From contig NZ_JAFWOM010000138.1 of assembly GCF_017545445.1 (NCBI RefSeq), positions 1 to 64,000 of the forward strand: a DNA stretch of 64,000 nucleotides, in the 5' to 3' direction. Origin of the DNA: Fibrobacter sp. GTDB taxonomy: Bacteria > Fibrobacterota > Fibrobacteria > Fibrobacterales > Fibrobacteraceae. A program made the position numbers and the translations under genes. The notes under the pieces are model-generated. The model saw only the letters and a list, made by a program, of their open reading frames with translations. It was not told where the DNA came from and did no database searches. Shown here piece by piece: positions 1-64,000 of this stretch (the stretch's first letter is position 1; the number at the start of each line of letters is the position of its first letter).

Positions 1-20
1 AAAATTTGCCTAAAAGTCGG

Positions 21-48
21 CTCACAAAAAGCTCACAAATGTCTCACA
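21..48. repeat. Three CTCACA direct repeats, 11-bp period
   Basis: CTCACA occurs at 21, 32 and 43, exactly one helical turn apart. The stretch 1-156 around it holds no gene I can support: two overlapping open frames run through it and neither looks like a known protein. One frame (1-210) has a vague likeness to the low-complexity tail of some tyrosine recombinases. That would fit a site beside a tRNA-like sequence, but it is a guess. Confidence 0.3.
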
Positions 49-156
49 TCATACCCGATTTTTGGCGGTTTCCCCCGTCTTTCGGGAAAAACCATTACAA
101 GCGACGGAGAACCGCGACAGACAGTCCAAATCGCGCCGGAAGCCTTGATTTTACTG

Positions 157-191
157 ATGAAAAAGGCCCGGAGGCTTTTGCCTTCGGGCTT
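157..191 (-). terminator. Rho-independent terminator after glgA/tRNA-like sequence
   Basis: On the minus strand a 10-bp stem (GCCCGAAGGC pairing with GCCTCCGGGC, one wobble) with an AAAA loop is followed by CCTTTTTC. It would end transcripts coming from glgA and the tRNA-like segment. Confidence 0.7.
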
Positions 192-219
192 CCAATGGAG
201 TACTTTCTGAAAATTTTTC

Positions 220-267
220 GGGGCTGGGTTGATAGTCCGACGCTCTAACCGATTGAGCTAAAGCCCC
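220..267 (-). pseudogene. tRNA 5'-half-like remnant overlapping the glgA stop codon
   Basis: Read on the minus strand, the segment begins like a tRNA: acceptor GGGGCTT, TA, D stem GCTC, loop AATCGGTTA with GG, D stem GAGC, G26, then TCGGA and CTATCAA, which places U33 and A37 correctly. The anticodon would be AUC, an unlikely one. The second half of the anticodon stem and the whole T arm are missing. Instead AGCCCC follows directly and can close six pairs with the 5' GGGGCT. No full-length cloverleaf can be drawn, so I call it a remnant or deletion product. The last codons of glgA (GGG CTT TAG) are the first bases of this element. Confidence 0.5.
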
Positions 268-1691
268 AGCTCGCCCAAAATTAGTAAATATTTTGAAATT
301 GTTTTAGCCCATTCGTAATGAAACCCGCTATAGGCGTTCACGACGCATTTGTCCCAATCGGCGACTTCCGTGTTATACACATTGATGGCGTCCTTGATGC
401 GGCGCAACATCTGGTGCGGTGCGTTCGCGTCATCGACGAGGAATGCGTTTGCTTCACCGGCAGTTTCGAGGGTGTAGTCGGTGAGCATGCTTGCGATGCC
501 GACGTTTCGGCCCGTGAGCGGAAGTGTTCCTGTGGCCATGGCCTTGAGGATAATCGAGGCGGACGGCTCCTGGAGGTTCGCGGCAAAGAGAATGTCCGAC
601 GCCGCAAGCGTGTCGCGGAGTTTGTCTCTGTTGTTCGCTTCTTCGGAGTCGAACTGGAGGATGCGGACGAAGTTGCCGTACTGCTGCGACACGTCTTGGT
701 AATAGTTCCATTCGGGGTGTTCCGGAGAAATGCCCACGATGATGAGCGAGTTCTGCTTCGCAATGTCCGAAAGGATGGTTGCAAGCGTCTCGGACGTGTT
801 GCCCGATTCCATGTCCATGTGGCTGTAGATGATAAGCTTGTGCGAAAGATCCATGTCGAACTGGCGCCCGAGGCTCGCCTTCGCAGCACGCTTCGCTTCT
901 TTGATGGGGAGCTTCGCTTCGTCGTTGAAGTCCCAGAATTTGTAATTCACGCCGAACTGGATACCGAGGAGCTTTTCGCTGTTGCGATTCAAAAATCCGC
1001 TGAGGCCGCCGGGGAGGTTCGTGTTGAGCATAGCGTCGCGGTAGCCCGACGATGGGAACAGCACCTTGTTCGCGTACAGGATTCCTGCTTTGAGGAGGCT
1101 TACCTTGCCCCAGAACTCGTAGCCGTCCATGTTGAAGTCCTTGGGCGGGAGACCGATTTTTTCGATTTCGCTTGGATGCACATGGAAGTCGTAAGTGATG
1201 TTATGGACGTTGAAAAAAAACGGGATGCTGTTGAACTGTTTTTGATAGACGGTATGGCAAAGCGCTCCGACAAGGGCGCCGCCCCATTCATGTCCAAGTA
1301 TCGCTTGGAACTGGATGCCGCTTTGGGCGCTGTACGTGAGGACAGCCGAGGCGAACATCGCAAATCTCAGGTGGTTGTCGTTGTATGGCGGCGAGTGCGG
1401 CGGGCCATAAACATAGGGACGCCCGAAATATTCCTCATTATATATATAGGTGTGGAGAGGGTCGTCATCGGAACGCCAAACCTCGAAAGGCATGTTCTGC
1501 AAGGCTTCGACGCCTTTAAAAACGCAATGATACTTGTCGGAATCAACTATATGGTCCTTGTAAAAGGGCGAACAAGTTACAACTTGAGACCCGGCATCGG
1601 CAAATGCCTGTGTCATGCAGTTTACTGCAGTTGCAAGTGGACTAGGTGTCTTCCAGTTCCCCGCTTCTGGAGTTACGACGAGTATATTCAT
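258..1691 (-). CDS. glgA: Glycogen synthase, GT5 family
   Basis: Glycogen/starch synthase-like glycosyltransferase (477 residues, usual for the family) that would transfer glucose from an ADP- or UDP-sugar to growing alpha-1,4-glucan in the cytoplasm. The N-terminus has the GT5 opening MNILVVTPEAGNWKTPSPLA, where the usual donor-binding KxGGL is replaced by a divergent KTPSPL. A HNITYDFHVHP segment matches the family's 'HN..Y.G..' region, and ATGTLPLTGRNVGIASM near residue 390 matches the C-terminal nucleotide-binding loop. The gene ends inside the tRNA-like element, so its last residues may have been changed by the event that made that junction. A terminator follows. Role in glycogen storage is inferred from family; the altered N-terminal loop leaves donor specificity open. 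Confidence 0.8.
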   Translation of the reverse strand: MNILVVTPEAGNWKTPSPLATAVNCMTQAFADAGSQVVTCSPFYKDHIVDSDKYHCVFKGVEALQNMPFEVWRSDDDPLHTYIYNEEYFGRPYVYGPPHSPPYNDNHLRFAMFASAVLTYSAQSGIQFQAILGHEWGGALVGALCHTVYQKQFNSIPFFFNVHNITYDFHVHPSEIEKIGLPPKDFNMDGYEFWGKVSLLKAGILYANKVLFPSSGYRDAMLNTNLPGGLSGFLNRNSEKLLGIQFGVNYKFWDFNDEAKLPIKEAKRAAKASLGRQFDMDLSHKLIIYSHMDMESGNTSETLATILSDIAKQNSLIIVGISPEHPEWNYYQDVSQQYGNFVRILQFDSEEANNRDKLRDTLAASDILFAANLQEPSASIILKAMATGTLPLTGRNVGIASMLTDYTLETAGEANAFLVDDANAPHQMLRRIKDAINVYNTEVADWDKCVVNAYSGFHYEWAKTISKYLLILGELGL

Positions 1692-1720
1692 TGATTTTTT
1701 ACCACTTCAAAAAAAAATTT

Positions 1721-1736
1721 ACCTATAAAAATAGGT
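1721..1736. promoter_or_regulatory. Inverted repeat in the glgA upstream region
   Basis: ACCTAT-AAAA-ATAGGT lies 30 bases upstream of the glgA start, in very AT-rich DNA shared with the divergent lipoprotein gene. It could be an operator or a leader hairpin; no regulator is indicated. Confidence 0.4.
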
Positions 1737-1848
1737 ATGTATAAATTTATTTATTTAAATTTCAACTGAAAGGGTATATTTTATTTTTTAACGTGATAAA
1801 GAGTCCTTTTCAACGTTTTTTAACATAACTTCATCTGAAGGATACAAA

Positions 1849-2904
1849 ATGAAGAAGATTTTCATTGCTGCTTTGGCAGCCGCTGTGGCGATTTCGCTTA
1901 CCGGCTGTAAGGGTACTAACGAAAAACGCGGTGACGAACACCTCAAGGAAGGCCGTTTCCGTAACGCCATCAATTCTTATCTTGAAGCAAAGAAGAAGGG
2001 CAAAATGTCCGAAGAATTCTTTGACAATTTCACACTTGCGCTTGTGCGTGCGGGTGAAGCTGAATCCAAGAAGGACTTGAGTAGCGACCTCATCAACAAC
2101 TATTTCGAAAAAGCTGCTGTCAATATTCCGCAGGTGAAGGAAAACGCCACTATTGAAGAATATGTAAAGACGCTTGCAGAAATCGGTAAGCGCCAGGCCG
2201 CTCAGGAAGGCGTTGATTTCGCAACCATTATCAATGCGTTTGCAAAGATCGACTCTGCCGAATCTGTCGCAAAGAGCCGCCACGTTGCAGAATCCGACGT
2301 GAAGAACATCCGTACCGAAACCGAAAAGCTCTATGTAGCACGCAACTTGCAAGAAGCCACTTCCGAAGACGATCCGGTCGTGAGCGAATACTTGCTGCTC
2401 CGCATGGCAGCCATGGCTCCGACCAACCCTGATATCCAGGCCGCATTGAACAAGAGCCGCAAGACGACTCGTGGTTACTTCCTCATCTTCGGTGAAAACA
2501 TCCCGGATTTGAGCGGCAAGCACAAAGTTGACAAGTGGGGCTACGTGATGGCCATGCCGACCATCAAGATGACCAAGACCTCCCTTTCTGGCGAACTCCA
2601 GTTCTGGGCTACGACGGGTAACAATACGGAACTCGATCCGTCTCTCATCAAGCTCGTTTCTACCGATGGCAAGGAAGTCTCTGCCAAGGGTGACACGGGT
2701 TGGTGCGAAGCCGAAGTTCTCGTGGGCAAGAAGGGCGACGAAAAGATTGAAAAGAAGCAGAAGAAGTTCAAGGGCAAGGGCAAGTTGATGAACGAATTCC
2801 AGTGCTCTGTGAATATCAGCTTCTCCTTCCCGGCAGGCTTTGTTCCGGATTACATCCATTACAAGGATAATTTCGGCGAAGGCAAGAAGTTCCTCGGTCA
2901 CTAA
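1849..2904 (+). CDS. TPR-like lipoprotein
   Basis: Predicted lipoprotein of 351 residues. The signal peptide MKKIFIAALAAAVAISLTGC ends in an LTGC lipobox, so Cys20 would be lipidated. Residues about 25-90 contain EKRGDEHLKEGRFRNAINSY, typical of one or two tetratricopeptide-like helical hairpins. The middle is helical and charged, and the C-terminal third (from about 200) looks beta-rich without a domain I recognise. A GAAGGA ribosome-binding site sits 8 bases before the ATG. The gene stands alone, divergent from glgA, with its own terminator. Function unknown; an envelope scaffold role is only a guess. Confidence 0.75.
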   Translation: MKKIFIAALAAAVAISLTGCKGTNEKRGDEHLKEGRFRNAINSYLEAKKKGKMSEEFFDNFTLALVRAGEAESKKDLSSDLINNYFEKAAVNIPQVKENATIEEYVKTLAEIGKRQAAQEGVDFATIINAFAKIDSAESVAKSRHVAESDVKNIRTETEKLYVARNLQEATSEDDPVVSEYLLLRMAAMAPTNPDIQAALNKSRKTTRGYFLIFGENIPDLSGKHKVDKWGYVMAMPTIKMTKTSLSGELQFWATTGNNTELDPSLIKLVSTDGKEVSAKGDTGWCEAEVLVGKKGDEKIEKKQKKFKGKGKLMNEFQCSVNISFSFPAGFVPDYIHYKDNFGEGKKFLGH

Positions 2905-2932
2905 TTCGAAACAGATTTAAAGACTGTTTTAG

Positions 2933-2965
2933 GACTCGCTGCAGATGCGGCGGGTTCTTTTTTTA
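2933..2965 (+). terminator. Terminator of the TPR-like lipoprotein gene
   Basis: ACTCGCTGC and GCGGCGGGT form a GC-rich stem with wobble pairs and a short loop, followed by TTCTTTTTTT. Confidence 0.7.
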
Positions 2966-3011
2966 TTAGGTGTTTGTTGCTGACTACATCTTACTCATCA
3001 TAACTTTTTTC

Positions 3012-3024
3012 TATTCTTTGTCCC
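3012..3024 (+). promoter_or_regulatory. -10-like element of a leaderless-type start
   Basis: TATTCT (3012-3017) is followed by seven bases and then the ATG at 3025. There is no purine-rich ribosome-binding site in between. One of a recurring class in this window. Confidence 0.4.
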
Positions 3025-4881
3025 ATGAATCCGAGAATATCCTTTGTCTTGCAGATGTCGCCATCGACCTCGTACGAAAACCTAGAGGCGATAGCACGCA
3101 ATTTGCTGGAGGGATTGAACGTCCTTTTGACCTCGGAGCAAGTAAAGTGCTCTATCTATCTGGATGGCCCGATGATTGAGATGCTTTACAATATCGCAAA
3201 GCCTTTGACGTTTGGCAAAATCCAGAACGCGATTCACAACGGCATTATCGAATTTTTAGGGGGCGGCTATTACGACCCGATGCTACCGCTGTTCCCGGAA
3301 GACTTGCAGACTATGCAGCTTGAATTGCACCGCGACTTTTTGAAGAAGGTGCTCGGCGTGGAACCGCAAGGGTATTTCAACTCGTCGCTGGTGTGGGAAC
3401 CGGGCATGGCCGATGTTCTGGAACGTTCCCGATTTGACTACGCGTTAGTGACGGAGTCTGCCGTGCAGGATGCTCTTGGACGTTCGACTCCTGTTTCGGG
3501 GTGGTTTACGCTCGAAGATCGCGGTGCGCTTATCCGCATTGTTCCTGTATCCGAGGTCTTGTCCAAAGCGATTGCCGAGGACGATCTTTCGTGGCGGAGT
3601 ATTGCGGAATCGTATTGCCGCGACGGAAAGTCTGCGATTGCGTTTTTGGATATTCCGTCGGAACCTATAGAAATTGTCGATTTCTTTGGACGGCTTGTCG
3701 ATTTTGTCGAGATGAACGAAGTTCAGACTAGGACGGTCGGTTTTGCCGTCAATCAGCTTGAAACTTGCGGCTCAATAAGCTTCCTTGTTTCGGCAGGATG
3801 TAAATTGGGACTTCCTCCGACGGCTCACACTTGCCGCGAACTTTTGATCCGCCGTCCCGAAATTAATTTGCACCACAAGACGTTCCTGAATTTGTACAGG
3901 AGGGCCCGCAATACTTTGACGGGTAAAAAGTGGTTGGAGTTTTGCAAGTCGCTAATGCCGGCAATGGCTCCCCGCTATTTTAGAGATTTGTTCAATAACG
4001 AGGGGATGCGCTCCATGAAAGTCCGCAAACGTGCGAATCGTTTGTTGATAGAGGCCGCTCAGATTTTGGACAATCTTACCGCGTTTTCGGGACTTCGCGT
4101 CGATGTGTGTGACTTTTTGCTGTTGGGCAAGAAGGTTCTTTTCTGTGAAAATCCAGATTGCTCGTACTTGCTCGATACTCGCTTTGGAGGCGCTCTTCGG
4201 GCTTTGAATTATAAGGGCGCTAACATCAATCTTGTGAATACGTGGCGGGATGATGGCGAACCTTCGGTGGCGTTTTTAGATTGTCTGTTGCCGAACGCGG
4301 ATCTAACTCCCGTCAAGTTGGAACAGATGCTTTATGACCGCAAGCATTTGCTTGCAGACCCTTACGATTACCGCATTCTCAGAACGAATACGGGAACGGA
4401 AATTTTATTGGACGAAGAACAGGGTTTTGCAAATGACGAACGCAAGGCTTTGTTTAGGATAAAGAAAAAGTTTGCCTTCCAAGGCGATGCGGCCAAGTTT
4501 ACGGTTTCCTACGCTATCGACAATTTGGCTTATGTGAATACCAAGGGATTCTTCGGTACGATTCTTGAACTAGGTCTTTTGTCGAAGGGCGATTTAAATA
4601 AAGTTTTTATTGACGGTTGTAATGTCAAGTGGAACATGGCCGAACCGTTATTGTATCCCGACGGACAAAATCTTGAAATCCGCGATGAAAAATCGGGTTG
4701 CGTTTTCCGCATGGCGTTTGATCGGCCTACGTCGATTTTTGTAGGAGCTATTTATGGGGCGACCTCTTCGGCGGCTCCGCAGGCGTTCCAAGGCATTCGC
4801 GTGTTCCCGTTCTGGAACGCTCCGTTTAACATCCTCGACCGCAAGGCTTTTAGCATTTCGGTGTCGGTGACGAAGAGGTAA
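3025..4881 (+). CDS. GH57-like glucanotransferase homologue with degenerate active site
   Basis: Resembles the bacterial/archaeal 4-alpha-glucanotransferase branch of glycoside hydrolase family 57: an N-terminal (beta/alpha)7 barrel, a DUF1925-like middle (RRPEINLHHK near residue 290) and a DUF1926-like C-terminal beta domain (FQGIRVFPFW near the end). Length 618 is in the family range. The signature ERVWEP, whose first Glu is the catalytic nucleophile, reads SLVWEP here, so residue 121 is Ser. The DDGEKFG region with the acid/base Asp reads FLDIPSEPI (about 208-216), keeping one Asp at most. The DUF1925 YWHGxFGG motif is also lost. It may be a non-catalytic glucan-binding protein. It starts the run of envelope genes that follows with a 3-base gap. 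Confidence 0.7.
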   Translation: MNPRISFVLQMSPSTSYENLEAIARNLLEGLNVLLTSEQVKCSIYLDGPMIEMLYNIAKPLTFGKIQNAIHNGIIEFLGGGYYDPMLPLFPEDLQTMQLELHRDFLKKVLGVEPQGYFNSSLVWEPGMADVLERSRFDYALVTESAVQDALGRSTPVSGWFTLEDRGALIRIVPVSEVLSKAIAEDDLSWRSIAESYCRDGKSAIAFLDIPSEPIEIVDFFGRLVDFVEMNEVQTRTVGFAVNQLETCGSISFLVSAGCKLGLPPTAHTCRELLIRRPEINLHHKTFLNLYRRARNTLTGKKWLEFCKSLMPAMAPRYFRDLFNNEGMRSMKVRKRANRLLIEAAQILDNLTAFSGLRVDVCDFLLLGKKVLFCENPDCSYLLDTRFGGALRALNYKGANINLVNTWRDDGEPSVAFLDCLLPNADLTPVKLEQMLYDRKHLLADPYDYRILRTNTGTEILLDEEQGFANDERKALFRIKKKFAFQGDAAKFTVSYAIDNLAYVNTKGFFGTILELGLLSKGDLNKVFIDGCNVKWNMAEPLLYPDGQNLEIRDEKSGCVFRMAFDRPTSIFVGAIYGATSSAAPQAFQGIRVFPFWNAPFNILDRKAFSISVSVTKR

Positions 4882-4884
4882 TGG

Positions 4885-5571
4885 ATGCGAGCCGATTTGA
4901 TTGACATCCAGGTTGAAGACCGCGGCGAAGAAGTCGAAATTTCTTTGTACGGAATCCTTGGCGAATACCAGCTTTCGGCGGTTCGTGAAAAGCTTGAAAT
5001 GCTTGTTTGCGGGCCGGGAGTCTTTTTCTTCGTGAACTTGCAGAATGCACGGTTTACGACGGAAGCTTATCGCGGCTTGTTCTTGGAAATGCTCAATTTG
5101 GTGAAACAGCAGAACGCAACGCTCATTTTGCTGTTCGATAACGAAGAGCTGAACGCTTACTTCGAACGTTACAAGAACATCTTTGAAATCTACAAGAACC
5201 GCGAAGAATACCGCAAGTCGGGACTTTCGAAGCAAGTGCATTTGGTCGGCCTGCATTACGAAAAAAAATCCATTAGTTTGTCTCTTGGATTTGCAATTTC
5301 TCTTGCCTTGTTCTTGATTGGCTGGACTATTACTTTGTTTACCGTAATCGTCGGGCAGGGGCGTGAAATCTCTGACAAGCAAGCGCAAATAACTGCACTT
5401 GAAAGCCAAAAGGCCCGCTATATCCGCGAAATCGATCGCTTGGAATCTGCAATCGGGCCCATGCGCAAACTCGGTGTCGTGCAGGATACGACTTTGCTGA
5501 GCTCGTTCGGGGCTATCCAGGACTGGGTCACGTATTTAGAAAATCTGGAGAAAAATCGGCGTGAAAAATAG
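4885..5571 (+). CDS. STAS-like protein with one membrane segment and coiled coil
   Basis: Residues 1-110 resemble a STAS/anti-sigma-antagonist fold (VEISLYGILGEYQL, then LNLVKQQNATLILLFD), though the conserved phosphorylatable Ser region is not clear. One strong membrane segment (SLGFAISLALFLIGWTITLF, about 133-152) follows, then a coiled coil (about 165-205) predicted outside the cytoplasm. The stop of the GH57-like gene precedes it by three bases, and a GAGG within that gene's end serves as ribosome-binding site. Its own end overlaps the transglycosylase gene by 11 bases. A regulatory or scaffold subunit for the neighbouring cell-wall enzyme is plausible but unproven. Confidence 0.65.
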   Translation: MRADLIDIQVEDRGEEVEISLYGILGEYQLSAVREKLEMLVCGPGVFFFVNLQNARFTTEAYRGLFLEMLNLVKQQNATLILLFDNEELNAYFERYKNIFEIYKNREEYRKSGLSKQVHLVGLHYEKKSISLSLGFAISLALFLIGWTITLFTVIVGQGREISDKQAQITALESQKARYIREIDRLESAIGPMRKLGVVQDTTLLSSFGAIQDWVTYLENLEKNRREK

Positions 5572-6247
5572 CGTTCGACTTTCTTCGATGGGCGTGAGCA
5601 TTCTGTTCATCATTATCTTCGCGGTTTTGTTTACGTTTGGAAGCGAATGGTATTCCAACAAGGTTAAACTAGAAAACCTCGCTTATCGGGAACGCGTTCT
5701 CCATAACGATTTGGAACATTTGGAAGTTGTAGGTAAGTGGACGCTAGACTATGTGAAAATCGAAAAGGCACTTACGTACATGCTGGGCGATCGAATCTCT
5801 GAAGTGAGCTTTCGCATTTTGGCGGAGCAGCTTTGGCAGATTTCGCAATCGTATTCTCTGGACCCTTTGATTATTCTTGCTGTTGTCGCTCAAGAAAGTC
5901 GTGGCAATCCGATGGCTCGCGGACGATTCCAATCGGGGCGTTTTTCGGGGGCGTTGGGTTTGATGCAGATAAAGTTAGAAACGGCGACAAAGATGGGGCG
6001 GCGTTTTGGTCTCATTGTCGAGAACGAAGAAGACTTGATGCGCCCTGAAGTCAACGTGGTTGTGGGGTCTGCTTACTTGATTCGCTTGATTGGAAAATAT
6101 GGAAATTTGCGAGAAGCTTTGGTGGCGTACAACTTGGGCCATTCTGCCGTTGATAGGTTGCTTGAAAAAAGCGCTCCGCTCCCGACTTCTTACTATGAAG
6201 GCGTGGTGGCAAAATACAAAGATTTGGTGAAACACTGCTCTTTTTGA
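5561..6247 (+). CDS. Membrane-anchored lytic transglycosylase (SLT domain)
   Basis: A soluble-lytic-transglycosylase-type enzyme that would cleave peptidoglycan glycan strands. An N-terminal membrane anchor (about 8-27) is followed by a short helical stem and the SLT domain from about residue 90. The catalytic Glu is in VVAQESRGNP, followed by GALGLMQI and AYNLG, all hallmark motifs. Length 228. GTG start, read from within the end of the preceding STAS-like gene, so the two are probably translationally coupled. Anchored on the outer face of the inner membrane. A weak GC-rich hairpin (6253-6272) follows before the next promoter. Confidence 0.85.
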   Translation: MKNSVRLSSMGVSILFIIIFAVLFTFGSEWYSNKVKLENLAYRERVLHNDLEHLEVVGKWTLDYVKIEKALTYMLGDRISEVSFRILAEQLWQISQSYSLDPLIILAVVAQESRGNPMARGRFQSGRFSGALGLMQIKLETATKMGRRFGLIVENEEDLMRPEVNVVVGSAYLIRLIGKYGNLREALVAYNLGHSAVDRLLEKSAPLPTSYYEGVVAKYKDLVKHCSF

Positions 6248-6289
6248 GGAATAGCGGCTGGTGCGGACCGCTGATTAAATTCTTTTTAC

Positions 6290-6301
6290 TAAATTCTAGT
6301 T
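6290..6301 (+). promoter_or_regulatory. -10-like element just before the tolC-like start
   Basis: TAAATT (6290-6295) then six bases then GTG at 6302. No ribosome-binding site is present. Confidence 0.45.
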
Positions 6302-7669
6302 GTGATTAGGATTTTGATTTTTATTTGTGCGATGTTTGGGCTTGCCATTGCAGGCGAAGTCCGTTATGATTGTTTGCATTTTGTAGAACAAGGGCTTGCG
6401 AACGATCCGCAAATGGCTGAAAAAAGGTTTGAAACGGAGAGTAAGTCGAACAAGATTCGTTCGCTCAAGTCCGAAGTGATTTTGCCAACATTCAACGTGT
6501 CCATGATGGTGGGGCCTGCACCTGGCTTGAAGGAAACGGTCGATGACTGGGGCGATACCGTCGATACGTATGACTTTTCGCGTATGGGGCCGTTCTGGGC
6601 GGTAGAGGCGAAGTTTATCCAGCCGCTGAACTTAGGGCAGTACCAGACCGGCAAAAAAGCGTTGGAAGCGGACTTGCAGCAAAAAAGCTTCGAAATTGAA
6701 AACGCCTCGCTCAAGAAAGAGGTTGAGCTCCAGTCCTATTATTACAACTATCTCCTCGCGCTCGAAATGAAGCGGCTTGCCGCCGATGCCCAAAAGCAAG
6801 TCGATAAGGCGTACGACCAGCTTGAAGAAGCTTTGGACGAAGACGAACCGACCGTTTCGCAGAACGACCTCTTGAACTTGAAGGCGAAAATGCACACGGT
6901 CAAGGAAGGCGTGATCGATGCGGACCTCGGGATGAAGCGCGTGATGCTTGCGATTCGATTTGCTCTAGGCTTGCCGGATGGCGATACTTTTGTTGCTGAA
7001 GATTCTGTGCTTGCGATGCGAACCGAACACATGCCGACCGAAGATGAAGTCCGCGACTTGACGGTGAAGTACAACCCTGAATTGAAGCAGCTTTCTGCTG
7101 GCATGCGGGCCCGGAAACTCCAGATGGACTTGGCAGAAGCTAAGCTTGCTCCGGAGTTCTTTGTCATGGGTGAATTCCAGTACGTCAAGAGCTGGGCCGG
7201 AAACCGCAACGTGCTGCAAAAGAGCGCCTTCGCTCAAGATGCGGTGAACAAGATTTCGGGGCTTATCGGTGTCGGTCTCCGCTACCGTTTGAACTTCTGG
7301 AAGAACTGGGAGGATTACCGCCAGGCGAAAACGGAATACCGTGGCCTCCAACTGAAAGAAAATTATGCGTCGGATGGTCTAGTGGCGAAGGCTGTAGAAC
7401 AGTACTATCAAGTCGTTGCCGCCAAAGAAAAGCTCGATGCTTTGCGTGAAAGTCTGCGTGCATCTGAAGCGCTTTTGAAAGGTGCCGCCATGAAATACGA
7501 TCTCGACAAATCCCAGACGGGCGAACTTGTTTCGGCTTATACGCAGAATGTAAGCATGAAAAAAGATTACTATTTTGCAGTTTGCCGATATAATGTCGAA
7601 TTTGCCGGATTAGTGGCAAAGATGGGGTTGTCTCTTGGCGAATATAATTCGTATTTTAATAAAAAATGA
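6302..7669 (+). CDS. TolC-family outer-membrane efflux protein
   Basis: Predicted outer-membrane factor, 455 residues. A signal peptide (MIRILIFICAMFGLAIAG) is followed by long helical stretches typical of the TolC tunnel, such as ALEADLQQKSFEIENASLKKEV near residue 120 and the matching helices near 330-400, with beta segments between (APEFFVMGEFQYV, GVGLRYRLNF). Family members connect inner-membrane exporters to the outside. No pump or adaptor gene is adjacent; instead mlaC follows with an ATGA overlap, hinting at lipid or envelope traffic rather than drug export. GTG start with no ribosome-binding site but a -10-like box six bases upstream. Confidence 0.8.
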   Translation: MIRILIFICAMFGLAIAGEVRYDCLHFVEQGLANDPQMAEKRFETESKSNKIRSLKSEVILPTFNVSMMVGPAPGLKETVDDWGDTVDTYDFSRMGPFWAVEAKFIQPLNLGQYQTGKKALEADLQQKSFEIENASLKKEVELQSYYYNYLLALEMKRLAADAQKQVDKAYDQLEEALDEDEPTVSQNDLLNLKAKMHTVKEGVIDADLGMKRVMLAIRFALGLPDGDTFVAEDSVLAMRTEHMPTEDEVRDLTVKYNPELKQLSAGMRARKLQMDLAEAKLAPEFFVMGEFQYVKSWAGNRNVLQKSAFAQDAVNKISGLIGVGLRYRLNFWKNWEDYRQAKTEYRGLQLKENYASDGLVAKAVEQYYQVVAAKEKLDALRESLRASEALLKGAAMKYDLDKSQTGELVSAYTQNVSMKKDYYFAVCRYNVEFAGLVAKMGLSLGEYNSYFNKK

Positions 7670-7677
7670 GGAGAATC

Positions 7678-8259
7678 ATGATGTTTAAGAAAATTCTTAT
7701 TGCCGTTGCCTGTGTTTCGCTCTTGTCTTTTGCTGCCGAAGATCCTGTATCTGTCGTGAAGAGCAAGGACGTTGAATTGCAGAACATTATCAAGAAGTCG
7801 AAACGCACCGCCAAAGAAACGGAACGCGTCAAGAATCTTTTGAACGATTCTTTCGACTTTGCCCTCTTGGCTAAGAAGTCCTTGGCATCTAGCGTTTGGA
7901 AAGCTCAGGACGAAGCTTCTCAGCAGAAGTTCGTGACGGAATTCCAGCGCATGGTTCGCAACTCCAGTGCCAACCGCCTTGAACTCTACCGTGCCGATTC
8001 GACGATTTACGAACCGGCCAAGATGAAAGGCGATGACGAAGCTCGCGTTGTGGCTCACTTGTGGAATCAGGGCAAGGAATCTGTGCTCGAATACAAGATG
8101 ACGACCGTGAACGGCAAGTGGAAAGCTTGGGACTTGGTCATTGACGACCTTTCGACGGCTCGCAATTACAAGGAACAGTTCAGCAAGATTCTCAAAGACA
8201 AGAGCTTTGCCGAGCTGATTGATATTATCAGCAAGAAGGCTGACGAAGCCGAAAAGTAA
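7678..8259 (+). CDS. mlaC: MlaC-like periplasmic phospholipid carrier
   Basis: Matches the MlaC/Ttg2D family, soluble periplasmic proteins that shuttle phospholipids between outer and inner membranes. Signal peptide MFKKILIAVACVSLLSFAA, then the mixed alpha/beta MlaC fold with FVTEFQRMVRNSSANRLELY and the typical YKMTTVNGKWKAWDLVIDDLS segment. I place the start at 7678 rather than 7666, because GAGGAG at 7669-7674 is the obvious ribosome-binding site and the signal peptide begins there. The partner permease, ATPase and MCE protein (MlaE, F, D) are not in the window. The next gene starts on the stop codon (TAATG). Confidence 0.85.
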   Translation: MMFKKILIAVACVSLLSFAAEDPVSVVKSKDVELQNIIKKSKRTAKETERVKNLLNDSFDFALLAKKSLASSVWKAQDEASQQKFVTEFQRMVRNSSANRLELYRADSTIYEPAKMKGDDEARVVAHLWNQGKESVLEYKMTTVNGKWKAWDLVIDDLSTARNYKEQFSKILKDKSFAELIDIISKKADEAEK

Positions 8260-9452
8260 TGGGCTTCTTTTTCTGGTTCCTTTGTTCTATTCTCGTTGTA
8301 GCGCTTGTGCTACTGCTTTTCCCGTTTTCTGTTCGGATTGAATTTGAAGCGGGCGAACGCGGTGCGCGAGCGTTTTTCTATTTCTTCAAAAAGAAAGTTT
8401 ATGAATATGAGAAGAAATGGGGGGAAGAAAGTAGGAAGTCGGAAGTAGGAAGTAGGAAGGATGAAGTAGGCGGTGACGAGAGTGAGGCGAGGGAAGGCGG
8501 AGACGACTCTGCGGACACAAAGACCGGGTGTCATCCTGAGCGGAACGAAGTGAAGTCGAAGGATCTAGAGAGGCTGGAGACGAGAGACGATAGGGCGGAG
8601 GATGGTTCCCATGAGTTGTCATCCTGGAGCGAGCCGCAGGCGAACGATAGGATCCACAGGACTCCAGAAGCGGAAGAAAAAGAGGAAACGGCAGCTGTTG
8701 CGAAAAGGCCTACAGAAACTCTGAAGACGGAGAAAATGGGTAATGAAGTCGGAAGTCGGAAGTCGGAAGTAGGCAGTGGGACGGAGTTAGACGATAGACG
8801 AAAGAGTAAAGACGAAAGTGGGAAAAGGGACTACGGTGACAGTTCTGCGGACACAAAGACAGAGTGTCATCCTGAGCGGAACGAAGTGAAGTCGAAGGAT
8901 CTAGCAAAGTCTTCGTCTGTAATTGAAGTTTCATCTACGAAAAAAGACGAGTCCGAAAAGCCTTCGGGCCAAGCGTCGGAGGCGAAAGTTAAAAAGCCAA
9001 AACCAAAACTTTCTGACCGCGAATTTTGGACGATTCTCTTGACTCCGGATTTGGATGCAAGGGTGTTTAAGTACGCTTTGAAAATTATCGCCGCTGTTTT
9101 TTCTTTGTTCCGAATTCGCTTTAGCGATTGCTTTGTCGAGGGCATTCGTACAGATTATCAAACTATGGGCTATATTGCCGCGTTGAACGGAATCTTGAAA
9201 GCATACCCGTTTGTTGGTGATTGGGACTTGCGAATGGATTGGCTCCATGAAAAAGAACTCCGTGCTACAGGGAATGTTCGCTTGAGTATTACGTTGCTCC
9301 GTATTTTCTGCTTTGTTCTAGAAACGCTTGTGCTGGCTGGGATTTTGGCGTTTATTTTTTGGCGTCGCCGTGCACATGTGCTTAAGACAAAAGAACTCCC
9401 GGAAATCGGATTTATCCGCAAAAAAATTGTCGATTTTATTTTGGAGGACTGA
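8259..9452 (+). CDS. DUF2953-like membrane protein with repeat-built linker
   Basis: The N-terminal membrane helix (about 3-24) leads into a domain split: residues about 50-235 are a highly charged linker, then a DUF2953-like region (ALKIIAAVFSLFRIRFSDCFVEGI) and a C-terminal membrane segment with FWRRR. DUF2953 proteins are short membrane proteins of unknown function. The extra linker is translated repeat DNA: two copies of CHPERNEVKSKDL come from the window's intergenic repeat, a third variant gives SWSEPQANDRIH, and runs of GSRKSEVGSRK come from 7-bp tandem repeats. Reading frame is kept throughout. It sits between mlaC and rsuA with overlapping stop and start codons. Confidence 0.7.
   Translation: MGFFFWFLCSILVVALVLLLFPFSVRIEFEAGERGARAFFYFFKKKVYEYEKKWGEESRKSEVGSRKDEVGGDESEAREGGDDSADTKTGCHPERNEVKSKDLERLETRDDRAEDGSHELSSWSEPQANDRIHRTPEAEEKEETAAVAKRPTETLKTEKMGNEVGSRKSEVGSGTELDDRRKSKDESGKRDYGDSSADTKTECHPERNEVKSKDLAKSSSVIEVSSTKKDESEKPSGQASEAKVKKPKPKLSDREFWTILLTPDLDARVFKYALKIIAAVFSLFRIRFSDCFVEGIRTDYQTMGYIAALNGILKAYPFVGDWDLRMDWLHEKELRATGNVRLSITLLRIFCFVLETLVLAGILAFIFWRRRAHVLKTKELPEIGFIRKKIVDFILED
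8424..8902 (+). repeat. Intergenic repeat copies inside the DUF2953-like gene
   Basis: Seven-base units (GGAAGTA/GGAAGTC) run tandemly at 8424-8469 and 8745-8778. The 'TCATCCTGAGC...GAAGGATCT' element occurs at 8531-8566 and 8867-8902, each preceded by the same TGCGGACACAAAGAC, so about 60 bp is duplicated. A variant lies at 8619-8657. The same families occur between genes elsewhere, for example at 27369, 19500 and 34183. Confidence 0.85.
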
Positions 9453-10156
9453 TGCCTGCTTTGACTTTGGAACGCTTGCTTGCATCGATGGGCTTTGGGA
9501 GCCGCAAGGAGGCTCGTGCACTTGTTCGCATGGGGCTTGTAGAATTGGATGGTAAGGTGCTTGATGACCCGTTCATGGAATTCAAGGAACGTCCGGAGTC
9601 CATTATGGTGAATGGCGAAGAAGCTCCGACTGTCGAGAAGTTGTACATAATGCTCTACAAGCCGACCGATGTCGAATGCAGCCATAACGCTCGCGACCAT
9701 AAGGCAGTCTATGAACTTTTGCCGGACCGCTTTACCGCGATGGGGATCCAGTCTGTAGGCCGCTTGGACGCCGATTCGTCGGGACTCCTGTTGCTCTCGA
9801 ATCAAGGTGACTTTATTCATAAAGTTGAAAGTCCGAAGAAGGGACTTTGGAAAAAGTACCGTGTGACGCTTGCCCGACCGTTTACGGACGCGCAAAAAGC
9901 GGAACTCTTGGCAGGCGTGATGCTCAAGGACGAACGCCGCCCAGTGCTGGCTCGCGAAATCGAAGTTGATGGCGATGCTGTGCTCATTTCGATTGGCGAA
10001 GGCTTGTACCACCAAGTCCGCCGCATGTTTGCCGCCGTCGGCAATCACGTCGAAACGCTTGAACGCGTTGCCATTGGCCCTGTCCTTCTTGACCCCACGC
10101 TAGGCGAGGGCGGCTGGCGATTCCTCACCGAAGAAGAAGTCGCCTCACTTTCGTAA
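9452..10156 (+). CDS. RsuA/RluB-family pseudouridine synthase
   Basis: Small ribosomal RNA pseudouridine synthase. An N-terminal S4 RNA-binding domain (LERLLASMGFGSRKEARALVRMGLVELDG) is followed by the catalytic domain with GRLDADSSGLLLLSN, whose Asp is the catalytic residue, and YHQVRRMFAAVGNHVETLERV. Length 234 matches RsuA, which modifies 16S rRNA, but RluB/RluE-type activity on 23S cannot be excluded. It overlaps the stop codon of the previous gene by one base and has a GGAGG site. An unrelated function from its envelope neighbours; co-transcription is probably incidental. Confidence 0.88.
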   Translation: MPALTLERLLASMGFGSRKEARALVRMGLVELDGKVLDDPFMEFKERPESIMVNGEEAPTVEKLYIMLYKPTDVECSHNARDHKAVYELLPDRFTAMGIQSVGRLDADSSGLLLLSNQGDFIHKVESPKKGLWKKYRVTLARPFTDAQKAELLAGVMLKDERRPVLAREIEVDGDAVLISIGEGLYHQVRRMFAAVGNHVETLERVAIGPVLLDPTLGEGGWRFLTEEEVASLS

Positions 10157-10568
10157 CATGTCGCATTTTTTTTGAACGTCATCCAGAACGGCGATGACGT
10201 GAAGAATCCAGTCGCAGTTCTTGTAAGCGATGATTAGGTTGTAGGTCGTAGGTTTTAGGGGCACGAAAAGCGCTGTCATCTTGTAAATATAAGATGACAT
10301 GGTGAAGGTTGTCGTATCAGTCATCCTGGAGGGGCGAAGCCCCGATAGGATCCAGTACAGTGTAAGTGATAAGTGCCGTGTAAGCTGATCCCGGCACAGG
10401 GCCGGGATGACAACTCGAATGGTAAAATCGACTGGATCCTTCACATTCGTTCAGGATGACGGCGTTGGGGATGACAATGCGAAGGGATCTAGACCCTATT
10501 GGTCATCCTACGGATTCCTTCCAGGGTGACAGAATGTGCTGTCCGCCCTTTCTGACAGTTGAGGAAGA
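10157..10568. repeat. Gene-free repeat region between rsuA-like and HU-like genes
   Basis: No gene seen in 412 bases. It contains several short imperfect palindromic elements that all include GGATGAC or GTCATCC: near 10319-10355 (CATCCTGGAGGGGCGAAGCCCC), 10389-10412 (ATCCCGGCACAGGGCCGGGAT), 10435-10462 and 10495-10530. All belong to the dispersed intergenic repeat families. No clear terminator for either flanking gene. Confidence 0.7.
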
Positions 10569-10943
10569 CTAGATGGAATCGTAATCGTTGTTGACGTGGA
10601 CGATTTCATTTTCGGCTTCGAGTTCCGGCTGCACAGATGCTTCGCCGAGGATGCCTTCGAGAGAGTTTATCTTGTCCTTAATATCGTTGCTGAACTTGAA
10701 TGTCGGGACCAGACGCTCGTCGATGAGGACCGTCTCGCCGGTGCGGGGGTTACGCGCCGGGCGTGCCTTGCGGGGTTTGCAGGCGAACGTGCCGAAACCA
10801 CGGATTTCAATGGTGTTGCCTTCGATAAGCTTCTCGCCAAGGAGGTCGAGGAACTGTTCGACGACGATCTTAATATCATTGCGCACAAATCCGGTGGATT
10901 TGGCGATTTCTTGAATAAGGGATTGTTTAGTTATATTAGCCAC
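10569..10943 (-). CDS. HU/IHF-like DNA-binding protein
   Basis: Histone-like nucleoid protein of the HU/IHF family. Residues 1-92 carry the family body, with IEIRGFGTF and the beta-arm signature KARPARNPRTGE whose Pro intercalates into DNA. A 30-residue acidic tail (LEAENEIVHVNNDYDS) extends beyond the usual 90-100 residues. It would bend and compact DNA; the sequence MANITKQSLIQEIAKSTGF is closer to IHF-type than HU-type starts. GTG start, with a TATATT box ending six bases upstream and no ribosome-binding site. Confidence 0.88.
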   Translation of the reverse strand: MANITKQSLIQEIAKSTGFVRNDIKIVVEQFLDLLGEKLIEGNTIEIRGFGTFACKPRKARPARNPRTGETVLIDERLVPTFKFSNDIKDKINSLEGILGEASVQPELEAENEIVHVNNDYDSI

Positions 10944-10955
10944 GCACTAAATATA
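10944..10955 (-). promoter_or_regulatory. TATATT -10 box of the HU-like gene
   Basis: On the minus strand TATATT (10955-10950) is followed by TAGTGC and the GTG start at 10943. The transcript would begin at or next to the start codon. Confidence 0.55.
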
Positions 10956-11048
10956 AGTTTAACATGGACTTAGAGTGATGGTCCGCACGAAATTAAATAT
11001 CTTTTTCGGGTTCACATTGCGGAATATTTGTGAATAGTTGTGACTTAA

Positions 11049-12230
11049 ATGTTGAAGATTGATAATTTGCCTAAAAAGGTCCGTTTTAATCTCCGGAACA
11101 AGGAGATTTTCCCCAATACGATTCTGAGTCCGATGGACGGAGTGACCGATGCTCCGTTCAGGCGGCTATGCCGCGTGCTTTCGGGCGACCGCATGGGGCT
11201 TTTGGTTTCGGAGTTTGTTCCGACAGACGGCGATGCCGTGTTCAACCCGGATGGGCACAAGCAGCTCAAGTTTTTCCCGGAGGAGCGCCCGTTTGGAATC
11301 CAGATTTTTGGACGGTTCCCGGACCGCATGGCGTATGCCGCAGGTAAAATTGCGGAAACATTTCACCCGGAATTTATTGAAGTGAATGCGGGTTGCCCCG
11401 CGCCGAAGGTAGCAGGCAAGGGAAGCGGTTCTGGTCTTTTGAGGGACTTGCCGCGCTTGCAAGAGATTTTGCATGAGGTGAAGAATACGCTTGATGCAAA
11501 AACGCCGGAGATTCCGCTCACGCTCAAGTGCCGCATTGGCTGGGATGACGAGAGCATCAACGTGATGGAAACGCTCAAAATTGCGGAAGGCGAGGGCGTC
11601 GAAATGTTGACGGTTCATGGCCGCACGCGTTTGCAGGGCTATAACGGCCTTTCGAATTGGGACTGGATTGGAAAAGTCGCTGCTGCGGCAAAGATTCCTG
11701 TGATTGGAAATGGCGACGTGAATAGTGTCGAATGTGCTCGCGAACGCATCAATACTTACGGTGTTTCGGGTGTGAGCATCGGGCGCGGGGCGATGCATAA
11801 TCCGTGGATTTTCGGACAAATTGCGGATGCGTGGGAAGGCCGCGAAAAGCATGTCATCACCGCGCAAGAAGCGCTTGATGTGTTCCCGCTCTATTACAAG
11901 TTTAAGATTGAGGACGGGGCGACGGAAATGAATGCGATGGGCCGTATGAAACAGCTCGCCGCGAGACTGTGCAAGGGATTTGTGCTGCAGGAAGAAATTG
12001 CGCAAAGCCGATCCCGGAACGGGGTCCGGGATGACAGTGAAGTGAGTGTCGCGATGTCGGTGCGGCAGGCGCTTTTGACGAGTCAGTCGGCGGCGGAAAT
12101 GCTCGACCGTGTTCAAGAACTCAAGGAAGGTATAGCTCGCGAGATGGTCTTTGAGCCAGAGCGCCTCGTAAATCTCAACGGTGCCAAAGAAACCGAATTA
12201 AAGTTTGGCGACCAGTTCAAGGGCCGTTGA
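11049..12230 (+). CDS. dus: tRNA-dihydrouridine synthase
   Basis: FMN-dependent enzyme that reduces uridines in tRNA D loops. The TIM barrel shows LSPMDGVTDAPFRRL at the start, VNAGCPAPKVAGKGSGSGLL with the catalytic Cys, VHGRTRLQGYNG, GNGDV and SIGRGAMHNPWIF. The family is normally 310-350 residues; this one has 393. Part of the excess is a translated repeat (SRNGVRDDS, about residues 321-329) placed in the C-terminal helical domain. Which positions of tRNA it modifies cannot be told. No good ribosome-binding site precedes the ATG. Confidence 0.88.
   Translation: MLKIDNLPKKVRFNLRNKEIFPNTILSPMDGVTDAPFRRLCRVLSGDRMGLLVSEFVPTDGDAVFNPDGHKQLKFFPEERPFGIQIFGRFPDRMAYAAGKIAETFHPEFIEVNAGCPAPKVAGKGSGSGLLRDLPRLQEILHEVKNTLDAKTPEIPLTLKCRIGWDDESINVMETLKIAEGEGVEMLTVHGRTRLQGYNGLSNWDWIGKVAAAAKIPVIGNGDVNSVECARERINTYGVSGVSIGRGAMHNPWIFGQIADAWEGREKHVITAQEALDVFPLYYKFKIEDGATEMNAMGRMKQLAARLCKGFVLQEEIAQSRSRNGVRDDSEVSVAMSVRQALLTSQSAAEMLDRVQELKEGIAREMVFEPERLVNLNGAKETELKFGDQFKGR
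12010..12036 (+). repeat. Intergenic repeat copy inside dus
   Basis: GATCCCGGAAC-GGGG-TCCGGGATGACA is a near-perfect inverted repeat and matches the copies just downstream at 12274-12300 and 12358-12385. It is read in frame. Confidence 0.75.
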
Positions 12231-12430
12231 TTTTATAGTAAACGTAATAAGAATTGCTTCAGTTGAAGAATCTGATGCCGGAACGGAGTCCGGCATGACA
12301 GTTTCATTTACATTGTCACCCCGGATTTATTCCGGGGCTAGTATTGTGAGAAGAATGCCGATCCCGGAACGGAGTCCGGCATGACAATGGAAGGGGTCGG
12401 GATGACATTTTTTAATGTCGTTTTACTGTA
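12231..12430. repeat. Cluster of CCGG-type palindromic repeats
   Basis: Between dus and the HD-GYP gene are at least three elements ending in GGCATGACA or GTCACCCCGG (12274-12300, 12315-12340, 12358-12385). Nothing else recognised. Confidence 0.7.
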
Positions 12431-12492
12431 CTTATATCATCAGAAAAGTATGAAAAAAATAACATAGCAGTGCCATTCACAAGAAAATTATC

Positions 12493-12504
12493 TATATACA
12501 GAAT
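12493..12504 (+). promoter_or_regulatory. TATATA -10 box before the HD-GYP gene
   Basis: TATATA (12493-12498), six bases, then GTG at 12505. No ribosome-binding site; the upstream ATG at 12503 runs straight into TGA. Confidence 0.45.
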
Positions 12505-14394
12505 GTGAAGACTTTTGCTGCCGCTAATAAGCTTGTTCAAATCATTATTTTGATTTTAGTTGGCTTGGTAATCAATCGATTGCTGGCCGATTTGGCGATT
12601 TATTTGGAATTGCCGCTATACATGGATAGCGTGGGCACGATTGTCGTTGCTGTGATTGGGGGCTTTAGTCCGGGGGCGATTGTCGGGTTCCTCACGAACT
12701 TTATCGGAGGTTTTACCGATTCCTCGACGTTCTATTACGGAACGATAAACGTGATGATTGGCGTGTGCGCTGGGATTGCCGCTAGGCGGGGATATTTTGA
12801 CAAGATTTATCGCTTGCCGAAGCTCCTTGGTATGTTGATGATTTTGAGCATCCCGTGCTCGGTGCTTTCGTATTTCCTTTTTGATTTTAAAATTGCCGAA
12901 AATGTGGTGACGCCGATTGCGACTGCTCTGCATGAGAGCGGACTTCCGGTTCTCTTGTCGCAGATTTTGGCGGATTTTTGCACGGAAATCCCGGACAAGT
13001 CCATTACGATTCTCATTGCGTTTGGCTTGGTGCGGTTGACTCCGCATTGGTTTTTCAAGGCTTTTGATTCTATTTCGGGCCGCATGCACGAGGACCGCTA
13101 CCAGTCCAAAAACGAAATTCACACGCTCAAGGCTCAGGTGACAACGCTTTTGTTTGTATCGAGCTTTGCTCTTGCGGTCGTGGCGACGGCGGTTGCGTAC
13201 AAGACATATTCCGAGGCGGAAATTCGCGAGACGACGCTTTTGGCGGAATCGGTGAACAGGCTTGTTTCCGATGCTATCCAGAGTGCGGATTCGGCGACGC
13301 TTCATGAGTATATTCATAATCTTGAGGGCAAGCATCCGCGTATTTTGACGATTACGCCGGGCATGCACGAAACGGGCCAGTGGGATGTTTCGATTGTCTG
13401 CACGGAAGCCCCCAATCCGGTATGCTCGAAATTTAGTCTTGCCGCGATTCGAATAAGCGTGATGCTTTTTTGCACGAAGATTTTCTCGACGTTGTTTGGG
13501 CTTTTGCTCGCGATTGTGTTTACGGCGATTTTGATTGCGAACCGCAGGGTGGTTTATCCGATTCATGAAATGACGGAGGAGATGGACCATTTTGCCTACG
13601 ATAGCAGCAAGGGGAGGCGCAAGTCCATCAAGCGTATCGAAGGCCTTGAAGTTGTTACTGGGAACGAAATCGAGAATTTGCATGCGGCGATTATCAAGGC
13701 GACCAAGGAAATTGATTTGTACATCAACAAGTCCGAGGAACAGGCTTCGTCTATTGCCATGCTCCAGATGAATATCATTACGGTGCTTGGCGACATGGTC
13801 GAAGGTCGTGACGAAACGACGGGCGGGCATGTCAAGCGTACGGCGGCGTATGCGGAACTTATAGCAATGCAACTGCAAAAGGATGGCAAGGATAAGGACG
13901 AAATTGACGATGCGTTTGTGGCGACGATTGCAGTGGCAGCACCTCTCCACGATATCGGGAAAATTAGCGTTTCGGATGTGATTTTGAATAAGCCGGGCAA
14001 GCTGACGGACGAAGAATTTGAGAGGATGAAGTTGCACACGGTTTATGGGCGGGAAATGCTTTTGCGGGCGTCCAAAAACTTGGGCGAAACGACTTACCTC
14101 AAGATGGCGAAGGAAATTGCCTACAGCCACCATGAATGGTGGGATGGTTCGCGTGGCTACCCAGAGCACTCGAAAGGTCGGGATATTCCGCTTTCGGCTC
14201 GAATCATGGCGGTCGCGGATGTGTTCGATGCGCTTGTTTCGGAACGCCCGTACAAGAAGGCTTTCTCGGTGGATGATGCTCTTAGAATTATCAGTGAAGA
14301 GAGCGGAACGCATTTTGACCCGGAGGTGGTGGAAGCGTTCCTCAAGAATCGCGAAGCTGTTGAGCAAATCATGAAAAATAAGTTCGAAGTTTGA
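12505..14394 (+). CDS. Membrane HD-GYP protein with ECF-S-like sensor region
   Basis: Likely cyclic-di-GMP phosphodiesterase (629 residues). The N-terminal 190 residues form about five membrane helices with LYMDSVGTIVVAVIGGFSPG and GFLTNFIGG, a pattern like the S (substrate-binding) subunits of ECF vitamin transporters. A further membrane pair flanks a periplasmic loop (about 210-340), then a HAMP-like helix region leads to the HD-GYP domain (about 415-600). The domain keeps HDIGK, HHEWWDGSRGYP (slightly longer than HHExxDGxGYP) and the VADVFDAL helix. No GGDEF is present. The substrate sensed is unknown. GTG start; terminator at 14422. Confidence 0.8.
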   Translation: MKTFAAANKLVQIIILILVGLVINRLLADLAIYLELPLYMDSVGTIVVAVIGGFSPGAIVGFLTNFIGGFTDSSTFYYGTINVMIGVCAGIAARRGYFDKIYRLPKLLGMLMILSIPCSVLSYFLFDFKIAENVVTPIATALHESGLPVLLSQILADFCTEIPDKSITILIAFGLVRLTPHWFFKAFDSISGRMHEDRYQSKNEIHTLKAQVTTLLFVSSFALAVVATAVAYKTYSEAEIRETTLLAESVNRLVSDAIQSADSATLHEYIHNLEGKHPRILTITPGMHETGQWDVSIVCTEAPNPVCSKFSLAAIRISVMLFCTKIFSTLFGLLLAIVFTAILIANRRVVYPIHEMTEEMDHFAYDSSKGRRKSIKRIEGLEVVTGNEIENLHAAIIKATKEIDLYINKSEEQASSIAMLQMNIITVLGDMVEGRDETTGGHVKRTAAYAELIAMQLQKDGKDKDEIDDAFVATIAVAAPLHDIGKISVSDVILNKPGKLTDEEFERMKLHTVYGREMLLRASKNLGETTYLKMAKEIAYSHHEWWDGSRGYPEHSKGRDIPLSARIMAVADVFDALVSERPYKKAFSVDDALRIISEESGTHFDPEVVEAFLKNREAVEQIMKNKFEV

Positions 14395-14421
14395 TTGAAT
14401 AGGTGTTTAGGTTTTAGGGAT

Positions 14422-14460
14422 AAGGTTTTAGGATGTCTTCCTGAAACCTTTTTTATTTTT
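14422..14460 (+). terminator. Terminator after the HD-GYP gene
   Basis: AAGGTTTTAGGA pairs with TCCTGAAACCTT around a TGTCT loop, followed by a long T run. Confidence 0.75.
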
Positions 14461-14468
14461 CTTATTGC

Positions 14469-14533
14469 TGTACTCAAAAAAAATCTCAAAATTTTGCGTT
14501 TACCTCTTGACTTTGAGTCAAAATTTGAGTACA
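14469..14533. promoter_or_regulatory. Nested inverted repeats over the TIGR02147 promoter
   Basis: Outer arms TGTACTCAAA (14469-14478) and TTTGAGTACA (14524-14533) are perfect inverted repeats. Inside lie the palindromes CAAAATTTTG (14487-14496) and TTGACT-TTG-AGTCAA (14507-14521). The last overlaps the -35 box, so a bound repressor, possibly the gene's own product, would block transcription. Confidence 0.55.
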
Positions 14534-14541
14534 TTTAGGAC
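14507..14541 (+). promoter_or_regulatory. Promoter of the first TIGR02147 gene
   Basis: TTGACT (14507-14512), 17-base spacer, TACATT (14530-14535), then six bases to the ATG at 14542. AGGA lies only one base from the ATG, too close for a normal ribosome-binding site. Looks leaderless. Confidence 0.6.
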
Positions 14542-15369
14542 ATGGAAAAAACAATCGACATATTTCAGTTTACACACTTTCGCAAATACTTGGATGAGTA
14601 TCAGGCGGCTCGCGTGCAGACGGACCCTGAATTTACCAGGGCTGGAGTGTGTGCGTTGCTCGGACTCCCCAAGACTCGCAGTTACTACAACGATATCGTT
14701 AAAGGGAAAAAACTCACCGCGCGCATGATTCCCAAGTTTGTGGAAGTCCTTGGACTCAACAAGAAAGAGGCCAAGTACTTTGAGACGATGGTGAACTTTG
14801 ACCAGGCGAAAACGACGACGGAACGCAATGCTTTTTTTGACGAACTCATCAAGCAGCACCCGGATCCGCATAACATCTTGAATGAAGACGCGTACGAGTA
14901 TTACAACCATTGGTACAATAGCGTGTTGTTTACGGCGTTGGATGTGATGGATATTTCCGATGACCTTGAGCCGATTCAAAAACGGATTTTCCCGAAGGTC
15001 TCCGTGGGAACGTTGAAGCGTTCCTTGGAATTGCTTGCACGCATTGGCTTTGTGCGCAAGAACGAAGACGGCTTTTGGAAAAGCTGCCGCGAGTCAGTGA
15101 GTAGCGGAGCCTACAGCAATAACGATCTTGTTCGTCAGTACCAGTTGCAGTGTTTTGAGCTTTCGAAGCAGGCGTTGCTTGCGAATGACGATAACCCGTC
15201 GGACATGGGTACGTTCACGTTCAGCGTTTCAGACGACGCCTATAAAGAGATAGCCTTGGAAATTCAGAACTTGAAAGCCAAGGTGCGTAAAATTATTACG
15301 CAAGACAAGAAAGAGGCGACTGGGGTTCACCAGTTGAATATTCACTTGTTCACAAATTTAAAAAAATAA
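14542..15369 (+). CDS. TIGR02147 family protein (Fibrobacter paralogous regulator)
   Basis: Member of TIGR02147, 275 residues. The N-terminal part IDIFQFTHFRKYLDEYQAAR and the following TRAGVCALLGLPKTRSYYNDIVKGKKLT resemble a helix-turn-helix DNA-binding unit; the C-terminal half (about 160-275) is a DUF4423-like helical and beta region. It closely parallels the protein at 32568-33407 over its full length, with the same blocks in the same order. A lipoprotein gene follows 17 bases later with a strong ribosome-binding site. A transcriptional regulator role is likely from the fold; the signal and targets are unknown. Confidence 0.82.
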   Translation: MEKTIDIFQFTHFRKYLDEYQAARVQTDPEFTRAGVCALLGLPKTRSYYNDIVKGKKLTARMIPKFVEVLGLNKKEAKYFETMVNFDQAKTTTERNAFFDELIKQHPDPHNILNEDAYEYYNHWYNSVLFTALDVMDISDDLEPIQKRIFPKVSVGTLKRSLELLARIGFVRKNEDGFWKSCRESVSSGAYSNNDLVRQYQLQCFELSKQALLANDDNPSDMGTFTFSVSDDAYKEIALEIQNLKAKVRKIITQDKKEATGVHQLNIHLFTNLKK

Positions 15370-15386
15370 TCCGAGGAGGAATGACT

Positions 15387-16394
15387 ATGATTTTGAATAA
15401 AATATTAAAAATTTGTGCTGTGTTGGCTGTACCCAGCTTGGGATTATTTGCAGCTTGCAGCAGTGATGACAATGTGGCATCTTCGTTTAGCGAAACGAAT
15501 ACGGGAAAGCCTGTTGAACAATTGGGTCCTCTTGCCGAATTGGATACATCGTTAGTTCGCAAGTATGTCAACGAAGGTGGTTTGGGCTGTGGAACGCTCG
15601 CCAAGAGTGCTGCCGAAGAGGATAGTGCTGCTGATACGAGCGATATCTTTCTTTTTGCTCGAAGTAAGTGTGGTTCCCATAAGGATATTTATCTGTATAT
15701 AAATGCGAGAGCTCAAGTGGTTGATGTAGATGGAAAAACGGTAGTGGGAGCGACTGTTTATGAAAAAGATTGTTCCTTTGATGATAAAAGTTGTCAGCAT
15801 GTTACTGACAAGGAAGGCTATATTTATTTGGATAGCGTAAACTTCCTTACTTATTTGGAGAACTTAAACAAAAGTAATCCAAAGTATAGTTATGTTCCTG
15901 AATTTCAGTCTATCCAATTGCGGGCGCTTTCTGCAGATTCGAACTATGGTGCCAATGTCTTTTTAAGCTTTGCTAGCGCCCATGTTGTCGGAATTGATGG
16001 AAAACTGTACGCCGAATTAAAACAAATTGTCCTTGAACCTGTATATACAGCTAAGTTTTATTTAGATTCACTTTTTGCAGTAATAGATGAAACGACTCCA
16101 GAAAGTGAAATTCCATACGATGAGCGCTGGAATAAAGAAATAAGGGAAAATATTGGAGGTGATGGGGATGGCATTTGTTTGTGGCTGCAAGATGAACATG
16201 CTTTGTCCTCTACGATGGATTATGATGAAAAAGAAGGAGGAATTCCTTCGCATTATTACCCTTGTCAAAAGGTAACCGAAGAAGACTATAAAAACGGGTA
16301 TGTGGTATTGTTTGGTTTGCCAGAGGGAACTTATAAACTTGGTGTAAGTCATGCTTGGGGTCCCCTCCCTCAGTTGGTGGTGACAAAGCCGTAG
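15387..16394 (+). CDS. Lipoprotein partner of TIGR02147 with carboxypeptidase-regulatory-like segment
   Basis: Predicted lipoprotein of 335 residues. The signal peptide MILNKILKICAVLAVPSLGLF ends at an FAAC lipobox. The region VVDVDGKTVVGATVYEKD, then VTDKEGYIYLDSV (about 112-155) resembles a carboxypeptidase-regulatory-like beta-sandwich. The rest is unrecognised and contains several paired Cys. I use the ATG at 15387, not 15381, because GAGGAGGA directly abuts the earlier one. Co-transcribed with the TIGR02147 gene and followed by a terminator. A similar arrangement recurs at 31.1-33.4 kb. Surface or periplasmic function unknown. Confidence 0.72.
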   Translation: MILNKILKICAVLAVPSLGLFAACSSDDNVASSFSETNTGKPVEQLGPLAELDTSLVRKYVNEGGLGCGTLAKSAAEEDSAADTSDIFLFARSKCGSHKDIYLYINARAQVVDVDGKTVVGATVYEKDCSFDDKSCQHVTDKEGYIYLDSVNFLTYLENLNKSNPKYSYVPEFQSIQLRALSADSNYGANVFLSFASAHVVGIDGKLYAELKQIVLEPVYTAKFYLDSLFAVIDETTPESEIPYDERWNKEIRENIGGDGDGICLWLQDEHALSSTMDYDEKEGGIPSHYYPCQKVTEEDYKNGYVVLFGLPEGTYKLGVSHAWGPLPQLVVTKP

Positions 16395-16429
16395 TCAGAT
16401 TATAAATAATACGTTAGAGGAGGAAAAGG

Positions 16430-16469
16430 TTTCAGCGGCTTTTCGGGGTCGCTGAAATTTTCGTTTTTT
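16430..16469 (+). terminator. Terminator after the TIGR02147/lipoprotein pair
   Basis: TTTCAGCG and CGCTGAAA form an 8-bp stem, followed by TTTTCGTTTTTT. Confidence 0.8.
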
Positions 16470-16545
16470 GTAATACTTGCTTTTTTTAGCTGTTTTTAGT
16501 GGGGTGTGGCGAAAATAGATGCCCTTTTAATCTTGCGATTGGCCC

Positions 16546-16563
16546 GCAATTTTTCTAAATTGC
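16546..16563 (+). promoter_or_regulatory. Hairpin in the leader of the aminotransferase gene
   Basis: GCAATTT-TTCT-AAATTGC lies 32 bases before the start codon. Could be an operator or a leader stem; no further support. Confidence 0.35.
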
Positions 16564-16594
16564 CCCGCGGAAATTTCAAAACAGGACATTGAGA

Positions 16595-17890
16595 ATGAAC
16601 TACAATCCTCTCGCTCAATCTTTGAACGCTGAACTTTCCGCAAACGGTTGCAGCGTTCTTGATATGCTCTCTGAACAGGGCAAGGCTATCTTCTTCCCGC
16701 GCAAGGGTATTCTCGGCCAGGGCGCCGAAGCCAAGGGTTCCGACATCAACGCGACGATCGGCACCGCCCTCGAAGATGATGGCTCTCCGCTCGTTCTGGA
16801 TTGCGTTCTCAAGTCTCTCAATCTCCCGAAACAGTCCTTCCTCTATGCACCGAGCTTTGGTAATCCGGACCTCCGCAAGGCTTGGAGGGAATTGGACATC
16901 AAGAAGAACCCGACGCTTGCTTCCAAGAGCTTCAGCAACCCGGTCGTGACGGCTGCTTTGACGCACGCTATCAGCTGTGCCGGTTACATGTTCCTCGACA
17001 AGGGCGACGAAGTCATCATCCCGGACCTTTACTGGGACAACTACGAACTCGTGTTCGAAAACTCTCGTGGCGCAAAGATCAAGACTTTCAATACCTTCAA
17101 GAACGGTGGCTTTGACACGGAAGCTTTGAAGGCTGCTCTCGCCGAAAGCAAGTCTAGCAAGAAAGTCGTTCTCCTCAACTTCCCGAACAACCCGACAGGC
17201 TACACCGCAACAGAAGTGGAAGCTGTCGAAATCGCCAAGATTCTCACGGAATGCGCCGCTGCCGGCAACAAGGTCGTGGCTCTCCTCGACGATGCTTACT
17301 TTGGACTCGTCTATGAAGAAGGCGTGACGAAGGAATCCCTTTTCGTGAAGCTCGTTGACGCTCACGAAAATCTCCTCGCCGTGAAGCTCGATGGCCCGAC
17401 CAAGGAAGACTATGTTTGGGGCTTCCGCGTTGGCTTTATGTCTTTCGGTTTCAAGGGCGCTACCGAAGCTCAGCTCAAGGCTCTCGAAGACAAGGCTGCT
17501 GGTACGGTCCGTGGCAACATTTCTAACGCTCCGTCTATCAGCCAGAAGATTTTGCTCGCCGCATTCCAGAGCCCGGAATACGCTCAGCAGAAGGCTGAAA
17601 AGTACGCCGTTCTCAAGAAGCGTTACGACATCATCAAGCAGGTGTTCGCCGCTCATCCTGAATACTATGACGCCTTCGAACAGATGCCGTGCAACAGCGG
17701 TTACTTTATGTGCATCAAGCCGAAGGGCGTTGACGCCGAAGAACTCCGCCAGAAACTCATCAAGGATTACAGCACGGGCACGATCATGCTCTCGGGCCTT
17801 ATCCGCATTGCATTCAGCGCTGTTCCGACTGAAAAGCTCGGCAAGCTCTTTGAAAATATCTATAATTGTGTTAAAGAGATGAGAGACTAG
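16595..17890 (+). CDS. Class I/II aminotransferase
   Basis: PLP-dependent fold type I aminotransferase, 431 residues from the ATG at 16595 (AGGA at 16583; a TTG six bases earlier is less likely). Motifs: GDEVIIPDLYWDNYELVF, LLNFPNNPTGYT (PLP-binding Asn), LLDDAYFGL (Asp and Tyr for the cofactor) and a Lys in KLDGPTKEDYVWGFRVG with the substrate-binding Arg. Related to aromatic/aspartate transaminases; the exact amino acid is not evident. High-usage codons suggest strong expression. The reading frame ends inside a tandem GAGACTAGA repeat, so the last residues may derive from it. Confidence 0.82.
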   Translation: MNYNPLAQSLNAELSANGCSVLDMLSEQGKAIFFPRKGILGQGAEAKGSDINATIGTALEDDGSPLVLDCVLKSLNLPKQSFLYAPSFGNPDLRKAWRELDIKKNPTLASKSFSNPVVTAALTHAISCAGYMFLDKGDEVIIPDLYWDNYELVFENSRGAKIKTFNTFKNGGFDTEALKAALAESKSSKKVVLLNFPNNPTGYTATEVEAVEIAKILTECAAAGNKVVALLDDAYFGLVYEEGVTKESLFVKLVDAHENLLAVKLDGPTKEDYVWGFRVGFMSFGFKGATEAQLKALEDKAAGTVRGNISNAPSISQKILLAAFQSPEYAQQKAEKYAVLKKRYDIIKQVFAAHPEYYDAFEQMPCNSGYFMCIKPKGVDAEELRQKLIKDYSTGTIMLSGLIRIAFSAVPTEKLGKLFENIYNCVKEMRD

Positions 17891-18000
17891 AGACGAGAGA
17901 CTAGAGAAAAATAGTCGCAACTTCGTTGCCTGTATAAACAGCGCGAAGCGCCATTTTAAATCTCTCGTCTTTCGTCTGAAGGGCAACGCCCGTTCTTTCG
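17879..18000. repeat. Tandem and inverted GAGACTAGAGAC repeats
   Basis: GAGACTAGA occurs twice (around 17881 and 17895), and TCTCGTCTTTCGTC (around 17963) is an inverted relative. A CGAAGCGCC/GGGCAACGCCC pair lies between. Another dispersed repeat family, similar to 27230-27350. It includes the stop of the aminotransferase gene. Confidence 0.55.
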
Positions 18001-18023
18001 TCTAATCACCCCTTGGAGATTCC

Positions 18024-19313
18024 ATGTCCAATAACGCGACCTTAAACTACAACGGAAAAAGCTACGAACTCCCCGTCGTTGATGGCACTGAAGGCGAGCA
18101 CGGTCTCGATATCAGCGCGCTTCGCAAGAGTTCTGGCCTTGTCACGCTGGATTACGGTTACTTGAACACCGGTAGCACGAAAAGCTCAATCACGTTCGTC
18201 GATGGCGAACATGGTGTGCTGCGTTATCGTGGATACTCCATTGAAGATTTGGCCGAAAAGGCGACTTTCCCGGAAACCGCTTGGCTCCTGATTTACGGTG
18301 AACTCCCGAATCAGGAACAGTTGAGCCATTTCCGCACGCTCTTGACCGAAAACGCCTTGTTGCACGAGAACTTGCTGCACTTCTTCCGCGAAATGCCGCC
18401 GGGAGCCCACCCGATGGGTATTCTCTCGTCTGTGGTGAACGCCGTGGGGCTTTTCACGCCGCGTTTCTACGACGACGAAAACATCGCAAGTGCATTCGAA
18501 CTTACGACCGCTGGCCTCATTTCGAAGATTCGCACGATTGCCGCGTTTGCCTACAAGGCAAGTATCGGTGAACCGTTCGTGTACCCGGAAGCGGAACGCA
18601 GCTACTGCAGCAACTTCCTCAACATGATGTTCAGCAGTAAGGCTCGCCCGTACCACCCGGATCCGATTATGGAAAAGGCGCTCAACACGCTTCTCATTGT
18701 CCATGCGGACCACGAACAGAACTGCTCCACTTCGACCGTTCGCATGGTGGGCAGCTCTCAGGCTAACCTTTACGCAAGCATTTGCGCCGGCATTTGCGCC
18801 TTGTGGGGCCCGCTCCACGGTGGTGCAAACCAAGCTGTGCTCGAAACGCTTCTCCGCATCCAGCAGAGCGGCATGACGATTGAACAGGTGATGGCGAAGG
18901 CCAAGGACAAGAACGATCCGTTCCGTCTTTCTGGCTTTGGTCACCGCGTCTATAAGAGCTATGACCCGCGTGCCAAGGTGCTTAAGAAGCTTATGTACCA
19001 GGTCTTTGAACGCGAACACGTTCACGACCCGCTTTTGGATGTGGCTATCAAGCTCGAAGAAGCCGCCCTCAAGGACGATTACTTTGTCGAACGTAAGCTG
19101 TACCCGAATGTGGACTTCTACTCCGGCATTCTCTACCGCGCTATGGGCATTCCGACGAACATGCTTACGGTGATGTTCGCGATTGGACGCTTGCCGGGTT
19201 GGATTGCTCACTGGAAGGAAATGCACGACGATCCGCAAAGCAAGATCAACCGTCCTCGTCAGATTTACATCGGCAAAAACGAACGCCCGTGGATTGATAG
19301 GGACAAACGATAA
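18024..19313 (+). CDS. gltA: Citrate synthase
   Basis: Condenses oxaloacetate and acetyl-CoA to citrate. Length 429, typical of the type II (hexameric, gram-negative) enzyme with an N-terminal beta domain (LNYNGKSYELPVVDGTEG). Catalytic and binding motifs: SSITFVDGEHGVLRYRGY, NCSTSTVRMVGSSQANLYAS, WGPLHGGANQAV (catalytic His), GFGHRVYKSYDPRA (His and Arg) and YPNVDFYSG (catalytic Asp). A TTGGAG ribosome-binding site precedes the ATG. Stands alone with its own terminator; its role in the partial TCA cycle of fermentative Fibrobacter would be 2-oxoglutarate supply. Confidence 0.95.
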   Translation: MSNNATLNYNGKSYELPVVDGTEGEHGLDISALRKSSGLVTLDYGYLNTGSTKSSITFVDGEHGVLRYRGYSIEDLAEKATFPETAWLLIYGELPNQEQLSHFRTLLTENALLHENLLHFFREMPPGAHPMGILSSVVNAVGLFTPRFYDDENIASAFELTTAGLISKIRTIAAFAYKASIGEPFVYPEAERSYCSNFLNMMFSSKARPYHPDPIMEKALNTLLIVHADHEQNCSTSTVRMVGSSQANLYASICAGICALWGPLHGGANQAVLETLLRIQQSGMTIEQVMAKAKDKNDPFRLSGFGHRVYKSYDPRAKVLKKLMYQVFEREHVHDPLLDVAIKLEEAALKDDYFVERKLYPNVDFYSGILYRAMGIPTNMLTVMFAIGRLPGWIAHWKEMHDDPQSKINRPRQIYIGKNERPWIDRDKR

Positions 19314-19380
19314 GCTTTTTGCCGCAGCTAAGGTCGCTGAGCCTGCCGAAGCGAACTGCGGCGGTACTAGACAAATTAAA

Positions 19381-19412
19381 AATCTCTCGGAAATGCTCCG
19401 GGAGATTTTTTG
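19381..19412 (+). terminator. Terminator after gltA
   Basis: AATCTCTCGG and CCGGGAGATT pair, followed by TTTTTT. It is preceded by repeat DNA (19330-19365), and the stretch to 19547 holds only repeat elements, including a TCCTACTTCCTAC 7-bp run at about 19503-19540. Confidence 0.75.
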
Positions 19413-19547
19413 ATGCTTTGGAGCGAGACTTGACTGGAGCCTATCGGTCGCGATGCTCCCTCCAGGATGACCCCAGAATGGTTCGGTAGGCTCAGTGAAA
19501 CATCCTTCCTACTTCCTACTGTCTACTGCCTACTAACCACTAACTAT

Positions 19548-21932
19548 CTAAATCACCTTCGGACGACCGGAGCGCATTTGCAGTAGCGAATCGACCATTT
19601 CGCTCCAATGTTCCAGCACAACCTTGCCGATGGCGGGGTCGTACATCACGCCCAGATTCTTTTCGACTTCATTACGGCAGTATTCGAGCGACATGGCGTC
19701 GCGGTAAACTCGCTTGCTGGTCATAGCGTCGATGGAGTCTGCTATGGCGATGACTCGGGCCCCGATTGGAATGTCTTCGCCTTTGAGGCCTTCCGGGTAG
19801 CCGCGACCGTCGTAACGTTCGTGGTGATGCAATACAATCTGCACCATTTCGTGCGTGTAGTTCGATTGCATTAGAATTTTTGCGCCGATGACCGGATGCT
19901 GTTTAATGATTTCGAATTCTTCGTCTGTGAGTTTTCCCGGCTTTCCAAGAACGTTGTCGCGAATGCCGATTTTGCCGATATCGTGCAAGTGTGCCGCATG
20001 CGTAATCAACGATATCGAGCTTTCCGAAAGGCCTAAGAAACGGGCTATCAGTTCTGAATACGCTTTGACTCGGTCAGAATGGTGTGCCGTATAGGAATCT
20101 TTTGCTTCTTCGACTGAAATCAGGCAAGAAATCAAGTCTTTGAGATTTTGGTTTTCGTTGGTTTCCGCCGATTTGTGATAACGTACCTTGTCGCGATACA
20201 TGTTCAAGTCGGCTTCCATTTTCCAGTCGCTGATGGACTTGCGGATTCCTGTGTCACTACACAAGTGGCTTTCGCCCACGGCAATCGACAAATGATACAA
20301 TGCTGTCTTGTTGTATTCTTCGACGCATGCCTTCAATTGTCTATGCAACTTGAACTGCAAATCTAGTGGGGCTCTTGTAATAACGACAAATTCATCGCCG
20401 CCAATTCTAAAGCAATTGCCATTGGTGCCGTAGGCGTTTTTGATGGCGTTTGCCGCAGCGATAATTAAGGCATCGCCAGCTTGATGGCCAAAGGTGTCGT
20501 TTGCGTATTTAAGACCGTTCACGTCCATTAAAATCATGGTCCAAGAGCTCGCATCGGAATCTTCTTGACTGATTGCTTTTAGAAGAGCGTCGAAAGCAAG
20601 CCTATTTTCGAGGCCAGTCAAGCTATCTGTTGTTGCGACATCTTGCAAGTGTTCGTTCATTACACGCAACTTGCTGTTAATCTGTTCCAATTCGAACGAT
20701 GTCTCGCGAATGAACGTTGCCATGCGGGCGGCAAGCGGCAAACGGGTATTTTTTTCTTTTGCGACAACTTCTGTTTTTGCGTGTTCTCGTTTTTGGGCAG
20801 GACCTTCACGCATCGAAGCGATGACGAGCGTGATGTTATGTTGGTTCAAATGACCTTTTTCGCGCAAGAATTCGCCGTGCGAGAAAAATCCCGTGCTAGA
20901 GGCAATCCCCTTGAACGGCTTGATTTCGTATGTCGGTTCGTGTTGCGACCAGAACGCCTTTCTTGCGGCGCAAGAGAATATGTGCAGGACTTCTGGGGCG
21001 AACTGTTCGGCGTTTTCGCTTTCTGCTGTGATTTTTTCGACAATCAATTGCGGTTCGCCATACGACAGGCGGACCATCGAGCCTTCGTCTATGTCCGAAG
21101 ACATGGTGAGCGACCCGTCCGGATTGCTTGCTCCGGCGGCACGCACGATTGAAATCCCGTTGTGTTCGTAGAGCATCGGAAATTCAAGGGCGTTATAAAA
21201 GAAATTTTTGTCGTTCTTGATGTTGAGGTATTTGTTATAAACTTCGTAAGCGGGGAGGCTGCTCAGTTCGTAAAGGACATTGCCTTCGGAACGGGTGACG
21301 TGAAAATTGCGGCCAATGGGTTTCCATCCGCTAATCTTGCGGGATTCCACATGAAATTCCGGACCGCCGTAGAACACGACTAAAAGGCCGGTCTTGGTAT
21401 AGCCGCCCACTGATGAAAAAATGCAGGAGTTCGGGCTTGTTATGTCGGGGGAGCAGACGATGCCGCCAAAGACTTGGATTTCTTTCGCCAAGGAGTCAAG
21501 TCCCTCGCAAAGATGTGTCGTCGAAAACGGAGAAATGCAGTGATAGATTTCAACCGCCTTCACCCAAGAGTTCTTGTTGGCTTCTTTAACGATTTCTTTG
21601 GCTATGTCGTTGATGGATTTATTAGAAAAGTCGTACTGGCAAATCTGAATTTTAGTTGTGGACTTTTCGAATATGATGGCGGATACTGAAATTTCGCAAG
21701 TTTTTTCGCAATCGACGATGTTTCCGCTAGTGGAGTTGCCGAACCATGGTGTGTTGGGGAAAACGCGTTCCAAGACATCCCAAACCGATTTCAGTTTTTC
21801 TTGCTCCAGCTCTTCTGAATGGATCTGGAAACATACAGTTGGCGAACCGTTCTCTTTGCACCAATTGCTAAACTCGACAAGTTCTTTTTCAAATGTTGCT
21901 GCATCGTTGAACGCAAAAATCCTGTTTTTCAT
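19548..21932 (-). CDS. FIST - GGDEF - HD-GYP signalling protein
   Basis: Cytoplasmic cyclic-di-GMP enzyme of 794 residues. Residues about 20-390 form FIST N and C sensory domains, thought to bind small ligands such as amino acids. A short coiled coil leads to a GGDEF domain (DSLTGLENRLAFD, then CFRIGGDEFVVI; intact GGDEF, no RxxD inhibitory site at the usual place). The C-terminal HD-GYP domain has HDIGKIGIRDNVLGKPGKLTDEEF, HHERYDGRGYPEGLKGEDIP and IADSIDAMTSKRVYR, all intact. It could both make and break cyclic-di-GMP. An AAGGGG site precedes the ATG, and a 16-bp palindrome lies further upstream. Confidence 0.88.
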   Translation of the reverse strand: MKNRIFAFNDAATFEKELVEFSNWCKENGSPTVCFQIHSEELEQEKLKSVWDVLERVFPNTPWFGNSTSGNIVDCEKTCEISVSAIIFEKSTTKIQICQYDFSNKSINDIAKEIVKEANKNSWVKAVEIYHCISPFSTTHLCEGLDSLAKEIQVFGGIVCSPDITSPNSCIFSSVGGYTKTGLLVVFYGGPEFHVESRKISGWKPIGRNFHVTRSEGNVLYELSSLPAYEVYNKYLNIKNDKNFFYNALEFPMLYEHNGISIVRAAGASNPDGSLTMSSDIDEGSMVRLSYGEPQLIVEKITAESENAEQFAPEVLHIFSCAARKAFWSQHEPTYEIKPFKGIASSTGFFSHGEFLREKGHLNQHNITLVIASMREGPAQKREHAKTEVVAKEKNTRLPLAARMATFIRETSFELEQINSKLRVMNEHLQDVATTDSLTGLENRLAFDALLKAISQEDSDASSWTMILMDVNGLKYANDTFGHQAGDALIIAAANAIKNAYGTNGNCFRIGGDEFVVITRAPLDLQFKLHRQLKACVEEYNKTALYHLSIAVGESHLCSDTGIRKSISDWKMEADLNMYRDKVRYHKSAETNENQNLKDLISCLISVEEAKDSYTAHHSDRVKAYSELIARFLGLSESSISLITHAAHLHDIGKIGIRDNVLGKPGKLTDEEFEIIKQHPVIGAKILMQSNYTHEMVQIVLHHHERYDGRGYPEGLKGEDIPIGARVIAIADSIDAMTSKRVYRDAMSLEYCRNEVEKNLGVMYDPAIGKVVLEHWSEMVDSLLQMRSGRPKVI

Positions 21933-21950
21933 TCCGGGTTCCCCTTCTTG

Positions 21951-21966
21951 TTACGCCTAAGCGTAA
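21951..21966. promoter_or_regulatory. TTACGC-CTAA-GCGTAA palindrome
   Basis: A perfect 6+6 inverted repeat 18 bases upstream of the FIST-GGDEF-HD-GYP start and downstream of AT-rich TATATTATT boxes. Position fits an operator or a 5'-leader hairpin. Confidence 0.5.
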
Positions 21967-22170
21967 TTCGACCTTAATAATATATCTTATATGGGCGGGA
22001 AATGGCTAGGGGTTCGGCAAAATTTAGGGTTTAAATTGATAAAAATGGGACTTGGGGAGGTAAGATATCTTCTGTAGTGTGGTCAGAATCGGCATCCAAT
22101 GATTTTAAGATGTATTGTTTCATCATGGCGCGTTTTTATATATATGTTGTAATTGCTTGGAGAGGTATTT

Positions 22171-22673
22171 ATGGCTTTGAAACAATTCTTAATGATTGGG
22201 GCTGTGGCGGCGGTGCTGCTGGCTTGTGGTGATGACAGTAGTTCTGCGACTGATTCCGATGCGGATTCTTCGTCCAGCAGTTCCGCTGAGTCTTCGAGTT
22301 CGGAACAATCTTCGAGTTCGGTGACTTTGGCGATTCCGTGCAAGACAGATAGTACGGATACCTGCGAGTATGGCGCGTTGGCTGGATGGGCGTGCTCGGC
22401 CTCGATGATAACCTTTGCACTCCGGAAATGGGCCGTGCCGCTCGCGATATCATCTTGACACTGAACTCCGAAGGCGGCAAGGCAAAGAACGAAAAGGCTG
22501 AAGAAGCACCGCGCAATTCTGCTCACAAGTGCTATGACTACACGACCGTCGAAGAACGTTTCCCGGTTCGTTGGTGCACGCAGTCAGGCGGCCACATTTG
22601 GGATCACAAGGATCCGGGCCAGCAAAAGTCTTGGGTGCCTGAAACCACTTGGGACTTCTTCAATAAGTTCTAA
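22171..22673 (+). pseudogene. Broken CE1-like esterase lipoprotein gene
   Basis: The first part encodes a lipoprotein head: MALKQFLMIGAVAAVLLAC, a lipobox, then a Ser-rich linker. At about 22380 the frame must shift to reach the rest: VLGLDDNLCTPEMGRAARD ... CYDYTTVEERFPVRWC, SGGHIWDHK and PETTWDFFNKF. This tail looks like the C-terminus of a carbohydrate esterase family 1 / PHB-depolymerase-like esterase, with the His of the catalytic triad in GGH. The nucleophile (GxSxG) domain, some 200 residues, is absent. So an internal deletion plus frameshift has removed the enzyme. Ribosome-binding site GGAGAGG. Likely once acted on plant cell-wall esters. Confidence 0.65.
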
Positions 22674-22698
22674 AAGTTAAGATTCTTTCCTCCTCACA

Positions 22699-22730
22699 AA
22701 ACTCTCGGTGTAACAGCCGGGAGATTTTAA
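22699..22730 (+). terminator. Terminator of the broken esterase gene
   Basis: CTCTCGG and CCGGGAG form a stem followed by ATTTTAATT. Short T run, so moderate. Confidence 0.5.
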
Positions 22731-22804
22731 TTGCTATAATTAATCATTATTTGGAAGGAAGGATGTTTTTGCCCTTTTTATTTAAAAAAAAATGAGGAGT
22801 TAAA

Positions 22805-24085
22805 ATGAATAAGAAAGGTGTTTTAGTTATGGTATTGCCAGCAGCTATACTTTTAGTATGGGGCTTAATCAAAATGTATTTAGATGAAAAAAATTATGAA
22901 GATATTCAATTAGAATATCGGGGTATGGAAGCTTTGTATGTTTTTGAAAACTCCTTGAAATTGGGAAAAAGAATTCAATGCAGGCCTGAGGCATTGGGGC
23001 TAATCGAAAATTATTTGGAAATAGGTTCTGTTGTTGATGTGAACAACGGGGAATATCGATATGAAAAAGACTCTCTTAAAGGTGACGAACGCTTAAAATG
23101 GGGTGCGGGTATTATAACAAGTAAATATTTGAATTACGATAGTTGCTATCATAGTTTAAAGCGTATCGAAGTGGATAATGTGGATTCCGTAACAATTACG
23201 GAAATTGATAGAATAGATAGAGATGAAACTCGACAATATGTTGGTAAACGCCAAAATGGTATTGTGACGGAGTGCTCGGTTTGCAGAATGGAGAATGGCC
23301 TTTGTAAAGATACGATTTCTGTTGAACGAATCGAATTGAATCCAATATCAGGAAAGCTTGAAAAACGTTTCTATAAAACCAAATATAGCATGGATACGAA
23401 AGCTTTGCTCTATGATAGTTTGGGTCGACTTGTTGAAGCTAAAATTGCTGATAAAATTTATCGCTATGAACATTTTACGAATGATACGGCGAATTTTGAT
23501 ATAAAAATGTTTGATAAAACAAAACGGGAGCTTGGTTTTTATAGGATAACATATAAAAATGATGGAAATCTTAAAATTGTTCAAAATAAGATAAAAAATA
23601 GTGACAAGGTAGTTACAAATATATATGAAAATGGAAAAATAAAGTCGAAAGAATCGACTGAAAAAAATTCGTCTGGTTTAGTGAATGAAGTTACTTTGTT
23701 TAATTCTGCTGGTGATGTGATTTATGATTCATCCTATAGTGAGGGGTTGAACATCTCTGGGGATGATAATGTTGCAAGATCCTATGTTGTTAAGATGAAG
23801 TATGGATCCAATGGAAAAATTGAAACGATTGATCATTACGAAGAGTGGTTTAATAGGGCTCACAAAAAATATCCATGGATGTCTTTGGGTTTGAAAAAAA
23901 TTGAAACTGATAAATTTTATAGTGGAAAACTTGATAATGTTGAGGAATGTAAAGAGCCTCTTGCCATAGTTCAGCGTGTGGATGAAAAAATTGGAAAATT
24001 GTTAACAGATGCATCAAAACCGAAGAACTCGTACGACAACTGGATTTCACGAATGATACGCCGAATCATGAAAGCTTTTGATTAG
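22805..24085 (+). CDS. Hypothetical membrane-anchored protein with YD-like repeats
   Basis: Not a family I can name. 426 residues with one N-terminal membrane helix (about 4-23) and the remainder predicted outside the cytoplasm. The middle contains YDSLGRLVEAKIADKIYRYEHF, NIYENGKIKSKE and LFNSAGDVIYDSS, spaced like weak RHS/YD repeats that form beta-strands. Base composition is clearly more AT-rich than the neighbours and codon use is different, which suggests acquisition. GAGGAG site 6 bases before the ATG. No recognisable partner gene. Confidence 0.6.
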   Translation: MNKKGVLVMVLPAAILLVWGLIKMYLDEKNYEDIQLEYRGMEALYVFENSLKLGKRIQCRPEALGLIENYLEIGSVVDVNNGEYRYEKDSLKGDERLKWGAGIITSKYLNYDSCYHSLKRIEVDNVDSVTITEIDRIDRDETRQYVGKRQNGIVTECSVCRMENGLCKDTISVERIELNPISGKLEKRFYKTKYSMDTKALLYDSLGRLVEAKIADKIYRYEHFTNDTANFDIKMFDKTKRELGFYRITYKNDGNLKIVQNKIKNSDKVVTNIYENGKIKSKESTEKNSSGLVNEVTLFNSAGDVIYDSSYSEGLNISGDDNVARSYVVKMKYGSNGKIETIDHYEEWFNRAHKKYPWMSLGLKKIETDKFYSGKLDNVEECKEPLAIVQRVDEKIGKLLTDASKPKNSYDNWISRMIRRIMKAFD

Positions 24086-24128
24086 CTGTTTTTAAAAACA
24101 TAATGATGATAAAGATTGGCAGCTGAAA

Positions 24129-24263
24129 ATGCGTAAGAAATTTGTTCTGAAAATTTTGCTGATTGTTGCCGCTTCGCTTTTACTTGTTGCAGGATTCTGC
24201 GGCTATCACTTTTATCACATGATATCCCTGGATTCGGGGGTTTACCTGTCGGGCGATGGATAG
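24129..24263 (+). pseudogene. Truncated N-terminus of a membrane protein
   Basis: A 44-residue frame, MRKKFVLKILLIVAASLLLV then GFCGYHFYHMISLDSG, looks like the signal-anchor of a longer envelope protein cut off by a stop. It overlaps the start of the toxin-like fragment in another frame. Probably a deletion joint between two gene remains. Confidence 0.4.
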
Positions 24264-24516
24264 CCTGAAAAACACAAAAGAATCTCTTGCTAAAATAAAA
24301 ACAGAATGTCTTGTTCTTGAACGATTCCCTGAATTGGGAAAAGTCCCGGTTGAGTTGGAGCGTTTGCAAATAGGTGGGTATCGAGAACTTGTTGTTTCAC
24401 CATGGCGTATTTTTTACCGTAAAGAAGAAAAAAGAGTTGTCGTTATTGCAGTTGTAGATTCTAGGCGTGATTTAGATGATGCTGTTTGGAAACGAATGAT
24501 GTTTCCGGTGATGTAA
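24256..24516 (+). CDS. ParE/RelE-type toxin fragment
   Basis: 86 residues. The C-terminal two thirds, FPELGKVPVE, GYRELVVSPWRIFYR and VVDSRRDLDDAVW, match the ParE/RelE toxin fold well. The N-terminal strand and first helix expected in a 95-105 residue ParE are shortened or missing, and no antitoxin gene lies upstream. Instead a truncated membrane-protein start precedes it. I read it as a partial toxin, likely inactive; an alternative is a divergent short RelE whose antitoxin was lost. Confidence 0.5.
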   Translation: MDSLKNTKESLAKIKTECLVLERFPELGKVPVELERLQIGGYRELVVSPWRIFYRKEEKRVVVIAVVDSRRDLDDAVWKRMMFPVM

Positions 24517-24597
24517 TCGTCTTGTGTCACCCCGGCCACTTGTTTTATATGGTACAAATTTTGTATATATATGTTGTACTTACTTGGAGCGGTTTTT

Positions 24598-25410
24598 ATG
24601 ACTTTAAAAAAGTTGTTTGTGGTGGGGTTTGTGGCGGCGGTGCTGGTTGCTTGCAGCGACGACGGCAGTTCCGTGACTAATCCCGACGAGGAATCTTCTT
24701 CGTCGAGTGCTGTGTCGAGTAGCAGTGTTCCCGAGGGATACGTAGATCCTTCGACGGTAGTTAAGGGAACCATGACCGACGAGCGCGATGGGCAGACTTA
24801 CAAGACTGTTAAAATCGGCACTCAAACCTGGATGGCAGAGAACCTGAACTACGCATACATTGGTATTCCCTATAGTTATAGAGGCTTCACCTCCGATTCC
24901 ACTAGTTGGTGCTATGGCAATGACCCTGCCAATTGCTCCAGATATGGTCGTCTTTACATGTGGGTTGCCGCGATGGACAGCGTGGGAACGTGGACTGTAA
25001 ACGGCAAGGGCTGTGGCTATAAATCGACCTGTACGCCGACATATCCGGTGCGAGGCATTTGCCCTAAAGGTTGGCATTTGCCGGATACGACGGAATGGGG
25101 CACATTGTTTACCGCCGTTGGCGGCATCAATACTGTGGGTGTGATGCTTAAGTCCGCGAGTGGTTGGAATGATTATGAAGGAGAAAATGGCAATGGCTCG
25201 GACGCCTTCGCCTTCTCGGCGTTGCCTGCTGGCTACAGGATCCTCCTTGGGAATTTCCTCAAAGAGGGCAAACTCGCGGGCTTCTGGAGTTCTGCTGAGT
25301 ACGATGGCGACTGCGCGTACAGCATGGACTTGTTCTACAACAGCGACCGTGCGCTCCTGAACGATTCCTACAAGGACAGCGGGCATTCTGTCCGTTGCGT
25401 CAAGGATTAG
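24598..25410 (+). CDS. FISUMP-domain lipoprotein
   Basis: Lipoprotein of 270 residues. MTLKKLFVVGFVAAVLVAC ends in a lipobox, followed by a Ser-rich linker (ESSSSSAVSSSS). The rest is a FISUMP domain: TDERDGQTYKTVKIGTQTWM, AENLNYA, the WCYGNDPANCSRYGRLYMW block, CPKGWHLPDTTEW and the terminal GFWSSAEYD ... SVRCVKD. The domain is abundant in Fibrobacter and is thought to be surface-exposed; its role is unknown. Start set at 24598 because GGAG lies eight bases upstream. Its leader and signal region closely resemble those of the broken esterase gene at 22171. Confidence 0.88.
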   Translation: MTLKKLFVVGFVAAVLVACSDDGSSVTNPDEESSSSSAVSSSSVPEGYVDPSTVVKGTMTDERDGQTYKTVKIGTQTWMAENLNYAYIGIPYSYRGFTSDSTSWCYGNDPANCSRYGRLYMWVAAMDSVGTWTVNGKGCGYKSTCTPTYPVRGICPKGWHLPDTTEWGTLFTAVGGINTVGVMLKSASGWNDYEGENGNGSDAFAFSALPAGYRILLGNFLKEGKLAGFWSSAEYDGDCAYSMDLFYNSDRALLNDSYKDSGHSVRCVKD

Positions 25411-25527
25411 CAAAGCCTCCGCTCAAAAAAAGTATCAGAATGTCATCTTTTGACATCTGAAATAATTTATATTGCTTGCAAGGACTATAACCCCGCCTTT
25501 TTTGCCTTGTAGGCGGATGGAGGATTT

Positions 25528-26061
25528 ATGAAAGATGTAGAAAGCAAAATAGTGACAATCCGTAATGAACGTGTAATTCTGGATTGCGATGTGGCGGCCC
25601 TATATGGTGTGCCAACCAAGGAAATAAACCAAGCTGTCCGAAATAATCCCGAGAAATTTCCTGCGGGATACACTTTCCAAACTACAAATGAAGAGAAGAA
25701 GGAGGTGGTAAAAAATTTTGACCACCTTGAAAAGCTAAAATTCAGCCCGGTCAATCCAACAGCGTTTACGGAACGTGGTTTGTATATGCTTGCTACCATT
25801 TTGAAGGGAAAAACAGCAACGCAGACGACAATAAACATTATAGATACGTTTGTGGAAATTAGGGAATTGTCTAGGATGGTTGCGGACATTCCCAATACCA
25901 CAGACGATGTGGAAAGAAAATCCTTGCTGAAACGAAGCGGAGAGATTATATCGAATGTCCTTACGAGCGATTTGGAACAAGCGGAATCCGAAACTGAAAT
26001 TGAGCTGAATTTTGCAATGCTCAAGATAAAACATAAGGTCAAAAAGGAACGGAAAAAGTAG
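25528..26061 (+). CDS. ORF6N-domain protein
   Basis: 177 residues. Residues 4-95 match the ORF6N domain, a DNA-binding-associated domain found in phage antirepressors and in chromosomal genes: IVTIRNERVILDCDVAALYGVPTKEINQAV, NPEKFPAGYTFQ and FTERGLYMLATILKGK. A helical C-terminal half follows. Good GGAGG site. A GC-rich hairpin (CCGCC ... GGCGG, about 25494-25517) lies just upstream. Such genes often travel with mobile elements, in line with the accessory nature of this stretch. Confidence 0.8.
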   Translation: MKDVESKIVTIRNERVILDCDVAALYGVPTKEINQAVRNNPEKFPAGYTFQTTNEEKKEVVKNFDHLEKLKFSPVNPTAFTERGLYMLATILKGKTATQTTINIIDTFVEIRELSRMVADIPNTTDDVERKSLLKRSGEIISNVLTSDLEQAESETEIELNFAMLKIKHKVKKERKK

Positions 26062-26185
26062 AGATTGCCAATATTTCTTTAATTTTTCACGATAAATTGA
26101 GCCAAAAACGCATTTATAATTGTATTTTTCAAGCGGTACCGAATGATACCTTTAAAAATGCACATTTGCAAAAAAGGTTAATACT

Positions 26186-27220
26186 ATGCAAGTTGATTTG
26201 AATACTGTCGATTGGAAGACGCTCCCCTTCGGTTATTATGATACCGATTACAATGTCCGCTGCTACTACCGCAATGGTGAATGGGGCAAGATTGAAGTCT
26301 CGTCTTCCAAGGACATTAGCATCCACATGGCCGCTACTTGCTTGCATTACGGCCAGGAAGGTTTTGAAGGCCTCAAGGCTTACACGGGCAAGGATGGCAA
26401 GGTCCGTATTTTCCGCGTCGATGAAAACGCAAAGCGTATGCAGAATACGGCTAACCGCGTTTTGATGGCTGTTCCGCCGATCGAACTGTTCCGCGAAATG
26501 GTCCACACGGTGGTGAAGCTGAACAAGCGTTTTGTTCCGCCTTATGGTTATGGTGCAACGCTCTACATCCGTCCGCTCTTGATTGGCATGAGTCCGGAAG
26601 TGGGTGTGAAGCCGTCTGACGAATATTTGCTCATGATGTTCGTGACTCCGGTCGGTCCGTACTTCAAGGACGGGTTCAAGCCGGTCGATATGATGATCAG
26701 CCGCAACTACGACCGCGCTGCTCCGCAGGGTACGGGTACGGTGAAGGTCGGCGGCAACTACGCTGCTAGCCTCCAGTCCCTCGCTGAAGCTAAGAAGCTC
26801 GGCTTCTCCAGCACGATTTATCTGGACGCTCGCGAAAAGAAGTATATCGACGAATGCGGTCCGGCTAACTTCTTTGGCATCAAGGGCAACACTTACGTGA
26901 CCCCGAAGTCTGAATCCATCTTGCCGTCTATTACGAACAAGAGCTTGCAGCAGTTGGCTGAACACCTTGGCTACAAGGTGGAACGCCGTCAGGTTCCGTT
27001 CGAAGAACTTGCTGAATTCAGCGAAACGGCTGAATGTGGTACGGCTGCCGTGATTACCCCGATCAAGAAGATTGTGGATCCGGTTGCTGGCAAGGAATTC
27101 ACTTACGGCGACGGCGTGAATCCGGGGCCGGTTTGCACAAAGTTGTTCGAAACCTACACGGCTATCCAGTTCGGTGAAATTGACGACCCGTTCGGATGGA
27201 CGGAAGTGGTGGAACTTTAA
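26186..27220 (+). CDS. ilvE: Branched-chain amino acid aminotransferase
   Basis: PLP fold type IV aminotransferase, 344 residues, that makes Val, Leu and Ile from 2-oxo acids with glutamate. Motifs: FEGLKAYTGKDGKVRIFR, GATLYIRPLLIGM, the PLP Lys in GTVKVGGNYAAS, and CGPANFFGI. This is the long (BCAT type II) subgroup. GGTTAATACTATG gives a modest ribosome-binding site. Codon use is typical of a highly expressed gene. Stands alone, with a hairpin at 27423. Confidence 0.92.
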   Translation: MQVDLNTVDWKTLPFGYYDTDYNVRCYYRNGEWGKIEVSSSKDISIHMAATCLHYGQEGFEGLKAYTGKDGKVRIFRVDENAKRMQNTANRVLMAVPPIELFREMVHTVVKLNKRFVPPYGYGATLYIRPLLIGMSPEVGVKPSDEYLLMMFVTPVGPYFKDGFKPVDMMISRNYDRAAPQGTGTVKVGGNYAASLQSLAEAKKLGFSSTIYLDAREKKYIDECGPANFFGIKGNTYVTPKSESILPSITNKSLQQLAEHLGYKVERRQVPFEELAEFSETAECGTAAVITPIKKIVDPVAGKEFTYGDGVNPGPVCTKLFETYTAIQFGEIDDPFGWTEVVEL

Positions 27221-27456
27221 CTAGGCAAAAGAACGGGCTTCGCACTACAGACGACAAATGCGTAAAGCGAATGTTGCAGGGCAGCTTGCTGACCTATAAC
27301 TGAGCGTAGCATTTGGTGCCTGTACAAAGACGAAAGAGTCTTGAGCTGAAATGTTGCGTTGTCTGTGTCATCCTGAGCGCAGGCGCACCGCGCCGAAGTC
27401 GAAGGATCTAAACCAGTATTGAAAATTCCGTGGCGTTATGCTGCGGGATTTTTTTT
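27221..27456 (+). repeat. Repeat region and terminator after ilvE
   Basis: Contains fragments of the GACGAAAGA repeat (27245-27345) and a variant of the 'TCATCCTGAGC...GAAGGATCT' element at 27369-27410. A terminator-like hairpin follows: AATTCCGTGGC with GCTGCGGGATT and eight Ts (27423-27456). Confidence 0.6.
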
Positions 27457-27498
27457 GATTTCCTGGCGGCTTTATTAGGGGTGTTTTTGTAAAAAATG

Positions 27499-27713
27499 TT
27501 ACCAAAATGGGAAAAAGTGAATGTTTGGTAATAAAAATTTTGAGTAAATTAATCGTTATAGGCGGAAATTTGTTGGTGCTTTGGGAAAAAATGTTACCAA
27601 AAGGAGAAAAAAATCAAATTTGATAGCATAAAATTTTAGAACAATGATAAAAATAATACTGACAAAGTAATAAATGTGTTGCCAAAAATACAAAAAAATG
27701 CAATTTGGTAGCA
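27499..27713. repeat. Three spaced TTACCAAA...TTTGGTAA inverted repeats
   Basis: Unit 1: TTACCAAA (27499-27506) with TTTGGTAA (27524-27531). Unit 2: TTACCAAAA (27594-27602) with TTTGATAGCA (27619-27628). Unit 3: TGTTGCCAAAA (27677-27687) with TTTGGTAGCA (27704-27713). Each spans 33-37 bases and ends in an ATAAAA tract; unit spacing is 95 and 83 bases. The region lies between convergent genes and no open frame covers it. Confidence 0.6.
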
Positions 27714-27722
27714 TAAAATCGC

Positions 27723-27750
27723 AAAAAAGCCGGCTTAAACCGGCTTTTTT
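27723..27750. terminator. Bidirectional terminator
   Basis: AAAAAAGCCGG and CCGGCTTTTTT form an 11-bp stem with a CTTAAA loop, with T runs on both strands. It ends the minus-strand flavoprotein operon and can also stop readthrough from the + strand. Confidence 0.85.
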
Positions 27751-27798
27751 CTCACGACGATGACCATCGACTAATGACTATTGACCATTGACCAATGA

Positions 27799-28989
27799 CT
27801 ACCCTTTAAATCTCCAGAACTTGTAGAACATTTTGGCGGAGAGCACCGGCGTTTTCAAGAAGGAACTCTTTTTGCAGTTGTGCTTCGCGAAGTTCTGGAG
27901 AACGCGGTAGAGTTCCGTTTGCTCGGACTTGTCCATGTGGTGCAGGAACCTGCCGAACTTGCATTCAAAGTCATGCCAACGACCAAAGTAATCGTAGCAG
28001 CGCTTTTCGTACGTCTTGAGGAATTCCTTGCTCAAGTTGCCGCATTCGAGGCCTTCGTGAACGGTCTGGGCGCAGAATCGGCCTGCACGCATGGCAGACG
28101 CAATGCCGCCACCCGTAAGCGGGTTCGTGTGGTGCGCTGCATCGCCGACGAGGGCAAAGTGGTCGAGCGTGTATTCCTTGAGAATGCTTGAAACGGGAAT
28201 GACTCCGCCAACAACGTGATTGATTCTTGCTTCGGGGAACAGCTTGTACAGCCATTCCATGGTAATGTCGAGAATGTTCCTGTTGTTTTTGCTCGAAATC
28301 CGGAATCCGGCGCCGAAGTTCGTGACGTTGGATTTGATTTTCGGGAAACTCCAGATGTACCCGTCATTGATAAAGTCATGGCCCTGCCAGAACGTGAGAT
28401 AGTCGGGGCGGGTGAGGATGCCTTGCACTTGGATATCGACTCCGGTGCAAGTGATGCCTGGCTTTTGGACGCAGTCGAGGCCGACTTGCCTTCCGATGCG
28501 GCTTTCGACGCCGTCTGCCGCAACGACCATCTTTGCACGGATTTCTTCGGTGGTGTCTCCGGCTCCATCGCCTAGCTTGACGCGAACGTGGCGGCAACCT
28601 TTTTCGACTTCTCCGACAAATTCAGCTCGTGCTTTTGTGACGACTTCTGCACCGTCGTTTTCGGCGAGGTGGGCGAGCCACGGGTCGAACTTTTCGCGGT
28701 TCAGCATGATGCCCGTGCCTTTTTGCGCGAGGTCGATGTTCACGCCGTTCGGGCCGTATATGTAAAGCCCGTTGATAATCGTTTCGATGCAGTCTTCGTC
28801 GATGGGGCCGTAAGTCTGCAAGTCTGAAAGCTTGGTGCTGGCTTCGCCGCAACGAACGGGGATGCCGATTTTTTCACGCTTTTCGAGGAGGAGGACTTTG
28901 TGCCCTGCGCGTGCGAGATTCCTTGCGACGACGCATCCGCCGGGGCCTGCGCCAATGACGACCACATCGTATTCTTGATTACAAAACAT
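27799..28989 (-). CDS. Geranylgeranyl-reductase-family FAD oxidoreductase
   Basis: FAD-dependent reductase-like protein (396 residues). The N-terminal Rossmann motif VVVIGAGPGGCVVARNLARAGHKVLLLEKR binds FAD; VRCGEAS, AADGVESRIGRQVGL and GDAAHHTNPLTGGGIASAMRAG are the other family hallmarks. Relatives reduce isoprenoid double bonds of geranylgeranyl groups or archaeal-type lipids; in bacteria the substrate is often a quinone or polyprenyl lipid. Overlaps the upstream ferredoxin gene by 11 bases, so ferredoxin is the likely electron donor. Confidence 0.82.
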   Translation of the reverse strand: MFCNQEYDVVVIGAGPGGCVVARNLARAGHKVLLLEKREKIGIPVRCGEASTKLSDLQTYGPIDEDCIETIINGLYIYGPNGVNIDLAQKGTGIMLNREKFDPWLAHLAENDGAEVVTKARAEFVGEVEKGCRHVRVKLGDGAGDTTEEIRAKMVVAADGVESRIGRQVGLDCVQKPGITCTGVDIQVQGILTRPDYLTFWQGHDFINDGYIWSFPKIKSNVTNFGAGFRISSKNNRNILDITMEWLYKLFPEARINHVVGGVIPVSSILKEYTLDHFALVGDAAHHTNPLTGGGIASAMRAGRFCAQTVHEGLECGNLSKEFLKTYEKRCYDYFGRWHDFECKFGRFLHHMDKSEQTELYRVLQNFAKHNCKKSSFLKTPVLSAKMFYKFWRFKG

Positions 28990-29173
28990 CGTTCATCTCC
29001 TGAAGCTTGAGGGCTCCTGCGGGGCAGGCTTTTGTGCAAAGTCCGCAACGGACACATTTTTCTTGATCAATTTGCAAGTCTAGACCATACATGTCTAGAG
29101 CCATCTTGGGACAGACGCCGACGCATCCGGCACATTCCAAGCAAACGCCTCTATCGTGAACGAGAATTTTCAT
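28979..29173 (-). CDS. Small 2[4Fe-4S] ferredoxin
   Basis: 64 residues with two Cys clusters: CLECAGCVGVCP and CVRCGLCTKACP. The longer open frame starting at 29263 is not needed; the ATG at 29173 begins the ferredoxin fold (MKILVHDRGVC). A TATATT box ends seven bases upstream. It would pass electrons to the overlapping flavoprotein. Confidence 0.85.
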   Translation of the reverse strand: MKILVHDRGVCLECAGCVGVCPKMALDMYGLDLQIDQEKCVRCGLCTKACPAGALKLQEMNDVL

Positions 29174-29186
29174 GGGAGAGAATATA
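29174..29186 (-). promoter_or_regulatory. TATATT -10 box of the ferredoxin gene
   Basis: On the minus strand TATATT (29186-29181), CTCTCCC, ATG at 29173. TAGACC about 17 bases further up could be the -35. No ribosome-binding site. Confidence 0.5.
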
Positions 29187-29245
29187 GAAAAAATCGTATT
29201 TCGGTCTAGTAGTGTATCGGTTTCTTGTGTGGTTTTTGTTCTAAC

Positions 29246-29295
29246 GTCTTTATTTATTGACATTTTATATATTAGTGTTTATATTTAAAGACACT
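29246..29295 (+). promoter_or_regulatory. hipBA promoter and operator
   Basis: Consensus-like promoter TTGACA (29257-29262), 17-base spacer, TATATT (29280-29285). Inverted arms GTCTTTA (about 29246) and TAAAGAC (about 29287), and a near palindrome GTGTTTATATTTAAAGACAC over the -10 box, fit autorepression by HipB. Confidence 0.6.
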
Positions 29296-29610
29296 ATGGG
29301 GAAGAAAAGTGTCACGTTGATGCCCAAAACAGGCAAAATTCTTGAAGATATGGGTGAACAGATCCGCCTTGCTCGTATGCGTCGTAAAATCACGGTGGCT
29401 CTTGTTGCCGAACGTGCGGGGGTCAGCCGGGCTTCCGTTTGGGCTGTGGAAAAAGGTTCTGCGGCGGTCGCTATCGGCATTTACGCTGCGGTTCTTCACG
29501 CGATTAATGGCTTGGATAAGGATTTGCTTAAGGTTGCTGCTGACGACGAACTCGGTCAAAAGCTTCGTGACATTGAACTTCTGAATAAATACCGCAAGGG
29601 GGACGCATGA
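29296..29610 (+). CDS. hipB: HipB-like XRE-family antitoxin/repressor
   Basis: 104 residues with an N-terminal extension, then a Cro/C1-type helix-turn-helix: GEQIRLARMRRKITVALVAERAGVSRASVWAVEKG. This is the usual HipB antitoxin that binds HipA and its own operator. The ATG at 29296 lies only 10 bases past the -10 box, so the message would be nearly leaderless; ATG 29347 with GAAG upstream is an alternative. It overlaps hipA by four bases (ATGA). Confidence 0.8.
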   Translation: MGKKSVTLMPKTGKILEDMGEQIRLARMRRKITVALVAERAGVSRASVWAVEKGSAAVAIGIYAAVLHAINGLDKDLLKVAADDELGQKLRDIELLNKYRKGDA

Positions 29611-30848
29611 AACAGATTTTTGTTTACGAAAACTGGCGCAACGTGAGTCCTGCTCTCATTGGATCCCTCTATGTTGAAAATTCAAGAGGCAAGGAGATTT
29701 GTTCCTTTGAATATGACAACGAATGGTTGAAAACCTCTAGCGGATTTATTCTTGATCCCGACTTATCCCTTTTTAAGGGACGGCAATTTGCTCCTGTTGA
29801 TAAGGAACTGTTTGGCATATTCGAAGATTCATGCCCGGACCGTTGGGGACGTACACTTATGGATCGCCGAGAGAACATTTTAGCTCGTGCCGAGTCCCGC
29901 AAACCGTGTAGCCTTACAGAAAGTGATTATCTGCTTGGTGTTCATGACTTGTCTCGAATGGGGGCTTTGCGTTTCAAAACAAACGAAAATGGAGCTTTTC
30001 TTTCGGACAACTCGGATATGGCGGCTCCTCCGTGGGTTGCACTCCGTAAATTGAATGACGCTGTCACTGCTTTGGAAAATGATCCTATACATTCAGATAA
30101 GTGGCTACAGATGCTGATTGTGCCGGGGTCTTCTCTAGGTGGTGCAAGACCGAAAGCAAATGTTGTCGCCCCTGATGGAAGCTTGTGGATTGCGAAATTC
30201 CCGTCTAAAAACGACAAGACAAACTGTAGTGCTTGGGAAAAAAGCGTTTATGAGCTTGCTGGAATGTGTGGGCTGACGGTCTCTGAAAGTCGGCTTGAAA
30301 AGTTTTCAAAGTACGGTTCTACATTCCTAGTGAAACGCTTCGATCGCGATTTCGACCGAAGAATCCACTTCACTTCGGCTATGGCGCTCCTTGGCGGCAA
30401 AGATGGCGAAAACAATTACGGATATACCGACATTGCGTCTTTTATAAAGTCAGCGGGAGCGACCCCTAAAAAAGACCTTATTGAACTTTGGAAGCGAATC
30501 GTATTCAACATTCTCGTATCCAATACCGATGACCACCTAAGAAACCATGGATTCCTGTTGTCTGAAAAAGGATGGATTCTTTCTCCATTGTTTGATGTCA
30601 ATCCGAATCCTTACGGAGAGTATCTCTCTTTAAACATTACCGAAACTGATTCGGCACTTTCTTTGGAGCTCGCTTTAGACGCAAGTGAACTGTATGGAAT
30701 ATCCTCTGCGACTGCCCAAAAAGACATCGCCGAAATGAAGAAGATTGTCTCTGAAAACTGGCGTCAAATCGCAACCAAGAACGGGATATCAAGAAGCGAA
30801 CAATCCTTTATGAAAAGCGCTTTTGTCGCGGCAGAAAAGAATTTTTAG
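29607..30848 (+). CDS. hipA: HipA-like serine/threonine kinase toxin
   Basis: 413 residues, HipA family. Contains GSSLGGARPKAN (the Ser/Gly-rich ejectable loop and ATP-binding Lys region), IVFNILVSNTDDHLRNHGFL (catalytic Asp and Asn) and SPLFDVNP (Mg-binding Asp). HipA toxins phosphorylate glutamyl-tRNA synthetase or other targets and slow growth; here the target is unknown. All key residues look intact. Translationally coupled to hipB. Downstream (30849-31057) there is no gene, only a short gene-like frame (about 30890-31030) with no start. Confidence 0.85.
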   Translation: MKQIFVYENWRNVSPALIGSLYVENSRGKEICSFEYDNEWLKTSSGFILDPDLSLFKGRQFAPVDKELFGIFEDSCPDRWGRTLMDRRENILARAESRKPCSLTESDYLLGVHDLSRMGALRFKTNENGAFLSDNSDMAAPPWVALRKLNDAVTALENDPIHSDKWLQMLIVPGSSLGGARPKANVVAPDGSLWIAKFPSKNDKTNCSAWEKSVYELAGMCGLTVSESRLEKFSKYGSTFLVKRFDRDFDRRIHFTSAMALLGGKDGENNYGYTDIASFIKSAGATPKKDLIELWKRIVFNILVSNTDDHLRNHGFLLSEKGWILSPLFDVNPNPYGEYLSLNITETDSALSLELALDASELYGISSATAQKDIAEMKKIVSENWRQIATKNGISRSEQSFMKSAFVAAEKNF

Positions 30849-31057
30849 AAAAGTGAGAAATCAATAATTTTTCGTCCGCTTTGTAAAATTTTTGCATTGA
30901 TCATGTTTCAGGATATGTTCTTGATTGCATAGAACTGGATGGTCTCAATCGAGCTTCTGCAGAAAAGATACTTCGGTCAAAATATCCAAACATTAGCATC
31001 CGTATTCAAAAGGAATGTAATAATGAGTGCTCAAAAAGAATTGGAAAAAATGCGAAA

Positions 31058-31092
31058 TCAAAAAAAGAAAATGCCCGCACGGAGGCGGGCAT
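31058..31092 (-). terminator. Terminator of the second TIGR02147 operon
   Basis: On the minus strand ATGCCCGC and GCGGGCAT pair around a five- to six-base loop, then TTTTCTTTTTTT follows. Lies 19 bases past the lipoprotein stop. Confidence 0.75.
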
Positions 31093-31110
31093 GACATCTT
31101 TCGTCTGTTT

Positions 31111-32571
31111 CTACTTCTGCATCGCGTAGAACGTGGAGAACCATGCGTACAAGCGTTCCCATCCGCTGCCTATCTGCGTGATGGAATCGTTGAGCGAAAA
31201 GATGATAAAGTCTTCTAGCTTGTGGTTTCCTATGGAGAATGGAGTGATGGTTTGGAACGAAAGCCTAAAGTCCTTAGAATCGGCTACATTTCCGTCTATG
31301 GCAATGACGATGTGATTGTCCCTGATGAATAATGAATAGTGGTGACGCTCTCCGTCCAAGACTTTATGGCAGGATGAGTCTATCAAGGAGAAATAAGGTG
31401 TTTTGTAATCTGCGCTTAGCGAATCCCTCTTGAGAAATTCGGTACAAAGTAGATCTGGCTGTTGTCCGAGCTTTATACTGAAGGCGACATCGCTTTCGTT
31501 TCCACGTGTGTCAACGAATATGGTGTCATCGGGGGCAAGCGCATTGCTTTTCGTAATCCAGAAACTTATTCCGAGATTGTCGCCGAACGCTTTCCAGAAA
31601 CTATTTTGTTCGATTTTCATGCCCGGTTCGGTTTCGCCATAAGCTTTCAGGATTTGCTTGGACTCACGAACGGATTCGCTTGACGCTATGGTGAAGTTGT
31701 ATGTACCCACGTCGAAGCTCGGGACGACAGTCAAGTAACGGTCTGAGTTTTTGTCGTTTTCTATTTTGTATAGAACAAGCGTGTCGCCTTCGTCGTTTAA
31801 CAAAACCGGATTCTTGAGGCCAGTGTTGAGTGTTACGGGAACAATCATGGAATCAAGCGTCTTCTTGCCGTTCAGGTTTCTTGCATAAGACATCGCTTCG
31901 CTTGAAACGGTGATGGCGACTTGAGTCGATGAGGCTTCGAGCGTTTCGCCGGGGGCAAAATCCCACTTGACGTTTTGCGTTGAGACTTTGTGGTCTGCTT
32001 TTCGGATAAATGCAACTTTCGTCGCTTCCATCGGCGGAATTTCATTAAACGTTACGGCTCCGGCCTTGACGTCTTTTTCGCTGACGGCGATGCAGTTGAG
32101 CGTGCCCGCGATGCAGAGCGTGTCGCCTTTGACAAACGAAGTATCAATCTTGAACTTGAGGCTTGCGTTCTTTTCGATCGTTGTTTCGCGCTTGAGCGTT
32201 TGCCAATCCGTCTTGTCGTCTTCGACGGTGATGGTCTGATAGCCGGACTGCGTATGTTCCGTGTTGCTAATCTGCAAGGCGTAGTCGCCTGCGGCAACGC
32301 TGTCGATAGAATACTTGCCGGACTTGTCCGTCGTGGCGGTCTTGATCGGGGCCATGCGGGCGGCGATGTGGTCTGTCGAAATCAAGCTGACCTTCGCGCT
32401 TGCGACGGGGGTTCCTTTGGCGTTCTTGACAAGACCTTCGATGCTCGCAACAGTCGTCCCGGATTCAGTTTCCGTGAGGACGCCGGCGTGGTTGTCTTCG
32501 GAACAGGCGGTGAAAGAGATCAATGCTGCGAGGGTGAAAATCCCTGCGTTCAAAGTCTTAAAGTTCATCAT
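31111..32571 (-). CDS. Lipoprotein with carboxypeptidase-regulatory and LamG-like regions
   Basis: 486 residues. Signal peptide MMNFKTLNAGIFTLAALISF with an FTAC lipobox. Residues about 42-115 form a carboxypeptidase-regulatory-like domain: IEGLVKNAKGTPVASAKVSL, TTDKSGKYSIDSVAAGDYALQI. The C-terminal 190 residues resemble a laminin-G/concanavalin-like sandwich (FWITKSNALAPDDTIFVD, HYSLFIRDNHIVIAIDGN, and the end GSGWERLYAWFSTFYAMQK). Such folds often bind sugars. The gene overlaps the TIGR02147 stop by four bases. Likely surface lipoprotein under that regulator's control; ligand unknown. Confidence 0.75.
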   Translation of the reverse strand: MMNFKTLNAGIFTLAALISFTACSEDNHAGVLTETESGTTVASIEGLVKNAKGTPVASAKVSLISTDHIAARMAPIKTATTDKSGKYSIDSVAAGDYALQISNTEHTQSGYQTITVEDDKTDWQTLKRETTIEKNASLKFKIDTSFVKGDTLCIAGTLNCIAVSEKDVKAGAVTFNEIPPMEATKVAFIRKADHKVSTQNVKWDFAPGETLEASSTQVAITVSSEAMSYARNLNGKKTLDSMIVPVTLNTGLKNPVLLNDEGDTLVLYKIENDKNSDRYLTVVPSFDVGTYNFTIASSESVRESKQILKAYGETEPGMKIEQNSFWKAFGDNLGISFWITKSNALAPDDTIFVDTRGNESDVAFSIKLGQQPDLLCTEFLKRDSLSADYKTPYFSLIDSSCHKVLDGERHHYSLFIRDNHIVIAIDGNVADSKDFRLSFQTITPFSIGNHKLEDFIIFSLNDSITQIGSGWERLYAWFSTFYAMQK

Positions 32572-33407
32572 GCTTTGACCTCCGGATCGAGGTTTGAGAA
32601 CAAGTGCAAATTCATTTGGTAAACGCCATTTGCTTTTTCTTTGTCCTCGCTGATGATACGGCGTGCCTTGGCCTTGAATTCCTGGAGTTCTGTTTCAAGT
32701 TTCTTGTAGGCAGTGTTCGAAATACTGAAAGTAAGCGTGCTCATGACGGTCGGCATCTTGGGACGCGTGATGAGAGCTTGTTTGGAAAGTTCAAAACATT
32801 GCAGTTGGTACTGCTTAATCAATTCCGCATTGTTGTACGGACCGCTGGAGATGGATTCCTTCGTGGGTTTCCAGAATCCTTCGTCGTTCTTGCGTGCAAG
32901 CCCCAATTTCTCTAAAAGGGCCAATGAGTCCTTGAGCTTCCCTAGTGGAATTTTCGGGAAGATTCTTTTTTGCACGGGTGTCAAGTCGTCAGTCACGTCC
33001 ATAGCATCAAGAATAGCAAACATTGCGCTATGGTACCAGTGGTTGTAGTATTCGTAGGTGTTCGAATCGAGGATATGCTGCGGATTCGGGTGCAAGTGGA
33101 GCAGTTCTTCCATGGCGGAGCTGCGGGCGGTCTCGGTCTTTGCCTGGTCGAGCTTGACCATCGTTTCGAAATACTTTGCGGCCTTTTTGTTGAGGCCCAA
33201 GACTTCGATGAACTTCGCCGTCATGCGGGGGCTGACCTTTTTCCCTCTGAGAACATCGGCGAAGTAGCTGCGCGTCTTCGGGAGGCCTAGCATGTTGCAA
33301 ATCCCGGTACGTGTGAACTCCGGGTCGCTTTGGACTCGTGCGGCCTGGTATTCTTCCAAGTACTTGCGGAAGTGCGTAAATTGATATATGTCTATATAGT
33401 TTTCCAC
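32568..33407 (-). CDS. TIGR02147 family protein, second copy
   Basis: 279 residues, aligned end to end with the protein at 14542 (shared IDIYQFTHFRKYLEEYQAARVQSD, GLPKTRSYF, GLNKKAAKYFETMV, ISSGPYNNAEL and FELSKQAL). Same predicted helix-turn-helix head and DUF4423-like tail. GTG start with TATATT seven bases upstream and no ribosome-binding site, as for the first copy. Overlaps its lipoprotein partner by ATGA. Confidence 0.82.
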   Translation of the reverse strand: MENYIDIYQFTHFRKYLEEYQAARVQSDPEFTRTGICNMLGLPKTRSYFADVLRGKKVSPRMTAKFIEVLGLNKKAAKYFETMVKLDQAKTETARSSAMEELLHLHPNPQHILDSNTYEYYNHWYHSAMFAILDAMDVTDDLTPVQKRIFPKIPLGKLKDSLALLEKLGLARKNDEGFWKPTKESISSGPYNNAELIKQYQLQCFELSKQALITRPKMPTVMSTLTFSISNTAYKKLETELQEFKAKARRIISEDKEKANGVYQMNLHLFSNLDPEVKA

Positions 33408-33420
33408 GAATCTTAATATA
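33408..33420 (-). promoter_or_regulatory. TATATT -10 box of the second TIGR02147 gene
   Basis: Minus strand TATATT (33420-33415), AAGATTC, GTG at 33407. A weak -35, CTCACA, lies 17 bases upstream. Confidence 0.5.
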
Positions 33421-33427
33421 ATATTTA

Positions 33428-33476
33428 TGAGAACTATTGTGAGAACATTTTTTGAGAAATAGCTTTAATTTGAGAT
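33428..33476 (-). promoter_or_regulatory. Array of TTCTCA repeats upstream of TIGR02147
   Basis: Minus strand TTCTCA at 33458, 33445 and 33433 and ATCTCA at 33476: spacings 12-13 bases and 18. The first TIGR02147 promoter also carries ACTCAAA and TCTCAAA. These may be the regulator's own binding sites. Confidence 0.45.
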
Positions 33477-33479
33477 TTA

Positions 33480-34250
33480 TCACAGATTCCCCTCACATTT
33501 GTCACCCCAGACTCCACACACCCTAACCACCAACCACTAACCACCAACCACTTTACTGGATTCTTCGACTTCGCCTTATGGCTCCGCTCAGGATGACACA
33601 GTCGGGTTACCCGATCCACTCCCATTTTTTAAGTTTACAACAGAATAAAAAAATGTCACCCTATTAATATAGGATGACACGTTCTTAGCCACTAACCACT
33701 GCATACTGCTTCTTTGCCACACGGATTCGAAATGCCTAACGGCATTTCATCGTGAGCGAAATCGCTTACACGGCACTAATCGCAGACACTTTGCCTATCG
33801 CATGCTTCTATTCTTATTATTTGCCACATGGATTGCATTAATTGCTAGAAAGAAAAAACGTTATTTTTTTTTCACAATCCGTGTGGCATCTTGCACAGTT
33901 CTATTTGCAGATACTGCACCAATCGCAGACACGGCACCCCTCGTGCTGTCACCCCGGCCTAAGGTCCCTGAGCTACGTCGAAGGGCCGGGGCCACCTTAC
34001 ACGGTTTCAATCGCATACACGGAACTGATTGCTTTCCCCTAACCACTGTTTACTAACCACTTCCAACAGCCTACTTCTAACAGCTTACTTCTTACTTGCA
34101 CTTTCACTTCGTTCAAGTGCCAAATGCTGGTCTCGGTCATGTCCAAGCAAGCTTGGCCGCGACGCTCGACCTACGCATTTGTCTTACTGCCTACTTCCTA
34201 CTGCCTACCTCCTATTGCTTACTTCTTACTTCCTACTTCCTACTTCCTAC
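33480..34250. repeat. Repeat-filled gap upstream of the nuo operon
   Basis: No gene is supported in about 770 bases. Contents: an inverted copy of the 'GGATTCTTCGACTTCG...AGGATGACA' element (33557-33600); a GTCACCCCGGCC ... GGGCCGGGG element (33949-33998); several copies of ATCGCAGACAC, also found near 53130; CTAACCACTAACCAC runs; and the 7-bp tract at its right end. nuoA would be expected here and is not present. Confidence 0.7.
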
Positions 34251-34252
34251 TA
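34183..34252. repeat. CTACTTC 7-bp tandem repeats just upstream of nuoB
   Basis: About ten imperfect 7-base units (CTACTTC, CTACCTC, TTACTTC), the last three identical, end 43 bases before the nuoB start, next to or inside the promoter. Confidence 0.75.
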
Positions 34253-34295
34253 TTAAATTTCTATCTTTAGGCGCGAAATTTATGAGGTAACTCCT

Positions 34296-34931
34296 ATGGG
34301 TAATGAGGCAGAAAAGCCGAATATCATTACGTCCTCTCTTGACTTTTTGGTCAACTGGGGGCGCTCCAATTCCTTGTGGCCGTTCCCTTACGGTACGGCT
34401 TGTTGTGCAATTGAATTCATGAGTACGGAAGTGGGTCGTTACGACCTTTCACGTATCGGTTCTGAATACGTGCGTTTTACGCCGCGTCAGTCCGATGTGC
34501 TGCTTGTTGCGGGTACGATTACTTACAAGCAGGCCCCGATTTTAAAGCGCATCTACGAACAGATGGCTGAACCTCGCTGGGTCATTGCCATGGGTGCTTG
34601 CGCTAGCTCTGGCGGTTTCTATGACTGCTACTGCACGGTGCCCGGTATCGACCATATTATCCCAGTGGATGTATATATCGGCGGTTGTCCTCCGCGCCCG
34701 GAAGCGTTCTTCGATGCGATGTTTGACTTGCAGAAAAAAGTCAAGGACGAATCCTTCATGAAGCAGCGTGCCGAGAGCGTCAAGGAACAGCTTGAGATGA
34801 TCAAGGCCAAGACCGCCGAAGCCAAGCGTGAAGCTGCCGCTACTGTTCACGAAAAAGTTGTGGACATCAAGGACTTCATGAAAGAGAAAGAACAGAATCT
34901 TGTAAAGAAAGCCCAGTTCTGGAAGGAGTAG
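34296..34931 (+). CDS. nuoB: NADH-quinone oxidoreductase subunit B
   Basis: Carries the N2 iron-sulphur cluster of respiratory complex I, at the quinone site. The four Cys ligands are visible: GTACCAIEF (two), MGACASSGG and IGGCPPRPE. The core ends near residue 150; a 60-residue charged helical tail (KEQLEMIKAKTAEAKREAAATV) extends it beyond the usual length. GAGG lies eight bases before the ATG. First gene of a 13-gene operon in which every junction is close or overlapping. The normal first gene, nuoA, is missing. Confidence 0.93.
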   Translation: MGNEAEKPNIITSSLDFLVNWGRSNSLWPFPYGTACCAIEFMSTEVGRYDLSRIGSEYVRFTPRQSDVLLVAGTITYKQAPILKRIYEQMAEPRWVIAMGACASSGGFYDCYCTVPGIDHIIPVDVYIGGCPPRPEAFFDAMFDLQKKVKDESFMKQRAESVKEQLEMIKAKTAEAKREAAATVHEKVVDIKDFMKEKEQNLVKKAQFWKE

Positions 34932-34935
34932 AAGA

Positions 34936-35538
34936 ATGACTGTTGAAGAAATCTTCGCTGCCCTTGAAGAAAAGTTTGGGGCCAAGCGTGAACCGCAAGA
35001 CAAGTGGGGCGTGACGGCTGTCGTTTCCTCCGCTTATCTGCACAACGCGATCCAGTTCCTCAAGGATGAATCCGGCATCAAGTTCGATATGCTCGTGGAT
35101 ATTGCCGGTATCGACTACTTGACTTACCCGAACCACGAAGGTCCGCGCTTTGCGGTCGCTTATGCCTTCAAGAGCATGAAAAACCCGGGGGCCCGCATCC
35201 GTCTGAAGGTGCTGGTTTCCGAAGATGACCTCAAGGTGCCGACGATTAGCGACCTTTATGCGAACGCGAACTGGTACGAACGCGAAGTCTTTGACCAGTT
35301 CGGTATTGTGTTCCAAGGCCACCCGGACCTCCGCCGCCTGTTGAACCACGTTGAATTTGTCGGCCATCCGCTCCGCAAGGATTACCCTGCCCAGAAGCGC
35401 CAGTGGCTTTCGACGAACGACTTTATGCTTCCGGTGCTGGAAAAGCGCCTCGAAGAGCTTGGCTACAAGGTTATCCAGCGCTCTAAGGAAGTGGAAACGA
35501 ACGACAATGAATTTTTGGAAGGGAGTATCAAGGAATGA
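34936..35538 (+). CDS. nuoC: NADH-quinone oxidoreductase subunit C
   Basis: 30-kDa-type peripheral arm subunit, 200 residues. The family signature is present: YANANWYEREVFDQFGIVFQGHPDLRRLLN. Contacts NuoB and NuoD. Separate from nuoD, unlike the fused form of enterobacteria. Overlaps nuoD by four bases. Confidence 0.93.
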   Translation: MTVEEIFAALEEKFGAKREPQDKWGVTAVVSSAYLHNAIQFLKDESGIKFDMLVDIAGIDYLTYPNHEGPRFAVAYAFKSMKNPGARIRLKVLVSEDDLKVPTISDLYANANWYEREVFDQFGIVFQGHPDLRRLLNHVEFVGHPLRKDYPAQKRQWLSTNDFMLPVLEKRLEELGYKVIQRSKEVETNDNEFLEGSIKE

Positions 35539-36728
35539 TCGTATTAGATCCGAATGGCGAAAAGCTGAATTTGATGCCCTTGAACGTTGGGCCTAGCCAC
35601 CCGGCGACTCATGGTTGCTTGCGTTTCTTGGCGGCCATGGATGGCGAAACCATCGTGGCTTCTGTCGAAGAAATCGGCTACCTCCACCGCGGGTTCGAAA
35701 AGATGGTGGAACGCGGTACATGGCAGCAAGTTGTTCCTTATACGGACCGCCTCAACTACTGCTCTGCTATCATGAACAACATTGCGTTCTGCCGTGCAGT
35801 TGAAAACATGTTTGGTGCTGAAATCACGGAACGCTGCAAGGTTCTTCGCGTGATTGTGAACGAACTTAGCCGTATCAACGACCACTTTGTGTGCGTCGCT
35901 GCTGCGTTCCAGGACTTGGGCGGTACGACTCCGTTCATGTACGCCTTCAACCCGCGTGAAGAAATCATGTGCATCTGGGAAAAGCTCACGGGTGCTCGTC
36001 TTACGAACAGCTTTGCTCGCATTGGCGGCCTTTCTCGCGATAGTTACGAAGGTTTTGAACAAGATGTTCTCGCTGCCCTCAATTCTACCGAAAAGGCTTT
36101 GAAGGATTTGCATGCTTGCTTAGACCGCAACCGCATCTTCCTTGACCGTACGGTGGGTATCGGCAAGATTTCTGCCGAAAAGGCTATCAGCTACGGCTGG
36201 ACCGGCCCGTGCCTCCGCGCCTCTGGTGTCGCTGCTGACCTCCGCAAGGATGAACCGTATTACGATTATGAAACCTACGACTGGGAAGTCGTGGTCGGCA
36301 CTCAGGGCGACTGCAACGACCGTCTGCAGGTTCGTTTGGCTGAAATTGAAGAATCCGTGAAGATTGTGCGCCAGGCTCTCAAACGCCTCGCTCCGGGTCC
36401 GGTCGATATCGTCGATCCACGTATCCGCGTGCCCGCGCACAAGCTTGCATACCAGGACATGGAAGGCCTTATCGGTCGCTTCAAGAGCGTCTATGAAGGC
36501 ATCCGCGTTCCGGAAGGCGAATACTACTGCGGGAGCGAATGCGCTAACGGTGAACTTGGCTTCACGATTATTTCTGACGGCTCTGGCCATCCGTACCGCA
36601 TCAAGGTGCGTCCGCCTTGCCTCACGCAGTTTGCTGCATTCCATGAACTCGTCGAAGGCGGTCTTTTGGCTGACTCCATGGCCGTGCTTTCGGGTCTCAA
36701 CATTATTGCTGGAGAACTTGACCGATGA
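35535..36728 (+). CDS. nuoD: NADH-quinone oxidoreductase subunit D
   Basis: 49-kDa subunit lining the quinone cavity, 397 residues. Motifs: NVGPSHPATHGCLRF (quinone-site His), EEIGYLHRGFEKM, LNYCSAIMNNIAFC and DPRIRVPAHKLAYQDMEGL; related to hydrogenase large subunits but without the Ni Cys pairs. Overlaps nuoC and nuoE by four bases each. Confidence 0.95.
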   Translation: MIVLDPNGEKLNLMPLNVGPSHPATHGCLRFLAAMDGETIVASVEEIGYLHRGFEKMVERGTWQQVVPYTDRLNYCSAIMNNIAFCRAVENMFGAEITERCKVLRVIVNELSRINDHFVCVAAAFQDLGGTTPFMYAFNPREEIMCIWEKLTGARLTNSFARIGGLSRDSYEGFEQDVLAALNSTEKALKDLHACLDRNRIFLDRTVGIGKISAEKAISYGWTGPCLRASGVAADLRKDEPYYDYETYDWEVVVGTQGDCNDRLQVRLAEIEESVKIVRQALKRLAPGPVDIVDPRIRVPAHKLAYQDMEGLIGRFKSVYEGIRVPEGEYYCGSECANGELGFTIISDGSGHPYRIKVRPPCLTQFAAFHELVEGGLLADSMAVLSGLNIIAGELDR

Positions 36729-37786
36729 GAGAACATATTACTGGCGCTGTCCAATTTGTCTCGAACAATCATTTGAAGTTCGACCGTCCGGCGCAGCCGA
36801 TTGATGCTTTGCCGGATCCGGGCCAGAAGTTTGGCTATGTGAACAAGCCTGTGCCGCAGCCGCCTACGGCTGAAGTGCTCGCTAAGCTCAATACGCCTGA
36901 AATCAAGGAACGCTGCGCTGATTTGCTCAGCCGCTATCCGGTGGGTCAGGCCGCACTCCTCGAAGTGCTTTGGCTTGTGCAGGGCGTGTTTGGCTGGGTG
37001 CCGCGTGAAGGTATCCGCTGGGCTGCTAACGTCTGCGGTTGCGCTCCGGCTCATGCTCTTGGCGTTGCTACGTTCTACACAATGTACAACCACGCTCCGA
37101 AGGGCAAGTTCCTGTTGCAGTTCTGCCGTAACATCAGCTGCACCATCAAGGGCGCTCCGAGTTTAATCGCTTATGTGGAACATGCTTTGAACATCAAGAC
37201 GGGCGAAACGACTCCGGATGGTCTCTTTACGATCCTCCAGGTGGAATGCCTCGGTTCTTGCGGCAACGGCCCGATGATGCTCGTGAATGACGACTTTGCA
37301 ACGGATGCCGATGGCGACGTGCTCACGATGAAGCCGGGTACAAAGCTTACGACCGACAGCATCGACCGCATCCTTAAGTGGTGCTATGCTCATGAAAACA
37401 ACATCCCGAAGCACGATGTGCTCGGCGGTACGGTGAAGGGTCACTGTGGTCATCCGGGTGCTCCGGGCGCTATTGCAAAGCCGCAGGTGGCAGACTACGC
37501 TCCGCCTTCTCCGGTTTTGAATGTCAAGTCCGAAGCTGACGAAACGGGCGCTACCCTTACTTGGAAGGGCGCTCCGGAATTCACGAAGATTGTCGTCGAA
37601 AAGAAGAACGGCAATAGCTGGGTCGCTGTGGGCGAGCCGGGCGTGAAGGACAAGGCTTTTGTGGATCCGAACGGAAAGGTCGGCGACGAATACCGTATGA
37701 TTGCGACCTCCGGTGAACGTGTTGCTAAACCCTCGGCTGTTGCTGTGACAAAGCAGAAGCCCGCACCGGAACAAAAGGCGGTTTAA
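36725..37786 (+). CDS. nuoE: NADH-quinone oxidoreductase subunit E with FnIII-like tail
   Basis: 24-kDa subunit with the N1a [2Fe-2S] cluster: FCRNISC and ECLGSCGNGP give the four Cys. The usual NuoE is 160-180 residues; this has 353. An N-terminal extension of about 60 residues precedes the thioredoxin-like core (about 60-225). After a Gly/Pro linker, residues about 258-345 look like a fibronectin type III domain: SPVLNVKSEADETGATLTW, VVEKKNGNSWVAV and DEYRMIATSGE. That domain is unusual in complex I. Overlaps nuoD by four bases. Confidence 0.9.
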   Translation: MREHITGAVQFVSNNHLKFDRPAQPIDALPDPGQKFGYVNKPVPQPPTAEVLAKLNTPEIKERCADLLSRYPVGQAALLEVLWLVQGVFGWVPREGIRWAANVCGCAPAHALGVATFYTMYNHAPKGKFLLQFCRNISCTIKGAPSLIAYVEHALNIKTGETTPDGLFTILQVECLGSCGNGPMMLVNDDFATDADGDVLTMKPGTKLTTDSIDRILKWCYAHENNIPKHDVLGGTVKGHCGHPGAPGAIAKPQVADYAPPSPVLNVKSEADETGATLTWKGAPEFTKIVVEKKNGNSWVAVGEPGVKDKAFVDPNGKVGDEYRMIATSGERVAKPSAVAVTKQKPAPEQKAV

Positions 37787-37788
37787 TT

Positions 37789-39096
37789 ATGGCTGAATGT
37801 GTAAAAGTTTGTACGCAGAACTTTGGCAAGGGCGCCCAGGACATCGAAGTCTATAAGAAGTTGGGCGGCTATGCGAACATTTCGGAACGTTTGTTCAACA
37901 TGAGCCAGTTCGAGCTCATCGATTACGTGCAACGTTCTAATCTCCGCGGTCGTGGTGGTGCAGGCTTCCCGACGGGCATGAAGTGGAGCTTTGTGCCGCG
38001 TGGTACGGGCAAGCCGGTTTACATTGTCGTAAACGCTGACGAAGGTGAAGGCGGTACCTTTAAGGACCACTTCCTCATGCTCGAAGATCCGCACCGCTTG
38101 ATCGAAGGCCTTATCATTGCTGCTTGGGCACTTGGCTCTCGCGCGGCCTACATCTACTGCCGTGGCGAATTCCTCCCGTGCATCGAAGCCTTGAACAAGG
38201 CTTTGAACCAGGCTTATGCTGCTGGCTATCTCGGCGAAAACATTTGCGGCACGAAGTTCAGCTTTGATATCTTTGTGCATCGCGGTGCTGGCGCCTACAT
38301 TTGCGGTGAAGAAACTGCTCTTATCAACTCTCTCGAAGGCCAGAAGGGTCAGCCGCGCCTGAAGCCGCCGTTCCCGGCTGTTTGCGGTGCTTGGAAGTCC
38401 CCGACTTGCGTGAACAACGTCGAAACGATTATGTCGCTTCCGTGGATCTTGCAGCACGACCCGAGCGAATACGCCAAGATGGGTACGCCGCGCGCCGGCG
38501 GTACGAAGGTGTTCTGCATTTCCGGTGACGTGAAGAATCCGGGTGTGTACGAAGCTCCTCTCGGCACTCCGATGATGACGATGATCAACGATTATGCCGG
38601 TGGCGTTGTGGGTGGCAAGCTCAAGGCGGTGCTCCCGGGCGGTTCCTCTTGCGCTCCGCTTACCGCAGAAGAAGCTGCTGTCGCCACGATGGACTATGAA
38701 TGCCTCGCCTCGATGAAGACGATGTTCGGTTCTGGCGCTATGATCGTGATTAACGATACGCACAACATGGTGGACCTTTTGAATTGCCTCGGCAACTTCT
38801 ACAGCCACGAATCTTGCGGCCAGTGCACGCCGTGCCGTGAAGGTACAGGCCTCTTGCACCGCATCTTGAACCAGATGGTGGCCGGCAACGGTCACGATGG
38901 CGATGTGGAACTCATGCAGAGCCTTTCTAGCGGATTTGGTGGCGTGACGATATGCCCGCTCTCCATTTCTTTGGGTGGCCCGGTCTCGAGCTACACAGCA
39001 AAGTTCCGTGCGGACTTTGACGAATATATCGCTAAGAACCCCGAACACGCAAAACCGCGTATTCAAGAAACAAGTCGTCCTGGAATTTTCTGGTAA
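37789..39096 (+). CDS. nuoF: NADH-quinone oxidoreductase subunit F
   Basis: NADH- and FMN-binding subunit, 435 residues. GRGGAGFPTGMKW and NADEGEGGTFKD bind the nucleotides; SCGQCTPCREG with the later TICPL Cys holds the N3 [4Fe-4S] cluster. The site where NADH electrons enter the chain. Confidence 0.95.
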   Translation: MAECVKVCTQNFGKGAQDIEVYKKLGGYANISERLFNMSQFELIDYVQRSNLRGRGGAGFPTGMKWSFVPRGTGKPVYIVVNADEGEGGTFKDHFLMLEDPHRLIEGLIIAAWALGSRAAYIYCRGEFLPCIEALNKALNQAYAAGYLGENICGTKFSFDIFVHRGAGAYICGEETALINSLEGQKGQPRLKPPFPAVCGAWKSPTCVNNVETIMSLPWILQHDPSEYAKMGTPRAGGTKVFCISGDVKNPGVYEAPLGTPMMTMINDYAGGVVGGKLKAVLPGGSSCAPLTAEEAAVATMDYECLASMKTMFGSGAMIVINDTHNMVDLLNCLGNFYSHESCGQCTPCREGTGLLHRILNQMVAGNGHDGDVELMQSLSSGFGGVTICPLSISLGGPVSSYTAKFRADFDEYIAKNPEHAKPRIQETSRPGIFW

Positions 39097-39100
39097 TAAT

Positions 39101-40690
39101 ATGAGTAACTACTACAATATGCCGAAACTCCCGACCGAAGCAAGCCCGAAGGTGGAAATCTTCGTGGATGACAAGGCCGTGATGGTTCCTGGCGATACCA
39201 ACCTCCTCGAAGCCTTGAAGGCTGTCGGGATTGAAACTCCTCACGTATGTTATCATCCGTATTTGCCGGTGTCGGGTAACTGCCGTCAGTGCCTGGTAGA
39301 GCAGGAAGGCCCGCGTGGTCGCATGCTCGTGATTTCGTGCTATACTCCTGTGACTCCGGGTATGAAGATTTATACGCCGGCATCTAGCGCCCGCGTCAAA
39401 AACGCCCGCAAGGCCACACAGGAATTCATGCTGGTGAACCACCCGCTCGATTGCCCGATTTGCGACAAGGCCGGTGAATGCACCTTGCAGGAAAACTACA
39501 TGGAAGCAGGCCAGAACGAAGGCCGCCTCCGTCCGGAATACGGCAAGAATTACCACGGCAATCCGGAACATCAGTTCATTGATGCGAAGGGGCAGCTTCG
39601 TGGCGGTAAGCATGTCGATATCGGTCCGCGCATTTTGCTCGACGAAGAACGTTGCGTGCAGTGCGACCGTTGCGTACGTTTTATGCGTAGCATCGCGAAG
39701 GACGAACAGCTCCAGCTTGCTGGCCGTGCCGACCACACTTACATTACGACTTTCCCGGGCGAAAAGCTCGACCACGAATACGACCTCTGTGTGACGGACG
39801 TATGCCCGACGGGCGCCATGACGGCAAAGTACTTCCGCTTCCAGAAGCGCGTTTGGCTTTTGAGCCACACGCCGACGATTTCGATGGACGATTCTCTCGG
39901 TGCAAACATCTGGCTTGACCACGCCGATGGCCGCATCTATCGCGTGATGCCGCGTTGCAACCCGGAAGTGAACCGCAGTTGGCTCTCCAATACGAGCCGT
40001 CTCGCGTTCCAGCAGTTCGACAAGAACCGTTTGCCATCAATCGACGCTTCCGCTATCCAGATTAGCGGTGGCAAGGTCGCTCTCGTTGCAGGTGGCGCTT
40101 GCACGAACGAAGACCTCGCAGCGCTCAAGATGCTCAAGGACGCTCTCGGTGACCGCGCTGAACTCTTCGGTGGTTCCCTCCTCAAGGTGGGTGCACCGGA
40201 CGGTATTGCAAAGAGTGGTGACCCGGTGGCAAACCGCGCTGGCATGCAGCTCATGGGCTTTGCTGACGTTGCAGAACTTCTCAAGCGTGTAGGCGAATTC
40301 AGCAACCTCATCACGGTGAACGCTGACCTCTACGGCGAAGACGCTGCCGCAGCCAAGGCACTCGACAAGATTTCGAACCGCATTGCTCTTTCCGCTTTCG
40401 ATGACGCAACCGCCAAGAAGGCTAAGGTCGCTTTCGGTATCCGCCACTGGAGCGAAGTCCAGGGCACGATGGTCAACAGCCTCAACATCTTGCAGAAGCT
40501 CTCTGCTGCTCCGACTTGCCCGGACGAAAAGCTTGCCCCGGCTTATGAAGTGATTTCCGCTTTGGCTGGTAACAAGTTCAATTCGGCTTGCGAAGCTTTC
40601 AAGAAGGCTCGTGAATACGTGCCGGCTTTCGCCGACATTACCTATGATGCCATCAAGAGCACAGGAAAGCTCCTGGGAGGTAACGCATAA
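39101..40690 (+). CDS. nuoG: NADH-quinone oxidoreductase subunit G, short form
   Basis: 75-kDa-type iron-sulphur subunit, 529 residues from the ATG at 39101 (an in-frame extension to 38975 lies inside nuoF and is not credible). The N-terminal [2Fe-2S] domain has CYHPYLPVSGNCRQC; the His-ligated N5 motif is HPLDCPICDKAGEC; N4 is CVQCDRCVRF ... CPTGA. The molybdopterin-like C-terminal domain is much shorter than the 900-residue E. coli form. Shares one base with nuoH. Confidence 0.92.
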   Translation: MSNYYNMPKLPTEASPKVEIFVDDKAVMVPGDTNLLEALKAVGIETPHVCYHPYLPVSGNCRQCLVEQEGPRGRMLVISCYTPVTPGMKIYTPASSARVKNARKATQEFMLVNHPLDCPICDKAGECTLQENYMEAGQNEGRLRPEYGKNYHGNPEHQFIDAKGQLRGGKHVDIGPRILLDEERCVQCDRCVRFMRSIAKDEQLQLAGRADHTYITTFPGEKLDHEYDLCVTDVCPTGAMTAKYFRFQKRVWLLSHTPTISMDDSLGANIWLDHADGRIYRVMPRCNPEVNRSWLSNTSRLAFQQFDKNRLPSIDASAIQISGGKVALVAGGACTNEDLAALKMLKDALGDRAELFGGSLLKVGAPDGIAKSGDPVANRAGMQLMGFADVAELLKRVGEFSNLITVNADLYGEDAAAAKALDKISNRIALSAFDDATAKKAKVAFGIRHWSEVQGTMVNSLNILQKLSAAPTCPDEKLAPAYEVISALAGNKFNSACEAFKKAREYVPAFADITYDAIKSTGKLLGGNA

Positions 40691-42045
40691 TGGATATTAT
40701 TGAATCCAAAACCTGGATTGAATGGGCAATCACGATTGCGAAGTTCGCATTCTGCTTCGTGCCTGTCCTTTACATCCTCCTTTTAATCCCGATGGAACGT
40801 CGTGGCGCTGGCTTTATGCAAGACCGCCAGGGCCCGAACCGCTCCTACATCAAGATTCCGTACTTCGGAAAGATCCGTTTGCTCGGTTACGTGCAGAACA
40901 TGTGCGACGGTACGAAGCTATTCTTCAAGGAAATGTTTGCTCCGGCTGGCGTGAACAAGTTCCTTTACTATGTGGCTCCGGCAATTCCGTTCGCCATCGT
41001 GTTCCTCTCCCCGTGTGTGATTCCGTGGTTTGGACCGATGATTTTCGAATGGGGCGATGAAACAGTGCGCATTGCAGGTTCCATCATCGATTCCGATGTG
41101 GGCGTGCTCTTGCTCTTCGGTTTCTCTTCCATCTCAGCTTACGGTGCCATGCTTGCGGGTTGGGCTTCCAAGTCCAAGTATAGCTTCCTGGGCGCTCTCC
41201 GTACAAGCTCCATGACGATCAGCTACGAAGTCTGCCTCGGTCTTTCGCTGATGGGCATCTTGCTCCTCGCCGGTTCCTTCAACCTCACGGATATCGTGCA
41301 GTGGCAGGAACATCACGTGTGGGGCATCGTCGCTCAGCCGGTCGCTTTCTTCTGCTTCCTCATCGCAAGCATTGCTGAAACGGGTCGTGCTCCGTTCGAC
41401 GTCGCTGAAGGTGAACCTGAACTCGTCGCCGGTTACCATACGGAATATGGCGCTATGCAATTCGGCCTCTTCTACATGGGCGAATACTCGCACATCTGCA
41501 TTAACAGCTTCCTCATTGCGACGCTGTTCCTCGGCGGTTATGCAGTTCCGTTCGTAACTACAGAAACGATGCAGGAACACATGGGTGGCTCTCTTGCCAT
41601 TCTCTGCGGCGTGCTCGCTTTCATCGCTCTCGCTTTCCTCCACATGATTTACCGCTATTCCCGCAAGCTCAAGGCGACCAAGCTTACGCACCGCTTTGAA
41701 ATCCTTCAGGAATACAAGCTTTACAAGATTGTGGCCTGGGTGGCAACGGCTGCTTTCATCGTTCTCGGTGTTTGCGCTTGGTTCTTCTTCAATCCTGAAA
41801 CCCTCGTCGTGAACGGCATGGCTGTGGGCAGCTTTGCAACGGCTGTCGGTACGGCACTCATCCACTTGCTCGTGCTTGTGGCTAAGAGCCTCATCTTCTG
41901 CTGGGTCTGGATTTGGGTCCGCTGGACGCTCCCGCGCTTCCGCTATGACCACGTGATGCACCTCGGCTGGAAGATTATCTTGAATATCGCCCTCATCAAC
42001 CTCGTGGTGACTGCGGTCATTGCAAAACTTTTAGGGGGTAACTAA
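40690..42045 (+). CDS. nuoH: NADH-quinone oxidoreductase subunit H
   Basis: Membrane subunit at the base of the quinone channel. Motifs: MERRGAGFMQDRQGPNR, SIAETGRAPFDVAEGEPELVAGYHTEYG and TLPRFRYD near the end. At 451 residues it is some 100 longer than E. coli NuoH, with extra length in the helical stretch at about 330-400. Starts on the last base of nuoG's stop codon and shares one base with nuoI. Confidence 0.93.
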   Translation: MDIIESKTWIEWAITIAKFAFCFVPVLYILLLIPMERRGAGFMQDRQGPNRSYIKIPYFGKIRLLGYVQNMCDGTKLFFKEMFAPAGVNKFLYYVAPAIPFAIVFLSPCVIPWFGPMIFEWGDETVRIAGSIIDSDVGVLLLFGFSSISAYGAMLAGWASKSKYSFLGALRTSSMTISYEVCLGLSLMGILLLAGSFNLTDIVQWQEHHVWGIVAQPVAFFCFLIASIAETGRAPFDVAEGEPELVAGYHTEYGAMQFGLFYMGEYSHICINSFLIATLFLGGYAVPFVTTETMQEHMGGSLAILCGVLAFIALAFLHMIYRYSRKLKATKLTHRFEILQEYKLYKIVAWVATAAFIVLGVCAWFFFNPETLVVNGMAVGSFATAVGTALIHLLVLVAKSLIFCWVWIWVRWTLPRFRYDHVMHLGWKIILNIALINLVVTAVIAKLLGGN

Positions 42046-42611
42046 TGCGCGTTATTAAGCAAAAACCGATGACCGTCATCGAACGCCTTTACATCTTCGA
42101 GGCGATTCGCGGTCTGTGGACAACCCTTAAGCATGCGGCTCGCGGCTTGTTCCGTTACGAAGAACTCCCGACGATTTCTTACCCGGAAGGCAAACCCGAA
42201 GTCCGCAACACCTACCGTGCCAAGCACCGCTTGATGCTTCGCCCGGACGGTACGCCCCGTTGCGTCGCCTGCGGCATGTGTGCTGCGGCTTGCCCTGCCC
42301 ACTGCATCTTCATCGAAGCAACGCAGAGCGATGACCCGCGTATCGAAAAGCGCGTGATGCGTTTTGACATCGACCATTTGACTTGCGTGTTCTGCGGCCT
42401 TTGCGCCGAAGCTTGCCCGGTCGATGCCCTCCGCATGGATACGAAGGAAATCATTTTCGAACACCGCTCCCGCGAAGATTTCGTGGCTCACCTTTACGAT
42501 CTCACCAACTGGGATCCGAAGGATTACCCGAATGACGAACAGAGCCAAATGGCTCCGGGCGGTACAAAGAATGCCGAGGCCCGCAAGGTCTGGGGCATGG
42601 AGGTCAAATAA
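42045..42611 (+). CDS. nuoI: NADH-quinone oxidoreductase subunit I
   Basis: 23-kDa subunit carrying N6a and N6b [4Fe-4S] clusters: CVACGMCAAACPAHC and CVFCGLCAEACPVDA. 188 residues. Links the NuoG clusters to N2 in NuoB. Confidence 0.95.
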   Translation: MRVIKQKPMTVIERLYIFEAIRGLWTTLKHAARGLFRYEELPTISYPEGKPEVRNTYRAKHRLMLRPDGTPRCVACGMCAAACPAHCIFIEATQSDDPRIEKRVMRFDIDHLTCVFCGLCAEACPVDALRMDTKEIIFEHRSREDFVAHLYDLTNWDPKDYPNDEQSQMAPGGTKNAEARKVWGMEVK

Positions 42612-43153
42612 TGCTTGCATTGATTTATTTCATTGTCCTCGCAGTAATCGCAGTCGGCAGTGCCGTTTGCGTGCTCCTCTCTAGGCACCCGCTTTACGGC
42701 GCCCTCTCGCTGGTCGCTTCGATGGTGTCGCTTGCCGGTATCTACGGCCTTCTCGGAAGCCCATTCCTCGGTGTGGTGCAGATCATGGTCTATGCCGGTG
42801 CCATCATGATGCTCCTTACGTTCGTGATCATGGTCTTGAATGGCGCTCGCGACTCCCACACGCCGATGTTTGACAAGGTTTCGCTCTTCGTGATTCCTGC
42901 CGTCATCGTGCTTGCCGGTCTCGTGGGCTTTGCTCTTGTCCGCGCTCCGATTGCATTCGATGCAGCGACGGTTCGCGGTTCTGTGGCCATCACTTCCAAG
43001 ACTCTTTTTGATGTAGCTCAGAGCGGCCCTGGTTACTTCGTGCTTTTCGAAGTCCTCGGCGTTCTTCTGCTTTCTGCCATGGGTGCCGCAGTGCTTCTCG
43101 CCAAGAAGCGCCTGGGTTCCGTGGATTCCGAAAAAACGGAGGATAAACACTAA
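42611..43153 (+). CDS. nuoJ: NADH-quinone oxidoreductase subunit J
   Basis: Five-helix membrane subunit, 180 residues. The conserved third helix region GVVQIMVYAGAIMMLLTFVIMVLN is intact, including the pi-bulge-forming YAGAI. Overlaps both neighbours by one base. Confidence 0.93.
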   Translation: MLALIYFIVLAVIAVGSAVCVLLSRHPLYGALSLVASMVSLAGIYGLLGSPFLGVVQIMVYAGAIMMLLTFVIMVLNGARDSHTPMFDKVSLFVIPAVIVLAGLVGFALVRAPIAFDAATVRGSVAITSKTLFDVAQSGPGYFVLFEVLGVLLLSAMGAAVLLAKKRLGSVDSEKTEDKH

Positions 43154-43467
43154 TGGAACTCCAAGCTATATATGTTCAGATTCTGGCCTTGGTCATTTTC
43201 GCCATCGGCCTTATCGTCGCGGTTTCCCGCCGCAATGTGTTCTTTGTGCTGATGGGCGTTGAACTTGCCCTGAATGCCGTGAACCTCTCGTTCGTAGGCT
43301 TTTCAAAGACTCTGCCTGCGGATGCAAGCATTGTGGGCCAGGTGGTTCCGCTGTTCACCATCGCAGTCGCCGCTGCTGAAGCTTGCGTCGGCCTTGCCAT
43401 GGTCATCCTCATTTTCCGCAACCGTGAAAGCGTCGATGCCGACACGTATTCTAACATGAAGGGGTAA
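43153..43467 (+). CDS. nuoK: NADH-quinone oxidoreductase subunit K
   Basis: Three-helix subunit, 104 residues. LMGVELALNAVNLSFVGF carries the conserved Glu of helix 2, and AAAEACVGLAMVILIFRNR that of helix 3. Part of the proton path. Confidence 0.94.
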   Translation: MELQAIYVQILALVIFAIGLIVAVSRRNVFFVLMGVELALNAVNLSFVGFSKTLPADASIVGQVVPLFTIAVAAAEACVGLAMVILIFRNRESVDADTYSNMKG

Positions 43468-43473
43468 TAAGCA

Positions 43474-45468
43474 ATGATTTCTCTTAGTTTAATACCTCTC
43501 TTCCCGCTGTTGGGATGCATTATTCTCGGTGCGATTGCCGTTATTTCTTCGGGCAGCAAGAAGGGGCCTGCCGAGGGCCTTGTCGGTGCGCTCGCAGTAC
43601 TTTTCCCGGCACTTTCCTTTGCTGGCGTCTCTCTCCTTGCGCTTCATATGCCGGAAGGTGGCATTCGCGAAACGCTCTGCACGTGGATTGACATTCCGAT
43701 GTTCCGTGCAGAAATCGGATTCCTGTTCGATGGTCTTTCCCGCATCATGCTCCTGTTCGTGACGGGCATCGGTTCGCTGATTGCTCTCTACTCGATCGGT
43801 TACATGCATGGCGACCGCGGCTTTGCCCGTTACTTCGCCTACATCAACCTCTTCTTGTTCAGCATGATCGTGCTTGTGCTTTCGGACAACTTGCTCCTCA
43901 CGTTCCTCGGTTGGGAAGGTGTCGGCCTCTGCTCTTACCTCCTCATCGGTTTCTGGAACAAGGACCTCAACAACTGCAAGGCTGCGAACAAGGCGTTCAT
44001 CGTGAACCGCGTGGGCGATATCGGTTTTATTCTCGGTATGCTCTGCCTCGTGACAATGGGTGGCGCTGCTATCCTCAATTACGATGTTCTCGCGAACTTC
44101 ATCAGCATGATCATCAATGGTAATCACGTTGAAATTGTTGTTCCGTTCCTTTCTGTGGCTGGCATCCTGTTCTTCATCGGCTGCACGGGTAAATCTGCCC
44201 AGATTCCGCTCCTCACGTGGCTCCCGGATGCCATGGCGGGTCCGACTCCGGTTTCTGCCTTGATCCATGCCGCAACGATGGTGACTTCTGGCGTTTATTT
44301 GCTCGCCCGTCTCGGTAGCATGTTCGCCATCCTCCCGGTGGTGCTCGACATCATCGTGATTGTCGGTATGCTTACTGCTTTCTGGGCTGCTGTCGCTGGG
44401 CTTTTCCAGAACGACATCAAGAAAGTGCTTGCTTATTCGACCATCAGCCAACTCGGCTACATGTTCATGGCTTCGGGCGTTTGCGCCTTTGATGCTTCTA
44501 TCTTCCACGTGTTCACGCACGCCTTCTTCAAGGCGGCTCTCTTCCTCGGTGCCGGTGCCGTGATTCACGCTCTCGCCGGTGAACAGGACATGCGCAAGAT
44601 GGGTGGCCTCCTCAAGAAAACTCCGGTGACCGCCTGCGTCATGATTTTCGCATTCCTCGCGATTGTCGGTTTCCCGGGCTTTGCCGGTTTCTGGTCCAAG
44701 GACTTGATTCTCGAACGCTTGTTTACGAACTGCTCGATGGCAATTCCGGGCTTCACGCTTTTTGGTGCTGAAGTTCCGACGATTCCGCTGAACGGTGTCG
44801 TTTATGCGGTGGGTCTTGCGACTGCAGTGATTACGGCTGTTTATATGGGCCGTCTCATCATCCTCACGTTCTTCGGTAGCTATCGCGGTTCCAAGGAAAG
44901 TGAAGAACATATCCACGAAGCTCCGGCTGTCATGCTCATTCCGATGGTGATTCTCGCTTTCGGTGCTGTGTTTGCCGGTTACCTCTGGGCCGATTCCATC
45001 GGTATCAAGTTCTTTGCCGAAACGCTTGCTCCGGTCGTCGGTGCCGCTCAGGCTTACAACGCTCCTGTTGTGACCGCCCACTTGAACCCGGTTGTCTTTG
45101 CTGTGCTTGGTACGCTTGCTGCACTGGCCGGTATGTACATCGCTTACAAGATTTATGCCAATGCCCGCATCCCGGCTGCCAAGGGGTCTTCTGCTCCTGA
45201 AGGTGGCAAGGCAACGTGGACGTTCCTGTTCGATTCCATTCACAAGTATGTGGGAATTATCCCGGTCAACGTGCTTGCATGGATTTGCGATGTGGTTGTC
45301 GATAAGATTCTCGCGGCGGCCCAGTGGACGATTGGTGCAATCGCTACGATTCTTGGCGACGGAGCCGCTTCGTTCCAAGTGCGTAAGGTCCGTGTCCAGG
45401 TCGCTCTTAGCATTTTGGGCTTGGTTGTTCTTATGGCAATTGTTCTTTTGACTGGAGGTACTCTCTAA
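43474..45468 (+). CDS. nuoL: NADH-quinone oxidoreductase subunit L
   Basis: Antiporter-like proton-pumping subunit, 664 residues, with the expected long C-terminal lateral helix. LGWEGVGLCSYLLIGFWN, GKSAQIPLLTWLPDAMAGPTPVSALIHAATMVTSGVYL and AYSTISQLGYMFMA are conserved proton-channel segments. Distal end of the membrane arm. Shares one base with nuoM. Confidence 0.95.
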   Translation: MISLSLIPLFPLLGCIILGAIAVISSGSKKGPAEGLVGALAVLFPALSFAGVSLLALHMPEGGIRETLCTWIDIPMFRAEIGFLFDGLSRIMLLFVTGIGSLIALYSIGYMHGDRGFARYFAYINLFLFSMIVLVLSDNLLLTFLGWEGVGLCSYLLIGFWNKDLNNCKAANKAFIVNRVGDIGFILGMLCLVTMGGAAILNYDVLANFISMIINGNHVEIVVPFLSVAGILFFIGCTGKSAQIPLLTWLPDAMAGPTPVSALIHAATMVTSGVYLLARLGSMFAILPVVLDIIVIVGMLTAFWAAVAGLFQNDIKKVLAYSTISQLGYMFMASGVCAFDASIFHVFTHAFFKAALFLGAGAVIHALAGEQDMRKMGGLLKKTPVTACVMIFAFLAIVGFPGFAGFWSKDLILERLFTNCSMAIPGFTLFGAEVPTIPLNGVVYAVGLATAVITAVYMGRLIILTFFGSYRGSKESEEHIHEAPAVMLIPMVILAFGAVFAGYLWADSIGIKFFAETLAPVVGAAQAYNAPVVTAHLNPVVFAVLGTLAALAGMYIAYKIYANARIPAAKGSSAPEGGKATWTFLFDSIHKYVGIIPVNVLAWICDVVVDKILAAAQWTIGAIATILGDGAASFQVRKVRVQVALSILGLVVLMAIVLLTGGTL

Positions 45469-47117
45469 TGCTGTTACATCTCCTCGTCCTCGCTCCGTTC
45501 GTTGCCGCCATTCTCATGGTGATGACATCCAAGGAAGATTCCAAGTCTTCTTCCCGCTTGGCGATTTTGATGGGTATTGTCTTTGCGGCAATGTCTGTCG
45601 CTCTTATTGCTGGCGGAAACGTTGCAACGAAAGCTATTGAATGGTTCCAAATCCCTGGTTGCAAGGGACCTGTTTTCTACTACTTGTATAGTCATGGACT
45701 TGCCTCTTGGATGGTGTTCCTTTCTTGTGGCTTGTCTCTTGTGGCGTTGATTTCTGCACGTGGGCTCACTTGTAGGAGCTACCGCAACTTCGCTATCGGC
45801 ATCTTCTCGTTGATGGGCGCCATGAACGGTACCTTCCTTGCGGCTGATGCGGTACTCTTCTTCTTCTTCTTCGAAGCGATGGTCATCCCCGCTGCGGTGT
45901 TGATTGCTGGTTTCGGTGGCAAGGACAGAATGAAGGCCGCGATGACGTTTGCGATTTATACATTGGTCGGTTCTGCCCCGATGATGGTCGCTTTGTGGTA
46001 TCTCCTCACGGTTGCTGACAATTCCATGCTGTATTCGCTTGCGATTGCGGTCCAGAGCCTTCCGGAGAGTACGCAAACAACGGTTCTCGTTTGCTTCCTC
46101 TTGGCGTTCCTTGTGAAAACTCCGATTTTCCCGTTCCACGGTTGGCAGGCGATTTCTTATGCCGAAGCTCCGGCTCCGCTCTCTGCAATCCTCACGGGTG
46201 CAATGAGCAAGGCGGGCGTGTTTGGCTTTATCGTCTGGGTGCTCCCGATTTTCCCGCTTTCGTTGAGCGCAAGTTCTTGCATGATGTGGCTTGGCCTCTT
46301 TACGGCGGTCTATGGAGCACTCATGGCTCTCCGCGCAACGGATGGCAAGAAACTCCTCGCTTTCAGCTCGATGGGCCATTTGGGCCTCGCTGTAGCGGGT
46401 GTCTTTAGCGGTTCCGAAGTGATGTTCCCGGCGGTGCTTGTGTTGCTCGTCGCTCATGGTATTTCCGCTGGTGCCCAGTTCTTCTTGATGGGCATTGCAG
46501 AACGTATGACGGGCACTCGTGAACTCGACCAGCTTGGCGGTCTTTCTTCCAAGAATCCGGTGTTCTCGACGCTCTTTGGCTTTGCCGGTGTCATGGCTCT
46601 CGCAGTCCCTGGTACGGCAGGCTTCGTCGGTGAATTCTCCGTGCTCCTCTCTCTGTGGGATATGGGGCCGCTCCCGGCTCTCGTCGCAGGCTTCACGCTG
46701 ATTCTCTCCGCGGCTTACATGCTCCGCTTTATCCAGAAGGTCATCTTCGGTAAGCAAGCCCGCGAATACGAAGAAGGAACGCGTACGATGCCGCTCGAAG
46801 GTTTCTCGATTGGCGTAATGCTTTCTCTCCTCCTTGTTTTCGGTTTCCATCCGGCTTTCGTGACGGATTCGTTGAACCAGGCCGAGGAAGTTGATGATCC
46901 GGCTACGGCTCAGGTGTTGCAAGATGCTTCGATCAATCAGGGGAATGCTCCGATGACCGAAGAGGAAATTCACCAGTTGGATTCAACTCTTGCGGCTGCC
47001 GGCTTCAAGGACGACGAACGCGCTTCGATCATCGCTCAGATGAAGGGTGAAAATGCTTCCGAGGCGAATGTCGCGAACTCTGAAAATACTGTGAAGGAGG
47101 CTTCCGATGCTCAGTAA
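45468..47117 (+). CDS. nuoM: NADH-quinone oxidoreductase subunit M
   Basis: Second antiporter-like subunit, 549 residues. FFFEAMVIPAAVLI has the channel Glu, and KTPIFPFHGWQAISYAEAPAPLSAILTGAMSKAGVFG is the family block. A 70-residue acidic, hydrophilic C-terminal tail (DDPATAQVLQDA ... ANVANSENTVKEA) is longer than usual and lies outside the membrane. Overlaps nuoN by 11 bases. Confidence 0.94.
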   Translation: MLLHLLVLAPFVAAILMVMTSKEDSKSSSRLAILMGIVFAAMSVALIAGGNVATKAIEWFQIPGCKGPVFYYLYSHGLASWMVFLSCGLSLVALISARGLTCRSYRNFAIGIFSLMGAMNGTFLAADAVLFFFFFEAMVIPAAVLIAGFGGKDRMKAAMTFAIYTLVGSAPMMVALWYLLTVADNSMLYSLAIAVQSLPESTQTTVLVCFLLAFLVKTPIFPFHGWQAISYAEAPAPLSAILTGAMSKAGVFGFIVWVLPIFPLSLSASSCMMWLGLFTAVYGALMALRATDGKKLLAFSSMGHLGLAVAGVFSGSEVMFPAVLVLLVAHGISAGAQFFLMGIAERMTGTRELDQLGGLSSKNPVFSTLFGFAGVMALAVPGTAGFVGEFSVLLSLWDMGPLPALVAGFTLILSAAYMLRFIQKVIFGKQAREYEEGTRTMPLEGFSIGVMLSLLLVFGFHPAFVTDSLNQAEEVDDPATAQVLQDASINQGNAPMTEEEIHQLDSTLAAAGFKDDERASIIAQMKGENASEANVANSENTVKEASDAQ

Positions 47118-48603
47118 TCTTCTTTATCTCTTGCCGGTTATCTGTATTGTGTTGGGCGGTATGGTCGCTCTTGCTGCCGAACCGTTCTTGGACAACGAAA
47201 ACAAGCATAAGGTACTTCCGTGGATTTCTGCGTTCTTCATCGCTTTGGGTGTTGCTACGTTGTACTACGCCAAGACGGAAACGCTTTTGAACCTCTATGC
47301 AATGGATCCCATCCGTCGCGTGCTCTGCATGGCGATTCTCTTGTGTGCGTTGCTTGGCGTTGCTGGCTTGCAGTGGACGCTTAGCCGCGAAAAGTTCAAG
47401 GGTGGCGAAGCTTATGGCCTTATGATGCTTGCGACAAGCGGCGCAATGCTTATGACGCAGGCGATTGACTTTGTCGCTCTCTTCGTTGCCATGGAACTCA
47501 CAAGTTTCCCGATTTACGCTCTCGTGGGCATTCGCCGCAAGGATGTCAATGCTAACGAAGGCGTGTTCAAGTACTTTGTCTCGGGTGCCATTTTCAGCGC
47601 GATTTTCCTCTATGGTGTTTCGCTGATTTACGGTGCAACAGGTTCTACGCACTTCTGCGGAAATCTGCTCGATGGCCGTAGAGTCATTTACGATTTGGGA
47701 ACGCTCCTTGTGATCGTGGGCCTGTTCTTCAAGGCGGGTGCTGCTCCGATGCATTTCTGGGTGGCCGATGTCTATACGGGCGCCTCTGTCGCTGTGACAG
47801 GCTTTATGGCCGCTGTCGTAAAGGTCGGCGCTCTTGCCGCTCTCGGTACGGTCTGGTTGGGCGTTCTCGTGACTCGCTCCGGTGCCGAAGCCGTGTGGAA
47901 CCTCGCTGAGAAAGTAACGATTATGAACCCGTCTTTCCCGCTGTTCTACGTGATTATCGTGGTTGCAATCCTTTCCATGGCGATTGGTGCGTTTAGTGGC
48001 CTTGCCCAAAAGTCCGTGCGTCGCATCTTGGCATTCTCCGCCGTGATGAACGCTGGCTTTATTGTGATTGGTCTCTTGCTCCCGAATTACTACGACAATG
48101 GCGAAATCCAGATGGGCCCGATGTTCTACTTCCTCGTCACGTATGCGATTGCATCGGCAGGCGCTTTGACGGGTGTCGCTTACATGTCCGGTAAGGATGA
48201 TTGCAAGGAAAAACTCGAAGACCTCCAGGGTGCTGGCCGCCGTCGCCCGTTCGTGGCACTTGGCGTTGCCGTGTGCTTGGCTTCGCTCGCCGGCCTCCCG
48301 CCGGTTGCAGGTTTCCTCGCGAAGTTCACGCTGTTCACCGAAGCGTTCAATGCTGGCCTTGGCTGGCTTGCCATTGTTGGCTTTGGCCTTTCGCTCGTGG
48401 CTGCGGTTTACTACCTCCGTATTGCTTACGTGCTGTTCGCTCCGAAGAAGGAAGACGGCGAATCGAAGTGCTGCTGCGGTGAAGGTCATTGCTGTGGCAA
48501 GTTCGAAGCGACCTACGTCTATCTGCTCCGCTTTGCCGTGGCTGCTGCCGCTATCGCGCTCCTCGTGATTAGCGTCTATCCGTCATTGGCATTGATTGGA
48601 TAA
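47107..48603 (+). CDS. nuoN: NADH-quinone oxidoreductase subunit N
   Basis: Third antiporter-like subunit, 498 residues. AMELTSFPIYALVGIRR, KAGAAPMHFWVADVYTGASVAVTGFMA and GLPPVAGFLAKF are family blocks. A loop near the C-terminus has a Cys cluster, C455-C456-C457-GEGH-C462-C463, not typical of NuoN. Last gene of the operon. Confidence 0.93.
   Translation: MLSNLLYLLPVICIVLGGMVALAAEPFLDNENKHKVLPWISAFFIALGVATLYYAKTETLLNLYAMDPIRRVLCMAILLCALLGVAGLQWTLSREKFKGGEAYGLMMLATSGAMLMTQAIDFVALFVAMELTSFPIYALVGIRRKDVNANEGVFKYFVSGAIFSAIFLYGVSLIYGATGSTHFCGNLLDGRRVIYDLGTLLVIVGLFFKAGAAPMHFWVADVYTGASVAVTGFMAAVVKVGALAALGTVWLGVLVTRSGAEAVWNLAEKVTIMNPSFPLFYVIIVVAILSMAIGAFSGLAQKSVRRILAFSAVMNAGFIVIGLLLPNYYDNGEIQMGPMFYFLVTYAIASAGALTGVAYMSGKDDCKEKLEDLQGAGRRRPFVALGVAVCLASLAGLPPVAGFLAKFTLFTEAFNAGLGWLAIVGFGLSLVAAVYYLRIAYVLFAPKKEDGESKCCCGEGHCCGKFEATYVYLLRFAVAAAAIALLVISVYPSLALIG
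48469..48498 (+). other. Cys/His cluster CCCGEGHCCGK in the nuoN loop
   Basis: Five Cys and one His within nine residues, between the last two membrane segments of NuoN. Resembles a metal-binding loop. Confidence 0.6.
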
Positions 48604-48705
48604 GATAGGTTGTAGGTGTTAGGTTTTAGGGATTAGGATAAGTCCCGCCTTACAATGTCATCCCGGTCACAGGTCACTGAGCCTGTCGAAGTGCCGGGAT
48701 CGGTA
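48604..48705. repeat. Repeat element downstream of nuoN
   Basis: TAGGTTTTAGGG-type sequence (48610-48640), as at 10240 and 14405, then ATCCCGGTCACAGG ... CCTGTCGAAGTGCCGGGAT (48659-48700), an imperfect palindrome of the dispersed family. Confidence 0.65.
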
Positions 48706-48709
48706 TTTC

Positions 48710-48747
48710 AAAAAACGTCTCGGCTGAATTTAGCCGGGATGTTTTTT
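48710..48747 (+). terminator. nuo operon terminator
   Basis: AAAAAACGTCTCGGCT and AGCCGGGATGTTTTTT make a 16-position stem with a GAATTT loop and T run. Confidence 0.85.
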
Positions 48748-48840
48748 ATTGTTAATGCTTTTCCAATTATCTTTGAATTTTATTTGTTTATCCTTGGTGA
48801 ATGAGCCTTATCGGAACAGTGGAATCGATAAGGTTGTGTG

Positions 48841-49701
48841 ATGAAAAATGAATTTATATTTGAATTAATGAAATTTTCAAAAATTTTTAATTCCTTATGC
48901 TTCTTGCTTATGCCCTTCTTTTTTGTTGGATGTGGCGGGGTGCAAGTACATAGAGGTCGCTTTGAAGCTATGGCTCCTGACGCATATGTTGGTCCCGCGT
49001 TTGCTGTAAAAAATGATTCCAATGTACGGAAAGTCAATGTTTCTCTTCGAATCCCCAATAACAAGCATGTGCATTTGAATGGTATCGAAAATGATGCTGT
49101 TGAGGGATATGAATACTCTTTTGGGCCATCCGAAGCAGATGTTTATTATGACTTAAAGATGTTTCCTGTGTCTGCATCTTTTGATTATTTTACTAAAAAA
49201 AGATTTATGCTTGGTGGTATTGGTTTTGGGTTTAATCCATATCCGTATTTTCGTTTGACTGGAGGTGTAAATTCATCTTATTTTGAAATGGGTGCGTTTT
49301 CGTCACTTGGGCTAGCTATAGTTTCGTATTCCGTTTATGCTTCTTATATAGATGATCAAGGAAATTTGGCTGGCGCAGGAACAAGTACAAAAGGTGTTAT
49401 AGATTGCGATGGTTGCATAGATGTTAGGTTTAATGGTAATTTTGGACTTTATGTAAATGTATTTCCTTTTAGGAATTTTACTTTATCTTATTCCTTATCT
49501 GCGTTTAAACCATGGTTATTTAATGATTTGGAAGGTTACCCGTTGGCTTTTGCTTTTCCCTTTATTTTTTCTCATTATTTTGGAGTAGGTTATACATTTG
49601 CACGTCATTATCAATTTTCTTTAGGAGCGAATATACATTGGGGCAATAATTTTAGTGAAAAGGTTTGGAATTTAGAAAGCAAATTTTCTTTTCTGTTTTA
49701 G
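48841..49701 (+). CDS. Hypothetical lipoprotein, probable outer-membrane beta-barrel
   Basis: 286 residues, AT-rich. The lipobox FVGC follows a hydrophobic stretch (FNSLCFLLMPFFF). The rest is a chain of short amphipathic beta strands with aromatic ends (FMLGGIGFGFNPYPYFRL, FGLYVNVFPFRNFTLSYSL) and the last residue is Phe, as in outer-membrane barrels. AAGG lies seven bases before the ATG at 48841; ATG 48868 would give a more compact signal peptide. No family recognised. Composition differs from the adjacent nuo operon. Confidence 0.6.
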   Translation: MKNEFIFELMKFSKIFNSLCFLLMPFFFVGCGGVQVHRGRFEAMAPDAYVGPAFAVKNDSNVRKVNVSLRIPNNKHVHLNGIENDAVEGYEYSFGPSEADVYYDLKMFPVSASFDYFTKKRFMLGGIGFGFNPYPYFRLTGGVNSSYFEMGAFSSLGLAIVSYSVYASYIDDQGNLAGAGTSTKGVIDCDGCIDVRFNGNFGLYVNVFPFRNFTLSYSLSAFKPWLFNDLEGYPLAFAFPFIFSHYFGVGYTFARHYQFSLGANIHWGNNFSEKVWNLESKFSFLF

Positions 49702-49748
49702 TTGCTTAGGTGAGTTTTTTGTATTTTGTTCTTGAAAAGGAACAGAAA

Positions 49749-50027
49749 ATGATTTGTCCGAAGTGCGGTGAAAAGTTCAATTATTACGAGCCTTGCTGTC
49801 CGTGGTGCAGGGCTCCGAAAGTTGTTGATGAACAGAAACCGGCTGAAGATAATTCTCCCAAAGAGGAGTCTCGCGAAAAAGAGAACGACAGCGACGTGAT
49901 TGATCCTTCGCAAAGTTTGGGTTTTTCTATCTTTGTTTTGGTGTTTTATGTGGGGACTTTGTTCTTTGGACTTTTTGGATTAACATTCTTGATTTTCGTT
50001 CTTGCTGTCATTTTTCCATGCGGTTGA
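49749..50027 (+). CDS. Zinc-ribbon membrane protein
   Basis: 92 residues. An N-terminal zinc ribbon (CPKCGEKFNYYEPCCPWC) is joined by an acidic linker to a C-terminal membrane hairpin (about 52-90). ATG at 49749 with AAGG upstream; the longer frame from 49710 is unnecessary. The downstream lipoprotein gene overlaps its end by 10 bases. Function unknown. Confidence 0.7.
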   Translation: MICPKCGEKFNYYEPCCPWCRAPKVVDEQKPAEDNSPKEESREKENDSDVIDPSQSLGFSIFVLVFYVGTLFFGLFGLTFLIFVLAVIFPCG

Positions 50028-50389
50028 TTGTACTTTTTTTATTTGTAATGATGCTTTCGGGCTGCGCTTATGTCGCCCCGACATTGGCTATTGGCGCATC
50101 TGTACCGATATTTTATGCTAGTGGTAAGGCTATATACCATGAAAATAAAAAGGAAACTCAAGATTCAATAAAGCAGGCCGTAGCGGATTCTTTGAACGAG
50201 GTATATCCTACGGTGTCGCCAGATTCACTTCCGGCAATGGTTGAAACCGCAATCGAAGAGAAAAAAGAGGCGTCAAGGAAAGCAAGACTCGAACGTCTTG
50301 CGGGAGTCTTTCTTGGTCTAGCAGGTGCTGTTGCTGTGGTGTTATTGTTTGTTTTGCCGTTCAGGGCGAGTCCCGGATTGGGGGATTGA
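50018..50389 (+). CDS. Small lipoprotein with C-terminal membrane helix
   Basis: 123 residues. MRLIVLFLFVMMLSGC is a lipoprotein signal with LSGC. A short helical region rich in Lys/Glu (about 40-95) precedes a strong membrane helix (GVFLGLAGAVAVVLLFVLPF). Overlaps the zinc-ribbon gene, so probably coupled. No family recognised. Confidence 0.65.
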   Translation: MRLIVLFLFVMMLSGCAYVAPTLAIGASVPIFYASGKAIYHENKKETQDSIKQAVADSLNEVYPTVSPDSLPAMVETAIEEKKEASRKARLERLAGVFLGLAGAVAVVLLFVLPFRASPGLGD

Positions 50390-50393
50390 ATTT

Positions 50394-51386
50394 CTAGAAC
50401 ACGATGCGTGCGTCTAGAGAAATTGCCCAATCAGGTTCGTTTGAAGACGCTGGCAGAATAAACACTGCGTCGATGCCGAAATGTTTGCCAAAATCACAGT
50501 TCATACCGACAGGAACCTGAAGTTCGTGTGATTTGTCATCGCTTACTCCTTTTATGGCTACACCTGTAAGGAAATGCATTCTGTTTCCGCCAAAATAAAA
50601 GATGATCGGTAAATACATATAATTTTCATCATTGAACGAAACCCATCTTAGATCAGTGGTCATGTAAATCCGGTTCTCGCCGCCGAAACGGAATTTTAAA
50701 CCTAGACCTGCTGTGATATACCCTCCGTGCAAGAAAAAGGCCACTCTCCGCCAATGCGTTGTTTCTGCTGGATTTGACGAAGGCGATTTCTCGGTTGCAT
50801 TATTCTTTATCGCATTAGGATTTTCTATCGTGTTCGGAGTTGCGTTCGGAATCGAGGCGTTGTTAGGAGTTGGGGTTGCATTAGTAGTGGGAGTCGTGCT
50901 AGCCACGTCTCTTTTGATGTTGCGGAAAAATTCGGGCGACTTCTGTATGATGTGCGTGAGCAAGGTGCTCTGGTTGGGACCTAGAACGTTGAAACTGGCG
51001 ATGAGCTTGTTCCCTGCGGTTTCGTAGAGTTCTGCCGAAAGCGTCAGCGAGCCGTTGAAACTGCTGACGCGTGCTTGGCAGATGTAGTCGGCTGCAATGT
51101 TTTTGCCGGTTTCGGCAAGGCAGGTTCCTTCGCAATCTTCGATGGATTTTCCCGGCGGAAGCATTGCCGTTATGTTTTCGCGGGTCATGATGGTATAGTT
51201 TTGCGATGCGGGGAGTTCTTTTACGGCTTGCTCGCGCAGTACGTTTGTAAGGTATTGGCGATCGGCGAGTGAAACTTTGTCTTTTACAAGCGGGTCTGCA
51301 ACAGTTTCAAGGACGGCGACGAATGCCGCTTGCGATGATGCGGCAAGCGCTAGCAAAAAACAAATGCTAATCTTAAGGAAACTCAT
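50394..51386 (-). CDS. CsgG/LpoB-like N-domain protein with variable C-terminus (copy 1)
   Basis: 330 residues. Signal peptide MSFLKISICFLLALAASSQA, then an alpha/beta domain: FVAVLETVAD, YLTNVLREQAVKELP, YTIMTRENITAML, CEGTCLAETGKNIAADYICQARVSS and LYETAGNKLIASF. This order recalls the CsgG/LpoB-type domain found in many envelope proteins. A Pro/Thr/Asn linker (about 168-210) leads to a beta-rich C-terminal half (FFLHGGYITAGLGLKFRF ... ISLDARIVF) that looks like a small barrel. The next gene is a tandem paralogue. Function unknown. Confidence 0.65.
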   Translation of the reverse strand: MSFLKISICFLLALAASSQAAFVAVLETVADPLVKDKVSLADRQYLTNVLREQAVKELPASQNYTIMTRENITAMLPPGKSIEDCEGTCLAETGKNIAADYICQARVSSFNGSLTLSAELYETAGNKLIASFNVLGPNQSTLLTHIIQKSPEFFRNIKRDVASTTPTTNATPTPNNASIPNATPNTIENPNAIKNNATEKSPSSNPAETTHWRRVAFFLHGGYITAGLGLKFRFGGENRIYMTTDLRWVSFNDENYMYLPIIFYFGGNRMHFLTGVAIKGVSDDKSHELQVPVGMNCDFGKHFGIDAVFILPASSNEPDWAISLDARIVF

Positions 51387-51496
51387 GCTAAAAAAATAAC
51401 TTATAAAAACAAAAAGTCGTAAATGTATTTCAATAAAAAAATGCCCCGACGCTAGGGCCGGGACTGAGGAATTTTTTAGTAAGAATGGTTGCTCTT

Positions 51497-52501
51497 CTAG
51501 AACACGATGCGGAAATCCAACGTGAGCGACATCGCATTCCCTGTAAAAATCAAGGCATCGATACCGAAATGTCTGCCTATATCGCAGTTTAAGCCCATGG
51601 TAAATTGAGCTTCATCCGCATTTTCGGCACTTGTCGTTGCCATTACTGAGAAACCTGAGATGAAATGCACATGATTACCGCCTAAATAGATGAGCATCGG
51701 AATATGCAAAAACCAATCGTTTTTGAAGGATAGCCACCTTGTATCTGCGGTGATGTAAATCCCATTTTGGCGGCTCAAGCGGAGCTTTAAACCAAGACCT
51801 GCGTCGAGAATGCCTGCGTGTATAAAGAATCTTGCTCTCGGCCACGGCTTTTCTTCTTTGGGTGTGCTTGGTTTTGCTGTTGGCGCATAATACTCGTAAC
51901 CTGCGCTAGGGGCTACGTTTCGCGTTGGGGGTGGATTCTGCGTCGTAGCTGTCGTAAACGTGGATACTTCGTTGTTGGATTTGCTTGGCTGTGGCGCCGC
52001 TGTAGTTGCATTCTTTCCCACGTCTTTCTTGACATTGCGGAAAAAATCGGGCGATTTCTGTATGATGAGCGTGAGCAAGGTGCTCAGGTTGGGGCCTAGC
52101 CCGTTAAAGCTCGCGATGAGCTTGTTCCCTGCGGTTTCGTAAAGTTCCGCTGAAAGCGTCAGCGATCCGTTGAAACTACTGACACGAGCCTGGCAGATGT
52201 AGTCGGCGGCAATGTTTTTTCCGGTCTCGACGATACAGCTCCCTTCGCAGTCTTCGATGGATTTGTCCGGCGGAAGCATTGCAGTTATGTTTTCGCGGGT
52301 CATGATGGTGTAGTTTTGCGATGCGGGGAGTTCCTTTACGGCTTGTTCGCGCAATACGTTTGTGAGGTACTGGCGGTCGGTTAGCGAAACCTTGTTCTTT
52401 ACACCGGGGTCTGCAGCGGTTTCAAGGACGGCTACGTGTACCGCTTGCGACGTTGCAATAAGGGATAGTAAAAGTAAAAGGGTGATTTTAAAATTTTTCA
52501 T
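51497..52501 (-). CDS. CsgG/LpoB-like N-domain protein with variable C-terminus (copy 2)
   Basis: 334 residues. Nearly identical to copy 1 from about residue 20 to 155, including YLTNVLREQAVKELPASQNY, but with a different linker (STFTTATTQNPPPTRNV) and a C-terminal half only loosely alike, ending LTLDFRIVF. Both genes share TAAGTTATTTTTTT upstream of the ATG. Recent duplication or gene conversion of the 5' half is likely. A weak hairpin lies between the copies (51443-51470). Confidence 0.65.
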   Translation of the reverse strand: MKNFKITLLLLLSLIATSQAVHVAVLETAADPGVKNKVSLTDRQYLTNVLREQAVKELPASQNYTIMTRENITAMLPPDKSIEDCEGSCIVETGKNIAADYICQARVSSFNGSLTLSAELYETAGNKLIASFNGLGPNLSTLLTLIIQKSPDFFRNVKKDVGKNATTAAPQPSKSNNEVSTFTTATTQNPPPTRNVAPSAGYEYYAPTAKPSTPKEEKPWPRARFFIHAGILDAGLGLKLRLSRQNGIYITADTRWLSFKNDWFLHIPMLIYLGGNHVHFISGFSVMATTSAENADEAQFTMGLNCDIGRHFGIDALIFTGNAMSLTLDFRIVF

Positions 52502-52555
52502 GCAAAAAAAATAACTTATTATTTAAATTTTCGTTAAAATAAAAAAGGATTTGTT

Positions 52556-53047
52556 ATGGAAAAAATATACCGTTCTGGAATTGGTTTTGATGTTCACAAG
52601 CTTGTGGAAGGTCGCAAGTGTATTATCGGTGGTGTGGATATCCCGTACGAAAAGGGACTTTTGGGCCACAGCGATGCAGATGTTCTGTTGCATGCGATTA
52701 GCGATGCTTTGCTCGGGGCGGCAGGCCTTGGTGACATCGGTACGTATTTCCCGGATACGGATCCGGCATTCAAGGGTGCAGACAGCTTGGAACTCTTGCG
52801 CAAGGTCGGCGAGGAAGTCCGGAGGGCTGGCTTTGAAATTGTGAACATCGACAGCATCGTGATGTGTGAACGCCCGAAGGTGAACCCGCACAAGGAACAA
52901 ATGAAGGCGAACATCGCCCGCGTGCTCGGCCTCGACGTGAAGCAGATTGGCATCAAGGGAACGACGACTGAAAAGCTCGGTTTTACGGGTCGCGGCGAAG
53001 GCATTGCAAGCCAAGCTATTGCCATGGTGCGCAGCTGTGAGCCTTGA
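52556..53047 (+). CDS. ispF: 2-C-methyl-D-erythritol 2,4-cyclodiphosphate synthase
   Basis: Fifth step of the MEP isoprenoid pathway. 163 residues, normal length. GIGFDVHKL gives the metal-binding Asp and His, [34 protein letters not shown] the third His and active-site loop, and [15 protein letters not shown] the CDP-binding end. AAGGA site before the ATG. Stands alone. Confidence 0.95.
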
Positions 53048-53200
53048 GCGCGCTTCGCTCCGGGCAATGGGCGCGCTTCGCATTGTCACCCCGGCCTTGT
53101 GCCGGGGCCGGCTTACACGGTTCTAATCGCAGACACGGCACCAATCGCATTTCACTGCCTACTTCCTACAGCCAAAACTTCCATCGTCCTACTAATTTGT
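53048..53200. repeat. Repeat region downstream of ispF
   Basis: Contains GTCACCCCGGCC-TTGTG-CCGGGGCCGG (53084-53111), GCGCGCTTCGC twice (53047 and 53069) and ATCGCAGACACGGCACCAATCGCA, also present near 33925. No gene in 53048-53369. Confidence 0.7.
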
Positions 53201-53249
53201 TGTTCCCGGTTCAACATGACCGGGAATTTCTTTTCTTATTTGCATGGAT

Positions 53250-53286
53250 TTTACTTTGATTTTTCTATATTTTACCACGACTTTAC
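53250..53286. promoter_or_regulatory. TTTAC direct repeats, possible Pho box
   Basis: TTTAC at 53250, 53271 and 53282; the last two are 11 bases apart, the period of PhoB/PhoP half-sites. The complementary GTAAA motif, also 11 bases apart, is upstream of the phoB-like gene. Confidence 0.4.
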
Positions 53287-53297
53287 AAAACAATTCA

Positions 53298-53365
53298 CTG
53301 CCATGAGCCCGGACTAGCTGAAAGGCAGCGACGATGATTCGGTAGTGACGTAAAAGAGGAAAACG
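53298..53365 (+). promoter_or_regulatory. Possible structured leader of the first Na/Pi cotransporter
   Basis: CTGCC (53298-53302) pairs with GGCAG (53324-53328), enclosing an AGC/GCT inner pair, and is followed by GC-rich sequence up to the GAGGA site at 53356. I could not assign it to a known riboswitch class. Confidence 0.25.
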
Positions 53366-53369
53366 CTAT

Positions 53370-55076
53370 ATGGCCTGGATGGCTCTAAAAATGTTGGGAT
53401 GTTTGGCGCTGCTCATGTTCGGCATGAAGTCGATGAGTGAGGCGCTGCAAAAGATGGCAGGGCCGCAGCTTCGACATGTGCTCGGCACCATGACTACAAA
53501 TCGTTTTACAGGTATGCTTACCGGCATGTTTGTTACAGCCTCTGTACAGAGTTCGACCGCCACCACGTTGATGACGGTCTCTTTTGTTAATGCGGGGCTT
53601 TTGACGCTCTTGCAGGCGATTTCGATTATCCTTGGCGCACACATCGGTACGACGGTCACCGCGTGGATTATGAGCCTCGGGTTCTCGTTCAACATCGCGA
53701 ACTTCGTCTATCCGGCGTTCTTCATCGGTATCATACTTGTTTATATGAACAAGAAGCGAGTCTTGGGCGAGTTCCTGTTCGGTGTCGGTTTCCTTTTCCT
53801 TGGGCTTACGACGCTCAAGGAGACGGGCTTTAGCGTGGTGCAGGACCCGGCGGCAAACGCTTCGATTAGCGCCTTCTTCGCTCGCTTCAACGACCCGAAT
53901 TTCTTCAATTCGCTGTTCTTCCTCGTGATGGGTACAGTGCTTACGTTGTGTGTGCAGTCTTCTGCGGCCATCATGGCTATCACGATGATTCTCTGCTCCA
54001 CCGGCGTTTTGCACATCGACCAGGGCATCATGCTCGTGCTTGGCGAAAACATCGGTACGACGATTACGGCGAACATCGTGGCGCTCTCCGCCAATACGCA
54101 GGCCCGCCGTGCGGCGCTTGCTCACTTTACGATTAACGTAATAGGCGTTATCTGGGTGGTGATTGTGCTCAAGTGGTTCCTCGCTGCTATTTGCCACGTG
54201 GTCGGTTTTGACCTCGGCATTCGCCCGGGCGATGAAGGCTATGCTGGTAACCTCGCGAAAATTTCCGTGGTGCTTGCGACGTTCCACTCGGCTTTCAACG
54301 TGTCGAACACGTTTATCCAGATTTGGTTCATCAAGTACATCGAAAAGTTCGTGTGCCGCGTGATTAAGCCCAAGAACTCCGAAGAAGAAGAAGAGTCCCG
54401 TTTGCATTTCATCAGCTCGGGCCTCATGGGGACTCCTGAACTTTCGCTTCTCGAAGCGCGCAAGGAAATAAGCCTGTTCGCGACTCGCACTCACAAGATG
54501 TTCAACTTCGTGCCTAATTTGCTTGAAATGAAGGAAGAGAACGACTTTGTGAAACTGTTTGCCCGCATTGAGAAGTACGAAGGCATTAGCGACAACATGG
54601 AAATCGAAATTGCAAATTACTTGAATAAAGTAAGCGAAGGCCGTTTGAGCCCCGAAAGCAAGACGACTATCCAGGCGATGCTCCGAGAAATTTCCGAGAT
54701 TGAGAGCATTGGCGATTCATGCTATAACATGGCCCGCGCCATCAACCGCAAGTTCCGCAGCAAGGAAGACTTTACGGAGGACCAGTATGCGCATATCAAG
54801 CATATTATGGGGCTGTGCGAAAAGGCTCTAGTGCACATGATTGCTGTGCTTGACGATTCGCAGCAGGTGGATGCGAACCGCACGCTGAACCTGGAGAACG
54901 AAATCAACGACTATCGCAAGCTCCTGAAAGAGAAGAACATCGTGGATATCGAAAACCAGAAGTACAGCTACCAGATGGGCGTGCATTACATGGACGTGGT
55001 GAACGACTGCGAAAAACTGGGCGACTATGTGGTGAATGTGGTCGAAGCCCATGCGAACAGGAGATTTCCGGTGTAA
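53370..55076 (+). CDS. Na/Pi cotransporter family protein with PhoU-like tail (copy 1)
   Basis: NptA/YjbB-type sodium-phosphate symporter, 568 residues. Two inverted membrane repeats each hold the QSS signature: VQSSTATTLMTVSFVNAGLL near residue 60 and VQSSAAIMAITMILCSTGVL near 195. The C-terminal 200 residues are a cytoplasmic PhoU-like helical domain (EIESIGDSCYNMARAINRKF, NDCEKLGDYVVNVVEAH). Precedes a PhoB/PhoR-like pair and has a close paralogue behind it. Such a fused PhoU part could report phosphate status. Confidence 0.88.
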   Translation: MAWMALKMLGCLALLMFGMKSMSEALQKMAGPQLRHVLGTMTTNRFTGMLTGMFVTASVQSSTATTLMTVSFVNAGLLTLLQAISIILGAHIGTTVTAWIMSLGFSFNIANFVYPAFFIGIILVYMNKKRVLGEFLFGVGFLFLGLTTLKETGFSVVQDPAANASISAFFARFNDPNFFNSLFFLVMGTVLTLCVQSSAAIMAITMILCSTGVLHIDQGIMLVLGENIGTTITANIVALSANTQARRAALAHFTINVIGVIWVVIVLKWFLAAICHVVGFDLGIRPGDEGYAGNLAKISVVLATFHSAFNVSNTFIQIWFIKYIEKFVCRVIKPKNSEEEEESRLHFISSGLMGTPELSLLEARKEISLFATRTHKMFNFVPNLLEMKEENDFVKLFARIEKYEGISDNMEIEIANYLNKVSEGRLSPESKTTIQAMLREISEIESIGDSCYNMARAINRKFRSKEDFTEDQYAHIKHIMGLCEKALVHMIAVLDDSQQVDANRTLNLENEINDYRKLLKEKNIVDIENQKYSYQMGVHYMDVVNDCEKLGDYVVNVVEAHANRRFPV

Positions 55077-55118
55077 AATGCTGAAAAAGTGCAAGTCTTT
55101 TGAGGCTTTGCGTTAGAT

Positions 55119-55145
55119 GCCCCGGTCATTGAGCTGGGGCTTTGT
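55119..55145 (+). terminator. Weak terminator after the first Na/Pi gene
   Basis: GCCCCGG and CTGGGGC pair around TCATTGAG, then TTTGTCTT. Confidence 0.5.
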
Positions 55146-55155
55146 CTTATGTTTT

Positions 55156-55179
55156 TGTAAAATCTGTGTAAAGTGTAAA
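55156..55179 (+). promoter_or_regulatory. TGTAAA direct repeats, possible Pho box
   Basis: TGTAAA at 55156, 55167 and 55174, spacings 11 and 7. Fits a PhoB/PhoP-type direct-repeat site upstream of the response regulator gene. Confidence 0.4.
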
Positions 55180-55246
55180 TAAAACCTTTGCGAAGTCTTT
55201 GTTTTAGGCATTGAAATAATTAGAGGGTCTTTTTATTTTAATGTTG

Positions 55247-55268
55247 CGTAAATTCGTAAATTTTAAAC
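55247..55268 (+). promoter_or_regulatory. CGTAAATT tandem repeat and -10 box at the response regulator start
   Basis: CGTAAATT is repeated perfectly at 55247 and 55255. The second contains TAAATT (55257-55262), six bases before the ATG. No ribosome-binding site. Confidence 0.45.
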
Positions 55269-55946
55269 ATGATTTACATCGTAGAAGACAATTCCGAAAT
55301 CCGCGAAATGGAAACCTATGCGCTCAAGAGCAGCGGTTTCGAAGTCAACGCTTTCGATTGCGGGAAAAGCCTGGATGAAGCGGTTAAGTCTTGCGTGCCG
55401 GATTTGTTCATTCTCGATATCATGTTGCCGGGCGAAGATGGCCTTAGCATTTTAAGGCGTCTTCGCGCACAGGAAATTACCAAAAACGTTGCCGTCATCA
55501 TGCTTACGGCCAAAGGTTCCGAGTTAGATAAAGTCAAAGGGCTCGACTCGGGAGCGGATGACTATATTGCGAAACCTTTCGGCATTTTGGAATTTATCTC
55601 TCGCGTCAAGGCGTTGCTCCGTCGTTCGGGCCGATTGAATACCGATGCCGAAGAGCAGAAAACGTTATCTCTCGGGGGAGTATTTCTCGATGAAGCGAAG
55701 CACACCGTTACCGTTGGTGGCGACCATGTGGAGCTGACCTACAAGGAATACGAACTTTTGAAACTTTTCTTGTCGCATCCGGGGCTTGTCTATTCTAGGC
55801 AACAGATTCTGGAAAAAATATGGGGCATTGATTTTAAAATGGATACGCGGACTGTCGATATGCATGTCAAAACGCTCCGGCAGAAATTGGGTGAGCAGGG
55901 CTCCATCATCCAGACGGTTCGCAATGTCGGGTACAAGGCTCAATGA
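55269..55946 (+). CDS. PhoB-like response regulator
   Basis: OmpR/PhoB-family transcription factor, 225 residues. Receiver domain with phosphoacceptor Asp50 in DLFILDIMLPGEDG, MLTAKG and YIAKPFG; then a winged helix (LTYKEYELLKLFLSHPGLVYSRQQILEKIWG, RTVDMHVKTLRQKLG). Overlaps the kinase gene by four bases. Lying between two phosphate transporters, phosphate control is the natural inference. Confidence 0.88.
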   Translation: MIYIVEDNSEIREMETYALKSSGFEVNAFDCGKSLDEAVKSCVPDLFILDIMLPGEDGLSILRRLRAQEITKNVAVIMLTAKGSELDKVKGLDSGADDYIAKPFGILEFISRVKALLRRSGRLNTDAEEQKTLSLGGVFLDEAKHTVTVGGDHVELTYKEYELLKLFLSHPGLVYSRQQILEKIWGIDFKMDTRTVDMHVKTLRQKLGEQGSIIQTVRNVGYKAQ

Positions 55947-57334
55947 AAGACCGTTTACGATACAGCTTGATTTACATGGGCGTGATTGCCGCTTTGTTTG
56001 CTGTATTTTTTACGGTGCGTGTTTTCGAAGGTGAAATGACCGACCAGCTCAAGAGTCAGCTGCGAGAGAACTTACGGCTGATTGAAGTTGCCTATACTAA
56101 CGAAGCCCTTGGAGACGAACCCCAGAAATTATCCCGGTATGCAAGCAAGGACCTCCGCATTACGCTCATTGACCCGAAAGGTGGAATTCTCTACGACAGC
56201 GACGCCGAAGCGGTCAAGATGGAAAACCACAACGACCGCGAAGAGGTCATAGACGCTTTTGAGAAAGGCGTCGGCGAAGACCTCCGTTATTCTTCAACCT
56301 TGCAAGCGAAGGTGTTCTACTTTGCCAAACGGCTGGGGGATGGTAAGGTGTTGCGCCTTGGAATGCGCCAGGCGAATCTGCAGCAGGTCTTTTCTAAGAC
56401 CATCCCGTATCTTATCGTCTTGCTGGCGGCTATTGTCACTGCGTCGATTCTGATTGCGATTGGACTAAGTCGAGCCTTCATCAGCCCGCTCCAAAAGTTG
56501 GTTGATCAGTTGGGAACGCCCGAATGGATGAGCATAGAGAACGTCTATAAGGAAATCGCGCCTCTCGTCAACACCATCCGCAAGCAGGACCTCGAACTGC
56601 AATTGACGATTGAACAGCTCTCGAACGAGAAACAGAAAATTTCGCATCTGAAAAATGAATTTACGGCCAATGCCTCGCACGAACTGAAAACACCGCTGAC
56701 GTCCATTTCAGGCTATGCGGAACTTATTGAAAGTGGCTTGGCGAAGCCCGAAGATGTCAAGGTCTTTGCGGGGAAAATCCACAAGGAAGCGCTCCGCTTG
56801 CAATCCATTGCAAATGATATCATTACGCTTTCGAGGCTGGACAACCCGGAAGGCGAGCCGTTTGATTTAAGCGAAAAAGTCAACCTTTGGAACGTAGCGC
56901 ATAGTTGCATCGAGGATCTCTGCCTGAACGCAAACAAAAAGTCCATCCAGCTTTCGCTGGACGGCGACACTTCCGCAGAAATCCTTGGAAACTCGAAACT
57001 GCTCTACGAGATGATTTTCAACTTAGTGGATAACGCTATCCGCTATACGGAACAGGGCGGCAAGGTGGTCGTGCTCGTGAAGCCGAATGCCGTTGTCGTG
57101 AAGGATACCGGAATTGGAATTCCGGAGGAATGCCAGTCCCGCGTCTTTGAACGGTTCTATCGTGTCGATAAGAGCCGATCCAAGGAAACCGGAGGAACGG
57201 GACTCGGGCTTGCAATCGTGAAACACATCGCAGAAGTCCTCCATGCGGCAGTTCACCTGAATTCGACCGTCGGTTTCGGCACCGAAATCAGGATTGATTT
57301 TTCACCCTTTTTAAATACGAATAAGGTTCTATGA
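55943..57334 (+). CDS. PhoR-like sensor histidine kinase
   Basis: 463 residues. Two membrane helices (about 9-28 and 155-178) flank a periplasmic Cache-like sensor domain (SKDLRITLIDPKGGILYDSD). A coiled linker leads to HisKA with the phospho-His in ASHELKTPLTSISGY, then the ATPase: NLVDNAIRYT, DTGIGIPEECQSRVFERFYRVD and GGTGLGLAIVKHI. A periplasmic domain of this size would let it sense a ligand directly, unlike the short loop of E. coli PhoR. Overlaps the second cotransporter gene by four bases. Confidence 0.88.
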   Translation: MKDRLRYSLIYMGVIAALFAVFFTVRVFEGEMTDQLKSQLRENLRLIEVAYTNEALGDEPQKLSRYASKDLRITLIDPKGGILYDSDAEAVKMENHNDREEVIDAFEKGVGEDLRYSSTLQAKVFYFAKRLGDGKVLRLGMRQANLQQVFSKTIPYLIVLLAAIVTASILIAIGLSRAFISPLQKLVDQLGTPEWMSIENVYKEIAPLVNTIRKQDLELQLTIEQLSNEKQKISHLKNEFTANASHELKTPLTSISGYAELIESGLAKPEDVKVFAGKIHKEALRLQSIANDIITLSRLDNPEGEPFDLSEKVNLWNVAHSCIEDLCLNANKKSIQLSLDGDTSAEILGNSKLLYEMIFNLVDNAIRYTEQGGKVVVLVKPNAVVVKDTGIGIPEECQSRVFERFYRVDKSRSKETGGTGLGLAIVKHIAEVLHAAVHLNSTVGFGTEIRIDFSPFLNTNKVL

Positions 57335-59040
57335 TTCTTGCAGTTTTAAAAATGATCGGTTGCCTCGCTCTTCTCATGTTCGGCATGAAGATGATGAGTG
57401 AAGGCTTGCAGAAACTCACTGGCGGACACCTCCGCGCAGTCCTTGGCACCATGACCAAACACCGTGTGGGCGGGCTTTTGACGGGTACGTTCGTTACCGC
57501 TGCCGTGCAGTCCTCGACGGCGACAACCGTGATGACGGTTAGCTTCGTGAATGCGGGGCTACTCACGCTCAAGCAGGCCATTCCTGTTATTATGGGCGCA
57601 AATATCGGTACGACTGCGACGGCATGGATCATGTCGATATTCGGTTTCCAGTTCAATATGAGCAGTTTTGTATGGCCGTTCTTCGCACTTGGGATCATTC
57701 TCACGTATGTCCGTAAAAACAGCGTGAAGAGCTTCGGTGAATTTGTCTTTGGTTTTGCGTTCATGTTCCTTGGACTAACGACGCTTCGCGAAAATGCCGT
57801 AGCGATGGACCTTGCGCATAACCAGTCGATTATCAACTTCTTTGCGACGACCGGCGGCTGGGGCATGCTCTCGACGCTCTTGTTCTTGCTCTTGGGCGGC
57901 ATCCTTACGATGTGCGTACAGTCTTCGGCGGCAATCATGGCGATTACGCTTATCCTTTGTTCAAGCGGTGTTCTCCCGATATACCAGGGCATTGCGCTTG
58001 TGATGGGCGAAAATATCGGTACGACGGTGACTTCGAACCTGGCGGCGCTTTCGGCAAGTACGCAGGCGAGGCGCGCGGCTCTGGCGCACATGCTCTTCAA
58101 CGTCTTTGGCGTGGTGTGGGTGCTTATAATTTTCCATCCGTTTGTGAACATGGTTTGCCATTTTGTGGGATTTGACCCGGCTTTTGTTCCCCAGACCGAA
58201 GACGAAATCGCCCGTGCGAGTGTGCGTGTGACATACGCCCTTTCTGGTTTCCATACGGCGTTCAACCTTTGCAACGTGCTGATTCTCATCTGGTTTATCA
58301 AGCCGATGGAAACGCTCATCTGCAAAATTATCAAAGAGAAGGAAGACGGTGAAGATTTCAGCATCAAGTTCATCAGTGGCGGCCTCATGAGCACTGCGGA
58401 GCTTTCGCTGTACGAAGCCCGCAAAGAAATTAACTTGTTTGCGGAACGCACGCTTAAAATGTTCCGTTTTGTTCCGGAGTTGCTCGAAATGAAGGACGAA
58501 GATGATTTTGTGAAGCTCTTTGCCCGCATTGAAAAGTACGAAGGCATCAGCGACAGCATGGAAATTGAAATCGCCAATTATTTGAACAAAGTATCGGAAG
58601 GACGTTTGAGTCCTGAAAGTAAAAGGAACATCCAGTCGATGCTCCGGGAAATTTCTGAAATCGAAAGCATCGGCGACGCCTGCTATAACATGGCACGAGC
58701 CATCAACCGCAAGTTCCGCAGCAAGGAAGACTTCATCGAAGAGCAGTACAAGCACATCAAGCATATCATGCAGCTTTGTGACAAAGCTTTGACGCACATG
58801 ATAGGCGTGCTCAACGATGATCCGCAGATTAATGTGAAAAGTACATTAAACTTCGAATATGAAATCAACGATTACCGCAAGCTGCTCAAGGAAAAGAATG
58901 TCGCGGATATTGAATCGCAGAAGTACAGCTACCAGATGGGCGTGCATTACATGGATGTGGTCAACGATTGCGAAAAGCTCGGTGACTACATCGTGAATGT
59001 CGTCGAAGCCCACGTGAACAGAAGACTTTCTTCTGTGTAG
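57331..59040 (+). CDS. Na/Pi cotransporter family protein with PhoU-like tail (copy 2)
   Basis: 569 residues, paralogue of the gene at 53370 with the same two QSS motifs (VQSSTATTVMTVSFVNAGLL, VQSSAAIMAITLILCSSGVL) and a nearly identical PhoU-like end (EIESIGDACYNMARAINRKF). Translationally coupled to the kinase (ATGA). A bidirectional terminator follows. The direct coupling of a sensor kinase to a transporter with a PhoU domain suggests the three work as one phosphate-sensing unit. Confidence 0.88.
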   Translation: MILAVLKMIGCLALLMFGMKMMSEGLQKLTGGHLRAVLGTMTKHRVGGLLTGTFVTAAVQSSTATTVMTVSFVNAGLLTLKQAIPVIMGANIGTTATAWIMSIFGFQFNMSSFVWPFFALGIILTYVRKNSVKSFGEFVFGFAFMFLGLTTLRENAVAMDLAHNQSIINFFATTGGWGMLSTLLFLLLGGILTMCVQSSAAIMAITLILCSSGVLPIYQGIALVMGENIGTTVTSNLAALSASTQARRAALAHMLFNVFGVVWVLIIFHPFVNMVCHFVGFDPAFVPQTEDEIARASVRVTYALSGFHTAFNLCNVLILIWFIKPMETLICKIIKEKEDGEDFSIKFISGGLMSTAELSLYEARKEINLFAERTLKMFRFVPELLEMKDEDDFVKLFARIEKYEGISDSMEIEIANYLNKVSEGRLSPESKRNIQSMLREISEIESIGDACYNMARAINRKFRSKEDFIEEQYKHIKHIMQLCDKALTHMIGVLNDDPQINVKSTLNFEYEINDYRKLLKEKNVADIESQKYSYQMGVHYMDVVNDCEKLGDYIVNVVEAHVNRRLSSV

Positions 59041-59076
59041 TTTTTGCTAGCAGCTCAATTTACGAATTCTTTATTG

Positions 59077-59102
59077 AAAAAAGCCCTTCAACGGGCTTTT
59101 TT
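59077..59102. terminator. Bidirectional terminator
   Basis: AAAAAAGCCC and GGGCTTTTTT form a 10-bp stem around TTCAAC. Serves both the phosphate cluster and the convergent nucleotidyltransferase gene. Confidence 0.85.
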
Positions 59103-59109
59103 CATGCAT

Positions 59110-60234
59110 TTAATTTTTAGATAAACTCTTTTTGTGAAAAATACTTGATATCTGGCGAATAATTTTTAATGTGTGGCGTTTCCAGCTCCAGTATTTTATG
59201 ACTTTAAGGCTGATATAAAGTGGAGCCATCGGGAACAAACGAATGTTGTAGATTATGAATTTGAAAAAATATTTAAGCTTATGTTTGTTTTGATATATTA
59301 GTCTCGCTCCGAAATCGCCTTCCGTAATAGTTGTGGTGTATAGAATTTTACCATAGAATTTATTGGGCTCGCAGAGCATTTTTTCTTGTGGTAGTTTGAA
59401 AACATGTTCTAGAACATCCATGATGGCGGCACAACCTTTTTCCATGCCGATTTTCTTTACAAAATCCCATGTAAACCGTCGATCCTCTTCTGTAGAATGC
59501 ATGAGCAGCATGTAATAATCCATATACTGCCTAAGGCTTACTCCTGAAAATAAGGCGTGTTTGTACAGATGAGGCAATTGCATGAGCAGTGCAAAACGGA
59601 TGCTTGGAGTATAAAAGCCTTCTGGCGTTAGCGTCACGTTTTCTAGTTCTGAAAGTAAAATTTTTTGAATTTCTTCATTGGTCCTGTTTAACCGAATCTC
59701 CAATGATGTAGATGATGGCCTGTGGTGGACTTCAATATGGATTTTGTTTTCGTTAGAAAATTCTATGTCGTGAAATTCTGGTTCCAAGTGTTCTAGGTTT
59801 GGAATCTTTAAATCTTGCAACAAGTTTAAAACTTTTTCATAGCCGCCAGGAACCCAAATATCGATATCGCCGGGGAGCCTTGAAAATGGGTCTGGGTACA
59901 GGCGCGCGTTTGCTTGACCTTTCAAAATGGCGCTTTTGAACCCCCGTTCTGCAAATAATTGCGTGTATCGCGCTGCCTCTTGGTTCATGAGGCGGTTTTT
60001 GCCTCTAATGGCTTCTGCGTCACGGGCCCACAGCAATGTTTGCCGGAAAGGTGGTTGTGATTCCTTGGGTAAACGAGTTATTGCAGTATAGGTGACTCCT
60101 AATAGGGTCTGCCTATGAGCCATGGTGTATAACTGCCTCCATTCTTGAGGCGTTAGAATATATGGAAACTCTTGCGAGATCCCGAGAGCTATTCGCAGGA
60201 GTTCACAGAAAGGTTCGTCAATCTTTGTTTTCAA
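59110..60234 (-). CDS. Nucleotidyltransferase-like protein (NTP_transf_5 type)
   Basis: 374 residues. The block LKGQANARLYPDPFSRLPGDIDIWV (about 118-142) is the hallmark of the PF14907 group, with the two Asp of a nucleotidyltransferase active site, and IHIEVHHRP carries the later acidic residue. Members often sit in capsule or peptide-modification loci; the substrate here is unknown. The start is TTG at 60234 with a weak AAG upstream; no in-frame ATG is better placed. The C-terminus is basic and aromatic. Upstream 60235-60440 is very AT-rich and probably holds both divergent promoters. Confidence 0.72.
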   Translation of the reverse strand: MKTKIDEPFCELLRIALGISQEFPYILTPQEWRQLYTMAHRQTLLGVTYTAITRLPKESQPPFRQTLLWARDAEAIRGKNRLMNQEAARYTQLFAERGFKSAILKGQANARLYPDPFSRLPGDIDIWVPGGYEKVLNLLQDLKIPNLEHLEPEFHDIEFSNENKIHIEVHHRPSSTSLEIRLNRTNEEIQKILLSELENVTLTPEGFYTPSIRFALLMQLPHLYKHALFSGVSLRQYMDYYMLLMHSTEEDRRFTWDFVKKIGMEKGCAAIMDVLEHVFKLPQEKMLCEPNKFYGKILYTTTITEGDFGARLIYQNKHKLKYFFKFIIYNIRLFPMAPLYISLKVIKYWSWKRHTLKIIRQISSIFHKKSLSKN

Positions 60235-60441
60235 GGCTTAACCATGGGTTTGAAATGACGTAAAAATACCATTTTTATTTATCAACAACCTTAAAATTTA
60301 ATACAACTTCCGTTTTATACAAGATTTTTCGTTTTTTAGGGTGTTTTTGGGGTGCGTTGATAAAAATTTTCTTTATTTTACTTTAAAAAAAACTTATTTT
60401 AGTAGTAAATAATTATTGTGTTAAGGTATTAAGGAGAGGAG

Positions 60442-61833
60442 ATGAAACCCTTGGAGGGCAAATCTGGCTTTACTCTTATGGAGCTAATGGTCTATATAGC
60501 TCTATTGGGGGTGATTGTCGTTATAGCAGGGCAAGCGTTTAGTGACAGCTCTAGAATGCGAGTTCGTTCGCAAAACATGTTGCAGTCCTCTGAAGTTGCA
60601 GAACGTGTAGCTACTTTTTTCAAATTAGATATTGCGCAGACGGGGGCAAAAACTGCGGTGGAAGATGGACCCTCTGGTGCCGGTGCGGAGTATGGAAGCC
60701 GATTTAGCGAAACTTATGCCGCTGTCTATATGGATCCGAACAATGCAAGTGATGATAAAAAGGATTCATCCTCTTTTTCAGTTGTGACAAAAGATGGTTT
60801 CGACAGTCTAACCGTAAGACGTTTGCGTTACGATGAAAACGGTCATTATGCGGGCATAGAGCAAGTTTCTTGGTTTGTTCAAGAAGGAACGCTATTTCGC
60901 AGTTGCAAGGTCCTAAAAAATAAATCGCCGCTTCCTGCGGATGACCCTTGTTCCGACAGCACGGTTGCCGAACCTGCTGCGGTAGAGATGGCGACTGGGG
61001 TGAGTGCTTTTAGGGTTATTCCGTCGAAGCCGAGCGTTCTGGGCGACAAAGTCCAAATTTTCCCGGCGTCGGGCGAAACTGAATTCAGGTTTGTGTCTCG
61101 GAGTGACGGCTCTCGCGAAATTCCGCTTGTCTATAACGAGAAAGATGAAGTCAACAAGGGTGGGAACATACAGACCATAACGAATTTCTATCAAAATTAC
61201 GATCAGACGCTACAAACCGTGAAATCGGAAGAAAATCGGAAGTTCAATGAGGTTATCGCTATTCGTAACGAGACGTATTCTGAAACTTCATGGCAGGCTT
61301 TATGCGCTAAAGACGGTAATCACTTTACTTTCGTGCCGGGAGACGAATACGAAATTTCCTTTGAAATGGAGCCGCCGGCGGTCAACACGGACAAAAGCAA
61401 ATTGTTCGTACCCGGAGAAGACCACATGTCGGTTGGCTTACGGGACGGAAAGACCGGAGAACTATTCAAAGTCGATAATGTCGTGCAGTTGAACGATTTC
61501 ATGTTTTTCCCGCCTCTGGGCGTTAAAAGCGAAGGAAGCGGAGTCCGTTCCATGCGGTTCTCTGTACCGGTTGCGTTGGAAAATGCTTGTCTTGCTTTTA
61601 CGTTCGCCTGTTATTCTCCACTGGTATCGCAAGGAAAAATCTCTTTTACGAGGGTAAGAGTAAGCAAGATTCCAAGTGCCAATTACACGTTTGAAGAATA
61701 TGATTTTGAGGCTCACAAGAACGACAAGAAGAATGTCAAGGCGTTCTTACTGAAATTGGATATAAAAAACGGTGGCGAGTCAGGACATGCCGAAGTAGTT
61801 GTTTTGGCTTCGAGTAACGGTCCAAGCGATTAA
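60442..61833 (+). CDS. PilW-like pseudopilin
   Basis: 463 residues with a type IV prepilin leader: KSGFTLMELMVYIALLGVIVVIAGQAF, cut after Gly9, with Glu at mature position 5. The large globular part contains two carbohydrate-binding-like beta regions (about 300-420). PilW-type minor pilins prime type IV pili or type II secretion pseudopili. AGGAGAGGAG site. Next gene follows 18 bases on. Confidence 0.75.
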   Translation: MKPLEGKSGFTLMELMVYIALLGVIVVIAGQAFSDSSRMRVRSQNMLQSSEVAERVATFFKLDIAQTGAKTAVEDGPSGAGAEYGSRFSETYAAVYMDPNNASDDKKDSSSFSVVTKDGFDSLTVRRLRYDENGHYAGIEQVSWFVQEGTLFRSCKVLKNKSPLPADDPCSDSTVAEPAAVEMATGVSAFRVIPSKPSVLGDKVQIFPASGETEFRFVSRSDGSREIPLVYNEKDEVNKGGNIQTITNFYQNYDQTLQTVKSEENRKFNEVIAIRNETYSETSWQALCAKDGNHFTFVPGDEYEISFEMEPPAVNTDKSKLFVPGEDHMSVGLRDGKTGELFKVDNVVQLNDFMFFPPLGVKSEGSGVRSMRFSVPVALENACLAFTFACYSPLVSQGKISFTRVRVSKIPSANYTFEEYDFEAHKNDKKNVKAFLLKLDIKNGGESGHAEVVVLASSNGPSD

Positions 61834-61851
61834 AGCGAGTTGGGGGGATTT

Positions 61852-63999
61852 ATGTTTTTCAATCGTAAAAATTTTTTGTCATTCGTCAGCTGCAAGCAAT
61901 GCCGCGTTTTCGCGTTCTTTCGCCTAAAGTCTGGTGTGTCTCTTATCACTGTGCTCATGCTTATGCTTGTGGCTACAATTGCGGCAACGGCTACATACAA
62001 GTTGCTCTCTAATGTAGGCTTTACGAGCGAAAGCCGAATGCGGATACAAGAAGCGCATCAAAGTTCTCTTGCGGGTATAGAAAATGCCCGTATGTGGATG
62101 ACGTTCCATGCAAATGACGTGGGCGCCTTGATGAAGGCTTTCATCGATGGCGGGAATAAACCGATAAACTTGGATGCGAGATTACGCCCGCTGCAACGTG
62201 CGGGGCAGAATTACCATGTTTGGCTGACTGGGGTCAATACCGAAAAAAGTACATCCAAGTTAAAAATACTTTCGTCTGGCGAGTCCAAAAACGATACAAG
62301 GTGGAATGAAGTTGCCATATTCAATGTGGATGGTCTGTATCGCGTAAGGCTTTTCGAAGAAGAATCCCATGCAACCATTCCGTTCAAGTACAACTATTTT
62401 GGCGGTTCGACAAAAACGGCTGGACATCTAAAAGCCTTTTCGATGTTGATTAATGGTAATTTGGAATCGGAATCTAACCCGGTATATACAGATGACGATC
62501 TTGTTGTTACAGGAAATGTCAAAATGTCAGGTAATTCTGTCGGTGCAGGAGGTACAGTTTGTGTCGGTGGCAACTTTGATGCAAACAATGGGGTGCTTGG
62601 TAATGATTTCTATATCGGTGGAAATGCGAACGCGTTCACGTTCCCGTCATCGAATGATGCCGCTCATCTCATCAATGCTAACGTTACGGGAAACGTATAT
62701 ATTGAAGGATACCTTAATGCACCGACTACGGGCGACCAGAAATTCCAAAAGAACGTGACTCTTAACGGTACATGGAAAACTAATCTCCAAGCGCATGATT
62801 CCCGTGTGGCCGGTAACCTTTGCTTAGGCCAGAAAGCCAAGGTCCAGCTGGACAAGAAAATACCGGCGAGAACTTTTTTAGTCGGAGAAAATGTCTGGTC
62901 TGAAGCTTTGTTCCCTATAGCAGTTCCAAACGGCGAGGATAATCAGGATGGCTATGAAAGAATCGTCCTTGGAAATAAAGCGGAATCGAAAGTCTATATC
63001 CGCAGCGCTCATCCTATAGCGGATTACGTGACCCTCAGGAATGACAGAACCTTTATCGAAAAGAATACCTATTATAGGGGAACTTCTGGCGGAGCTTGGG
63101 GATTTGGTCCTCAATCGAGATGGGATAATAAAACGACTCGCCCTTATCCAGACCTTAAACACCATATAAAGACGAAAGACGATGCTTACTACTTCTACTA
63201 TTACAATGGACAGGGACAGGATGTCGATTTTATTGTAAATAACCTTGGCGGTGATTCCTATGCAAGCTATTATGTCGAAAACGTGCCCTTTTATTCAAAT
63301 AATAAAAACCATTATTTGAATTACGAAAATTCAACGCCTACAGGTTCTCCTTATTGCAAGGCTGGGCCTGATAAGTGGCGCCCTGAATGCAATGTATCGC
63401 CTTGGTTCAAGTCTTTGGGTACTGTATCGAGAGACCTTTCTGCAGGTCGTGATTTTGAATGTGCTGAGTCCGTCAAGGCTCATTGTGATTCCATTTGGGA
63501 AAAGAAAGAAGGATGCGATCATTCAAAATACAAAGTCGATGACATTCTCATAACCGCTTACTCCAAATTTGAAAAGTACGCAAACAAGGGATGTTCGGAT
63601 GTAAAGCTTTGGGGAAATACGATGGCCGATAGATTGAATGCATGCTATAGGAAAAATTCCAGCGACCCGGAACTTGCGAAGACGAACCTCTATAACGGCT
63701 ACCAAGTGGTGAAAGTGGGGGAGCCTGGGGGTAAAAGGGATCCGAAAACGCCCTTGAAAGGAAAGTTCATTATCATTGTGACGGATGCTTTGGGGCAGCA
63801 GAGTTTGCCTCCGACTACGTCTGATTCCTATGTCTTATTATACTTGACAAAAGGACAAAAAGGTGAATCTTTACTTCCGGCTGACAATTCCGGTAGCTAT
63901 AACTACTTTATCTATACGAAGGATCATATTAATCAGATTTTGTTTAACGAAGCTGTGTTCAGTGGTTCTGTGTATGCAACGGCTGAATCTTGCTCTAAA
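61852..63999 (+). CDS. PilX-like pseudopilin, cut by the window edge
   Basis: At least 716 residues, no stop before the window ends. The N-terminal hydrophobic helix GVSLITVLMLMLVATIAATAT lacks Glu5 but fits PilX/GspK-like minor pilins. Then a long secreted region: repeated NxxGN strands like a beta-helix (NGNLESESN, TGNVKMSGNSVG, VCVGGNFDANNG, FYIGGNANAF), followed by a Cys-rich part (CKAGPDKWRPECNVSPW, CAESVKAHCDSIWEKKEGC). GGGGGG site before the ATG at 61852. It is exceptionally large for this class. Confidence 0.65.
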   Translation, partial: MFFNRKNFLSFVSCKQCRVFAFFRLKSGVSLITVLMLMLVATIAATATYKLLSNVGFTSESRMRIQEAHQSSLAGIENARMWMTFHANDVGALMKAFIDGGNKPINLDARLRPLQRAGQNYHVWLTGVNTEKSTSKLKILSSGESKNDTRWNEVAIFNVDGLYRVRLFEEESHATIPFKYNYFGGSTKTAGHLKAFSMLINGNLESESNPVYTDDDLVVTGNVKMSGNSVGAGGTVCVGGNFDANNGVLGNDFYIGGNANAFTFPSSNDAAHLINANVTGNVYIEGYLNAPTTGDQKFQKNVTLNGTWKTNLQAHDSRVAGNLCLGQKAKVQLDKKIPARTFLVGENVWSEALFPIAVPNGEDNQDGYERIVLGNKAESKVYIRSAHPIADYVTLRNDRTFIEKNTYYRGTSGGAWGFGPQSRWDNKTTRPYPDLKHHIKTKDDAYYFYYYNGQGQDVDFIVNNLGGDSYASYYVENVPFYSNNKNHYLNYENSTPTGSPYCKAGPDKWRPECNVSPWFKSLGTVSRDLSAGRDFECAESVKAHCDSIWEKKEGCDHSKYKVDDILITAYSKFEKYANKGCSDVKLWGNTMADRLNACYRKNSSDPELAKTNLYNGYQVVKVGEPGGKRDPKTPLKGKFIIIVTDALGQQSLPPTTSDSYVLLYLTKGQKGESLLPADNSGSYNYFIYTKDHINQILFNEAVFSGSVYATAESCSK

Positions 64000-64000
64000 G

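Follow-up and report, generated by a model that had tools for sequence, protein, structure and literature searches.

Short hairpin repeats within coding sequence: the linker of a Fibrobacter membrane protein and the loops of other conserved proteins

Palindromic repeats in genes and the Fibrobacter element

Palindromic repeats that lie in coding sequence have been documented best in Rickettsia, and they bear on the wider question of how disordered linkers and loops arise and change over time. The Rickettsia palindromic elements (RPEs; Ogata 2000 Science; 2002 Genome Res), as summarized in PMC10969869 and PMC3733652, are ~150 bp in length and belong to ten families, each of which has a conserved encoded peptide. 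The intragenic GTAG/CGTC REPs reported in several genera by Di Nocera et al. (2013, PMC3733652) are palindromes of 20-40 nt that are mostly intergenic, with some copies wholly within conserved genes, including tRNA-modification genes; Fibrobacter is unmentioned in that survey. The enterobacterial RU-1, RU-2 and RU-3 (ERIC-like) MITEs are 103-168 bp in length and form intragenic fusions (Delihas 2007, PMC2759123).

We have analyzed a stretch of Fibrobacter DNA of 64,000 nucleotides (the window) in which a family of short hairpin elements is found. The element has constant outer parts, TCATCCTGAGC ... GAAGGATC, that include an ATCCT/AGGAT stem, and the middle is a stem-loop that is variable in sequence and preserved in pairing. 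Individual copies are 24 to 42 nt in length, the flank consensus is GTG-TCATCC...GGATC-(C/T)AG, and sibling types have other arms, for example TCATTGCGAGC...GAAGCAATC and TCATCCCGG...CCGGGATC. The shortest class, TCATCCTGAGCNNNGCGAAGGATC (24 nt), makes up 16 of 50 copies and was seen at loci L078, L082, L092, L094, L117, L120 and L127. A strict definition of the hairpin was adopted, as a looser one picked up many matches by chance (128 in real versus 64 in shuffled sequence). The strict pattern occurs 53 times in the whole genome (G000) compared with 0 for a reversed-pattern control. Of the 71 genomes examined of Fibrobacter, a gut bacterium, 68 have the element, against zero reversed-pattern controls; it is near zero in most sister genera, and is rare or absent elsewhere in the family and the phylum. 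The inner stem covaries, with 99-100% pairing compared with about 89-93% in shuffles: two inner pairs of the 35-nt class alternate between A-U/G-C and C-G/U-A, and covariation in the 39-nt class extends to four inner pairs (100% pairing versus 88.8% in shuffles). From this covariation it follows that the hairpin structure is of importance to the element. An Rfam search of the window at the gathering threshold returned 0 matches, and the literature, searched for the sequence of the element and for repeats in Fibrobacter, gave nothing relevant and no earlier report from this genus.

The Fibrobacter elements resemble the RPEs, as these are described, in being interspersed palindromic repeats that lie between genes as well as in frame within unrelated, conserved and functional proteins (here TilS, GT4, DusB and the host gene discussed below), in a manner compatible with host function, and in being absent from that site in some orthologues. 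They differ from the description in length (24-42 nt versus ~150 bp), in their covarying inner stem, in being read in several frames and from both strands, in being mixed with 7-bp arrays, in their turnover from species to species at shared loops, and in occurring in a different phylum; given the difference in length, membership in the RPEs proper is not claimed. Small size, a mostly intergenic location, the presence of some copies in genes and overlapping lengths of the encoded inserts (20-82 aa) are shared with the GTAG/CGTC REPs. However, the GTAG/CGTC end tag is not a feature of the Fibrobacter family, as a tag in any orientation lies within 6 nt of an end in only 5 of 50 copies, and assignment to the REP superfamilies was rejected. 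The Y1 domain of the RAYT transposase (PF01797), which is present in about one third of the relatives, gave 0 matches in G000 and G013, so that RAYT was rejected as the mobilizer in G000 and is not required in this genome. The RU elements are similar as intergenic repeats whose open reading frames are fused into annotated genes, and differ in being enterobacterial and, at 103-168 bp, far longer. Heptameric tandem arrays are also known in bacteria, the STRRs of cyanobacteria being one example; the Fibrobacter arrays share the 7-bp unit and differ in lying in frame within a linker and in being shared with intergenic arrays, and no membership is claimed. By analogy, the mode of action of the Fibrobacter elements would be like that of the RPEs, the intragenic REPs and the RU elements.

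It is very probable that these hairpin repeats, which are mainly intergenic, have been inserted in frame in permissive loops and linkers, and that the linker of the host gene is one of the sinks. Sequence comparison supports this reading: the repeats can be identified as such and lie in frame, they turn over from species to species, selection is relaxed on the linker and purifying on the ends, and TilS, DusB and GT4 show the same pattern.

The host gene and the repeats in its linker

The host gene (8259-9452, plus strand) encodes a 397-aa membrane protein with two transmembrane helices. It sits directly downstream of mlaC (PF05494) and shares one base with the start of a pseudouridine synthase gene. 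An initial reading of the DNA from sequence alone had named the protein DUF2953-like; this name could not be upheld, as the Pfam HMM of DUF2953 (PF11167) was unmatched at E <= 0.1 (0 of 50 orthologues). Comparison of the protein with Pfam, PDB sequences and PDB folds gave no convincing match, so that no function could be assigned to it. The conserved N-terminal part (aa 1-52, 8259-8414) is predicted by AlphaFold2 to consist of a transmembrane helix and beta strands, and the conserved C-terminal part (aa 250-397, 9006-9449) comprises a domain with the second transmembrane helix and is under purifying selection. Both ends have pLDDT values >90. The linker between them (aa 53-249, 8415-9005) is 46% Asp, Glu, Lys and Arg, is hypervariable across species and is predicted to be disordered, with pLDDT <50 for most of residues 63-238.

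Two identical 35-nt copies of the element, TCATCCTGAGCGGAACGAAGTGAAGTCGAAGGATC, lie in the linker on the plus strand at 8531-8565 and 8867-8901, where both are in frame and read as CHPERNEVKSKDL. A third variant, TCATCCTGGAGCGAGCCGCAGGCGAACGATAGGATC, is found at 8619-8654 (plus strand) in a different frame and is read as SSWSEPQANDRI. The linker also has two 7-bp tandem arrays on the same strand: AAGTAGG x 6 at 8429-8470, which encodes an EVGSRK-type repeat, and GAAGTCG x 5.3 at 8745-8781. The two in-frame copies, the third variant and the two tandem tracts had all been noted in the sequence-only reading and were recovered here; the element pattern occurs three times in the window compared with a chance expectation of 0.00 (100 shuffles). 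That reading had also described a duplicated block of about 60 bp within the gene. A duplication is indeed present and is larger, with 94-nt copies at 8475-8568 and 8811-8904 (both plus strand) that are 85% identical and contain element copies 1 and 2, respectively. Because both elements sit within this duplication, they most likely derive from one insertion followed by one local duplication rather than from two insertions. The extent of repeat sequence had been put at about 180 residues, which proved too high: the elements and arrays account for ~185 nt (~60 aa), or ~300 nt (~100 aa) with the duplicates, so that only about 60-100 of the 197 linker residues are recognizably repeat-derived.

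The intergenic relatives that had been cited for these repeats exist at slightly shifted coordinates, as two elements and two 7-bp arrays. The elements are at 27368-27408 (plus strand) and at 33559-33596 (minus strand, with one mismatch at the 3' end); the arrays are at 19508-19534 and at 34185-34251, the latter being TACTTCC x 9.6, the reverse complement of the in-gene unit. In principle, slippage and duplication could have given rise to the repeats within the gene, without any relation to the intergenic copies, and the 7-bp arrays and the 94-nt duplication do show local duplication at work. The 35-nt element, however, belongs to a genus-wide family with ~50 genomic copies elsewhere that have unrelated flanks, and it is also found in unrelated genes, which makes an origin within the gene very unlikely.

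Variation of the linker and selection on the host protein

Approximately 65 Fibrobacter orthologues of the host protein were compared. Residues 1-52 and 250-397 can be aligned throughout, and the intervening region cannot: the linkers are from 49 to 220 aa in length and vary in sequence and repeat content. The alignment supports the sequence-only reading: the ends are conserved, and the linker differs between species in length, sequence and element content. Conservation of one linker at the protein level in distant strains, which the same reading had named as evidence against a repeat origin, was looked for and is absent.

The window protein falls in a strongly supported clade (100/98) of 15 members. 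The median length of the linker is 147 aa in the repeat-rich clade and 115 aa outside of it (p = 8e-4), and the genomic density of the element is 11.0 and 4.1 per Mb, respectively (p = 8e-5); across single genomes, linker length and element density are weakly correlated (Spearman 0.24, p = 0.07). Species outside the clade have linkers of 49-165 aa that are rich in Ala, Pro, Glu and Lys, with a composition similar to those inside (charged residues 41% versus 44-46%, hydrophobic residues 11-12%). The linker is therefore ancestral in the genus. The claim that intergenic repeat DNA had become the linker stands with respect to the repeat-derived, species-variable part and falls with respect to the origin of the linker, as the repeats colonized an existing linker and did not create it; composition was kept and the raw material changed.

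The peptides encoded by the elements differ between the linkers of sibling species. These include CHPERNEVKSKDL in the window protein, CHPEQNEVESKNL in L096, VILSEAKDP in L007, VILSETKDP in L010, and RHPEPRSGEG in L003 and L011. One and the same element is thus read in two frames, with VILSEAKDP and VILSETKDP representing one frame and CHPERNEVKSKDL and RHPEPRSGEG the other. The variant at 8619-8654 (the SSWSEPQ copy) is common only to the window gene and its G037 orthologue L002 (144 bp at 85%). The 7-bp arrays seen in the window protein are also found in L003 and L011; the units differ in other species, AATTCAA in L023 being an example. The linker of L023 consists of five 51-bp repeats, each with AATTCAA heptamers (NSEFKIQNSQLGSGGEG), and the closely related L105 is set apart by a single deletion of two units (102 bp). 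A clean empty site for the two identical element copies was not found, the linker of the nearest relative being 58% identical, so that insertion is deduced from comparison of the family rather than from one precise junction.

Several observations bear on whether the linker is still coding. The dN/dS ratio is ~0.2-0.6 for the linker, a range lowered by the protein-guided alignments used, and ~0.01-0.2 for the C-terminal domain in close pairs. Indels in the linkers of close pairs are multiples of three in 25 of 35 cases (p = 5e-6), and the codon score of the linker is positive in the annotated frame alone (+0.07 versus -0.10 to -0.25 in the five others). The dN/dS values point to relaxed selection on the linker and purifying selection on the ends. 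It is conceivable that the gene is decaying, the linker being debris and the protein non-functional, and in orthologue L115 (RUG12208) the frame is indeed broken between the linker and the C-terminal domain, by a true frameshift or by an error of metagenome assembly. Decay is nevertheless highly improbable given the low dN/dS of the domain, which is 0.06 in the element-bearing close pair L096/L097, the invariant residues that are preserved in 50 orthologues, and the predominance of linker indels in multiples of three. The dN/dS values, the linker indels and the AlphaFold2 model lend indirect support to a functional linker, which would be translated in vivo and dispensable in sequence, with the insert acting purely as a spacer.

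Repeat peptides in other proteins and the fate of genic insertions

The pattern is genus-wide, and the host gene is a single instance of it. A perfect hairpin related to the element, TCATCCCGGACCCCGTTCCGGGATC, lies at 12010-12034 (minus strand) in the neighboring dusB-like gene (11049-12230), where it is antisense and read as SRSRNGVRDD. The loop is species-specific, and orthologues carry VILNGVKDPV, YCHPGAEGDRI or CHCEDRRRACRERS there. Long open reading frames with elements also include a PP-loop ATPase (PF01171) with features of TilS, a tRNA-modifying enzyme, which is apparently single-copy in this genome (L135, G000:C36:6000-7724). This TilS-like protein has 604 aa compared with 349 aa in the shortest Fibrobacter orthologue aligned, a spread that is largely due to species-specific repeat peptides in two loops, which are swollen to ~95 and ~100 aa in L135. 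The peptides include DPSTPLHSAQDD, RSRNSVRDD, SLVSRLSS and others, the catalytic motifs are invariant, and the inserts are modeled as low-confidence loops between core elements. In a GT4 glycosyltransferase, one loop has CHPERNEVKSKDP, VILSESEGSS or HVIANEVKQSN depending on the species; the GT4 orthologues L165-L194 and L061-L063 differ in the repeat peptides that occupy, in frame, the same loops between and within the glycosyltransferase domains. Other element-bearing frames encode poly-serine lipoproteins with a Fib_succ_major domain and, as judged by eye, pectate lyase-like and type III restriction/methylation enzyme-like proteins. Such inserts can misdirect gene annotation, orthologue detection and structure prediction. 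Several of the relatives are metagenome assemblies and G000 has an estimated contamination of ~7%, which could suggest an artefact of assembly or binning; this is hardly credible, as the same kinds of insertion are found at the same loops in many independent assemblies, including low-contig genomes, with the frames open throughout.

In 464 kb of genome, the strict family definition gives 11 elements inside genes and 23 outside, compared with ~0.4 (0-1) in shuffles, and 7 of the 280 confidently called genes in this sample (~2.5%) have an element. A loose peptide-motif scan of 324 genes gave 8 matches compared with 6 in shuffled proteins, that is, no enrichment, and for this reason DNA-level patterns of the element were used. 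Only 8 of 40 GGATC-type elements lie in genes where ~33 would be expected (p = 2.5e-17). The elements are thus strongly depleted from genes, and most genic insertions are removed.

This depletion also bears on whether the elements are kept in genes for a role at the DNA or RNA level, as an mRNA hairpin or a binding site for gyrase or another protein, with the peptide being incidental. The covarying inner stem would fit such a role, as would the somewhat higher density of intergenic copies in convergent gaps (16 in 18.5 kb) than in divergent gaps (7 in 17.2 kb), which is also the case for REPs. Besides being depleted from genes, however, recognizable elements are missing from most orthologues of the host gene, and their orientation varies with the host gene, being sense in 8259-9452 and antisense in TilS and DusB. 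We consider retention for a nucleic acid-level role to be unlikely.

In the preferred reading, that of in-frame insertion into permissive segments, Fibrobacter genomes harbor 24-42-nt imperfect hairpins (TCATCCTGAGC, a variable inner stem-loop and GAAGGATC, as well as the sibling types) and 7-bp arrays, mostly between genes. Copies of these repeats would reach genes at random through a copying or recombination process, recombination between copies being a candidate route, and purifying selection would eliminate most genic insertions. Those that survive would be the ones that keep the frame, are free of stop codons, lie in a permissive, solvent-exposed loop or linker and maintain its hydrophilicity. 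In the host gene, an ancestral charged and disordered linker between the TM/beta segment and the TM-anchored domain would have been lengthened and partly replaced by repeats in the clade of the window protein, after which local duplication would have doubled one element-bearing block that then diverged in place.

A broader proposal, which we put forward tentatively and regard as possible though short of probable, is that a continuing process repeatedly delivers or swaps hairpin repeats at fixed permissive loops of conserved, even single-copy, proteins. Each species would therefore have its own repeat-built loops, and non-coding repeat DNA would be a main raw material for new disordered segments in the genus. 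Since the same loops of the host protein, TilS, DusB and GT4 can be compared with and without repeats in ~70 Fibrobacter species genomes, it should be possible to time the insertions, to follow selection before and after them, and to test directly the tolerance of the enzymes.

Two further observations were made. Over all copies of the element, the downstream consensus reads (C)AGTGAA and then becomes T-rich, for which reason some copies may be terminator-like. L080, L081 and L116 represent secreted or lipoprotein-like proteins whose poly-serine linkers contain elements (VILSGVEGSSSS, VPEPVEGSSSS and VILSSSSEGSS), and the elements may be one source of such linkers.
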